A DNA stretch of 51,756 nt from NCBI GenBank assembly GCA_002708415.1, contig PANS01000032.1:1-51756 (forward strand). Direction: 5' to 3'. Below are positions 1 to 51,756 of the stretch, piece by piece. Position numbers and translations under genes: made by a program. Position 1 is the first letter of the stretch. Every line of letters begins with the position of its first letter. Under the pieces are notes generated by a model. That model was not told the DNA's origin, made no database searches, and saw only the letters and a list, made by a program, of their open reading frames with translations. The DNA comes from Micavibrio sp. (GTDB lineage: Bacteria; Pseudomonadota; Alphaproteobacteria; Micavibrionales; Micavibrionaceae).

Positions 1-3000
1 AAAATATACTTCAAATGAAAAGTGCAGAAGTTCAAGTGCAAATTGCACCTTTGTTACAAAAGAATATTGCGGTTGATAAAGTGACTTTAATTGATCCGGT
101 TGTGACAGCAGAAATGTTTAAAGATGGAACGGGGTCATGGATGACACCGAAAATGAAGGCGGCAAAAACTGTTGTTAAAATGGCAGGCGAGAAGGGTGAG
201 CGCGTAGCCAAGCAAGCAGCAGGTAATGTTTTGGATTCGATTGCGCTTAATCGTGTTGAAATTAAAAATGGTGCCTTTGTGTTTTTTGATCATAAAAAAA
301 ATATGAAGCATGATGTTCAAAACATGAACACTGTTTTGAAAGCGCAAACCCTTAAAGGGCCTTATGCTTTTGATGGTGGCTTTTCTTATAATGAAAAGGA
401 TATTCGTGCCAATTTACAAGTGAGTGCGTTTGATCCTAATCAAGATAGTTTGTCTATAAATGGCGCTGTAAGCCTAGTTAAAGATAAGGCACAAGTTCAA
501 TATGATGGTATTGTTGCAACGAAAGCGCCTTTTGATGCGCAAGGACAAGTGAAAGTCATACTAGATAATGGCGTGCCGAATGTTATGGCACAAAAAATTT
601 CCCTAGAAGGTTTGCTGACGGCAAGTGAAGATAAAATAGCTGTTAATGATCTTATCGGTTTTCTTGGCAGTTCGCGCGCGAGTGGAAAATTTTCTATTTC
701 TAATTTTAAACAAAAAAATCCAGTGAATGTTTTTGCTGATTTAAAGTTTAATCAAGTAATTGATTTAAGCGGATTGAAAAAATCAGCGAACAAAGCGAAC
801 AATAGGTCGACAATTTCTTCATCAAATTCTACTGAAAAAAATGCGCCTTCTAAAAAAGAAAAAAGTTTTGTTCCTTCCAGCTTAACATTTCCTATGGCTG
901 TTGATGCACAAATCACATTGGATGCACCGTCGGTTAAAATGAATAATAAAACATTTGATGGCGTTTTCTTATCCGTTGTAAAGAAGGCCTCTAAAACAAC
1001 AATTACAGCAAAAGCACTCGGCCTTCCTGGTCAAGGTAAGGTGGAAGGGCGTATTGATGCATCGTTTGGATCATCTTCTGTATCACTTAAATCAGGCGCG
1101 GTAACGTACGCGGATCCGTCAGTATCGTTTGTTGCTGAAGGGAATATAGGGCAAATTGATAAGGCACTGTCTGTGTTTGCACCAAACGTTGATAAAAAGA
1201 CGGCGGGCATGTTTAAGACGGCGCAGTTTGATTTAAAAGGAACCGTTTCTCCGACCTCTGTATCATTGAAAGATAGTGTGTTAAAGCTTGATCAAACCTC
1301 AATTGGTTTGGGTGGACGCTATACACCATCAACAAATGGAGGTAGAGATAAAGCCGTTATTGATTTATCTGTTGGTGATATCGATGTTGATCGTTTGACA
1401 GGCAAGAAGGGTAACACGCCTTCAAAACCTGCCAACAAAGCCTCTGCTTTGTCATCATCCGCATCATCTGCTAAATCAGGTGGCTTAAAAGAGGCATTAA
1501 AGCCTTTGCAAGAATTTAAAATCCCTGTTGATCTTGTTTTTGATATTAGCGTGCAAAAAGCGCGCGTGAATGGCATGGACATTAGTGGTGTTCGTTTAAC
1601 AGGTGAGAGTGCAGGGAATAAGCTGACACTTAAAAATGCTTCGGTGAATAATTACCAAGGTGCAACGTTGAGTGCGAAAGGTGTGATCGTAGACCGTGCA
1701 ACGTTATCTGGTTTGGATACAACCTTGGGGTTTAAAACGAAAGACATTCAAGGCTTTGCGAAGACAATGAATCTTGATGTTTCTAAATTGCCATCAACAC
1801 TAAAATCTGTTGATGCGAACGTTTCTTTAAATGGTGCGATTGATAGTTTAACGACTGATGCTAAAATTAAGGCAATGGGCGGGCAACTTGATGTTGCAGG
1901 TTTAGTGAAAGATGCGCTCGGTACGCCGCAAATGAGTGATATGCGTGTTGGCTTAAAGCACCCAAATCTATCACAAGCAATTAAAGTTGTTGCGCCAGAT
2001 TTTAAAGGCAATGCGGGGCTGTCTCAGGCAATTAATTTTTCAACGAAAGCATCAACAGTGGGTAAAGTAATCAATCTTTCTGGTGTGAAGGCGACGCTTG
2101 GGAAAACATCTTTCACGGGAAATGTGAAGGTTGATCAAACGGGCAGCAAGCCGTCTGTTTCTGGTAAAATTCAAGCAGGAATAATTGCTCTTGATCAGTT
2201 ACTAGGTGCAAAATCTGCAAAGAAATCTTCACCTAAATCCTCTGGAAGTTCTTCTTCTTCCAGTTCATCATCGAAAGAGCGTTGGTCTAAATCAACAATC
2301 AATGTTGATTGGATGAACAATATGAATGTGAATCTAGACCTGTCGGCAAATGCTATTAACTATGGGGCATGGAATTTTGTGAAGCCTTCAACGACACTTA
2401 AAGTGCAAAACGGAACATTGAATGTGACAGGATTAAAGGCAGGTGTTTTTGGCGGACAAGCAACGTTAAATACAAAAGTGAAAGCGCCAGCACAATCCGG
2501 CGGCGCTTTATCTTTAAATGTAGATAGTGCGATGAATGGTGTTTCGTTAGAAGCACTTGCTTATGCTTTAAGTAAATCTAAAAAACTGCAAAGTTCAGGA
2601 ACCGTTTCTTTTAACTTTGATGTGGCTTCAAACGGCGCGAGTGCTTATACGCTTGTTAACGCATTAAATGGTAAGGCAATCCTTGATGGTAGGGACGTTG
2701 TTTTGAAAGGCTTTGATTTGAATAAAATGGCGCGAGGGCTTGCTGTTGAAGAAAAGCTTGCCGATTCAGTTAATAGTCTTGTGAGCGGCGCAACCAGTGG
2801 CGGTCAAACACAGTTTGATACGATTAAAGGTGATTATAAAATTGATAAAGGGGTCGTGAAAATCAATTCTATGGTCATGGAAAGTGATGTCTCACAAATT
2901 GATTCAACCGGTTATGTCAGTCTTCCAGAATGGAATATTAATACCGATCATAAAATTACGTTGAAAGAGATCACGGATTTGGAACCATTTAGTGTGAAGA

Positions 3001-3344
3001 TAAAAGGGCCGCTTGATAATCCATCAAACACATTTGGTAAGAATATTTTAGAAGATTATTTAGGAGCAAAATTGAAACGTAAATTGGCGAAAGAATTACC
3101 GGATATTTTAGGTGGTGATGTGTCGGATACTCTTGAAGGTTTAGGGATATTGCCTAAAGCACAAAAGAAAATACCTAGACAGGAACCAACAAATGATAAT
3201 ATTCCGCCAGCGCAAAAACAGGAAGTTGCACCACAGAAGACGGCGCCAAAGAAAATTGAAAAACCTGAAGACGCATTAAAGGAATTATTGAATAGTGATA
3301 ACCCTGAAGATGCTGTCGGCAATGTTTTAAGAGGGTTGTTTTAA
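1..3344 (+). CDS. AsmA family protein, 5' end truncated by window start
   Basis: Frame is open to the window edge; long AsmA-like protein with C-terminal AsmA_2-type region (LNGKAILDGRDVVLKGFDLNKMARGL...TQFDTIKGDYKIDKGVVKI); Ser-rich linkers. Confidence 0.8.
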   Translation, partial: NILQMKSAEVQVQIAPLLQKNIAVDKVTLIDPVVTAEMFKDGTGSWMTPKMKAAKTVVKMAGEKGERVAKQAAGNVLDSIALNRVEIKNGAFVFFDHKKNMKHDVQNMNTVLKAQTLKGPYAFDGGFSYNEKDIRANLQVSAFDPNQDSLSINGAVSLVKDKAQVQYDGIVATKAPFDAQGQVKVILDNGVPNVMAQKISLEGLLTASEDKIAVNDLIGFLGSSRASGKFSISNFKQKNPVNVFADLKFNQVIDLSGLKKSANKANNRSTISSSNSTEKNAPSKKEKSFVPSSLTFPMAVDAQITLDAPSVKMNNKTFDGVFLSVVKKASKTTITAKALGLPGQGKVEGRIDASFGSSSVSLKSGAVTYADPSVSFVAEGNIGQIDKALSVFAPNVDKKTAGMFKTAQFDLKGTVSPTSVSLKDSVLKLDQTSIGLGGRYTPSTNGGRDKAVIDLSVGDIDVDRLTGKKGNTPSKPANKASALSSSASSAKSGGLKEALKPLQEFKIPVDLVFDISVQKARVNGMDISGVRLTGESAGNKLTLKNASVNNYQGATLSAKGVIVDRATLSGLDTTLGFKTKDIQGFAKTMNLDVSKLPSTLKSVDANVSLNGAIDSLTTDAKIKAMGGQLDVAGLVKDALGTPQMSDMRVGLKHPNLSQAIKVVAPDFKGNAGLSQAINFSTKASTVGKVINLSGVKATLGKTSFTGNVKVDQTGSKPSVSGKIQAGIIALDQLLGAKSAKKSSPKSSGSSSSSSSSSKERWSKSTINVDWMNNMNVNLDLSANAINYGAWNFVKPSTTLKVQNGTLNVTGLKAGVFGGQATLNTKVKAPAQSGGALSLNVDSAMNGVSLEALAYALSKSKKLQSSGTVSFNFDVASNGASAYTLVNALNGKAILDGRDVVLKGFDLNKMARGLAVEEKLADSVNSLVSGATSGGQTQFDTIKGDYKIDKGVVKINSMVMESDVSQIDSTGYVSLPEWNINTDHKITLKEITDLEPFSVKIKGPLDNPSNTFGKNILEDYLGAKLKRKLAKELPDILGGDVSDTLEGLGILPKAQKKIPRQEPTNDNIPPAQKQEVAPQKTAPKKIEKPEDALKELLNSDNPEDAVGNVLRGLF

Positions 3345-3584
3345 GCTCTCCAAAACATAAAGCCGAATAGCGCTGGATAGGTTGACGCTCTCGCCACCGA
3401 CACGGGCGTCATCAAGTTTTGTGACGAGCTTATTGATTGATGTGCCTTTCTCATCGGCAATCGCTTTAAAAGCATCCCAGAAGGGTTTTTCGATGGACAC
3501 GCTGCTTGCGTGCCCAGCGATAGTTACCGAGCGTTTGACGATCGGGGCGTCAAGTATTTCTGAGAGTTCGCGTTCTTTAATCAC
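3327..3584 (-). CDS. Ribbon-helix-helix (RHH_4-type) domain protein
   Basis: [42 protein letters not shown] motif; follows and overlaps the end of fumC, as often seen in alphaproteobacteria. Confidence 0.75.
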
Positions 3585-4992
3585 GCGGCTTAATCATATC
3601 AAGTGGATTGATCCACTCGTCATATTGTTCTGCCGTTAAAAGGCCAAGATTAACGCCTTCTTCTTTTAACGTTGTACCGTTCGCGTAGGCGGTCTTGGCG
3701 ATCTTTGCGGCGTTGTCGTACCCAATATGTGGGTTTAATGCCGTAACAAGCATCAGAGAGTTTTCCATGAGCGCTGTGATACGCTTTTCATCTGCCTCGA
3801 TCCCAACAACACAGTTTTTGGTAAAGCTCACAGACGCATCCGCAATAAGTTGAATTGATTGTAGAACATTATAAATTATAACCGGTTTAAAGACGTTCAA
3901 TTCAAAATGTCCTTGCGAGCCAGCAACGGTCACAGTGGTGTGATTACCCATGACTTGCGCGCAAACCATTGTCAGCGCTTCACACTGTGTCGGGTTTACT
4001 TTACCAGGCATGATTGATGAGCCGGGCTCGTTCGCAGGAAGGATGATCTCACCAATACCTGAACGTGGGCCAGAGCCAAGCAAGCGAATGTCATTGGCGA
4101 TCTTCATCAGAGAGGCGGCAAGCACGTTCATTGCGCCAGAAATTTCAATCATTGCATCATGAGCGGCGAGGGCTTCGAATTTATTATCGGCGGTTTCAAA
4201 ATCAAGGCCAGTAATCTCTGAGACAGTTTTCGCAAACTCAACGTCAAAACCAGCTTTACAGTTAATCCCAGTCCCTACGGCTGTTCCACCTTGGGCAAGC
4301 TGCATAAGGCGCGGCATGCAGGCTTCAATACGGGCGAGGCCATATTCGATTTGCTTGGCGTAGCCAGAGAACTCTTGACCTAATGTGAGCGGCGTTGCGT
4401 CCTGAAGGTGTGTACGGCCATTCTTGACGATTTTAGAGAATGCTTGCGCCTTGGTATCAAGCGCGCTGTGAAGCTCCTCTAACGCTGGCATAAGCGCGTG
4501 ATGAACTTGTTCGGCTGCAGCAATATGCATGACCGTCGGGAAGGTATCATTCGATGATTGTCCCATATTTACATGATCGTTGGGGTGAATCGGCTCTTTA
4601 CCGCCGCGTGTCCCCGTAAGAACTTCGTTCGCACGACCCGCAATCACTTCATTAGCGTTCATGTTACTTTGTGTACCAGAACCCGTTTGCCAAACGCTAA
4701 GCGGGAACTGATCTTTGAGCGTACCATCAATCACTTCATCGGCGGCATTGACGAGCGGCGTGCCGATTTTCGCATCCATAATGCCGAGCGCCATGTTTGA
4801 CAGAGCGGCAGCCTTCTTTTGAATCCCTAATGCACGCACGAGGGCGGCCGGCATCTTTTCTGTACCAATATTAAAGTTCTGTAAGCTACGTTGTGTCTGT
4901 GCGCCATAATAGGTATCTAAAGGTACTTCAACTTCACCAAGTGAGTCTGTTTCGATACGTACTTCTTGTTCTTTAGCGGCGGTTTTAGTCAT
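3577..4992 (-). CDS. fumC: Class II fumarate hydratase
   Basis: [16 protein letters not shown] signature; [15 protein letters not shown]; 471 aa full length. Confidence 0.97.
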
Positions 4993-5177
4993 GTTTCCCT
5001 CTGGAATCTCTAAGTTATGATGGGGTTAGATTATAGATTGGCGTGCAGGAGTCTAGAGAGATTTTTGTTGACATAATGCTGAATGTTAGCTATTTCCATA
5101 CTATGTTTAAAAATATTAAAAGATTAAAGTGCTTACCAGGCTTTTTGGGCGATATAGTCTATAAAACAAGGACTAAA

Positions 5178-6401
5178 ATGGTTGTGACTGTTTTAGATGA
5201 AACAGTTGTAGTAAATGACTATATTCCAGCTATTCAAGATGAAATAAGAGAGTATAGGCAATCGAAAGCGATGGGTAATAATATGGGAAGCCATTTTAAT
5301 CCATCAGCCAATCCAATTATATTGAAGAGTGAAGACCTTGGTGACTTATCAAATGCTGAGGTTACAGATGCGCTAGACCATAAATTAGTAAGCATTCTTG
5401 AAATGAGCGGTGATCAACCCATTTTAATTGTATGCGACAGTAAGAATTCTTTTGCTTATATTTCAGAACGTTTAGGCGTGGGCCGCAGAGAGCAAATAAG
5501 CCTAGCAGAAGATGTTGTGGCTACTACTAAATCTATAGGAGACGCGCATAAGGTTATTGATGAGATTAAAGGTGGGAAAGCAACGTTTATTAGTATCCCT
5601 CATCCGGATGCAGATAAAAAAATGTATGAGCATTTTGATTTAGTTTGCGATTTAATCTATAAAGCTAAAAAATTTCAGTGTGGTCGCTTAACGCTTGATC
5701 AACATCATTCTATTCCCCCAGAAATAGCTCTAAGAAACTTACGCCTTCCTTACGAAACCTGTTTTTTTGAATTTGAAATTGAAGTTCTGACACATGAGAA
5801 CCCTCTTCTTCCTCAAAGGATGAAAGCGTATATGGTGGCAACAACACAGGATGTTAATGGCGTTGATACATATTCAGCATATCATTTTATACGAAAAAAT
5901 AATGGGAAACTCTCTTTAGAGGACAGTTTTATGCACTGGCATTATGATGAGAGGGGGATTCCTGTTTTTGGCGTACAAAATATAACGGGAGTGTCATATT
6001 CGGAAGAAAATACACAGAGAAATGCTCAGGTCAACATGTCTCGCTTATGTTATTTGCTGCCTACTATCAATGCTTTAACAACGAAGATAGTCGCTCATGA
6101 ACCTAAAGCAAAAAGATTGCAGTACGGTTCGGGGAAGAGAGCACCTCATTTTACTTATTATTCTTATACTGAGGCTAATGTAGAGAAGGGAACCATCGTC
6201 GACCTGGGGTATGATTATGATCGATTTACGCAAGGCGTGGATAGAAAATCTCCATTGGCTCATGAACGGATAGGGCATTGGAGGCAAATGGAATCGTCTT
6301 TTTTTACTCAAGCACGTGGAAAGACAATATGGATTGCCCCAACTTTAGTCGGGCAGGCTCAAGATGGGGCGAGGGGGCGAGGGCTAAAGTTGAAAAAGTA
6401 G
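5178..6401 (+). CDS. Hypothetical protein with phage/AcrVA2-like C-terminal motif
   Basis: ORF runs 5043-6401. The best start is ATG 5178, preceded by an AGGA-like SD (aaggactaaaATG). C-terminus: LAHERIGHWRQMESSFFTQARGKTIWIAPTLVGQAQDG. Confidence 0.7.
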   Translation: MVVTVLDETVVVNDYIPAIQDEIREYRQSKAMGNNMGSHFNPSANPIILKSEDLGDLSNAEVTDALDHKLVSILEMSGDQPILIVCDSKNSFAYISERLGVGRREQISLAEDVVATTKSIGDAHKVIDEIKGGKATFISIPHPDADKKMYEHFDLVCDLIYKAKKFQCGRLTLDQHHSIPPEIALRNLRLPYETCFFEFEIEVLTHENPLLPQRMKAYMVATTQDVNGVDTYSAYHFIRKNNGKLSLEDSFMHWHYDERGIPVFGVQNITGVSYSEENTQRNAQVNMSRLCYLLPTINALTTKIVAHEPKAKRLQYGSGKRAPHFTYYSYTEANVEKGTIVDLGYDYDRFTQGVDRKSPLAHERIGHWRQMESSFFTQARGKTIWIAPTLVGQAQDGARGRGLKLKK

Positions 6402-6403
6402 TT

Positions 6404-7471
6404 TTAAAACTTCTTAATGAGCGTTACATGGCCCATTTTACGTCCCTTACGGCTTTCGGTTTTGCCGTATAGATGAATATGGGCATTATCTTGTTCCAGA
6501 TACATAGGGATATCATTTACATCATCGCCAACAAGGTTAATCATTTCGGCTTTTGCAAAGGCGTCAGTTGATCCCAAAGGTAAGCCACAAACAGCGCGCA
6601 CGTGGTTCTCAAACTGAGAGGCGTGGCACGCTTCTATTGTCCAATGACCGCTATTATGGGTGCGTGGCGCAATTTCATTAGCAATGAGTGATCCGTCTTT
6701 CATAACAAATAGCTCTAATGTGAGAACACCGACAAGCTCAATTTCTTCCGCCACTTTATACGCTAGTTTCGAAGCGCTACTTTGTATCTTTTCGCCTATG
6801 TTGGCAGGTGCTGTTGTTTTCCACAGGATGTGATTTTTATGCTCATTTATACCGATAGGGTATGTTTTTACCGTTCCTTTAATGTCGCGAGCCACAATTA
6901 CGGAAATTTCATAGTCGAAATCCATGACGCCTTCGATAACAGCCTCATCTGTTTCTAAGCTGTTCCATGACTCCATAATATTACTGTTATCTCTATGAAA
7001 TACTTGACCTTTTCCATCATAACCGAAACGCGTCGTCTTAATTATGCATTTTTGGGTCTGCCACTTTTCAAGTGTTACTTTAATGTCTTCGGGCTTATAG
7101 CAAGGCGCCCAAGGAGCTGTTTTAATGCCAATATCGTTCAAAAATTGCTTTTCTTTCAAGCGGTTCTGAGAAATTTCAAGTAATCTATGATCTGGGTATA
7201 CAGGTTTAGATTTTTGAAGAAATTCTATGGTTTTAAGTGGGATATTCTCAAATTCATAAGTTATAACATCACATTGATCGCTAAGTTCTTGTAATGCTTG
7301 CTTATCTTCATAATCAGCGCAGATAAAATTCGTGCTTATAAGGCTAGCGGGGCAGCCTTTTTCAGGGCAAAGGATAATGGTGTTGATCCCTAAACGCGCC
7401 GCAGCGAGAGCTGACATACGTCCTAATTGCCCGCCGCCTAAGATTCCAAGTGTTTGTATTTTCATCTTCAT
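6404..7471 (-). CDS. purK: 5-(carboxyamino)imidazole ribonucleotide synthase
   Basis: GILGGGQLGRMSALAAARLG start; ATP-grasp; EIAPRTHNSGHWTIEAC. Confidence 0.96.
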   Translation of the reverse strand: MKMKIQTLGILGGGQLGRMSALAAARLGINTIILCPEKGCPASLISTNFICADYEDKQALQELSDQCDVITYEFENIPLKTIEFLQKSKPVYPDHRLLEISQNRLKEKQFLNDIGIKTAPWAPCYKPEDIKVTLEKWQTQKCIIKTTRFGYDGKGQVFHRDNSNIMESWNSLETDEAVIEGVMDFDYEISVIVARDIKGTVKTYPIGINEHKNHILWKTTAPANIGEKIQSSASKLAYKVAEEIELVGVLTLELFVMKDGSLIANEIAPRTHNSGHWTIEACHASQFENHVRAVCGLPLGSTDAFAKAEMINLVGDDVNDIPMYLEQDNAHIHLYGKTESRKGRKMGHVTLIKKF

Positions 7472-7577
7472 AACAATAGGTTATGCCGTGCTCTTTATCG
7501 TTAAGCAAGGGGTATTTTTTGCAAGAAATCATGCAAAAACCATAGTTTTCTTATGGTAATTCGATGATGGCAGTTTG

Positions 7578-8075
7578 TTAATCTTTTGGTTCTTCGGCAA
7601 CGGATGCTGTTTGCGCGGCGCGATAAGTTTCTAAACGCTCCATAAGAGAATCGTCAGTCGTTGCAAGTATTGATGCGGCTAAGAGACCAGCATTCGTCGC
7701 TCCGGCCTCTCCGATGGCGAGCGTGCCAACAGGAACGCCGCCTGGCATCTGTGCGATAGAAAGTAGGCTGTCCATACCTTTAAGCGCTTTACTCTTTACG
7801 GGAACGCCTAAAACGGGAAGCGGCGTCATAGCGGCAACCATGCCCGGTAAGTGGGCAGCACCACCAGCGCCAGCGATGATAACTTTTAATCCGCGGTCTT
7901 TTGCTGTTGTCGCATATTGTGTCATGCGCTCGGGTGTTCTGTGAGCTGAAACGATTTTGACTTCATGTGCTACATTAAGTTCGTGCAAAATGTTATGTGC
8001 TTTACTCATAGTTTCCCAATCTGATTGGGAGCCCATGATGATACCTACGATAGGGTCTTGATCCGAATGTGTCAT
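7578..8075 (-). CDS. purE: 5-(carboxyamino)imidazole ribonucleotide mutase
   Basis: [48 protein letters not shown]; adjacent to purK. Confidence 0.97.
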
Positions 8076-8134
8076 GGTTCAGAGAATCCCTTATTTAATG
8101 TTAAAAAGCAAGAAGGAAATATATCGGAAGAGTC

Positions 8135-8335
8135 TTAAGCTATAATATCAGGAAGAAGATCGCTGCGTATACGTTGAATCAGATCCTTTAAATGTAACTT
8201 TTTCTTTTGCAAACGTTTGATTTGCAAGAAGTCTACAGGGGGGGTCTCTCTTAGACGGTCAATTACGTCATCAAGATCTTTATGCTCGCGTTCTAAATCT
8301 GCAAGCCGTTCTTCGAGGTCACTTATATCTTCCAT
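8135..8335 (-). CDS. DUF465 (YdcH-like) family protein
   Basis: Small coiled-coil protein ending QIKRLQKKKLHLKDLIQRI. Confidence 0.8.
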   Translation of the reverse strand: MEDISDLEERLADLEREHKDLDDVIDRLRETPPVDFLQIKRLQKKKLHLKDLIQRIRSDLLPDIIA

Positions 8336-8571
8336 TGAAATTTTAGAAACACACCTTAAGTTATTAGGATTGTTTATAATATCAGAAAAATACTATTTTT
8401 GGTACTAGAAAATAATGCTTATTTTGAATTCAAGTGACCCGTTTTTACTTTATCTTATTTAAAGTGTTCTGCTTGGTAGGAAATCCTTTGGCAAGAGCGC
8501 AGTAATGAGATAAAACTTATTTTCTATTTATTGGCCAGTTGGTCGTCTGTTTCGAAAATGTAAGGATTAAA

Positions 8572-9648
8572 ATGTCTAAAAAAATAGGAATTCTAACAAG
8601 TGGTGGTGATTGCGCTGGCCTTAATGCGGTTATTCGCGCAGTTGTTCATAGCGCGGATCAAAAAGGATGGGAAGTTATCGGTATTTTGGACGGTACGGCA
8701 GGTCTTTTGAAAGAAGAGCCAGATGCGCGTAAGCTAACATCACGTGAGTTTGATGGAACGGTGATGCGTATGGGCGGTACGATCCTTGGGACAACAAATA
8801 AGGGGGATCCATTCCATTTTCCTATGCCAGATGGCACATTTAAAGATCGTACGGGTGAAATTATTGCCAATTATAAGAAGCTCGGTCTTGATGCTGTTGT
8901 TGGTATTGGTGGCGATGGATCGCATGCGATTTTGCGTAAATTGGCGCAGGTTGGCGGCGTGCCGATGGTCGGTATTCCAAAGACGATTGATAATGATATT
9001 GGTGAAACAGAAAATTCGGTAGGCTTTGATACGGCTGTTTCTGTTGCGACAGAGGCGCTTGATCGTTTGCAGCCGACTGCAGCTAGCCATGATCGCGTGA
9101 TGATTTTGGAAGTGATGGGTCGTGATGCAGGGCATATCGCTTTGGCCACGGGGATTGCCGGCGGTGCGGATGTGATTTTAGTGCCAGAGATTGGTTACGA
9201 TTTAGAAAAAATCGCTGAAAAAATTCAAAAAGTTAAAGCGGGTGGACGTAACTTTGCTCTTGTTGTTGTTTCTGAAGCCGTGAAAAAACCAGACGGAGAG
9301 CCTTTCTGGGTAACACATGCTGATGGTCAAAAACGTTATGGTGGTATTGGTAATTATTTAGGAGAACAGATTGCTAAAATCACAGGGTCGGAAGCGCGCG
9401 TTACGGTTTTAGGTCATGTTCAGCGTGGCGCGCAGCCGACTTATAATGATCGCTTGCTTGCCTCTGCATTTGGCGTGAAAGCTGTTCAGCTTATTGAGGA
9501 AGGTAAGTTTGATCGCATGGTGGCATGGAAAAACCGTGAAGTTGTTGATGTCTCCATAGAGGATGCTATCGCTGCTTATCAAGAGGTCGACCCGAATAGC
9601 ACGCTGGTTAAAACCGCGCGTGGCCTTGGTATTTCACTTGGTGATTAA
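8572..9648 (+). CDS. pfkA: 6-phosphofructokinase (group III-like)
   Basis: GILTSGGDCAGLNAVIRA; GIGGDGS; GIPKTIDNDI; GHVQRGAQPTYNDR. ATG 8572 preferred over the 8539 extension. Confidence 0.93.
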   Translation: MSKKIGILTSGGDCAGLNAVIRAVVHSADQKGWEVIGILDGTAGLLKEEPDARKLTSREFDGTVMRMGGTILGTTNKGDPFHFPMPDGTFKDRTGEIIANYKKLGLDAVVGIGGDGSHAILRKLAQVGGVPMVGIPKTIDNDIGETENSVGFDTAVSVATEALDRLQPTAASHDRVMILEVMGRDAGHIALATGIAGGADVILVPEIGYDLEKIAEKIQKVKAGGRNFALVVVSEAVKKPDGEPFWVTHADGQKRYGGIGNYLGEQIAKITGSEARVTVLGHVQRGAQPTYNDRLLASAFGVKAVQLIEEGKFDRMVAWKNREVVDVSIEDAIAAYQEVDPNSTLVKTARGLGISLGD

Positions 9649-9665
9649 ATTAGGAGGTTAGACTT

Positions 9666-10226
9666 ATGCTTTATATTCAACAATCATTAGCAGAAGACGA
9701 GAAGCTCATTCATGTAGCTAAATTTCATTGGATGTATGATGTTTTGGCGGTAATTAACTTGATTTTCTTTATTGGTCTAGCGGTCGGTGTAATGGTTCTT
9801 GCTCTTATTGTCGAGCCTATGCTTTTTGGTGGGGATAAAGCACAGAATTTAGGCTTTTTCGAGCAGTTAAAGGGCTTGCACCCTGGTGTTCTAATCGTGT
9901 CTTGCTTTGTTTTTTTGATGGGGTTATTGAAGTTTGCTCAGTTAATGATTGTTAAGGCAACAACTGAAATAGCGGTTACAAATAACCGTCTTTCTTATAA
10001 GCGCGGTCTTGTGGCGCGTTATGTTGGTGAGATCAACGTTGATCGTATTGAGGGGGTCAATGTTCTTCAGGGTATTCTTGGTCGTATGTTCGGTTATGGA
10101 CGCGTGATGGTTCGTGGAACAGGTGTGGGAGATATTCTCTTGCCGCCCATTGAGCAACCAATCCGTTTTCGTAAGGCCATTGAGGTTGCCCGTAAGAAAA
10201 ATAAAGACGGTAGTGATGGAAGCTAG
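9666..10226 (+). CDS. PH domain (bPH2/DUF304-type) membrane protein
   Basis: Two TM segments, then TNNRLSYKRGLVARYVGEINVDRIEGVNVLQGILGRMFGYGRVMVRGTG. Confidence 0.8.
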   Translation: MLYIQQSLAEDEKLIHVAKFHWMYDVLAVINLIFFIGLAVGVMVLALIVEPMLFGGDKAQNLGFFEQLKGLHPGVLIVSCFVFLMGLLKFAQLMIVKATTEIAVTNNRLSYKRGLVARYVGEINVDRIEGVNVLQGILGRMFGYGRVMVRGTGVGDILLPPIEQPIRFRKAIEVARKKNKDGSDGS

Positions 10227-10284
10227 CGTAGAAGAAATTCAAATTTTTTCAATTCAATAATCAACTCTAAGGGGTAGGAAGTCT

Positions 10285-12012
10285 ATGTCGACTAAATGGG
10301 ATAAATCAAAATTAGTAAGCCGTTATGTAACGGAAGGACCAGAAAGTGCGCCGCACCGTGCGTATTACTATGCGATGGGCTTAACGGAAGAAGAGATTCA
10401 TCAGCCTCTCGTTGGTGTGGCAACCTGTTGGAACGAGGCGGCGCCTTGTAATATTGCTTTATCGCGTCAGGCTCAGGCCGTCAAAAAAGGTGTGCAGATG
10501 GGCGAAGGCACGCCGCGCGAATTTACAACGATTACGGTGACAGATGGTATTGCTATGGGGCATGAAGGAATGCGTTCTTCATTGGTGTCTCGTGAGGTTA
10601 TTGCTGACTCAGTTGAGCTTACCATGCGCGGCCATTGTTATGATGCCATCGTTGGTTTGGCGGGGTGTGATAAATCGCTGCCAGGGATGATGATGGTCAT
10701 GCTTCGTCTTAATGTGCCGTCAGTTTTTTTGTATGGCGGCACAATCCTTCCTGGCAAGTTTCGCGGTAAAGATGTTGATATTGTTAATGTTTTTGAAGGC
10801 GTTGGTAAACATGCCACGGGTGAGTTTTCAGATGAGGATCTAAAGGAGCTAGAATGCGTCGCTTGCCCTTCTGCGGGCGCGTGTGGTGGGCAGTTTACAG
10901 CCAATACAATGGCTTGTGTGTCTGAAGCAATTGGTTTGGCTTTACCTAATAGTGCGGGAGCGCCAGCGCCCTATGAAAGCCGAGATGAGTATGCGGAAGC
11001 ATCCGGTAAAGCGGTGATGGAGTTGATTAAAAACAACCTTCGTCCACGTGATATTGTGACCCGTAAAAGCTTCGAAAATGCGGCGGCTATTGTGGCGGCG
11101 ACAGGAGGCTCAACCAACGCTGGACTTCACTTACCTGCGATGGCGCATGAGTGCGGTATTGACTTTGATTTGCATGATGTAGCGGAAGTATTTAAGCGCA
11201 CACCATTGCTCGCTAATCTACGTCCGGGCGGCAAATATGTTGCCAAAGATCTCTATGATGTTGGCGGCGTTGGTGTTGTCCTTAAAGAGCTGCTTGATAA
11301 CGGCTTTATCCATGGTGATTGTATGACGGTAACGGGTAAGACGTTGGCTGAAAATCTAGAAGGCGTTACGCTACCTGAAGATCAGGATGTTGTCTTTCCT
11401 GTGTCCAACCCTATTCACCCGACAGGTGGTGTTGTCGGCCTTAAAGGGAACTTGGCACCAAAGGGAGCCATTGTAAAAATTGCGGGTCTTGAGGAGCTTG
11501 TGTTTGAAGGGCCTGCTCGTGTGTTTGACGGTGAGAAAGCTGCTTTTGAGGCCGTTCAAAACCGTGAATATGAAGAAGGCGATGTTCTTGTTATCCGTTA
11601 TGAGGGACCAAAAGGTGGTCCGGGGATGCGTGAAATGCTGTCAACTACGGCTGCTCTTTATGGTCAGGATACTGGCGGTAAAGTTGCGCTTATTACAGAT
11701 GGTCGTTTTTCTGGTGGAACGCGTGGGTTTTGTATTGGTCACGTTTCTCCTGAAGCGCAAGATGGCGGGCCTATTGGTTTGATCGAAAATGGCGATATCA
11801 TTCGCATTGATGCAGAAAGCGGTACAGTTGATGTGAAGCTATCTGATGACGAGCTTGCAGAGCGTAAGAAAAATTGGAAGCCACATGAGCATAATTACCA
11901 ATCCGGTGCGATCTGGAAATATACGCAAACGGTTGGCTCAGCAGAGAAAGGTGCGGTAACGCATCCAGGCGCAAAGGCTGAGACACACACGTTCGTGGAT
12001 TTAGATCTGTAG
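10285..12012 (+). CDS. ilvD: Dihydroxy-acid dehydratase
   Basis: [63 protein letters not shown]. Confidence 0.97.
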
Positions 12013-12032
12013 ATAAAAAGGAGGCGCTAATT

Positions 12033-12764
12033 TTAACGCTCGCCGATTACTTTCATGGCCTCGTCGTAGTTTTCGATGAGGTCATCATAGTTTCTGGTGG
12101 AGGTTTTTTCTATAGGACTGTCTCCTGCTACGGCAGATAAACCTAGAAAATTATAGATTTTGACGAGTTCTTTGCCTGTATTATGCTCTAAATCGTTATA
12201 ATTGACGGTTAAAACATGTTTTTTTATCGTTTTTGTCAGTATTTTAAGCCAAAAATCGAAAAAACGATGCTTTTTTGCTATTTTTTTAGTAAAAATAGGG
12301 TTTATCGTCACTTTTTCTTCTGTTTTTGGAGTTTTTTCTTCGTATTCTTCGGATAATTTGTGAAAACTGCCTGTTTTTTCTGCTATGGCATAGGAAAGCA
12401 CACGATCTTTCAAGCTTCTCTTGAGGTAGATAACGGGAATTTTGTGCTTTTTGATATAAAGCAGAATTTCTAGATGCTTAATTAACGGCCAAGCCATGAG
12501 CTTAAAAGCCGAATGTTTATCATTATGGTAGCTGAGGGCATAATCTAGGTATTTCCATGTTGCCCATGGTCGAAAAGATTTTTCATCCATACGGTATCGG
12601 AAAAACTTATGCGGGTCGTGACGGCGCAATTCTTTGTATTTATCTGGTACATCATAGGGAAGAAAAAGCTCGCCATGAACGATGATATCGGGGTGGCTAT
12701 CAAGTAATGTGCCAAGCCATGTAGATCCAGTGCGCGGAGTTGTGAGGATAATAAAGTTTTTCAT
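12033..12764 (-). CDS. Sulfotransferase-family protein
   Basis: N-terminal PAPS-loop-like FIILTTPRTGSTWLGTLLDSHPDIIVHGELF. Confidence 0.8.
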   Translation of the reverse strand: MKNFIILTTPRTGSTWLGTLLDSHPDIIVHGELFLPYDVPDKYKELRRHDPHKFFRYRMDEKSFRPWATWKYLDYALSYHNDKHSAFKLMAWPLIKHLEILLYIKKHKIPVIYLKRSLKDRVLSYAIAEKTGSFHKLSEEYEEKTPKTEEKVTINPIFTKKIAKKHRFFDFWLKILTKTIKKHVLTVNYNDLEHNTGKELVKIYNFLGLSAVAGDSPIEKTSTRNYDDLIENYDEAMKVIGER

Positions 12765-12845
12765 GCGTTTTTTTGTAATCTTTCTGCCTGAAAGACTATA
12801 GTATATTCGAAATCCTTTAAACCTGTTTTGGTGGTAAATAGCTTT

Positions 12846-14792
12846 ATGCGTCTTTGGTATGTAAGAATTGGTTTTGTTATGGTCTCGGTGTTATTGCTAG
12901 GGACAGCTATTCCTGCGGCGGATGTGTATGCGCAAGCGGCAGGAGCTGTGGCCAATGGCGTGCCAGAAGAGCTTAGCTTGGAAGTGGGAAGTGAGGCCGC
13001 TCCAGAAGGTGCTGTAGAGCAACCTGTTGAGATGAATGAGATTGCTAAAATTCTTGAAGAGGGGCGTTTTAATGATGTTTCTTTCAAGGATGTTGAGGCG
13101 TTAAAGACGTTCTACGAAGAACGAAAGTACAAGACGGCGTGGGTCAATAACTCTTTGTTTGCGCAATTAACGCCCTCTCAAAAACAGACAGAAGCTATAA
13201 TAAAAGTGCTTGAGGAGGCATGGAAGCATGGTCTGAACCCATCGAGCTATAATATTGCGGCGATAAAGGAGTTATTAGGTAGTAATACGCTTCCTTTTTC
13301 AAAATCTAATGCACCTATTCTTGATGTTTTGATTAGCGATTCTCTTGTACGTTACGTGCAAGATATAACGGGTATGCGTGTTGCGGCTAAAGATCTTAGT
13401 TTGAGTTCTCGCTATTGGCGCGAGCCTATGGAGGGCGTTTCTATCTTGCGGCAGGTAAAAAGCGCGGGTGATGTAGTATCTGCTCTTGCAAGTTTTTCGC
13501 CACAAGGGGCGCTATATCGTGCAATGCAGTTAGAGCTTGAAAGGCTTTACCGTACGCCAGTTACAGCAGAAGAAACACTCGTTAAATTTAGCGGTATCTT
13601 ACGTCCAGGAAGTTCTAAAGAAGGAGTCTTGGCTTTGCGTAAGCGTATGGGATTTGAGGCTGACAGTACTGTATCAGCTCATTTTGTTTATGATGATGCG
13701 CTGGCGCAAAGTGTTATGGCATTTCAGCGTGCGCACGGTTTAAAACCTGATGGTATTATTGGTAATCAAACATTGTCGGTGATGAACAAAACAAGAGACG
13801 ATCGTATCAATCAGGTGTTGGTTAATATGGAGCGTCTTCGTTGGCTTGATCAGGAAAAACCTGACCGTTATGTGGTTGTAAATGTTCCTGCAGCAAGGTT
13901 ATGGGCGATTGAAGAGGGTAAAATTGCTTTTGATATGAAGGTGATTGTTGGCCGTTATAAACGCCAGACGAATATCTTTAATACTGAAATAACAGGCGTT
14001 CGTTTTAATCCGACGTGGACGGTTCCCCCAACAATTAAAGAAGAAGATTTTTTGCCAGAGTTACAAAACGACCCAATGTACCTTGCTAATAGAGGGATTG
14101 AGGTGATGCATAGCGGTGGGACGGTCGATCCGACGATGGTTGATTGGACGGCAGTAAGTTACAACGACCTGCATGGTATTCAGATGGTTCAGCAGCCAGG
14201 GCGCAGTAATCCACTCGGTAGAGTTCGGGTATTGATGTCGAACCCTTATAATATTTATCTACATGATACGAATAAGCGTAGTTACTTTGATCGTTCTAAT
14301 CGGGCGTTAAGTTCGGGCTGTGTTCGTATGGAAGATGCAGAAAAGCTCGCCTTCTTTGTTATGAAGAATAACGAGGGGTGGAGCGAAGATAAAATGAATA
14401 GAATTTTGGTGAGCGGTAAAAAAACGGATATTTTCGCCGATGTTACGGTGCCAGTTTATCTTCTTTATCAAACAATATGGTTTGGGGATAACGGTCAGCT
14501 TGTTTATGGCCATGATATTTATGATCGCGATATTGTTTTGCGCCGTGCCTTACATGATATTGATGGTGTTGGATATCCAGAGGTAATGAGTGTTTCAGCG
14601 CCCTCTATTCCTAAGGTGCCAAAGCGTATATATGCAGCCAAAAGGGTTGTTAAGGCACAGAAAAAAAAGGAAAAAATCCAATCAGAAAGCGCTCCAAATG
14701 CAGCGAAAAGAGGGAGTTTGGTCATTTCTGGCGGGAATAAATTTAAGTCTAAACGTAAGGATGGTATTGATTTGTTAACTTTTAACGAGTAG
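12846..14792 (+). CDS. L,D-transpeptidase (YcbB/LdtD-like) with PG-binding domain
   Basis: Signal peptide; PG_binding_1 region (FQRAHGLKPDGIIGNQTLSVMN); YkuD motif YLHDTN...SSGCVRM. Confidence 0.92.
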   Translation: MRLWYVRIGFVMVSVLLLGTAIPAADVYAQAAGAVANGVPEELSLEVGSEAAPEGAVEQPVEMNEIAKILEEGRFNDVSFKDVEALKTFYEERKYKTAWVNNSLFAQLTPSQKQTEAIIKVLEEAWKHGLNPSSYNIAAIKELLGSNTLPFSKSNAPILDVLISDSLVRYVQDITGMRVAAKDLSLSSRYWREPMEGVSILRQVKSAGDVVSALASFSPQGALYRAMQLELERLYRTPVTAEETLVKFSGILRPGSSKEGVLALRKRMGFEADSTVSAHFVYDDALAQSVMAFQRAHGLKPDGIIGNQTLSVMNKTRDDRINQVLVNMERLRWLDQEKPDRYVVVNVPAARLWAIEEGKIAFDMKVIVGRYKRQTNIFNTEITGVRFNPTWTVPPTIKEEDFLPELQNDPMYLANRGIEVMHSGGTVDPTMVDWTAVSYNDLHGIQMVQQPGRSNPLGRVRVLMSNPYNIYLHDTNKRSYFDRSNRALSSGCVRMEDAEKLAFFVMKNNEGWSEDKMNRILVSGKKTDIFADVTVPVYLLYQTIWFGDNGQLVYGHDIYDRDIVLRRALHDIDGVGYPEVMSVSAPSIPKVPKRIYAAKRVVKAQKKKEKIQSESAPNAAKRGSLVISGGNKFKSKRKDGIDLLTFNE

Positions 14793-14910
14793 GCTTAGAG
14801 GATACGGGGATTATTTTCTTGATAAACCCTTTACTCAGAGTTCTTTTACGGATAGAAAATCCTACAAATCATAAAAAAATAAGTATATAAGAAGTGACCA
14901 CAATATAGGT

Positions 14911-15489
14911 ATGTCTATGATAGATAAAACAATTGATCGTCGTTCATTTTTAAGTATTGGTGCTGCTACATTGGGGGGAGTTATTATTCCTGCTGTGGCA
15001 TCTCCTGCATTGGCCGTTCCTCTTCCGCAGAGAAAAGGCGGCACACGTCGTTTGGCCTTTCGTAATGCGCATACTGGTGAAAGCTTTAACGGTGTATATC
15101 GTGTTGGTGATAAATATCTTCCAGATGCTTTTGATCAGATCAATCACGTTTTGCGCGATCACCGCAGCAATACGCAATACCCAATGGATCCGCGTGTTCT
15201 TGATATTATTTTTCAAGTAAGGCAGTTGACGGGGCGTAATGAGCCTTTAGAAGTTCTTTCTGGTTACCGTTCGCCAAAGACAAATAGAAAACTTCGTAAA
15301 GCGTCGAGTGGCGTTGCAAAGAAGTCTCTTCACATGAAGGGGCAGGCGATTGACTTCCATATGGAGGGTTATTCAACGGCACGCCTTCGTGATTTAGCTA
15401 AATCTTTACGTGCTGGTGGTGTGGGTTATTATTCGCGCAGCGACTTTGTTCATGTTGATTCTGGTGATGTTCGTAGCTGGGGAAGTTAA
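14911..15489 (+). CDS. DUF882/YcbK (MepK-like) M15-type peptidase, predicted Tat substrate
   Basis: DRRSFLSIGAATLGG twin-Arg signal; LSGYRSPKTNRKL; SLHMKGQAIDFHM; HVDSG. Confidence 0.9.
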   Translation: MSMIDKTIDRRSFLSIGAATLGGVIIPAVASPALAVPLPQRKGGTRRLAFRNAHTGESFNGVYRVGDKYLPDAFDQINHVLRDHRSNTQYPMDPRVLDIIFQVRQLTGRNEPLEVLSGYRSPKTNRKLRKASSGVAKKSLHMKGQAIDFHMEGYSTARLRDLAKSLRAGGVGYYSRSDFVHVDSGDVRSWGS

Positions 15490-15549
15490 GCGCTTTATTA
15501 TTTAAAAGAATTTATCTAAGATGCCTTCAAGTTTTTGAGGGCATTTTTT

Positions 15550-16056
15550 ATGATCTATATTGCGCTTGGCGCTAATCTTCCTAGCCAATTTGGTGCGCCT
15601 GCGCAGACGTTATCGCGCGCGGTTGAGGTTTTGGTGGCGCGTGGTGTTAAGGTAATTCAGCGTTCTTCTGTCTGGCTTACGGCGCCTGTTCCTTTTGATC
15701 CAGATGTTCCTGATTATCACAACGCGGTTATTGCCGTGGAAACGGATTTATCCGCGGATGATTTGCTGGGATTGATGCTTGATATTGAGGCTGAGTTTGG
15801 TCGTGTGCGGAGTTATAAAAACGCGCCAAGGCTTCTGGATTTAGATTTAATAGCTTACCACGATGAGGTTATGAAAGATGGTGAGCGCCTTATTGTTCCG
15901 CATCCTAGAATGCATGAAAGATCATTTGTTATCAGCCCATTACAGGAGTTATCTGGTAAATGGACTCATCCAATTTTAGGTCAAAATATATCAGTATTGA
16001 TCCAAAAGTTGCCAGTAAATCAAGAAGCTAAAATCTTGGAAGGGGTATCTCTATGA
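15550..16056 (+). CDS. folK: 2-amino-4-hydroxy-6-hydroxymethyldihydropteridine pyrophosphokinase
   Basis: IYIALGANLP; RLLDLDLIAY; VPHPRMHERSFVISPL. ATG 15550 preferred. Confidence 0.95.
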   Translation: MIYIALGANLPSQFGAPAQTLSRAVEVLVARGVKVIQRSSVWLTAPVPFDPDVPDYHNAVIAVETDLSADDLLGLMLDIEAEFGRVRSYKNAPRLLDLDLIAYHDEVMKDGERLIVPHPRMHERSFVISPLQELSGKWTHPILGQNISVLIQKLPVNQEAKILEGVSL

Positions 16057-16880
16057 TTGATTTCTGCTCGTTAATTTCTAGGCGCCCTTTATTGATGGGC
16101 GTGGTGAATGTGACGCCCGATAGTTTTTCAGATGGTGGAGAGTTTCTCGATTCTGAAGCTGCAATTTCACACGCTTTAAAGTTGATGGAAGAGGGAGTAG
16201 ATATTCTCGATATTGGTGGAGAATCAACGCGTCCGGGAGCGGAAGCTGTGACGATAGAGGAAGAACAGCGCCGTGTTTTGCCTGTTATTGAAGGTATTCG
16301 CGTCTCGGGTTGTAAAACACCAATTTCCATTGATACGCGCCATTCTGACACGATGCGTAAAGCGCTTCAATATGGTGCAGATATTGTTAATGATATTAGT
16401 GCTTTAGTGCATGATAATGAGTCTTTGCATGTGGTTTCTAAGGCGCAAATACCTGTCATATTGATGCATATGCAGGGCTCTCCTGAAACCATGCAAAATA
16501 GTCCTGAATATGATGACGTGGTTGAGGCGGTTTATGCTTTTTTAGAAGAGCGTATTGAGCGTTGTACACAGGCTGGAATTGATCAAAAGAAGATCATTGT
16601 TGATCCAGGTATCGGTTTTGGTAAAACTTTAGAAGATAATCTTAAGCTTTTAAAAAATATTGATAAATTTCATAAATTAAAATGTCCAGTTCTGTTGGGT
16701 GCGTCACGAAAGAGCTTCATTGAAAAAATTTGCCCACATACTTATCCACAGGATCGATTGCCCGGTTCTATTGCGGCGATGCTCTCAGCTTATCAAAAAG
16801 GTGTGCAGATTTTCCGTGTGCATGATGTAGCGGAGTCTCGTCAGGCGCTCGGTGTTTTTTCTGCTATCGAGCGTGCGTAG
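16053..16880 (+). CDS. folP: Dihydropteroate synthase
   Basis: LMGVVNVTPDSFSDGG; DIGGESTRPGAEAV; VDPGIGFGKT; overlaps folK by 4 nt. Confidence 0.97.
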   Translation: MIDFCSLISRRPLLMGVVNVTPDSFSDGGEFLDSEAAISHALKLMEEGVDILDIGGESTRPGAEAVTIEEEQRRVLPVIEGIRVSGCKTPISIDTRHSDTMRKALQYGADIVNDISALVHDNESLHVVSKAQIPVILMHMQGSPETMQNSPEYDDVVEAVYAFLEERIERCTQAGIDQKKIIVDPGIGFGKTLEDNLKLLKNIDKFHKLKCPVLLGASRKSFIEKICPHTYPQDRLPGSIAAMLSAYQKGVQIFRVHDVAESRQALGVFSAIERA

Positions 16881-17457
16881 GAACGAAGAGGCTCTTTGAT
16901 GCTTGATGGGAAAATTGAGCATCCCAGTTTACACTTGTACTTTCTGAAACAGAAACAATTAAGTCATTACCTGAGGAAACATAATCAAGAAGTCTTGTGT
17001 GTCTGCGTATAGTATTAGATTCAGGCCAGACGACGCTTAGCTCGGCAAGGGCGAATGTTTTAGCCGCACCGAGTGCAATTTCATTAAAGATAGGGGTTAT
17101 ATAGCCTTTTAAGGGGTTGTTTTCTTGCTTCCCTTCGATTGCTTGAATTTGTAATCTTTTAGGATGTTTTTCTGGTAGGCTATACAAGCAAAGGCCGGCA
17201 AGAGTTTCTCCTGCATAAGCGGCGATGACAAACTTATTGGTTATGTTTTGTAATCTATCCAGATAAGTTCCCCAGTGAAACCCGTCCCTATTAGCAGCCC
17301 ATTGTTTTGAGAAATCTTGTCGAATTTCTTCATCTGGTGTAAGGGCTAATCGAAGTACCAAGTCTGGTGTTTCTAAGAGATCACGAAGCTCTTCGCTTGT
17401 TTTTTCTACCAGCGCGAGAAGCTTTTTTGCATCAATATATGGAAGTTCTTCAGGCAT
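16864..17457 (-). CDS. Hypothetical protein, possibly GNAT-like
   Basis: Full ORF in clean strand context; FVIAAYAGETLAGLCLYSLP resembles an acetyltransferase strand pattern but is weak. Confidence 0.6.
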   Translation of the reverse strand: MPEELPYIDAKKLLALVEKTSEELRDLLETPDLVLRLALTPDEEIRQDFSKQWAANRDGFHWGTYLDRLQNITNKFVIAAYAGETLAGLCLYSLPEKHPKRLQIQAIEGKQENNPLKGYITPIFNEIALGAAKTFALAELSVVWPESNTIRRHTRLLDYVSSGNDLIVSVSESTSVNWDAQFSHQASKSLFVPTHAR

Positions 17458-17514
17458 TGCCGTTTACATAATGAGAAAAATATTTTTTGTCAACATGTTA
17501 AGTGCGTCAATTAT

Positions 17515-18297
17515 TTAAACTATTTGAACTTTTCCGACCTGTTTTTTTAAGAACGCAACAATTGAGTATCCGGCGAGTTGCGAACTTTTTGGATTACTCG
17601 GATCGGGGAGGTTTAAAACCTCTGATGTAATGGTGCTTGTGCCGCCTTTAACGGTAATTTTATGTACGTTACCTTTGATGTCAGGATCGGCCCATACCTC
17701 AACGCTTGTGTTTTCTGCTCCAATCCCTGCTAGGCTTAGGGTTGCGGCGACATTGACATTGGCAGGGAAGGCCTTTGCGGCATCAAAGGCGTTTCCTTTG
17801 AAGATCAATTTCGGTTCAGTTAAGCCCTCTAAATCAATGTTGTTTTCGGTGATATAGGGCGCGCCAGCTAATCCCTTGGGTGGCTTGGTTGTGGCGATGG
17901 TTGCGCTGTCTATATTTGTACAATTTAGCGCGGCAACGGCGTCTAAGCCAGATAGAGCGCCAGAAGGGATAAGAACACGACCATTTGATTTTTGTGCTTT
18001 TTCGTAAAGATCGGGATAGAGGAGCATTGCGCAGGCACTAATCATAATAAGGGTTTTACCTTTGTCGAGAACGACATCGGCGAGTTCTGGAACGATCTTT
18101 GGCGGCAGGCATTCAACAACCCAATCGCATTTTTCGGCGAGGTCATCAAAGCTCATATTCGGTGCATGGACATTTGGGTTGGTAATGTCGGAAATTCCAA
18201 TAAAATCAAATCCTTCTATGCCTTTTTGAAGGGCATCTATAACGATTGACCCGAGCGCGCCACAGCCTGCGACACCTATTTTGATGCTGTTTGTCAT
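17515..18297 (-). CDS. nadX: L-aspartate dehydrogenase family (NadX-like)
   Basis: GVAGCGALGSIVIDAL Rossmann; IPSGALSGLDAV; KPPKGLAGAPY; FPANVNVAATLSLAGIG. Confidence 0.87.
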   Translation of the reverse strand: MTNSIKIGVAGCGALGSIVIDALQKGIEGFDFIGISDITNPNVHAPNMSFDDLAEKCDWVVECLPPKIVPELADVVLDKGKTLIMISACAMLLYPDLYEKAQKSNGRVLIPSGALSGLDAVAALNCTNIDSATIATTKPPKGLAGAPYITENNIDLEGLTEPKLIFKGNAFDAAKAFPANVNVAATLSLAGIGAENTSVEVWADPDIKGNVHKITVKGGTSTITSEVLNLPDPSNPKSSQLAGYSIVAFLKKQVGKVQIV

Positions 18298-19295
18298 GTG
18301 AGATCTTTCAGTTTTTCTAACGTTTTATCCGTGATGTTAAGGCCGCCATTTTTAAGAGCGGCTTGTAATTTCGACAGTGATCTATCGCCCGGAAGGCTAA
18401 CATGATCGTGATTAGGTGCTGGTGCGCTTTCACGCATTTGTGTCAAAACGGTTTTCGCACGCGTTACAAAATCTGGGCTCATCTTGGTTGGATCAATGGC
18501 AATGATAAATAAGCCGTCCTTGCCGTAGGTCTCATTATGAAGGACTTCACCGCCAACCATCATGCCGATCATTTCAACGAAAAGGCCGAGCGCAAAGCCG
18601 CGATAATCGGCGAGAGGTAAGATTGCACCGTCACTTGCAGCATCTTTTGGATTGGTTGATGGATTGCCCTCTTTATCAATGATGCATCCTTCTGGAACGC
18701 TTTCGCCCTTATCCATGCCCGCGAGGATCTTGCCAAAGGCAATGGCAGAGGTCGCAAAATCAGCAATAAAGTGATTGCCGTCAATGCTTGGAACGCAAAG
18801 ACCAATAGGGTTGGTGCCGAGAAGGCGCTCGATTCCATTAGGCGCAGCGACCATGCATTCAGAGCTACAGCTCATCAGGCCAATAAGTCCTTCATCCGCA
18901 AGGCGGCGCATGTAATAAGCCATGCTGCCTGTATTGCCGTAGTAATTATTCATCGCAACGAGTGAGAGGCCGTGTTCTTTGGCGCGCATAATGGATTCTT
19001 CTGTAACCATTTTACCGACAACGGGGCCCAGATTCATGTTCCCGTTTATAACAGCCATGTTGCCATTATCGTGAGTGATTTTTGGCTTTTCACTTGGTGC
19101 GCCCATAGCGTTAATCGCGCCGATTATTTGGATAACACGCACCATGCCGTGCGATGTTTTACCTGATAGTTCGTTCTCAAGATAATGATTCGTCACGATA
19201 TGCGCGTGTTCTTCTGTAATGCCTGTTTTTAACAAGGCTTTTACGCATAACTCTCTTAAATCGTCGATTTTAATGTGTTCTTGTGTTTTTGGCAT
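18294..19295 (-). CDS. Ldh family (malate/lactate/sulfolactate) oxidoreductase
   Basis: LSGKTSHGMVR; NNYYGNTGSMAYYMRRLADEGLIG; DFATSAIAFGKI; YRGFALGLFVEM. Overlaps nadX by 4 nt. Confidence 0.88.
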   Translation of the reverse strand: MPKTQEHIKIDDLRELCVKALLKTGITEEHAHIVTNHYLENELSGKTSHGMVRVIQIIGAINAMGAPSEKPKITHDNGNMAVINGNMNLGPVVGKMVTEESIMRAKEHGLSLVAMNNYYGNTGSMAYYMRRLADEGLIGLMSCSSECMVAAPNGIERLLGTNPIGLCVPSIDGNHFIADFATSAIAFGKILAGMDKGESVPEGCIIDKEGNPSTNPKDAASDGAILPLADYRGFALGLFVEMIGMMVGGEVLHNETYGKDGLFIIAIDPTKMSPDFVTRAKTVLTQMRESAPAPNHDHVSLPGDRSLSKLQAALKNGGLNITDKTLEKLKDLT

Positions 19296-19311
19296 GTCTA
19301 TACTCTTTTAC

Positions 19312-20130
19312 ATGGAAAGATGGACAGATCAAGGTATCGTTTTATCGGCGCGCTCTCATGGGGAGGGCGGGGCGGTTGTTGCGCTTTTGACGGAGAATAA
19401 TGGCCGTCATGCGGGTTATGTTCATGGTGCGCAGTCTAAGAGTAAACGGGCTATGATTGAGCCAGGATCACAAGTAAAAGCGGAATGGAGCGCGCGCACG
19501 GTTGATAGTCTGGGTACATTGCATCTAGAGCCAGAAGGCGGCCTGCCTGCTGGCGTGCTTGATGATTCTTTAAAACTCGGCGCGATGTTATCGGCGTGTA
19601 GTATTTGCGATGCGGCTCTGCCAGAGCGCGAAGGGCATGCGGGGCTTTATCACGGTCTTATTCAGCTTATGGATTCGTTAGAAGGGGATTACTGGGCGGT
19701 ATCTTATGTGATGTGGGAAATTGCGCTTTTAAAAGAGCTAGGCTTTCGGCTTGAACTTGATAAATGTGCAGCCAAGGGCGATCCAGATACATTGACGCAT
19801 GTGAGCCCCAAATCTGGACGAGCGGTGAGTGAAGTGGAGGCTGAACCTTATAAGGACAAGTTACTTGTGTTGCCTTTGTTTTTAAGACCCTCACCTTCCC
19901 ACTGTCGTGGGCCCCTTCCTCTCCCTGAGGGAGAGGGTGCCGAGCAATGTGGGGCGGGTGAGGGGGAGCGTGGTGATATGTACGATGTTTCTTTGGGCTT
20001 AAAGATGACAGGGCATTTTTTAGAGCATTGGGTGTTTGCCCATCACACAAAAGGTGTGCCCGAGGCGCGGTTAATGTTTCAAGATCGATTTGAAAATGTG
20101 ATGTTCAAAGCAGTAGAAAAAAGAGGATAA
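19312..20130 (+). CDS. recO: DNA repair protein RecO (with repeat-derived insertion)
   Basis: WTDQGIVLSARSHGEGGAVVALLTENNGRHAGYVHGAQSKSKRAMIEPGSQVKAEWSAR; C-terminal GLKMTGHFLEHWVF. Confidence 0.9.
   Translation: MERWTDQGIVLSARSHGEGGAVVALLTENNGRHAGYVHGAQSKSKRAMIEPGSQVKAEWSARTVDSLGTLHLEPEGGLPAGVLDDSLKLGAMLSACSICDAALPEREGHAGLYHGLIQLMDSLEGDYWAVSYVMWEIALLKELGFRLELDKCAAKGDPDTLTHVSPKSGRAVSEVEAEPYKDKLLVLPLFLRPSPSHCRGPLPLPEGEGAEQCGAGEGERGDMYDVSLGLKMTGHFLEHWVFAHHTKGVPEARLMFQDRFENVMFKAVEKRG
19888..19964. repeat. Palindromic repeat element inserted in frame within recO
   Basis: Terminal inverted repeats CCCTCACC...GGTGAGGG plus internal palindromes CCTCTCCCTgAGGGAGAGG and CCCAC-tgtc-GTGGG; encodes PSPSHCRGPLPLPEGEGAEQCGAGEGE. 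Confidence 0.82.
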
Positions 20131-20134
20131 AGAA

Positions 20135-20524
20135 ATGACAAAGCAGCTTCCCGATAAAGTGCCAACCTTGCGTGTGGTGCCATTACCTGCGGACACGAAT
20201 GCTTACGGTGATATTTTTGGAGGCTGGTTGCTCTCGCAAATGGATTTGGCGGGAGCTTCCGAGGCAACAACTTTGGCCAAATGTCGCGTGGTCACCGTTG
20301 GGGTTGATAGTATGAACTTTCATCAGCCAGTCTTTGTCGGCGATGAGGTGAGCTTTTACACTGAAATTGTGCGCACGGGGCGTACCTCTATCGCTGTGCA
20401 TGTACAATCATGGGCGCGTGGACGCACCGAAGAGGTTGATAAATCACGTATGGTGACAGAGGGTGTCTTTACCTTTGTTGCGATTGATGAAGATCGCAAG
20501 CCTATAGAGGTTAAGAACGGGTAA
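20135..20524 (+). CDS. Acyl-CoA thioesterase (YciA-like hotdog)
   Basis: LPADTNAYGDIFGGWLLSQMDLAGA; NFHQPVFVGDEVSFYTEI. Confidence 0.9.
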   Translation: MTKQLPDKVPTLRVVPLPADTNAYGDIFGGWLLSQMDLAGASEATTLAKCRVVTVGVDSMNFHQPVFVGDEVSFYTEIVRTGRTSIAVHVQSWARGRTEEVDKSRMVTEGVFTFVAIDEDRKPIEVKNG

Positions 20525-20930
20525 TCGTCGGAAGATTCCCATGCTTTAACATTCCGCCAATAAAAACATGTGCTTGCACATGTTCGGGAAGAGTGGGAAG
20601 CGCTGGCATTGTTTGAACGGCTTTACCCCATAGGCCTAAAAGAGTTGCTCTATAATTTTTATCTGAATGAATTTTAAAGCCGGTATTTTCTAACACTGTT
20701 AGGCTCTTGATGAATTGAACGGGATCTTTGTTGGGGCTGTGTAGGAAGGCTGTTACCATGGTGACGCTTGCTTGCTTTTCAAATAGGGCGGATAAGCGGT
20801 CAACAATGTTATCTATTTTTACTTTTCGCCGCCCTGATGCTTTTCCGCGTTTGGGAGGATTGTCTGCTAAAGCTTGTGCTGTCATTTCGTCCATTGACGT
20901 GCCGTCAGGTTGTCTTAAATCATTTGCCAT
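20511..20930 (-). CDS. Hypothetical protein
   Basis: 139-aa ORF with basic N-terminal segment (PPKRGKASGRRKVK); convergent with the thioesterase gene. Confidence 0.6.
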   Translation of the reverse strand: MANDLRQPDGTSMDEMTAQALADNPPKRGKASGRRKVKIDNIVDRLSALFEKQASVTMVTAFLHSPNKDPVQFIKSLTVLENTGFKIHSDKNYRATLLGLWGKAVQTMPALPTLPEHVQAHVFIGGMLKHGNLPTITRS

Positions 20931-21020
20931 ATATTATTTGTAATGTTTTTTTGGGATATGTCGATAATAAAATGAATAAAACCCTTGGCTTTAGGGGGAT
21001 AGACGCGTTAGAAACTCTGC

Positions 21021-23273
21021 ATGGCTAAAAAAGATGCACCCGTACTAGAACCACAAATCATTGACCAGCAGATGGGGGAGATCCTATCGACGCGCTATTT
21101 ATCCTATGCGCTGTCCACGATTATGGATCGTGCGCTGCCGGACGTTCGTGATGGGATGAAGCCTGTTCACCGTCGCTTGCTTTATGCGATGTATCAACTT
21201 CACCTGAAACCTGAAAACGCGCCCAAAAAATCGGCGCGTGTGGTCGGTGACGTGATCGGTAAATATCACCCGCATGGTGATAGTTCCGTTTATGATGCGA
21301 TGGTGCGTTTGGCGCAGGACTTTAATGTGCGCTATCCGCTTGTCGATGGACAAGGGAACTTTGGTAATATTGATGGTGATAACGCGGCCGCCATGCGTTA
21401 CACGGAAGCAAAATTAACGGCTGTTGCGCAGATGATGCTCGAAGGGATTGAGCAAAACGCGGTTGATTTCCGTCCTACTTATGATGGGTCAGAAAATGAG
21501 CCAGTTGTTCTGCCGGGTGGTTTTCCAAATTTACTTGCCAATGGCGCGAGCGGTATTGCCGTGGGTATGGCGACAAATATTCCACCATTTAATGTGTCAG
21601 AAATTTGTGACGCAGCGCTGGCTTTACTTGAGGATGATGTCAGCCCTAAGAAATTAGCGTCCTTTATGAAAGGTCCAGACTTTCCAACAGGCGGTATCTT
21701 AATTGAGCCAAAAGAAAATATCGTTAAGGCCTATGAAGAAGGTAAGGGCGCATTCCGCGTTCGGGCACGCTGGGAAAAAGAAGAGCTGAAGCGCGGCCAG
21801 TACCAAATCATTATTACTGAAATTCCTTATCAGGTGCAGAAATCACGCCTGATTGAAAAAATCGCTGACCTTGTTATGTCGAAGAAGCTACCTCTTCTAG
21901 ATGATATTCGTGATGAAAGCGCCGAAGATATTCGTATTGTTCTTGTGCCACGTTCTGGCAATGTAGAGGCAGAACTCTTGATGGAAGCGCTGTTTCGTGC
22001 AACGGATTTAGAAACACGCTTTAACATGAATTTGAATGTTCTTGGCTATACGGAAAGCGGCGCGCTTGTACCACAAGTAATGGGAATTAAGCAGGTTATT
22101 CAGGCATGGCTTAATCATCAGCAAGAGGTCTTGGTACGTAAATCTCAGCACAGATTAGAAAAAGTATTAAACCGTATTGAAGTGTTGCAGGGCTTTCTTA
22201 TCGTTTATCTAAATGTTGATAAAGTCATCAAGATTATTCGCACGAAAGATAAACCTAAAGAAGAGCTGATGAAGGCCTTTGACTTGAGCGAGGTTCAGGC
22301 TGACGCTGTTCTAAATATGCGCTTGCGCGCGTTGAACAAATTGCAGGAAATTGAGCTTCGATCCGAGCATGATGAACTTGATAAAGAGCGTGATGCGTTA
22401 GAGAAATTGATTAAGTCAGAAGCGCGTCAATGGACTGTGATTAAAAAGCAAATCAATCATGTTCAGGAAGTTTTTGGCTCGAAAACCGAACTTGGAAAGC
22501 GCCGTACACAAATTGGTAAGGCGCCTGCGCCAGTTGATATCGATAGCCTTGAAGAGGCGATGATTGAAAAAGAGCCGATTACTATTATTTGTTCTTCTAA
22601 GGGCTGGGTTAAAGCTATGAAGGGGCATGATATTGACCCGAAGGGGATTAAATATAAAGACGGAGATCGGGCGAAGTTCGTTATGGAGGCCATGACGACC
22701 GATAAGATTATTGTCTTTGGCTCGAACGGGCGTTTCTATACCGTTTCTGCCGATAAACTTCCACCAGGGCGCGGTTTTGGAGAACCGCTCCGAATTATCG
22801 TCGATCTGCCTAATGACGCTGATATTGTGGATATGATGGTGTATGAAATTGAGCATAAGCTATTAGTTGCTGCAGATGACGGACGTGGTTTCATTGTGAA
22901 AATGGAAGATGTTTTGGCGCAAACCAAAAACGGGAAACAAATTTTAAATGTTTCAGGTAAGGTTGAAGCGAAACTTTGTAAGCCAATAGGCGCTGGTCAT
23001 GATCATGTTGCGGTGATTGGTAAAAACCGTAAAATGATTGTATTCTCGCTCGAAGAAATCCCAGAAATGGCTAAAGGCCGTGGTGTGATTTTACAACGCT
23101 ATAAAGATGGCGGTTTGGCTGACTTTAAAACCTTTTCATGGGATGATGGTTTGTCTTATCGCTATGGTACGGGCGAAACGCTTGTTGGTGATCTTAATCC
23201 ATGGGTTGGTAATCGCGCGCAAGCTGGACGCTTGCCCCCCAATGGCTTCCCGAAGAGTAATAAGTTTAGTTAG
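21021..23273 (+). CDS. parC: DNA topoisomerase IV subunit A
   Basis: [50 protein letters not shown]. Confidence 0.95.
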
Positions 23274-24047
23274 TTAAAGGTTTAAACCTTCGGCTTTGAG
23301 CATTGCGTGAAAGTTGGGACCAGAAGTATGTATTTTAGGATCAAAATCTACCCATTCACCATCAACAATTGTTTCAAGGCCACGAAAGTTGGCTTTGTAT
23401 AACATTGATTGGCTTGGGTTAATTTGTCCTATGTAGATGTGGTCAATTTTTTGTGTTTTGGTCCATTCTATAGTGTTTAACCAAGCAAGTGTTCCTAAGC
23501 TAAGTTTTTTATTGCTTGGGTCAAAAGCTATATATTCTAATGATGCTTCATTATCTAATCGGTCAATTCGAGCAAACCCTTTTAAACTTTTTTCAGTCCC
23601 TATAATTAATAAATCCGTGTTAGTGGATAGGTTAGCATAAAAATCGTCAGCGCTATCTGTTACCATTTCTGATTGGGGGTGTCGTGTTTGGACATATTTT
23701 TTATATAGAGGATAAAGTTGGGGAAATGGCATAGCTCTTTCCCATTGGTAAATTAAGCCTGCCTTACTTGCCCTCTTTAGTATTCTTTCATGTCCATCGC
23801 TATATTTGAATTTAGATGTGTTTATACGAAGAGGCAAACAGGCGTTACAGTCATTACATATCGTGGCACATACGGAAAAAGATTGGGCAAGAAATCCTTG
23901 TTGCAGTTTTTCGAATTTGAATTTGCGGTACTCATCTGGATAGGTTGATGCTTCACTTATAGGACCATAGAAGGCATAAACCATCCTTGATTGCTTATCT
24001 GGTAAGTAACCGCACTTGGTCTCTGGTAATGGTATGATTTCCGCCAT
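23274..24047 (-). CDS. Arginyl/aspartate-tRNA-protein transferase family (Ate/Bpt)
   Basis: CGYLPDKQSRMVY; CNDCNACLPLRI; YKANFRGLETIVDGEW. Confidence 0.88.
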   Translation of the reverse strand: MAEIIPLPETKCGYLPDKQSRMVYAFYGPISEASTYPDEYRKFKFEKLQQGFLAQSFSVCATICNDCNACLPLRINTSKFKYSDGHERILKRASKAGLIYQWERAMPFPQLYPLYKKYVQTRHPQSEMVTDSADDFYANLSTNTDLLIIGTEKSLKGFARIDRLDNEASLEYIAFDPSNKKLSLGTLAWLNTIEWTKTQKIDHIYIGQINPSQSMLYKANFRGLETIVDGEWVDFDPKIHTSGPNFHAMLKAEGLNL

Positions 24048-24115
24048 CGCAAGAAAATGACATAAATATTACGGAAAATCAATGTTTTTGATCATATTTT
24101 AAGGAAATCAATGCC

Positions 24116-25120
24116 TTAAGGGAAGCTAATTTCACCTTCGGTGCGTTCATAGAGTTTTTTCTCTACTTCTTCTTCCTTAAGGCGTTTTACTGCGCGAGTG
24201 CTCATATTTGTGCCTTCTTTAACGGTGAGAAACTCGTGAAGCAAGATAATGCTGATGCGGCGGTTACGGCCATCACGGGGATTGTCAGGAAAGAGGTGAT
24301 CCGTATCAGCTTTTCCGACGACGTTATTGACGCGTGTTGATGGGATACCGTTTTTCTGTAAGAAACGACGTGATGAGTTTGCACGATCTGCAGATAGCTC
24401 CCAGTTGGTGTAGCGCGCTCCCGGACCGTAAGGAACGCTGTCGGTATGACCACGTACGGAGAGTTCGTTGGGAAGTTTTAAGACAACGCTAGAGACTTTG
24501 CGCAAAATCTTTTTGGTGTGTTCTTGAAGAACCGCGCTCCCGCTGGTGAAAAGGGGTTTATCTTCTTGGTCAATAATCTGAATACGAAGGCCTTCGGGTG
24601 TCATATCAACCTGCATGCTTTCTGATAATTCTTTCATATCAGCCGACTGCATGGCTTGTTCTAAAGATTCTTTTGCCTGACTAAAGACGCGCTCTTCCCA
24701 TTGGCGAATTTGTTCAAGTAATTCTTCATTGGTTAGTTTTTTACCAGATTCTCCTATGTCCTGTTTGTCTGGTTTAGGGGGAAGCGATCCTGGACGAAGC
24801 GCTGGCGTTTCAGCTTCTTTCTTTGGAATAATTTCCTGCTTTTCAGAAATCATCGCGCCCTCTGTTACCATCGTTGTTCCGCCAAGCATACCGCCAGATC
24901 CAGTGCTGTCTGAAGAGATCATAGGGGATGGTTGAAAATAATCTGCTATACCGTCTAACTGTTCTTGTGTTGAAACGTTCAATAGCCAGAGCAGCAGAAA
25001 GAAGGCCATCATGGCTGTAACGAAATCGGCATAGGCCACTTTCCACGCACCACCGTGGTGACCGCCATCGACTTTTTTAACTTTTTTAACGATGATATTG
25101 TTGAGTTCGTCGTTCGCCAT
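24116..25120 (-). CDS. motB: Flagellar motor protein MotB
   Basis: GGAWKVAYADFVTAMMAFFLLLWLL; OmpA-like domain VRGHTDSVPYG...NWELSADRANSSRRFL. Confidence 0.93.
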   Translation of the reverse strand: MANDELNNIIVKKVKKVDGGHHGGAWKVAYADFVTAMMAFFLLLWLLNVSTQEQLDGIADYFQPSPMISSDSTGSGGMLGGTTMVTEGAMISEKQEIIPKKEAETPALRPGSLPPKPDKQDIGESGKKLTNEELLEQIRQWEERVFSQAKESLEQAMQSADMKELSESMQVDMTPEGLRIQIIDQEDKPLFTSGSAVLQEHTKKILRKVSSVVLKLPNELSVRGHTDSVPYGPGARYTNWELSADRANSSRRFLQKNGIPSTRVNNVVGKADTDHLFPDNPRDGRNRRISIILLHEFLTVKEGTNMSTRAVKRLKEEEVEKKLYERTEGEISFP

Positions 25121-25146
25121 GGGTGTTACCTTCGTTCGCTCTTCCG

Positions 25147-26040
25147 TTATGCCGTTGGGCTTGGAAGTTCATTGAGGTGATCTTCAAGCTCAAGGAAGTT
25201 TGGCTGCACATCATGAGGTAAGAACTTACGAGAGAACTCAACGGCAACTTGTGGCGCGGCGCCATTGAGGAAGGCAATGATACCAACCTTTATCGCTTTA
25301 TAATACATGACTTCAGAGTCTGCACGACCTGTCATGGCACCAGCAATAGGAGCAACAAATGTGTAGCCAAGCCATACTCCAAGGAATGTTCCCACAAGCG
25401 CGCCACCAATCATTTTACCAAGAATTTCAGGTGGTTCATTGATGGATGACATTGTTTTAATAACCCCAAGCACAGCAGCCACAATACCAAGGGCCGGAAT
25501 ACCATCAGCCATAGTCTGTAGCGCATGTCCCGGATGATGTTCGTGGTGAGAAATTGTTTCGATCTCTTCGTCCATTAAGGCTTCGATTTCAAAAGGGTTT
25601 TCGTTTCCTAGAGAGATAATACGCAGGTAATCACAAAGGAAGGTTACTGCGTGATGGTTTTTGTGAAATGAGGGGAATTGCTGAAATAGCGTGCTGCTTT
25701 CAGGTTGCTCAATATGTGTTTCAAGAGCCAGCCAGCCTTTTGTTCGTGCAAGCTTAAATAATGTGTAAAGCATTGCGAGTAAGTCCATATAATCTTGTTT
25801 ATTGTGCGCCGATGGTTGTGTAACTGATTTAAAATACTGCATCGTCGTTTTTATTGTTGTTGGTGAATTGGCGACGACAAATGCGGAAGCAGCACAACCC
25901 ATAATGATAAGGAACTCCCCAGGCGCAGCTTTGGCCATTAAGCTCATAAGCTTCGAGAATTTAGGGACATCAAATCCCATAGCGATCAAAAGACCACCAA
26001 AAGTAGAGAATAAAACCATTATGAGGCCGAGAATTTTCAT
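25147..26040 (-). CDS. motA: Flagellar motor stator protein MotA
   Basis: ADGIPALGIVAAVLGVIKTM; GGALVGTFLGVWLGYTFVAPIA; adjacent to motB. Confidence 0.95.
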   Translation of the reverse strand: MKILGLIMVLFSTFGGLLIAMGFDVPKFSKLMSLMAKAAPGEFLIIMGCAASAFVVANSPTTIKTTMQYFKSVTQPSAHNKQDYMDLLAMLYTLFKLARTKGWLALETHIEQPESSTLFQQFPSFHKNHHAVTFLCDYLRIISLGNENPFEIEALMDEEIETISHHEHHPGHALQTMADGIPALGIVAAVLGVIKTMSSINEPPEILGKMIGGALVGTFLGVWLGYTFVAPIAGAMTGRADSEVMYYKAIKVGIIAFLNGAAPQVAVEFSRKFLPHDVQPNFLELEDHLNELPSPTA

Positions 26041-26188
26041 GAGATGCGAGGAACCTTTCTAGGGTAGGGTGGCTAATCAAACAAAGAATACGCAGAATCA
26101 CGGACAAAAGTGATCCTTCTTTATCGCCTTTTTTTGTTCATATTTCAAGAAAAGCGCGCATTACATACAAGAAAATTTATATATGATC

Positions 26189-27292
26189 TTAAACGTTTTT
26201 GATCCAGCGTGCTGCTTCGATCGCTGAATAGCTGAGAACCATATCTGCGCCAGCACGTTTAAAGGCCATGAGGCTTTCTAACATGACTTCTTGAAAATTG
26301 ATGGCGCCAGCCTGATCTGCAAATTTCATCATCGCGTATTCACCACTAACTTGATAGGCGGCCAAAGGAAGATCTGTATTCTGACTGAGTTCTTTAAGCA
26401 CGTCTAAATAAGGCATGCCAGGTTTGACCATGAGCATATCTGCACCTTCTTGTTCATCCATAAGCGCATCACGAATGGCTTCACGGCCGTTGGCGGGATC
26501 CATTTGGTATGTTTTGCGGTGTGTTGGAACATGTTCGTTATGTCCTAATGAACAGCCTGCAGCATCACGGAAAGGGCCATAGAAGGTTGAGGCAAATTTT
26601 GCGGCATAAGCCATGATGGGTACATGACTATAACCTGTAACATCTAGAGCGTGGCGAATGGCGGAAACTTGTCCGTCCATCATGCCTGATGGAGCAACGA
26701 TATCTGCACCGGCTTCGGCGGCAACGACGGCCTGCATAGCAATGTTTTCAATAGTTTTATCATTATCAACATCGCCTTTATCGTTGATTGGGCCGCAGTG
26801 TCCATGATCTGTATATTCACAAAAACATAAATCTGCAATAACGGCTGTATCTGGAGAGGCTTGCTTTGCCCGATCAATCATGCGTGCCAAAAGACCGCTT
26901 GGATCCATTGAATCTGACCCTGTGTGATCTTTATGGTGAGAAACGCCAAAAACCATAACACCGCGCACACCTGCATCGGATGCTTCTTTAACAATAGCGC
27001 CAACAGATTGTTCTGTCTCACGATAGACGCCTGGCATGCTTGAGATCGCTTGACGCTCGCTCGCGTTTTCTTCGATGAACATCGGAAGGATTAAATCATT
27101 TGCAGAGAGCGTATTTTCGCGCACCATATCGCGAATAGCACTAGTTTGGCGCAAGCGGCGCATTCTGACATGGGGAAAAGCATTCTCGGTCAGCCTTTTA
27201 TGCTTCATGAGTTCAGCATGAGATTTAGGCTCTGCCAAGCTCTTGGCTAGAGTTTCTGGGAGAATGGTGCTTATATCTGTTTTTTTAGTCAT
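26189..27292 (-). CDS. hemB: Delta-aminolevulinic acid dehydratase
   Basis: DLCFCEYTDHGHCG; ADMLMVKPGMPYLDVL; PIMAYAAKFASTFYGPFRDAAG. Confidence 0.96.
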   Translation of the reverse strand: MTKKTDISTILPETLAKSLAEPKSHAELMKHKRLTENAFPHVRMRRLRQTSAIRDMVRENTLSANDLILPMFIEENASERQAISSMPGVYRETEQSVGAIVKEASDAGVRGVMVFGVSHHKDHTGSDSMDPSGLLARMIDRAKQASPDTAVIADLCFCEYTDHGHCGPINDKGDVDNDKTIENIAMQAVVAAEAGADIVAPSGMMDGQVSAIRHALDVTGYSHVPIMAYAAKFASTFYGPFRDAAGCSLGHNEHVPTHRKTYQMDPANGREAIRDALMDEQEGADMLMVKPGMPYLDVLKELSQNTDLPLAAYQVSGEYAMMKFADQAGAINFQEVMLESLMAFKRAGADMVLSYSAIEAARWIKNV

Positions 27293-27438
27293 AATAATAT
27301 CTAAAATTTTATAGTGTTTTTATCAACTTTTAAAAAGCTTTTAATCCATTCTAGGTATGCTATTTTATGAGGGTTGTAAATCCTTACATATTTTTAATGT
27401 ATCACTACAGTTTATAAATCATTTTTGGAGATAAAGCC

Positions 27439-27909
27439 GTGAACACACCTTATTATGAAGCTATTCAATTGATGGAGCGCTTGCACCGTTATTTTTTGGA
27501 TGTTGTGAAGATGGAGATGGATCGTAGAGGTGTGCAGGATGTGAACAACGTTCAGGCGATGATCCTTTATAATATTGGTCATGATGAAATGACTGTCGGC
27601 GAGTTAACGCTTCGTGGTTATTACCTTGGCTCTAATGTTTCATATAATGTGAAGAAAATGGTTGAGAATGGCTATCTTGAGCAAGAGCGCTCTGTTCACG
27701 ATAAACGCTCTATTCGTGTTAAATTGTCGGATAAAGGGAAAGAGCTTTATCAGATATTAAGTGAGATGTTTTCGCGCCATGAAGACCAGATCAAAGTAAC
27801 AGATTTGACTGATGAGCGCCTTGCGGAGGTCGCAAAGACCATGCAGATGCTTGAGCGTTTTTGGAACTCTCAATCACAATTCACTGGCTTGGCGAGTTTA
27901 GAAGAGTAA
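27439..27909 (+). CDS. ldtR: MarR/LdtR-type winged-helix regulator
   Basis: AIQLMERLHRYFLDVVKMEMDRRGVQDVNNVQAMILYNIG...KDKGKELY-type sequence; divergent from hemB. Confidence 0.8.
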   Translation: MNTPYYEAIQLMERLHRYFLDVVKMEMDRRGVQDVNNVQAMILYNIGHDEMTVGELTLRGYYLGSNVSYNVKKMVENGYLEQERSVHDKRSIRVKLSDKGKELYQILSEMFSRHEDQIKVTDLTDERLAEVAKTMQMLERFWNSQSQFTGLASLEE

Positions 27910-29118
27910 TTACGAGGCAAGTGCTGATATTGGCGCGGATCTCCTAGCATTCATTCTGTCAAGATGCCCTTTTGCATTAGGGGTATAATCTTTAATTTGC
28001 GTATAATTTTCTATGACGCTAGCTAAGGAGAAGGCGGGATCTCTTTCATGTATGCGAATAGCATAAGCAAGCACTGCATCAGCTATGACAGGTCCAACGC
28101 AACGTCCAGCAAACACATTTTCAGAACTTTCTTGGTCGTTTATGGATACTTTAGAAACAAATCCTGTTTCAGATACAACGAGGATAGGTATTCCTTTCTG
28201 TTGCATTGCATCAACTGTGGTGGCCAATGCTCCTTTCAGGTTTGCGTGCCCATCATCGCATGAACAAACTGTTAGAATGCATCCATCGAGATTTTCGGCC
28301 AAAGCATTCATTGTTCTAAATTCAGATTGCAGGCCAGGGGATTGCATAAACCCACGAATTTGAATGGGGGCACCGTTTCCGCCCACATGAGAGAATGGGG
28401 CGTCCCGCTCAAGGTTTAAGTAGTCTTTTTTCAAGAGATTGTAATTTACCGATGCTCGTCCTTCTGGATCGAAATAAGCAAGAAAGCGGCCATTTGTTGA
28501 GTGAAAAGTGTAGCTATATGGGTCATCAGAGTTTAGGCCTAAATCATAGGCGTTAAATAGATAGCCATCTTCTGATATAACGCCAACATTGATAGGCATT
28601 CCTCTGCTAGGTTGGGCTATATTGTCTCTTCCTGTTGGATTAAAAGCGCTCTCATAAACCATAAGCGCATCGGCAATACGCGTGAGCATTTCGTCATTTC
28701 TTAGTTTCGCTCTCAAATTTGTAATTGTAGGATCATAAGGAACAATTAATGAACCACTTAAAACACCTTCAAAGCCGACATGAAAAGAGCCTGCAACATA
28801 TGGAATTGTCTCAGGTGGCATTAATACAACATTGATTCCGCCTCGTATTCTGTCTCCATGCTCTCTAATATGAAGGCCAAGGGCGCTTGCTCTATCCAAA
28901 GTACCTTTTGAATAATCTTGCTCTAAAAACGAAACTTTTGGGGCAACGGCAATATTGCAAACATCAGCTAGTCTTTTTTTATGGTAATCAAACTCTGAAA
29001 CGGTGTTCATTCTCTCAGGATGTAACTGGCGTAGGCAAGCATCAAGTTTTGCAGCATGATCTTGCACCAAGCTTGTATCAGCATTTGATGGTAAATAAGC
29101 AAATAATTTAACGCGCAT
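27910..29118 (-). CDS. Hypothetical protein with CILTVCSCDDGHANLKGALA segment
   Basis: ORF 27910-29151. ATG at 29118 has a good SD (gggagaat). No family recognised with confidence. Confidence 0.65.
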   Translation of the reverse strand: MRVKLFAYLPSNADTSLVQDHAAKLDACLRQLHPERMNTVSEFDYHKKRLADVCNIAVAPKVSFLEQDYSKGTLDRASALGLHIREHGDRIRGGINVVLMPPETIPYVAGSFHVGFEGVLSGSLIVPYDPTITNLRAKLRNDEMLTRIADALMVYESAFNPTGRDNIAQPSRGMPINVGVISEDGYLFNAYDLGLNSDDPYSYTFHSTNGRFLAYFDPEGRASVNYNLLKKDYLNLERDAPFSHVGGNGAPIQIRGFMQSPGLQSEFRTMNALAENLDGCILTVCSCDDGHANLKGALATTVDAMQQKGIPILVVSETGFVSKVSINDQESSENVFAGRCVGPVIADAVLAYAIRIHERDPAFSLASVIENYTQIKDYTPNAKGHLDRMNARRSAPISALAS

Positions 29119-29185
29119 TTTATTCTCCCAATATAAGGGATTTAGTAGCAATTACGTTAAGTTATGTCAACAATATTATGTAATT

Positions 29186-30373
29186 CTATTCAAACGCTGC
29201 AATTCCTGTCTGTGCGCGCCCAAGGATTAGGGCATGAATATCATGCGTCCCCTCATAGGTGTTTACAGCTTCAAGGTTGATCATGTGACGGATCACATGA
29301 TATTCATCTGATATCCCATTACCGCCAAGCATGTCACGGGATTGTCGTGCAATATCAAGAGCTTTCCCGCAGTTATTACGTTTTAACATTGAGATGGCTT
29401 CGGACGGTGCGCGCCCTTCATCTTTGAGTTGACCAAGTCGGTGCGCCGCCGTTAAGCCCAGTGTAATTTCTGTCTGCATGTCGGCGAGTTTCTTTTGGAT
29501 AAGTTGATGTCCTGCAAGTGGTTTGCCGTAGACTTCGCGCTCCATGACATAGTCACGTGCTTGGTGCCAGCAGCTTTCCGCTGCACCCATCGCACCCCAA
29601 GCGATCCCAAAACGCGCTGAGTTGAGACACATAAACGGTGCTTTCAGGCTGTTAGCCTTCGGGAGCTTGTTTTCTTCTGGTACGAAAATTTCATCCATCA
29701 TGATGCCACCAGTTATAGAGGCACGGAGTGAGAATTTCCCTTCAATTTTAGGAGCGCTTAAGCCTTCCATATCTTTATCAAGGATAAAGCCGGCAATCTT
29801 ACCATCATCATCTTTTGCCCAAACGACAAAAACATCAGCGATAGGTGAGTTTGTTATCCATTGTTTTGCGCCAGAGAGGGAGTATCCACCTTTGACGGTT
29901 TTTGCGCGCGTGATCATAGCCGATGGATCTGACCCGCCATCGGGTTCAGTGAGGCCAAAGCAGCCTATTAAATCACCGCTGGCTAAGCCTGGTAGGTATT
30001 TCTCTTTTTGCGTGTCTGAGCCGAAAGTATAAATCGGATACATGACGAGCGATGATTGAACGGATAGGGCGGAGCGGTATCCAGAATCAACGCGTTCCAT
30101 CTCTCGGGCAATAAGTCCGTATGCCGTATAAGATACGCCAGAGCAGTTATATCCTTCGATTGTCGCGCCTAATAATCCTAGTGCCCCCATCTTTTTCATG
30201 ATGCTAGCATCGAATTTCTCGTGCCTGTTGGCTTCAATGATGCCGGGCATGAGTTCGCCTTGGGCAAAGCTTCTCGCGCTATCCATGATCATGCGTTCTT
30301 CATCACTGAGAAGTTCGTTTAGAAGGAGGGGGTCTTGCCAGTCAAAATCTGGTCTTTTCATGTCATCACTCAT
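29186..30373 (-). CDS. gcdH: Acyl-CoA dehydrogenase, glutaryl-CoA dehydrogenase-like
   Basis: [84 protein letters not shown]. Confidence 0.92.
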
Positions 30374-30393
30374 GGTTATAGTATACACGCATT

Positions 30394-30594
30394 ATGAATC
30401 AGCCCCTAGCAAATCGTGAAGTGATACTTGAATTTTTTCCTGTTGGACAATTTATTAAAGTTTCAGCTATGGATGTAAAAACCTTGATCGAGGTATCGAT
30501 TCAGGGGCCTTCAAGCACACCAGAGGCAATTTTAAAACGCAATGCGCTCAAGCGCCTTGAATATGTCCTCAAGAAAAAAGACATTATTGATTGA
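30394..30594 (+). CDS. Small conserved alphaproteobacterial protein (DUF6898-like)
   Basis: REVILEFFPVGQFIKVSAMDVKTLIEVSIQGP...ALKRLEYVLKKK, recalled family pattern. Confidence 0.65.
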   Translation: MNQPLANREVILEFFPVGQFIKVSAMDVKTLIEVSIQGPSSTPEAILKRNALKRLEYVLKKKDIID

Positions 30595-30645
30595 CATATT
30601 GCGTAGTGTTCTCATAGGTTAATCGTTGTATTTTTATCTATGTAA

Positions 30646-31230
30646 ATGAGAGTATCAATGAGTACCGTAATATATGAATCTGCTAGGTTAGAGCATCTTT
30701 ATTTAAACCCCAAAGATCGGACTGATACAGACATGCTTACCGATTTTCTTTTAAGAGAAGAGGAAGCATATTTTAATTATGCTTTTGGTCACAAGGTTTT
30801 AAATGCGGATGCGTCAGATCAAAGCTCTGTAAAAAAAGCAAAAGACGCCATTGCGGATAATGATTACCTGTCACGTATGTTTGGCGGTGTTTCTCCTGTT
30901 TTTTTTAAAGAGAGGGAACGATCAGATATAGTTGGCTTTTGTGTCTTGGTAACCGATGATCAGGATAGAATGCGCCTTACATATTATGTTTCTCCGTCGG
31001 CGCGTAGGAATGGATTTACATCAGAGGCCTATGATGCGTTTGAAGCAAACATGACAGGGTTTATTGGTAAGGAAGCCGACTTTGCGGAGGTCATTGCAAC
31101 AAATAAAGCGAGCCTTAGTTTTTTGTTTTCAAAAGGTTTTCAAACGGTGAAATCTATATCGAGAATGGATACATCCGAGCACCCAACTGGAAGTGTGCGT
31201 GGTAAAGATTTGTTGGTGTTGCGTCGTTAA
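30646..31230 (+). CDS. GNAT-type N-acetyltransferase-like protein
   Basis: IVGFCVLVTDDQDRMRLTYYVSPSARRNGFTSEAYDAF; NKASLSFLFSKGFQTVKSISR. Confidence 0.75.
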   Translation: MRVSMSTVIYESARLEHLYLNPKDRTDTDMLTDFLLREEEAYFNYAFGHKVLNADASDQSSVKKAKDAIADNDYLSRMFGGVSPVFFKERERSDIVGFCVLVTDDQDRMRLTYYVSPSARRNGFTSEAYDAFEANMTGFIGKEADFAEVIATNKASLSFLFSKGFQTVKSISRMDTSEHPTGSVRGKDLLVLRR

Positions 31231-31307
31231 GGGCTTGCTTCTTATTTTTACGGATAACTCGTATAATTCTATTGCATCAAACCCGCGCAAATCCTATAAA
31301 AATCAGT

Positions 31308-31736
31308 ATGAAATTAAAAGTTGCAATCGCCAGCGATCATGGCGGATATAATCTCAAAGAGTTCATCAAAGACAGTTTTGATTTGAACTGGATCGATCTG
31401 GGAACGGAAGATAACAAAACATCGGTAGATTACCCTGAATTTGGAACGGCTGTTGCCGAAACGGTTGCTGATGGTGATGCCGATTACGGTATAGCGATTT
31501 GCGGTACGGGTATTGGAATATCCATTGCTTGTAACCGTAATGCAGATATACGCGCTGCGCTGTGTACGGATACAACGATGGCGCGCTTAACGCGTCAACA
31601 TAATGATGCGAATGTTTTATGCCTTGGTGAGCGCATTATAGGCACGGAAGTCGCGTTGGATATCGTAAAGATTTTCCTAGAAACAGAATTTGAAGGTGGC
31701 CGTCACCAACGCCGTATCGATAAATTATCAGATTAA
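31308..31736 (+). CDS. rpiB: Ribose-5-phosphate isomerase B
   Basis: KVAIASDHGGYNLKE; DYGIAICGTGIGISIACNR; RQHNDANVLCLGERI. ATG 31308 preferred. Confidence 0.95.
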   Translation: MKLKVAIASDHGGYNLKEFIKDSFDLNWIDLGTEDNKTSVDYPEFGTAVAETVADGDADYGIAICGTGIGISIACNRNADIRAALCTDTTMARLTRQHNDANVLCLGERIIGTEVALDIVKIFLETEFEGGRHQRRIDKLSD

Positions 31737-31776
31737 ACCCAATAAGAGCATAAACACCAAATAGAGGAAACCTATT

Positions 31777-33090
31777 ATGAGCAACACAGCAGAGAAAAAA
31801 AACTATATGGCCGATACGTATTTTACGGCTGATCTTAAGGACATGGATGCCGATGTATATAACGCGATTACGGGAGAATTATCGCGCCAACAAGATCAAA
31901 TTGAGTTGATTGCTTCAGAAAACATTGTGTCTAAGGCTGTCTTGCAGGCTCAAGGCTCTGTGATGACGAATAAATATGCAGAAGGCTATGCGGGTAAACG
32001 TTATTACCAAGGGTGTGAGCACGTTGATATAACAGAAAGTCTTGCAATTGAGCGCCTATGTAAGCTTTTTGATTGTGAGTTTGCGAATGTTCAGCCGCAT
32101 TCTGGTGCGAATGCAAATCAAGCGGTCTTTATGGCCTTGTTAAACCCAGGCGATACGTTCCTTGGTATGGATCTTGGTCATGGTGGTCACTTGACCCATG
32201 GTTGCCCTGTTAACCAGTCGGGAAAATGGTTTAATCCAATCGCCTATGGCATTGATGATAATGGTATAATTGATATGGATGCTGTTGAAGCATTGGCGGT
32301 TGAACATAAACCAAAATTGATTATTGCGGGTGCATCGGCGTATTCACGTACAATTGATTTTAAACGTTTCCGTGAAATTGCTGATAAGGTTGGCGCGTAT
32401 CTTTTTGCTGATATTGCGCACTATGCTGGTTTGATTGTTGGTGGGTCTTATCCGAATGCTTTCCCTCATGCGCATGTTGTAACAACAACAACACACAAGA
32501 CTTTACGTGGTCCACGCGGCGGCGCGGTCATGACCAATGATGAAGCGCTTGCCAAGAAAATTAACTCTGCAGTATTCCCTGGTCTACAAGGCGGCCCGCT
32601 AGAGCACGTGATTGCGGCAAAGGCCGTGGCTTTTGGTGAAGCGATGCAGCCTGAATTTAAAGCTTACGCGCAAGCTATCGTTGATAACGCCCGCACTTTG
32701 GCGGCGACGCTTCAAGAGGGTGGTTTGGACATTGTATCTGATGGAACAGATTGTCACATGATGCTTGTTGATCTTCGTCCAAAAGGTATTACAGGTAAGG
32801 TTGCCGACCAAGCGTTAGAGCATGCTGGTATTACTTGTAACAAGAATGCGGTTCCTAATGATCCTGAGACTCCTTTTGTAACATCAGGTATTCGCCTTGG
32901 TACGCCAGCGGGAACAACACGTGGCTTTGGTACGGCTGAATGGCAAGAAATTGGTAAGCTTATCCTCGAAGTTGTTGATGGTGTTGCGGCTAATGGTGCA
33001 GAGGGTAATGGTGACGTTGAAGCTTCTGTGAAAGCAAAAGTGAAAGCCCTTTGCGATCGTTTCCCAATTTATGAAGGCGCAACGATTTAA
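31777..33090 (+). CDS. glyA: Serine hydroxymethyltransferase
   Basis: [44 protein letters not shown]. Confidence 0.98.
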
Positions 33091-33114
33091 TTGTTTTGAA
33101 AGGCCTGAGCACTT

Positions 33115-33582
33115 ATGCGCTGCCCATTTTGTAATAGTGAAGATACGCAAGTAAAGGACTCGCGTCCGGCGGAGGATAATACAGCTATCCGTCGCCGCCG
33201 TGCGTGCAATTCATGTGGGGGGCGCTATACGACCTTTGAACGGGTTCAGCTGCGTGATTTAGTTGTGATTAAATCTGATGGCCGTCAGCAAACATTTGAC
33301 CGTGATAAGATTATTCGCTCAATGACCGTTGCGCTTAGAAAACGTCCTGTTGATATGCCGGCGATTGAAAAAGCGGCTAGTGGTATTGTACGCCAACTTG
33401 AAAGTGAGGGCGAACAGGAGGTTCAAGCTGCGCGTATTGGTGATCTTGTAATGAATGCGCTTATCCAACTCGATCTTGTGGGATATATTCGCTATACGTC
33501 AGTTTATAAAGACTTCCGTAATCCTGAAGATTTTAATGCCTTCCTTGAAGAAGTGCGTGACCTCCAAGCACAGCAGAAATAA
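33115..33582 (+). CDS. nrdR: Transcriptional repressor NrdR
   Basis: [44 protein letters not shown]. Confidence 0.98.
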
Positions 33583-34679
33583 TGAAATACGTCGATGCCG
33601 ATATATGGCACATGCGCTCCGCGCTTAATTTGGCGCGGACGGGTTTAGGGCGCACGGCTTCTAATCCGAGTGTGGGCTGCGTTATTGTTAAAGACGGCAT
33701 TGTTTTAGGGCGCGCAAGGACTGCGGATAGCGGTCGGCCGCATGCTGAAACGCAAGCAATACTTCAAGCTGGAGCCGCGGCAAAGGGGGCAACGGCTTAT
33801 GTGACGCTAGAGCCATGTTCTCATCATGGAAAGACACCACCTTGTGCGCAGGCTCTTATTGATGCTGGTGTGTCTCGTGTTGTGATTGCAACCCTTGATT
33901 CTGATGAGCGTGTGAGCGGGCAAGGGGTTAAGCTGTTAAAAGACGCTGGAATAGAAGTCGATGTGGGTCTTCTGGAAGAAGAGGTGCGCGCGGTTAATGA
34001 GGGTTACTTCCTTGCTAAAGAGAGCGGAAGGCCGCTCATCACTCTAAAAACAGCTTCAACGCTGGATAGTAAGATTGCGACCAGTGCGGGTGAGTCTCAA
34101 TGGATTACTGGTGAAAAGGCGCGTGGATTTGCGCATATTGAACGCGCACAGCATGATGCCATATTGGTTGGTGTAAATACTGTGCTTAGCGATAATCCAT
34201 CGCTGATAACACGTGTTGATGGTGTGGATCATGACGCGGTTCGGATCATTTTGGATACGAGCTTAAAACTTAAAGGTAGTGAACAGTTATTTGATAACGC
34301 TGATGAAAATCCTGTTTGGATTATTACATCAAAAACAGTAAATGACGCGAAAATGCTCGTTAATAAAGGCGCTGAAATTATTACAGTTTCAAAAAATGAA
34401 AACGGGCAAATTGATTTGCCTGAAGCGATGAAAATTTTAGCCGACAAAGGACTGACACGCGTACTTGTTGAGGGGGGTGGTTTGACAGTGACGAGCTTCC
34501 TAAAAGAAAGTATTTTTGATCGAGTTCTATGGTTTCATAATGCATCAATTTTAGGGTCAGACGCGCATAATGCGTTTCAAGATATGGGTGTAACTCATTT
34601 AGATAAAAAGATAAAACTATCTCACATTGATAGGCGCATATTCGGTGAAGATATGCTGGATATTTATGAGAAGGCGTAA
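33582..34679 (+). CDS. ribD: Bifunctional deaminase/reductase RibD
   Basis: HAETQAI; TLEPCSHHGKTPPCAQALIDAG; reductase domain LKTASTLDSKIAT; start overlaps nrdR stop. Confidence 0.96.
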   Translation: MKYVDADIWHMRSALNLARTGLGRTASNPSVGCVIVKDGIVLGRARTADSGRPHAETQAILQAGAAAKGATAYVTLEPCSHHGKTPPCAQALIDAGVSRVVIATLDSDERVSGQGVKLLKDAGIEVDVGLLEEEVRAVNEGYFLAKESGRPLITLKTASTLDSKIATSAGESQWITGEKARGFAHIERAQHDAILVGVNTVLSDNPSLITRVDGVDHDAVRIILDTSLKLKGSEQLFDNADENPVWIITSKTVNDAKMLVNKGAEIITVSKNENGQIDLPEAMKILADKGLTRVLVEGGGLTVTSFLKESIFDRVLWFHNASILGSDAHNAFQDMGVTHLDKKIKLSHIDRRIFGEDMLDIYEKA

Positions 34680-34691
34680 TAGGTTAAGCTT

Positions 34692-35300
34692 ATGTTTACA
34701 GGAATAATTACAGATGTTGGTACAGTAAAAAGCGTTGATAAAACTGGTGGAGATGTGCGGCTTGGTATTCAAACGGCGTTTGATCTTTCTACCGTCGATA
34801 TAGGCGCATCAATTGCCTGCTCGGGCTGTTGTCTCACTGTTATTGAGAAGAAAGAGGATATGTTCTTTGTTGATGTGTCAGCAGAGAGTGTTTCAAAAAC
34901 AACGATTGGTTCATGGGTTGAAGGTTCACGTATTAACTTAGAGCGTGCGCTTAAAGTCGGTGATGAGTTGGGTGGTCATATTGTTTCTGGTCATGTTGAT
35001 GGTCTTGCAAAGCTAATCAGTGTTACGTCTGATGGTGATTCTTATCGTCTTAAATTCGACGTTCCGCAAGATTTAGCAAAATTCATTGCGCCGAAAGGCT
35101 CTGTAGCGCTGGATGGTATTTCTCTAACTGTGAACGAAGTGGTCGATGATCAAGGGAGTAATCAGTTCGGTGTGAACATCATTCCGCATACGTGGGATAA
35201 TACAACACTTTCTGATCACTGCGAAGGCGATGCTATTCATCTAGAGATTGATATGCTAGCGCGTTATATGGCGCGTATGCTTGATGTGCAATCTGCTTGA
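34692..35300 (+). CDS. ribE: Riboflavin synthase
   Basis: MFTGIITDVG; CSGCCLTV; GDELGGHIVSGHVDG; VALDGISLTVN. Confidence 0.96.
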   Translation: MFTGIITDVGTVKSVDKTGGDVRLGIQTAFDLSTVDIGASIACSGCCLTVIEKKEDMFFVDVSAESVSKTTIGSWVEGSRINLERALKVGDELGGHIVSGHVDGLAKLISVTSDGDSYRLKFDVPQDLAKFIAPKGSVALDGISLTVNEVVDDQGSNQFGVNIIPHTWDNTTLSDHCEGDAIHLEIDMLARYMARMLDVQSA

Positions 35301-35331
35301 TAATTACATTTTAGTTCTCTATAAAAAGAGT

Positions 35332-35548
35332 AGTTCTCAGGGCAGGGTGGAAGTCCCTACCGGCGGTATGTAGTTGTTAATTTCAATAAATTACGAGCCC
35401 GCGAGCGCTTTTAATTCGTTCAAACGCCACTAAGGCTTCGCAACACTTGTTGCGCCACCGCAGTCGCGGCGGTGATATGAGTTAAAAGGTCAAGCAGATC
35501 TGGTTAAATTCCAGAGCCGACGGTCATAGTCCGGATGAAAGAGAGCGG
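35332..35548 (+). ncRNA. FMN riboswitch (RFN element) with enlarged variable arm
   Basis: ttctcagggcagggtggaagtccctaccggcggta...gagcccgcgagcg...ggtcaagcagatctggttaaattccagagccgacggtcatagtccggatgaaagaga matches conserved RFN blocks. Confidence 0.95.
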
Positions 35549-35556
35549 CTTGGTAA

Positions 35557-35590
35557 ACTCGTACATCGTTTGTACGGGCGTTTTGTTTTT
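35557..35590 (+). terminator. Putative intrinsic terminator (riboswitch expression platform)
   Basis: CTCGTACA-tcgtt-TGTACGGG stem followed by cgttttgttttt. Confidence 0.75.
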
Positions 35591-35666
35591 GCGTTCATGC
35601 AATAGACAACATGTAAACAAGTCACATGCCCTGATTCTGGTTATTAACAGATGAAAGGAAAAAACC

Positions 35667-36158
35667 ATGAATCAGATTATTTCAAATCAACTTTTAGGCG
35701 GTCAAAAGATTGCCTTTATCCAAGCGGCTTGGCATGACGATATCGTTGGTCAAGGGCTTAAGGGCTTTATATCGGAAATGGAAAAATACGGCATACCTGC
35801 CGATAAAATAGAAATTTTTGATGTTCCAGGAAGCCTAGAAATCCCATTACAATCAAAATGGATCGCCGAAACGGGTGATTACGCAATTATTGTTGCGTGT
35901 GGCTTTGTTGTTGATGGCGGTATCTATCGTCATGATTTTGTCGCGCAGACAGTCATAGAGGGTATGATGCGTGTTCAACTTGATACAGGTGTGCCAATTT
36001 TATCTGTGGTTCTAACGCCGCATAATTTTCATGAGCATGAGAGTCATCAGCAATATTTCTTTGACCATTTGTTGAAAAAAGGCGAAGAAGCCGCCAACGC
36101 ATGCATTAAAACGCTTGAAAATAGGGCGCAAGTAATGCAAGAGAAGGCTGCTGCATAA
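35667..36158 (+). CDS. ribH2: 6,7-dimethyl-8-ribityllumazine synthase, RibH2-type
   Basis: KIAFIQAAWHDDIVGQG; FVVDGGIYRHDFVAQTVIEGMMRVQLDTGVPILSVVLTPHNFHEHE resembles Brucella/rhizobial RibH2. Confidence 0.9.
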   Translation: MNQIISNQLLGGQKIAFIQAAWHDDIVGQGLKGFISEMEKYGIPADKIEIFDVPGSLEIPLQSKWIAETGDYAIIVACGFVVDGGIYRHDFVAQTVIEGMMRVQLDTGVPILSVVLTPHNFHEHESHQQYFFDHLLKKGEEAANACIKTLENRAQVMQEKAAA

Positions 36159-36186
36159 CGTACCTTATACAATAAGAGATAATAAT

Positions 36187-36741
36187 ATGACTGATAATCA
36201 GCCTGTTACCGAAACACCAACTGACGCAATCAATCCAAAAGGATCGAAGAAAGCGCGTAATAGCGCGGCGCGTTTATTGGCTGTGCAGGCTGTTTTTCAA
36301 ATTCTATCGAATAAAAATGAGCAATCCCCTGAAGATGCGGTGAAAGAATTTTTGGCACACCGTGCTGGCGGTTTTGATGTTGATGGTGATGAGCTTGTTG
36401 AGCCAGACAAAACACTCTTCAAGGATGTTGTTATCGGTGTGTTTAATCATTTTGATCAACTCCATGAGATGGTTGATGTAAATCGATCTGCAGGTAAAAA
36501 AGAAGCTCCTGTGGTCGATGCGGTAGAAGGTGAAGAAAAAACTGCTGCGCCGGAACGTCCGAAAGAACCACTTTTATATGCACATTTTTTATGTGGTGCG
36601 TTTGAGCTTATGATTCATCAATCGATTGATGCACCTATTATTATAAATGATTACCTTCATGCTGCGCGGGCTTTTTATGATGATGCAGAGGTGAAGCTTA
36701 TTAACGCTGTTCTTGATGGTGTGAAGAACACGACAAGATAG
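36187..36741 (+). CDS. nusB: Transcription antitermination protein NusB
   Basis: KKARNSAARLLAVQAVFQI; IIINDYLHAARAFYDDAEVKLINAVLDGV; position after ribH. Confidence 0.88.
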   Translation: MTDNQPVTETPTDAINPKGSKKARNSAARLLAVQAVFQILSNKNEQSPEDAVKEFLAHRAGGFDVDGDELVEPDKTLFKDVVIGVFNHFDQLHEMVDVNRSAGKKEAPVVDAVEGEEKTAAPERPKEPLLYAHFLCGAFELMIHQSIDAPIIINDYLHAARAFYDDAEVKLINAVLDGVKNTTR

Positions 36742-36822
36742 TTTGTAACTCTCTTTTTGTTCCCAGCGAATACTCTCCTAGAAAACAAACTATACCTTAT
36801 AAATTATTTTAGGAGAATTCTT

Positions 36823-37245
36823 ATGAAATCACTACTAACGCTCGCGTTTGCTTTACTAGCATTTACGCCAATATCTCATGCTATGGAAGAACCTGACATG
36901 ATGGCTGAAAATGCTGTGCCTACGGTTAAAGCTGTGGTTTTTTATTCCGATAGCTGTGGCTCTTGTAAAATTCTGGAACCAAAGATGAAGAAGGCGATGA
37001 AGGCCATTAACATGGATAATGTTGATGTTGTAAAATTTGATTTTTCAAATAAGAAAGCTATTGAAGCAACTAAGATTTTAGCGGATGACAAAGGGTTGAG
37101 CGATCTTTTGCAAAAATTTGGTGCAAAAACTGGTTTTGTAACGCTTTTGAATAATGATGGGGCTATTGTAGAGACGATTGGGGTGAATGATAGTGTAGAG
37201 GATATTGCAGTTAAATTTGCAAAATCTATCGTTAGTGCTTCTTAA
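36823..37245 (+). CDS. Exported thioredoxin-fold protein
   Basis: Signal peptide MKSLLTLAFALLAFTPISHA; CGSCK active-site-like motif. ATG 36823 with AGGAG SD. Confidence 0.8.
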   Translation: MKSLLTLAFALLAFTPISHAMEEPDMMAENAVPTVKAVVFYSDSCGSCKILEPKMKKAMKAINMDNVDVVKFDFSNKKAIEATKILADDKGLSDLLQKFGAKTGFVTLLNNDGAIVETIGVNDSVEDIAVKFAKSIVSAS

Positions 37246-37274
37246 CGTATTGAAATAAAGTAATAATTATTATG

Positions 37275-37307
37275 ATGGACTGTGGTTTTTTACTGCAGTC
37301 CATTTTT
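37275..37307 (+). terminator. Intrinsic terminator after thioredoxin-like gene
   Basis: ATGGACTG-tggttttttactg-CAGTCCAT followed by ttttc. Confidence 0.8.
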
Positions 37308-37315
37308 CGTAACAC

Positions 37316-37329
37316 TTGATCTAAGTCAA
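37316..37329. promoter_or_regulatory. Putative FNR/FixK/Anr box
   Basis: TTGATctaaGTCAA matches the TTGAT-N4-(A/G)TCAA consensus; intergenic, upstream of fliL. Confidence 0.65.
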
Positions 37330-37519
37330 GAGTGGCACACATCCGTAACCAGTTGATAAATAATACAAAAAACAGCTCTTCTACATAAAATATTAACCTT
37401 TATGCCGTATTCTTTAAGAGTGTTCACGAAAACACATTTAGGGATAACACTTTTCAGACATTTCTTACTTTACGGTTCATTAAAGAAATGTGGAAAGATC
37501 AAATAGGGGTAACACCAAA

Positions 37520-38008
37520 ATGAAAATTTTCATGGTTATATTAGTCGCTCTATTGCTCGCTGGCGGTGGTGCAGCAGGTGGTTACTTCTTCTTTAAAAAT
37601 TCTGCAGTTGCTTCTGCGGGCCCAGTAAATGAATTAGCCCATGCGGATAAAATGAAGCGTGAAGCTGAGGCAAAACATGAAGCAAAAGATTTAAAGTTTG
37701 TGAAGCTTGATCCACTTATTTTACCAATTATTGATAACATCGGTGTCACGCAAGTTGTGACATTGGTTGTTGTTTTGGAAGTGAATGGATCCGAGGCGGC
37801 GAGTAAGGCTGAAATGTACGCGCCGCGTTTAAAAGATGCCTTTATTCAAGACATGTATGGTGTTTTAAACCGTAAAGCATCGCTGGAAGGTGGTGTAATC
37901 AAAGTAGATCAGCTTAAAGCGCGCCTGAATCGTGTGACATCTAAGGTGTTAGGTGATGATCAAGTTAACCAAGTTTTACTGCAGGTGGTGCAACAAAAAC
38001 CAATTTAA
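37520..38008 (+). CDS. fliL: Flagellar basal body-associated protein FliL
   Basis: Single N-terminal TM; FVKLDPLILPIIDNIGVTQVVTLVVVLEV...APRLKDAFIQDMYGVLNRK. ATG 37520. Confidence 0.8.
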   Translation: MKIFMVILVALLLAGGGAAGGYFFFKNSAVASAGPVNELAHADKMKREAEAKHEAKDLKFVKLDPLILPIIDNIGVTQVVTLVVVLEVNGSEAASKAEMYAPRLKDAFIQDMYGVLNRKASLEGGVIKVDQLKARLNRVTSKVLGDDQVNQVLLQVVQQKPI

Positions 38009-38095
38009 ACCAAGCGTAATATAAGTATTCCTCCGATCAACAACGTTCATATATAGATAAAATTACTTAAGAATAGAATTGTGTGTAGATCATAA

Positions 38096-38131
38096 GACTC
38101 GGCTTTCCAGAAATGGATTGCTGAGTTTTTT
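38096..38131 (+). terminator. Intrinsic terminator after fliL with GAAA-capped stem
   Basis: GACTCGGCtttCCAgaaaTGGattGCTGAGTttttt. Confidence 0.7.
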
Positions 38132-38261
38132 ATGTCAATTTGGGGGAAACTTTCTCTAAAACCTTGCCATGACTTATAAAAATACTCACCATCCGCTGTG
38201 AGAGATTTATTCTTTCAAAATTTTGAGTCTGAAAGTAACCACAAATAAAAGGGGAGTTTAC

Positions 38262-40361
38262 ATGATTGAAGCGTATATAATGATTGCTAGTAGTATTGTA
38301 GCAGCTCTGATCTTTGGTCAATTATGGTCAAGGCAGGTGTTGTCGGCGGATGCTGGTAATAAAAAAATGCAAGAAATTGCAAGTGCTATACAAGAGGGGG
38401 CGAAGGCTTATTTAAATCGCCAGTATTCGACTATCGCTAAGGTGGGTATAGCTGTTGTCATTGCTCTTTATTTCTTGTTGGGCTGGCACGTTGCTCTTGG
38501 ATTTGCAATCGGAGCCATTTTATCAGGCGTAACAGGCTATGTTGGAATGAATGTATCTGTGAAAGCAAATGTTCGTACAACGCAAGCCGCTAAAGATGGA
38601 CTGGATAAAGCGCTTAATATTTCATTCAAATCAGGCGCGATCACAGGGATGCTTGTTGTAGGCTTAGGTCTTTTGGGTGTTGCTGGTTACTACTATCTTC
38701 TAACGGAACAGTTGGGTTTTGGTATGCGTGAAGCGCTAGAGGCTCTTGTTGGTTTAGGATTTGGAGCTTCATTGATTTCAATTTTTGCACGATTAGGCGG
38801 CGGTATCTTTACAAAAGGTGCTGATGTTGGTGCTGACCTCGTTGGTAAGGTTGAAGCGGGTATTCCAGAAGATGATCCAAGAAATCCTGCCGTTATTGCA
38901 GATAACGTTGGCGACAATGTTGGAGATTGTGCGGGTATGGCGGCTGATCTTTTCGAGACATATGCTGTGACAATCGTTGCGACGATGTTGATCGCATACA
39001 GTGTCTTTGCTGATGGTGCGCAAGAAGCAATGATGATGCTTCCACTTATTATTGGCGGCCTTTCAATTCTTGGTTCTATTGCAGGCGTATTTTTTGTTCG
39101 CTTGGGTAAGAACGGTAATATCATGGGCGCTCTTTATAAGGGGTTCATTGCAAGTGGTATTTTCTCATTCCTAGCAATTGCCGTCTTGATGACCAATATG
39201 GGTCTTGAAACTGCATTTCCTCTAGCATCAGGAGAAGGAGAGATTTCTCTTCAAGCTGTGATGTATTGTGTGCTTGTTGGTTTAGGTGTGACAGGCTTAA
39301 TTGTCTGGATCACAGAATACTATACTGGTACGGAACATAGACCTGTGCAGGTTATTGCGAAGGCTTCTGAAACGGGGCACGGAACGAACGTGATCCAAGG
39401 GCTTGCGATTTCAATGGAAGCAACAGCTATTCCTGTGATTTTAATTTGTGCGGGTATTTTCCTCGCATCAAGTTTTGCTGGTTTGTTTGGTATCGCTATC
39501 GCTGCAACAACAATGCTTTCAATGGCTGGTATGGTTGTGGCACTCGATGCTTATGGCCCTGTTACAGATAATGCTGGTGGTATTGCTGAGATGGCAGGCT
39601 TGCCAGATAAGGTTCGTAAAACAACAGATGCTCTTGATGCTGTTGGTAATACAACTAAAGCTGTGACAAAGGGGTATGCTATTGGTTCTGCTGGTTTGGC
39701 GGCGCTTGTTTTGTTTGCGGCCTTTACCGAAGAGATTAAGCATTATATTCCAGGGCTTCCTGAAATGACATTCTCACTACAAAATCCGTTTGTTGTAATT
39801 GGTTTGTTTATTGGTGGGATGCTTCCTTATCTATTCGGCGCAATGTCGATGACAGCTGTTGGCCGCGCGGCGGCCAGTGTTGTTGTTGAGGTCCGTCGCC
39901 AGTTTAAGGAAATCCCTGGTATCATGGAAGGCAAGGCGAAGCCTGAATACGGTAAAGCTGTTGATCTTCTGACCCAGTCAGCAATTAAAGAAATGGTTTT
40001 GCCATCACTGTTACCAGTGCTTGCGCCCATCGCTTTATTCTTTGTTGTGTATTTCCTAAGCGGTGACATGGTGTCTTCGTTTGAAGCGCTTGGTGCTCTG
40101 CTTATGGGGACAATTGTCACGGGTATTTTTGTGGCGATCTCAATGACTGCTGGTGGCGGTGCATGGGATAATGCGAAGAAGTATATCGAAGATGGTAACC
40201 ATGGCGGCAAGAACTCTGATGCACACCATGCTGCGGTTACTGGGGATACTGTTGGCGATCCATACAAAGATACAGCAGGCCCTGCGGTTAATCCATTGAT
40301 CAAGATTGCCAATATTGTTGCAATTTTATTGGTGGCCGTGATTGCTAATATTTTTGGTTAA
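38262..40361 (+). CDS. hppA: Membrane-bound proton-translocating pyrophosphatase
   Basis: [87 protein letters not shown]. Confidence 0.97.
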
Positions 40362-40386
40362 TCGCTTAACAATGTAATTAAAAATT

Positions 40387-40413
40387 AAGCCCCGTTATGC
40401 GGGGCTTTTTTTA
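40387..40413 (+). terminator. Intrinsic terminator after hppA
   Basis: AAGCCCCG-ttatg-CGGGGCTTttttt. Confidence 0.9.
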
Positions 40414-40444
40414 TATTAAGTCGAAGGTACAGGAAGAAGGGATG

Positions 40445-40912
40445 TTATCGTTCGCCAGTGGCCGAAACATCAGGGGCGTTAAATTTACCGACATTACCTA
40501 GGAGTTGTTCAATAACAGTGACTTCATTCCCACCAGTTTTTGTTTTACGGCGTATCTTTGGAATATCTGTGCGCTCGTTATCAATATGATTGAGATCTTG
40601 AAGGATGCCTTCATCATCAAATGTTGCAACAACGATTTTCTCATCAATAACTTTATGATCAAAAACACCCTTCTTCTCAGTTTTCTGTCCAATGTAATAC
40701 CAAACATTATCATCAAACGGCGCTTTGGTTGTTGGAGAGCCTAAAGATTTTAAAACATTTGTGCGCGTGCTAACCCCTGGGGTTAGCTCTGCCATGCGGA
40801 AATCTTCGACGATATTGCCGCGTGTGGCTTGTGTTGGTGTACAGGCGTTTAAGCTTAACGCTACAGTGCTAAGGCTGAAAAAGAGAATAGATACAAAATT
40901 TAAACGTTTCAT
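40445..40912 (-). CDS. bamE: Outer membrane assembly lipoprotein BamE (SmpA/OmlA)
   Basis: Lipobox LNAC; LTPGVSTRTNVLKSLGSPTTKAPFDDNVWYYIGQKTE. Confidence 0.88.
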   Translation of the reverse strand: MKRLNFVSILFFSLSTVALSLNACTPTQATRGNIVEDFRMAELTPGVSTRTNVLKSLGSPTTKAPFDDNVWYYIGQKTEKKGVFDHKVIDEKIVVATFDDEGILQDLNHIDNERTDIPKIRRKTKTGGNEVTVIEQLLGNVGKFNAPDVSATGER

Positions 40913-40993
40913 ACTTGATCTATAGCCTTCAAAACCCTAAAAAATCAAGTACCAAAAAAGCTTTAGTGAATAGACGTAGAAGGAGAACACCTC

Positions 40994-41548
40994 ATGCTGG
41001 GCATGTTTCATTATAGAGCGTTACGCAAAAAAGTGGCTAAAAAGCTGTATGAAGTTGCTGTGAATAAAGCGCGTGAGCCTGTTTTTTATCAAGATTATAA
41101 CGTTCCGGACACTGTGGATGGACGTTATGAAATGATTAGCCTTCACACGTTTTTATTTATACGTCGTTTAAATGCGCTGGGTAGATCAAAAGAAGCGCAG
41201 AGCTTGTTCGATGTGATGTTTGTTATCATGGATAAGTCCATTCGTGAAATTGGTGTGGGGGACTTGAGTGTTCCAAAACACATGAAGCGGATGATGAGGG
41301 GGTTTAAAGGACGCGGTTTTAATTATGCCGATGCTCTGGATACAGGTGATATGGGGGCTTTAAAAGAGGCGGTAATTCGAAATGTATTTGGTACAGTAAA
41401 AGAGCCAGAGCCGCTCGACATTGAAGCTGTTGCCGATTATATTATGTCTGCAGATAAAGCGCTGTCAAACGTCGCTTTTGAGGATTTAGTTAATTTTGAA
41501 TTTCCAGTTATAGGGAACAAGGTACAAGAGGAACAAAAGCGTGTCTAA
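40994..41548 (+). CDS. Ubiquinol-cytochrome c chaperone family protein
   Basis: DTVDGRYEMISLHTFLFIRRL...LFDVMFVIMDKSIREIGVGDLSVPKHMKRMM. Confidence 0.88.
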   Translation: MLGMFHYRALRKKVAKKLYEVAVNKAREPVFYQDYNVPDTVDGRYEMISLHTFLFIRRLNALGRSKEAQSLFDVMFVIMDKSIREIGVGDLSVPKHMKRMMRGFKGRGFNYADALDTGDMGALKEAVIRNVFGTVKEPEPLDIEAVADYIMSADKALSNVAFEDLVNFEFPVIGNKVQEEQKRV

Positions 41549-42143
41549 GAAACAATCAAAAGCACCTGTCAATGAATGGTCAGATTTTATTGATGCGGAT
41601 CGTGTTGATAATAAGCCATTGTCTACGAAGATTGAGGCGAGCGAGGAGCAACGTAAAAATGTTGCCTTGCGCGCTAATTTACCTGCGATTAGTGAACTTA
41701 AAGCTGATTTGACTGTTGAGCGTGAACAAGCGGGGCGTGTTGTTCATGTTACTGGACGCTTTAATGCGATGATCACGCTTGTCTGCTCAATTACGGCAGA
41801 AGAATTTTCATTTGAGGTTGAAGAGCCAGTGGAAGGCTGGTTTGAAGACAAAGAAAGCACAGTTTCCTTTTTAAAGGCTGTTAAAGAGCGCGATGGACAG
41901 CAACAAAAGGGTGGTATCGAGGTTGAAATCACGCCAGAGGAAGAAGACCCAGAAGATATGATTAACGGCCAGATTGATCTGGGTGAGTTGGTTGTGCAGC
42001 ACCTAATCCTCGCGATTCCCTCATATCCACGTAAAGACGGAGCGCAGCATGATCTTGGTGATGAGGATATTGTGCCTTTAGAAGAAAGCCCTTTACGTAA
42101 AAATCCGTTTGAGGCGCTGAAAGACTGGAAAGAGCGGCGATAA
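41541..42143 (+). CDS. DUF177 (YceD-like) protein
   Basis: EEPVEGWFED; IDLGELVVQHLILAIPSYPRK; LRKNPFEALKDWK; followed by rpmF. Confidence 0.9.
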   Translation: MSKKQSKAPVNEWSDFIDADRVDNKPLSTKIEASEEQRKNVALRANLPAISELKADLTVEREQAGRVVHVTGRFNAMITLVCSITAEEFSFEVEEPVEGWFEDKESTVSFLKAVKERDGQQQKGGIEVEITPEEEDPEDMINGQIDLGELVVQHLILAIPSYPRKDGAQHDLGDEDIVPLEESPLRKNPFEALKDWKERR

Positions 42144-42253
42144 TATTATTTCGCAAATTTTTAATGTTTTGCTTGCCTTTTGCCCCTTATGTTGGGTATA
42201 AAGCGGCCAGAATAACAAGAATTTAGACTGTTTTAAAATTAAAGGACAAGACC

Positions 42254-42433
42254 ATGGCTGTTCCAAAGACAAAAATTAGTAAAGCGAAACGTGGATCACG
42301 TCGTTCGCATGACGCGTTAACAGTAACTCAGTGGGTTGAAGATCAGCACACTGGTGAGCCAAAACGCCGCCACCACATTGACCTTAAGACTGGTACTTAT
42401 AAGGGTCGTCAGGTTTTAGAAACACGCGACTAA
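42254..42433 (+). CDS. rpmF: 50S ribosomal protein L32 (59 aa, absent from the ORF track)
   Basis: My translation: [59 protein letters not shown]. Confidence 0.95.
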
Positions 42434-42532
42434 TCGCATTTGTTTTCTATATTTATAAAGAATCTGTGAGTTTCGTTGAGCAATTAACGAAACTCTTTTC
42501 TTTTTTAGAAATCTTCCCGTATTGTCACGAAT

Positions 42533-43591
42533 ATGAGTTCTACAATGAATTACCGGCAAATTATCGCAGTTGACGCTATGGGCGGGGATTTTGGCCCTTC
42601 TATTGTGATCGCTGGTGTAGCAGAGGCTTTTTCTAAATTAGAGGGCACGAAGTTTATGCTCTATGGTGATCGTGATAAGATCGGTGTAGAGCTTGATAAG
42701 TATGAGGCGCTCAAGCCTCATGCAGAGATTCACCATACGGATAAAGCAATCTCAAGCGAAGAAAAACCATCGACTGCAGTGCGTAATAGTAAAGGTAGTT
42801 CTATGCGCCTTGCTATTGAGGCTGTTAAGGATGGTCGCGCTGATGCGATTGTGTCTGCAGGGAATACGGGTGCGCTTATGGCGATGTCAAAGCTCTTGTT
42901 AAGGTGCCTTCCGGGCATCAATCGTCCAGCTATTGCGAGCGTTATGCCGACAATGACAGGAAAGAGTGTTATGCTTGATCTGGGGGCGAACCTGACTTGT
43001 GATGCAGAAGTGTTGACGCAGTTTGCCGTTCTTGGCGCTGTTTATGCCCGCGTCGTACAAGGGATTACAAAGCCGACAGTAGGGCTTTTGAATGTTGGAA
43101 CAGAAGACATGAAAGGGCATGAAGAGCTTCGTAATGCGGCTTCTGTTCTTTCCAATGTTGAGTTTCCAGGAAAATATTATGGTTTTATTGAAGGCGATGA
43201 CATTACCAAAGGGACAGTCGATGTGGTTGTAACAGATGGTTTTACAGGAAATATTGCGCTTAAAACAGCAGAGGGTGTGGGCAAGCTTTCAAAAGAATAC
43301 TTAACGCAGGCTTTTAAATCATCTCCATTTGCGATGCTTGGTTACCTTCTTTCTCGTGGCGCTATTAAGAAGATGAAAGATCGTGTTGATCCGCGCAAAT
43401 ATAATGGTGGTATGTTCCTCGGCGTGAATGGCGTCTGCGTAAAAAGTCATGGTGGTAGTGATGCCGAAGGAACCGCAAATGCCATTATGGTTGCATCAAA
43501 TTTGGTGCAAAATGGCTTTAATCAACGTGTTGCGGCGCAAATTGAACAACTAATGGATCAGGAATCCTTTATTTCTGTTGTGGGTGTATAA
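42533..43591 (+). CDS. plsX: Phosphate acyltransferase PlsX
   Basis: IIAVDAMGGDFGPSIVI; SAGNTGALMAMSKLLLRCLPGINRPA; VVTDGFTGNIALKTAEG. Confidence 0.97.
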   Translation: MSSTMNYRQIIAVDAMGGDFGPSIVIAGVAEAFSKLEGTKFMLYGDRDKIGVELDKYEALKPHAEIHHTDKAISSEEKPSTAVRNSKGSSMRLAIEAVKDGRADAIVSAGNTGALMAMSKLLLRCLPGINRPAIASVMPTMTGKSVMLDLGANLTCDAEVLTQFAVLGAVYARVVQGITKPTVGLLNVGTEDMKGHEELRNAASVLSNVEFPGKYYGFIEGDDITKGTVDVVVTDGFTGNIALKTAEGVGKLSKEYLTQAFKSSPFAMLGYLLSRGAIKKMKDRVDPRKYNGGMFLGVNGVCVKSHGGSDAEGTANAIMVASNLVQNGFNQRVAAQIEQLMDQESFISVVGV

Positions 43592-43594
43592 GAA

Positions 43595-44569
43595 ATGGCT
43601 GTGACGTCAATCATTAAGGGCACAGGCTCTTACCTTCCTGAAAAGGTTCTCACCAATGCCGATCTTGAAAAGATGGTTGATACAACTGATGAATGGATCG
43701 TGCAGCGTAGTGGTATTAAAGAACGCTGCATTGCTGCAGAAAATGAAACGACTGGAATGATGGCCATTGAAGCGGCCAAAAGTGCGATGGATGCTGCGGG
43801 TTTTTCTGCTAGTGATATTGATGGTGTTATCGTTGCAACAACAACGCCTGATCGCACTTTTCCATCTGTTGCGGCAAAAGTTCAAGGGGAGCTTAATATT
43901 CCACATGGTCTCGCCTTTGATATACAAGCTGTTTGCACAGGTTTTGTTTATGCTCTGGCGACGGCAGATAACTTTATCAAAATGGGGCAGGCCAAACGTA
44001 TTCTTGTTATTGGCGCCGAAAAAATGAGTTCAATCGTTGATTGGAAAGATCGTACAACTTGTGTTCTTTTTGCTGATGGTGCAGGCGCGGTTATATTAGA
44101 AGCCGCCGAGAATGATAAAGGTTTAGAGGGGCAGGGAATACATTCTACGCATCTTTATGCCAATGGTTCTAGACGTGAATTGCTACAAACAAGTGGCGGC
44201 GCTTCGACGACAGGTGATGCGGGCGTGATTGAAATGCAGGGCCGTGATGTTTTTAAATATGCGGTCACATACATGGCCGATGTTGTTGAAGAAACGTTAA
44301 AACATAACAATATCAGTTCCGACGCTATTGATTGGCTCGTCCCGCATCAGGCAAATATTCGCATTATTGAATCAACGGCGAAAAAGCTCGACATGCCAAT
44401 GGATAAAGTTGTTGTGACGGTGGATCGTCATGGAAATACATCGGCGGCCTCTATCCCACTTGCGCTTGATGAAGCGGTGCGTGATGGCCGTATTAAGCGC
44501 GGTGAAATGCTTCTTATCGAAGCCATGGGCGGCGGCCTTACTTGGGGTGCGGCGTTGGTTAGATTCTAG
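43595..44569 (+). CDS. fabH: Beta-ketoacyl-ACP synthase III
   Basis: GTGSYLPEKVLTNADLEKMVDTTDEWI; AVCTGFVYAL; VPHQANIRII; HGNTSAASIPLALDEA. Confidence 0.98.
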   Translation: MAVTSIIKGTGSYLPEKVLTNADLEKMVDTTDEWIVQRSGIKERCIAAENETTGMMAIEAAKSAMDAAGFSASDIDGVIVATTTPDRTFPSVAAKVQGELNIPHGLAFDIQAVCTGFVYALATADNFIKMGQAKRILVIGAEKMSSIVDWKDRTTCVLFADGAGAVILEAAENDKGLEGQGIHSTHLYANGSRRELLQTSGGASTTGDAGVIEMQGRDVFKYAVTYMADVVEETLKHNNISSDAIDWLVPHQANIRIIESTAKKLDMPMDKVVVTVDRHGNTSAASIPLALDEAVRDGRIKRGEMLLIEAMGGGLTWGAALVRF

Positions 44570-44570
44570 G

Positions 44571-45050
44571 TTACATCAAGGCGCGAAGCACTCTTGGCAC
44601 AATCTTTTTTATATTTTCTTTTGACGGTATCAGTGACCATGCAGCCTTTGCTGCAGGGGTAGGGTTAAACTCTGATCTAAGCTCTGATAAAGGGTTTTTC
44701 CACCTTCTAGCTTCTAATATTTTTACATTTTTGTCTTTACGATTTTCAATACCATGAACAATCATTTGCTTTGTACGGTATTTAATATCACTACGTTGCG
44801 ATGCTCTAGAAAATGCTGATGCAAGGGATAGTACTGTGGGAACTGCTACTTGAGCAATATGACTAACTTCTGGAATAGGGAAGAACGCCAGCGTTGCTGC
44901 TGTCGCTCCAAAACTGTATTTTAAGCCTCTGCTAATGATGAGGTGCGCTGTTTCTACGGGGCTTGCATTTGATTTCCATTGGTTAGCAACCCTGATTGCT
45001 GTCTCGCGTTTTTTTTGTTTTAACGCTTCTGTTTCTACATCTTTTGCCAT
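44571..45050 (-). CDS. Hypothetical protein
   Basis: 159-aa ORF convergent with fabH; no family recognised. Confidence 0.6.
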   Translation of the reverse strand: MAKDVETEALKQKKRETAIRVANQWKSNASPVETAHLIISRGLKYSFGATAATLAFFPIPEVSHIAQVAVPTVLSLASAFSRASQRSDIKYRTKQMIVHGIENRKDKNVKILEARRWKNPLSELRSEFNPTPAAKAAWSLIPSKENIKKIVPRVLRALM

Positions 45051-45262
45051 ATTAGAACTCCACTTGTTCGGGGGAATGTATATAAATTAACGACATATGT
45101 AAATAAAAATAATATAAAGAACACACTCTATCCCTCTATAAAAACACAATTTTTCAAATTTTATTCAAAAGTTTTGTGGTTAAGTCTTCTTGTGCGATTG
45201 ACGATAAAGGCTTTGGGCGCTTAAAGTTTACCCATATAAAACATTGATGGAGTCTTAAGGTA

Positions 45263-45634
45263 ATGACGTTGCCACCAGAAACTAAAACTATGACCCGTGC
45301 CGATTTGGCCGAAGCCGTTTATGCGCAAGTGGGTCTATCTCGTAATGAATCATCGGATCTTGTTGAGCAAGTTTTGGATGAAATGATGGCCGCCTTGAGT
45401 GAAGGGGATAATGTTAAAATTTCTTCTTTTGGAAGCTTTTCAGTAAAGCAAAAGGCGGAACGTGTTGGGCGTAACCCAAAAACGGGTGTTGAAGTGCCAA
45501 TTAGCCCGCGTAAAGTGTTGGTGTTTCGCGCTTCGCATGTGCTTAAAGATAAAATCAATAAAGCAACGCAAGCTGCTGAAACATCAGAGCCTTCTTCTAA
45601 TCCACCGTTTGGTTCAAACGACGACTTATTTTAA
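45263..45634 (+). CDS. ihfA: Integration host factor subunit alpha
   Basis: [71 protein letters not shown]. Confidence 0.95.
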
Positions 45635-45688
45635 TTTTTAACGATCCAATTTAATAAAAAGCTAATAGAGAAACTATAAGAGATAATC

Positions 45689-46369
45689 ATGCAAAATCCA
45701 TATCGTGTTACGCCCCCTTTAATGTCAGAAGACACCGCGCCGAGTGCTTCGGATGAAACGCAGGTACGTCAGCCGACATTTAGCGCGCCGGTAGAACCTC
45801 AAGCCCAGACGCAGAGGGGCACAAAGCTTGAAAGCTCTGTCGAGATGGAGCCTATTCAGAAAAAAGAACAGGTCGCGGATAGTGCGGTTAAAGCTTCTGC
45901 AAGCGCGCAATCTGGCGCATCGAAAAAGAAAGTTCAAAAAGCACCAAATGCCTTTCGTACAATTAGTGAAGTGGCAACGGAGTTGGACGTACAACAACAT
46001 GTTCTTCGTTTTTGGGAAACAAAATTTACGCAAGTAAAACCATTAAAACGTGGTGGTGGCCGTCGTTACTATCGTCCTGAAGACGTTGCGATTTTAAAAC
46101 GTATCCACCATCTTCTCTACACAGAAGGGTACACGATTAAAGGTGTTCAAAAGCTTCTTAAAGGTCGCGGTAAATCACAAGTTGTTGCGGCAGAAGCCAA
46201 TAATGAAAATGCGGCGCGTGATGTTGCGCCTGCGCCACAGCCAAAAGTTCAAGCGCCCGTACAGGCGCAAGCGACGGCGGAGCCTGCGGGCATGTCAGCA
46301 AAACAGCGAGCCGTTCTTGAAATGATGCTCGCTGAACTTAAATCTTTACGCAGTATGGTGAAGGCTTAG
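45689..46369 (+). CDS. MerR family transcriptional regulator
   Basis: [69 protein letters not shown]. Confidence 0.94.
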
Positions 46370-46372
46370 TCT

Positions 46373-46813
46373 TTAAGCTATTATCGCTTGCGGCGCACCT
46401 ACTTTAGGTTGCCCGTTCGTTGGTTCTTGTGATGCTTTGACGTGTTCATAATCACCTAAGGACTTTACCACATCAGACATGATTGGTGATAGGTCTCTTA
46501 GTAGAGGTTGTGGACTTTTTTCTGCAATTTTTGTCCAAGAGAGTGCGGTCATACCTACAGTGGTATCTGTTTCTGAGAGACTTGTTACTAACGCTGCAGT
46601 GGCTTTTGCGGCATTGTTTGCAAAGTTAACTTTAACAATACGCGCAAATTCAATTTGTGCTTTCCCTTGCTTAGATTCAAGCTCAATTTGAGATGTTGTT
46701 GGCTCTTTTATAAGTTCGATCAGTTTTGAAAATATAGGGTTTTGTCGTTGCGCTGTTGGTAAATCGTCCATAATTGTTATCCTTCTATTACATAGGGAGG
46801 AGTGTGTTACCAT
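46373..46813 (-). CDS. Hypothetical protein
   Basis: 146-aa ORF between merR and tRNA-Pro; a start at MDDLPTAQRQNPIF is more likely; no family recognised. Confidence 0.55.
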   Translation of the reverse strand: MVTHSSLCNRRITIMDDLPTAQRQNPIFSKLIELIKEPTTSQIELESKQGKAQIEFARIVKVNFANNAAKATAALVTSLSETDTTVGMTALSWTKIAEKSPQPLLRDLSPIMSDVVKSLGDYEHVKASQEPTNGQPKVGAPQAIIA

Positions 46814-46891
46814 AATCTACAAAAGTTTGTAAACATCTATTTGATTTGTTGGATAAATTTGGGTAATTAAGACAGTATTCATTGAAGATGT

Positions 46892-46968
46892 CGGAGTGTG
46901 GCGCAGTCTGGTAGCGCACTCGCCTGGGGGGCGAGGGGTCGGAGGTTCAAGTCCTCTCACTCCGACCA
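46892..46968 (+). tRNA. tRNA-Pro (anticodon GGG), CCA encoded
   Basis: cggagtgtggcgcagtctggtagcgcactcgcctggggggcgaggggtcggaggttcaagtcctctcactccgacca folds as a cloverleaf; anticodon loop ctGGGgg. Confidence 0.96.
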
Positions 46969-47002
46969 AATCCATAAATATTACGTAGCGTAGATTCGTA
47001 TT

Positions 47003-47036
47003 AGAGGGGGCGGGTAGAATAACCTCCTCTTTTTTA
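47003..47036 (+). terminator. Intrinsic terminator downstream of tRNA-Pro
   Basis: AGAGGGGG-cgggtagaataa-CCTCCTCT followed by tttttt. Confidence 0.82.
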
Positions 47037-47065
47037 AAGGGCATGAACGCGCAAGCGCGTCATGC

Positions 47066-47092
47066 GAGGTTCAAGTCCTCTCACTCCGACCA
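47066..47092 (+). repeat. 27-bp exact direct copy of tRNA-Pro 3' end (T-arm plus acceptor plus CCA)
   Basis: gaggttcaagtcctctcactccgacca is identical to 46942-46968. Confidence 0.95.
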
Positions 47093-47095
47093 TTC

Positions 47096-47641
47096 TTATG
47101 CTTGAGGGCAGTAAGTGTGCGTTCCTGGTGCTTTTGCGTTGTTGATAAAGAAAGAGACGTTAATGCCATCCTCAACTGATTCTTCTCTACCCATTTCATA
47201 GTCTTTCACTGTGGCTATGTTTTGCATTAAGGATGAGTATTGATCTTGGTAAATGGCTGGAGCACTAAGCGCATATACTATATCTAGTCCGTGTGTTGCG
47301 GCGGCAACCGTTTGAAAGGCACTAACCATACTTTGTCTGAATTGTTCTGTATACTCACTATAGGCTTGTTCACCAATGGTTGCCCACGCATAATTGATAG
47401 CACTTATTTCGCTTTGCATAACTATATCAACTTCAATATAACCACCATCTTGCGTGCAGGCTTGAATTGTTTGTGATCGACTGCCGTTTGCCGCATCAAG
47501 AAATGCAAAAACGGGCCCTCTCATCGTAAAGGTTGGTAGGGCATTGTTTTGATAAACAGCTTCGCCCAAATCTTGCGCTTGTACAAAAGAGGAAGCAAGG
47601 GTTAGAACGAGAGACGATAAGGTAGTTGTTAACTTTTTCAT
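47096..47641 (-). CDS. Predicted exported hypothetical protein
   Basis: Signal peptide MKKLTTTLSSLVLTLASSFVQAQ; no family recognised. Confidence 0.6.
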   Translation of the reverse strand: MKKLTTTLSSLVLTLASSFVQAQDLGEAVYQNNALPTFTMRGPVFAFLDAANGSRSQTIQACTQDGGYIEVDIVMQSEISAINYAWATIGEQAYSEYTEQFRQSMVSAFQTVAAATHGLDIVYALSAPAIYQDQYSSLMQNIATVKDYEMGREESVEDGINVSFFINNAKAPGTHTYCPQA

Positions 47642-47728
47642 ATTATAAATATGATTAAATCACGCATTATCTATTAGCGTCCATAATGAATGTATAGTTT
47701 TAAACACTTTTTTGAAAGATAGTGTCTT

Positions 47729-47971
47729 TTAAAGCGCTAATCTTAAAACCATATAAGGAACAAGGTTAAAGACAATGATGAGCAACTTATAACGGGCGAG
47801 ATAATTAAAGTAGGATTGCGCTAAAAACTCGTCACTGACATTGAATAGTTTCTTATGAAACCCCATGGATAGCTGTTTGAAAAAGCAAACCATGATTGTG
47901 GAGATTAGCAGTAAACCAATATTGATACCGAGAGACCAGCCCATAAAATGTGTGAAAGTGGTTAAATCCAT
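47729..47971 (-). CDS. Small membrane protein (DUF6868-like)
   Basis: MDLTTFTHFMGWSLGINIGLLLISTIMVCFFK...YFNYLARYKLLIIVFNLVPYMVLRLAL. Confidence 0.72.
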   Translation of the reverse strand: MDLTTFTHFMGWSLGINIGLLLISTIMVCFFKQLSMGFHKKLFNVSDEFLAQSYFNYLARYKLLIIVFNLVPYMVLRLAL

Positions 47972-48189
47972 TGAAATTTTCCTTGCTCTTGAGTGGGGTG
48001 TTCATAAGTTAGCATGATTTTTAACATTGACTCAATAATGCCTTTGATATATTTGAGGTAAATAAATACCTCTATTTTAACCTCCTGTTTTTATACGTTT
48101 TTTCTTGACTATGATGCATGTTTGTTGCAAAACAGCGCCAGAATTCAAAAGAGTTTGAAATTATAAGGAAAAAACCCAAGGAGGGTAGA

Positions 48190-48651
48190 ATGAAAACTTA
48201 TTCAGCAAAAGCCGCTGACATCGAAAAGAAATGGTTTATCGTTGATGCCGAAGACGTAGTTCTTGGTCGTCTTGCGACAATCGTTGCTAATCGTATCCGT
48301 GGTAAACATAAACCAACTTATACACCGCACATGGATGATGGTGATCACGTTGTTGTGATCAACGCTCAAAAAGTTCGTCTAACGGGTAAAAAGCGTGATA
48401 ACGACATTTTTTACTGGCACACAGGTTATCCTGGTGGAATTAAAGAACGTTCAAAAGGTGCTATCCTTGATGGTGAGTTCCCAGAACGTGTTGTTCACAA
48501 AGCGATTGAGCGTATGGTTCCACGTGGCCCACTTGGTCGTCTCGCAATGGGTAACCTTCGCGTATACCCTGGTGCAGAACACCCGCATGAAGCACAAAAG
48601 CCAGAAGTACTCGATGTTGCTGGCATGAACCCTAAGAATAAGAGAGCATAA
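48190..48651 (+). CDS. rplM: 50S ribosomal protein L13
   Basis: [60 protein letters not shown] aaggagg before ATG 48190. Confidence 0.97.
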
Positions 48652-48653
48652 CA

Positions 48654-49181
48654 ATGTCTGAAGCAATCAAAGATCTTAAAGACCTCAAAGACCTCAAAGA
48701 GGCAACTAGCGATGCGAAGGCAGAAGCTGCTGCTCCTGCTGCAAACTCAGAAGCACAAGAGGCTCCGTCTCCTCGTGTTAAAAAAGTAGATGATTTAGGC
48801 CGTGCGTATGCAACTGGTCGTCGTAAAGAATCTGTAGCGCGTGTTTGGCTTTCAAAAGGAACGGGTAAAGTTGTTGTAAATGGTAAAGTACAAGATGAGT
48901 ACTTCTGCCGTCAGACACACCTTTTGGTTCTTAATCAGCCATTCCTTATCGCAGATCGTGTTAATCAATTTGACGTGATGTGTACTGTAAAAGGTGGCGG
49001 TCTTTCTGGCCAAGCTGGTGCGGTTCGTCACGGTATCTCACGCGCGCTTGAAAACTTTGAGCCTGAGCTACGTCCAAGCTTGAAAAAAGCGGGCATGCTT
49101 ACACGTGATGCACGTGTTGTTGAGCGTAAGAAAATCGGTAAGCACAAAGCGCGTCGTTCTAAACAGTGGGCAAAACGTTAA
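48654..49181 (+). CDS. rpsI: 30S ribosomal protein S9
   Basis: [26 protein letters not shown]...[12 protein letters not shown]. Confidence 0.97.
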
Positions 49182-49297
49182 CAGCCATACTTTCCTTCTG
49201 GATGTCGTTGGATTTCACCTCGCGTATATTTATACGCTTTGGTTTATCCGCCTAACCAAAAGAAAAGCCTGTTTGTTATATCGTTATATATTTATTC

Positions 49298-49327
49298 AAA
49301 AAAGGCGCTCTTTAGGCGCCTTTTTTG
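49298..49327. terminator. Bidirectional intrinsic terminator between rpsI and sdaA
   Basis: AAAAAAGGCGC-tcttta-GGCGCCTTTTTT. Confidence 0.88.
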
Positions 49328-49336
49328 TTGAAGGTT

Positions 49337-50734
49337 CTAACACTCTGGCAAGTTAACCGCTAAGCCTCCTTGGCTGGTTTCTTTATAGCGGTTAGACATA
49401 TCAAGGCCAGTCTGACGCATTGTTTCAATGCAGTTATCAAGCGGAATAATGTGTGTTCCGTCACCGCGTAAGGCTAACGATGCTGCCGTCACAGCTTTTA
49501 CGGCGCCTAAACCATTTCTTTCAATGCAGGGGATTTGAACAAGGCCGCCGACGGGATCGCAGGTCATTCCCAAATGATGCTCTAAAGCAATCTCTGCCGC
49601 ATTTTCAATCTGTGGAGCTGTACCGCCGAGCGCGGCGCATAGTCCTGCGGCAGCCATAGCAGAGGCCGAGCCAACCTCACCCTGACAACCAACTTCTGCG
49701 CCGGATATTGAGGCATTGTTTTTGATGATGCCGCCAATAGCAGCCGCTGTTAAAAGGAATTCTTCAATGCCTGCTTTGTCAGCATCAGGTGTAAAGTCCA
49801 GGTAATAACGTAGAACTGCTGGAATAACGCCAGCAGCGCCATTGGTGGGAGCGGTGACGACCTGTCCGCCAGCAGCATTTTCTTCGTTCACAGCCATGGC
49901 ATAAACGGCGAGCCATTCATTACAAACGTGGTAGCTTTTGCTATTCTTTTGCTCTTCGTCCTTGAGTTGCTCGTGAATATCTTGGGCGCGGCGATTAACT
50001 TTTAAATCACCGGGAAGTTTTCCATTTCTGCTTAGGCCTCGGTCAATGCATGCATTCATAATTTTCCAGATTTTTTGAATACCTTCACTGGTTTCGCCAA
50101 TAGGGCGGTGACGGCGTTCATTTTGGCGTTTCATCTCGGCTATAGACTGACCTGATTGTTTAGCCATTTCGAGCATCTCATTAGCATTTTTGAAAGGGTA
50201 AGGGATTTCTGACGTGTCAATGTTAGGAGACGTTATATCCTGTTTAAAATGCTCTGCTAGTTCTTTCTCAGATAGAACAAAACCGCCACCGATGGAATAG
50301 TATGTCTCGCAGAGAATCTCTTTTCCGTCATCATCTTTTGCATAGAACTTCATGCCGTTTGGGTGACCTTCGAGCGGTGGGCCATAATCAAAAATAATGT
50401 CTGTTTCTGGATCAAAACAGGCGTTTATAGTGGAACCAACTTTAATGTTTTTTTCTTTTTTGAGCCGTTCAATGTGTTTGGTTACTTCATTGGGATCAAT
50501 TGTATCGGGCGTGAATCCCAAAAGACCGAGGATAATAGCTTTGTCACTGGCATGGCCTTTTCCTGTAAAAGCAAGGGAGCCGTGAAGGGAGGCTGAAATA
50601 TGTGCAACATTTTCTTGTGTGTCATGATCTTGTAATAAAGATAAAAATCTTATGGCTGCGGACATAGGCCCCATTGTATGAGAGCTTGAAGGGCCAATAC
50701 CTATCTTGAAGAGGTCAAAAACACTGATAAACAA
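49337..50734 (-). CDS. sdaA: L-serine ammonia-lyase, single-chain
   Basis: [62 protein letters not shown]. Confidence 0.96.
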
Positions 50735-50860
50735 AGAAAATACCCTATTTTATTATATTGTAAGGTCATTCTATCACAATAAAAATATTGAGGGAATTGT
50801 CTTGAACTGGCGCGGTAGTCCAGTCATATTGTGGCATTATTTAATAAATAGGGAATAATC

Positions 50861-51756
50861 ATGAAATATTCAAAATTAGGACGTACTGGTTTAGAGGTTT
50901 CACGTTGTTGTTTGGGAACAATGACTTGGGGGGAGCAGAATTCTGAGGCTGAAGGTCATGAGCAGATGGATTATGCGTTAGAGCGCGGCGTTAATTTTTG
51001 GGATACGGCTGAGCTTTACGCCGTGCCACCAAGAGCGGAAACCTATGGTCGTACCGAAGAAATTATTGGAACTTGGTTTGAAAAAAGAGGTAAACGTGAA
51101 GATGTTATTTTAGCGACAAAAGTCTCTGGCATCGGTCGCCCCTATATTCGCGAAGGAAGCGCTTTAACAGGGGATTCTGTGCGCGAAGCGGTTGAGGGGT
51201 CTTTAAAGCGCCTTAAAACGGATTATATTGATTTGTATCAGTTACATTGGCCAAACCGTCCGTTCCCTCATTTTGGAAGTAATCATGCGGGGTTGATTGA
51301 TTTTACGGCCAATGACACGGCGCGTATTGAAGATAATTTATTAGATATTCAGCGCGGTATAGATGATGTGGTTAAGGCTGGTAAAGTGCGCCATTTTGGT
51401 CTTTCTGACGATAGCGCTTGGGGCATTATGAAGTATAATGAGCAGGCGAAAGAACATGGTCTGCCGCGTGTTGAATCAATACAGAATGAATTTAGTTTGC
51501 TTGATCGTTCTGATGATCCATATGTTGCGGAAGTCTGTGTGCGTGATGATGTTGCGTATTTACCATGGTCGCCTTTAGCCATGGGAATTTTAAGCGGTAA
51601 ATACCTGCAAAAACCATGGGACAAGAATTGGCGCTATCAGGTGGCAAAAGATATCAATTCTGATCCAGGATCTTATAGGTTTACAGAGCAGTCCGAAGCC
51701 GCCGTAAAGGCGTATATGGAGGTTGCCGCTAAACATGGTTTGGATGTCTGCCAAAT
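50861..51756 (+). CDS. Aldo/keto reductase (Tas-like), 3' end truncated by window
   Basis: My translation: MKYSKLGRTGLEVSRCCLGTMTWGEQNSEAEGHEQMDYALERGVNFWDTAELYAVPP...; not in the ORF track because it has no stop in the window. Confidence 0.94.
   Translation, partial: MKYSKLGRTGLEVSRCCLGTMTWGEQNSEAEGHEQMDYALERGVNFWDTAELYAVPPRAETYGRTEEIIGTWFEKRGKREDVILATKVSGIGRPYIREGSALTGDSVREAVEGSLKRLKTDYIDLYQLHWPNRPFPHFGSNHAGLIDFTANDTARIEDNLLDIQRGIDDVVKAGKVRHFGLSDDSAWGIMKYNEQAKEHGLPRVESIQNEFSLLDRSDDPYVAEVCVRDDVAYLPWSPLAMGILSGKYLQKPWDKNWRYQVAKDINSDPGSYRFTEQSEAAVKAYMEVAAKHGLDVCQ

Follow-up and report, generated by a model that had tools for sequence, protein, structure and literature searches.

The window, meaning the whole 51,756-nt stretch of contig PANS01000032.1 analysed here, carries between fumC and purK the plus-strand ORF 5043-6401 that an earlier note had described from the sequence alone; all the blocks quoted there were found. 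The frame is open from a GTG at 5043 (452 aa), upstream of a TTGACA at 5068. We prefer ATG 5103 (MFKN...) as the probable start, giving 432 aa, because the relatives in genomes G016 (MFKL), G006 (MFEL) and G069 (MLVEL) begin there in the alignment. The gene points away from fumC and is tail to tail with purK. As claimed, it stands alone, with no phage gene between or beside these neighbors. Its GC content is 38.7%, versus 43.2% for the window. Features of the locus are as follows.

3577..4992, minus strand: fumC, flank (ORF list, congener comparison)
5057..6403, no strand: approximate inserted segment, with flanks GAGTCTAG (5049-5056) and TTTTAAAACTTC (6402-6413)
5068..5073, plus strand: TTGACA, -35-like box (sequence)
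5103..6401, plus strand: putative AcrVA2/FinQ-like protein, 432 aa (ORF list, alignment of relatives, HMM E 1e-11)
5103..5597, plus strand: N-terminal extension, about residues 1-165 (alignment, lengths, AlphaFold secondary structure bbb-a-b-a-b-a)
5610..5663, plus strand: conserved core helix 1, KKF-type (model, profile alignment)
5742..5777, plus strand: RLPYETCFFEFE strand, opposite RLPeWcVYIE of AcrVA2/FinQ (profile alignments)
6003..6071, plus strand: long core helix, its end LPTINA at 6057-6074 (family: ...LNcsNv; model, alignments)
6135..6152, plus strand: KRAPHF block (family: R.kGKxPfF; sequence, alignment)
6261..6281, plus strand: HERIGHW, the window form of the HxRRGHxR motif (sequence, motif comparison)
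6330..6350, plus strand: WIAPTLV, terminal strand block W[IV]xxxxV (sequence, alignment)
6404..7471, minus strand: purK, flank (ORF list, congener comparison)

The hexamer that the earlier note called promoter-like is present ~30 nt before ATG 5103, but in a scan of the positions 16-18 nt 3' of it no second hexamer was acceptable, so we grade it as resembling a -35 box, short of a full promoter match.

The purK-fumC gap (window 4993-6403; L148-L155) is a cargo site in this genus. The two genes are neighbors in all eight other congeners where both could be placed. Their spacing is 97 bp in G009, 69 bp in G001 and 47 bp in G005, which are empty sites; GAGTCTAG and TTTTAAAACTTC, on either side of the window insert, nearly meet in G001. 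Instead of an empty site, G004 and G006 have a methyltransferase-like ORF (named from reading its translation), and G007, G002 and G003 have other unrelated ORFs. In G002 and G007 the 10-mer TTGACATAAT (5068-5077) likewise stands upstream of the unrelated cargo ORFs (intergenic in L151 and L155). With three different cargo genes preceded by it, this may be a resident promoter element behind which cargo is swapped.

Relatives were sought with a profile of the long-form proteins, a set of eight (seven from the order Micavibrionales, one from Microvirga). Within the order it had matches in 8 of 142 genomes, or 7 of 141 once the window's own genome is set aside, and G036 matched only at the C-terminus. 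Outside the order, a 385-genome sample of the class yielded one further genome, again with a C-terminal match alone. The relatives are very divergent (20–26% identity) and within the order are mostly lone genes at differing housekeeping sites: between murJ and ubiE in G006, by uvrB in G069, between a DNA methyltransferase gene and rnhB in G015, and between pgsA and pyrD in G016 and G115 (L031:6065-7381 and L027:6025-7221), all neighbors being named from reading their translations. G016 and G115 belong to different genera yet keep the gene at a common pgsA-pyrD site, suggesting retention after one insertion. The empty purK-fumC sites in congeners and the patchy distribution together show that the window gene is an insertion, in keeping with the domesticated or recently arrived member that the earlier note had proposed.

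Sequence comparison places the window protein in a phage/plasmid family with hundreds of members. An HMM of 75 phage and plasmid members matched it at E 1e-11 (Z=1e5), and the long-form profile aligned to that family at hhalign 99.8%. The family core runs from about residue 165 to the end of the protein, about 270 aa. The earlier note had staked its assignment to a phage/plasmid superfamily on such a profile match, and the match was found; the module it took to be C-terminal is indeed shared, but is not confined to the C-terminus, the whole ~270-aa core being common. Single-sequence searches found two relatives in 57 other genomes, a further one on a Microvirga plasmid, and a weak second plasmid match; a direct related-locus search with the window protein alone found none. 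The Microvirga protein gave access to the wider family: tblastn led to 28 plasmids, from Xanthomonas, Pseudomonas, Burkholderia, Variovorax, Acinetobacter, Agrobacterium and other hosts, and to phage Noxifer, and no fewer than 203 viral contigs also carry members. The window protein had nothing above cut-off in Pfam, NCBIfam, PHROGs or PADLOC, and the PDB searched by sequence, with the single protein or with profiles, gave no relevant match. HypF_C (E 0.006), RlmH and AAA_lid_2 were weak single-member matches below cut-offs, absent from relatives, and were set aside. A combined tree had very long branches and was used solely to see groups separate.

Some plasmid loci deserve mention in their own right. 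On protelomerase-bearing plasmids of Shinella and Agrobacterium (L010:2304-3336 and L005:7309-8375), the relative from the phage/plasmid branch comes as two annotated ORFs instead of one. Other plasmid relatives (L007:2296-3306 and L008:2296-3321) lie near mobilisation/relaxase genes, where genes that act soon after transfer are commonly found.

The AlphaFold model of the window protein has a mean pLDDT of 77 and a pTM of 0.65. Its ~165 N-terminal residues were modelled with moderate confidence as an alpha/beta domain. By alignment this extension is common to the long-form proteins of Micavibrionales and the Microvirga protein; it has no equivalent in AcrVA2 or in most phage/plasmid members, which are shorter. 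The N-terminal part was said in the earlier note to match nothing recognised, and residues ~1-165 bear this out: Pfam gave no convincing match, and an N-terminal profile against PDB sequences gave chance-level matches alone. The bbb-a-b-a-b-a order recalls an RNase H-like fold, a candidate that nothing confirmed. The branch-specific extension probably contributes to target specificity or provides an interface for a partner.

Both AcrVA2-type and phage/plasmid-type proteins end in HxRRxH...W...V. The window form of the motif, HERIGHWR, keeps both histidines and one arginine, with the second arginine replaced by isoleucine, so the intact H-x-R-[RK]-G-H-x-R, which is common in the family without strictly defining it, is absent. 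Within the long-form set both histidines occur in 7/8 proteins, HxRxxH in 5/8 and the full motif in 4/8; the four with erosion are the window protein itself and three of the seven others. With half of the set deviating, we read the window form as variation within the branch, though the partly eroded motif means that activity of the window protein may differ or be lost. Counts over 151 family members, nearly all with the motif, are biased, since most members were fetched by that motif.

Remote homology of the phage/plasmid branch to AcrVA2 and FinQ is supported by profile comparison. The two branch profiles, built on 83 and 76 sequences, aligned at hhalign 94.5% (P 8e-8 for the single comparison), colinear over about 213 columns from RLP..E to HxRRGH and W...V; reversed and column-shuffled profile controls scored 0.1–0.4%. 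Narrower long-form profiles without the phage/plasmid branch reached just 4.6–47% against AcrVA2, so the link depends on that branch. The AcrVA2 query, confirmed to be the sequence of PDB 7CI1, had tblastn matches in 58 phage and 760 plasmid records. The plasmid matches included FinQ (L037:2130-2909), at tblastn E 4e-11 and 25% identity over 85% of AcrVA2. We found no mention of FinQ and anti-CRISPR together in the literature searched, preprints being outside its scope; the link may be known elsewhere. One AcrVA2-family gene (L035:411-1454) was noted just 3' of brxL, a BREX gene, on a conjugative Thioflavicoccus plasmid.

Structure bears on the AcrVA2 likeness indirectly. In Foldseek searches of the PDB nothing convincing was found with the window model or with a phage-member model, and 7CI1 was outside the top 50 for both. 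Against BFVD the window model gave nine matches at E below 0.001, among them Dickeya phage JA13 (prob 1.00, E 1.2e-5) and RisingSun gp126 (prob 0.97, E 5.9e-5). By tblastn the latter is homologous to AcrVA2 directly (2e-7), and its own search returned JA13 (3e-8) and five Moraxella phage records; both phage proteins belong to the AcrVA2 family. The phage/plasmid HMM had no sequence match to gp126, which makes this structural bridge independent. Superposition of the window model on gp126 was loose (TM 0.19–0.23), perhaps due to domain arrangement. The AcrVA2 link suggested by the earlier note was therefore sustained by profile comparison (94.5% versus controls at or below 0.4%) and indirectly by BFVD structures, but not by direct retrieval of 7CI1. 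In its record (L043:156-1157) gp126 is annotated 'putative mycothiosynthase'; as gp126 is an AcrVA2-family protein, that label is probably wrong.

The two characterised members both reduce a rival's transcript. AcrVA2 is reported to recognise the nascent Cas12a N-terminus and to cause loss of its mRNA, by decay machinery that is unknown (PMC13131331). FinQ reportedly terminates F tra transcription at multiple sites and independently of Rho (PMC8744291). By analogy, and across very remote homology, we infer a silencing role for the window protein. The reading that we favor, with confidence evenly divided for and against, is that it is a chromosomally stranded member of a superfamily borne by mobile elements, including AcrVA2 and FinQ, which would silence one gene of a competing element. 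It would act in soluble form, recognising one particular protein during synthesis, or its transcript; recognition would lead to premature loss of that mRNA, a nascent-peptide-guided silencing, and one gene of a competing plasmid or phage would fall silent.

Several other accounts must be set against this. Despite the remote homology to AcrVA2, it is highly improbable that the protein functions as an anti-CRISPR, whether directed at Cas12a or at some other of the host's CRISPR systems. The earlier note had proposed a genome search for Cas12a: none was found in the carrier genome or among 142 genomes of the order, in a search that had no positive control and so does not prove absence. No Cas1 was detected in the carrier genome either, which is 77% complete, and G079 alone of the eight genomes with a long-form match is listed with Cas1. 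With neither protein detectable in the carrier, a Cas12a inhibitor is unlikely and the target is probably something else; moreover FinQ, AcrVA2's relative, acts on plasmid transfer genes, not on CRISPR. The note had also named presence as a conserved vertical gene throughout the order as the finding that would speak against its proposal, and the profile matched only those seven other genomes. That the gene has nothing but housekeeping neighbors might suggest an ordinary, vertically inherited housekeeping gene of the order, a practically untenable idea: the gene was not found in eight of nine congeners, the ninth (G006) has it at a different site, and the adjacency of purK and fumC without it in G009, G001 and G005 refutes this reading.

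A stranded relic, which came with a mobile element since gone and now drifts with little or no function, is doubtful yet deserves more weight. It would account for the patchy presence, the strong divergence among relatives, the canonical HxRRxH eroded in 4/8 long-form members, the lower GC of the gene and a purK-fumC site that swaps cargo between species; against it, the gene, like most relatives, has an unbroken frame, here of 432 codons, and the shared pgsA-pyrD site of G016 and G115 suggests retention over time. The protein could instead be an antiphage effector, its core a nuclease or an RNA/DNA-binding effector and its extension an infection sensor, with the infected cell killed or arrested. 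The strict His/Arg motif of members on mobile elements, the extra N-terminal domain and the position as single-gene chromosomal cargo at a site of changing content, as defence genes often are, would fit. We think it unlikely, given no PADLOC match, homologues that lie chiefly in phages and plasmids (elements that usually carry genes for counter-defence and for competition with one another), and FinQ and AcrVA2 not being described as toxic in the literature searched.

Silencing of a competing element's gene, our preferred reading, would have wider consequences. The peptide-guided mRNA loss caused by AcrVA2 has been described as the first mechanism of this type in prokaryotic defence. If FinQ and the larger family act alike, the mechanism is widespread, extends beyond anti-CRISPR and is open to classical F-plasmid genetics, and the multi-site transcription termination reported for FinQ could be re-read as translation-coupled transcript loss. 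Chromosomal copies raise the question of whether bacteria have turned the silencer against mobile elements. A bolder version, which strikes us as rather a long shot, is that AcrVA2, FinQ and hundreds of unnamed proteins form one silencer superfamily that recognises a nascent protein and destroys its mRNA, and that chromosomes of this order have captured it repeatedly, with a new N-terminal domain, to serve the host against incoming elements.

Among known systems, AcrVA2 of Moraxella bovoculi (PDB 7CI1/7CI2) would share a core with the window protein: the RLP..C..E strand, further strands, the long helix, the G..P..Y block, the HxRRGH motif and the W...V end. This likeness is seen through the joint family profile; the two proteins are too distant for pairwise detection, which fails. 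AcrVA2 has 322 aa, versus 432 aa, with an unrelated N-terminus, and it matches phrog_6160, whereas the window protein has no PHROG match, has lost the second motif arginine and is encoded on a chromosome in a host where no Cas12a was found. FinQ of IncI plasmids, which by sequence belongs to a common superfamily with AcrVA2, is a single-gene negative regulator carried by a mobile element and inhibits the fertility of F; it differs from the window protein in being plasmid-borne next to transfer genes, in having F tra as its target and in having no comparable extension. The unnamed phage/plasmid family (PxKLNKKR..GKxPFF....HASPRxHLRRGHIRRL) is closer, its core being directly homologous by HMM (E 1e-11). 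Its carriers include P. aeruginosa plasmid p1, Xanthomonas, Burkholderia, Variovorax, phage Noxifer and hundreds of IMG/VR contigs, and its members, about 240–410 aa, mostly have no extension and have HxRRGHxR intact (most were retrieved by that motif). Their usual setting is a phage or plasmid, unlike the lone window gene between fumC and purK. WP_203447255.1 of Microvirga sp. VF16 is a nearly full-length relative, with 25.8% identity that takes in the N-terminal region; its gene lies on a 731-kb plasmid just after repA/repB, and its motif is HMRKGHVR. What sets the window protein apart is the combination of N-terminal extension, chromosomal location and eroded motif.
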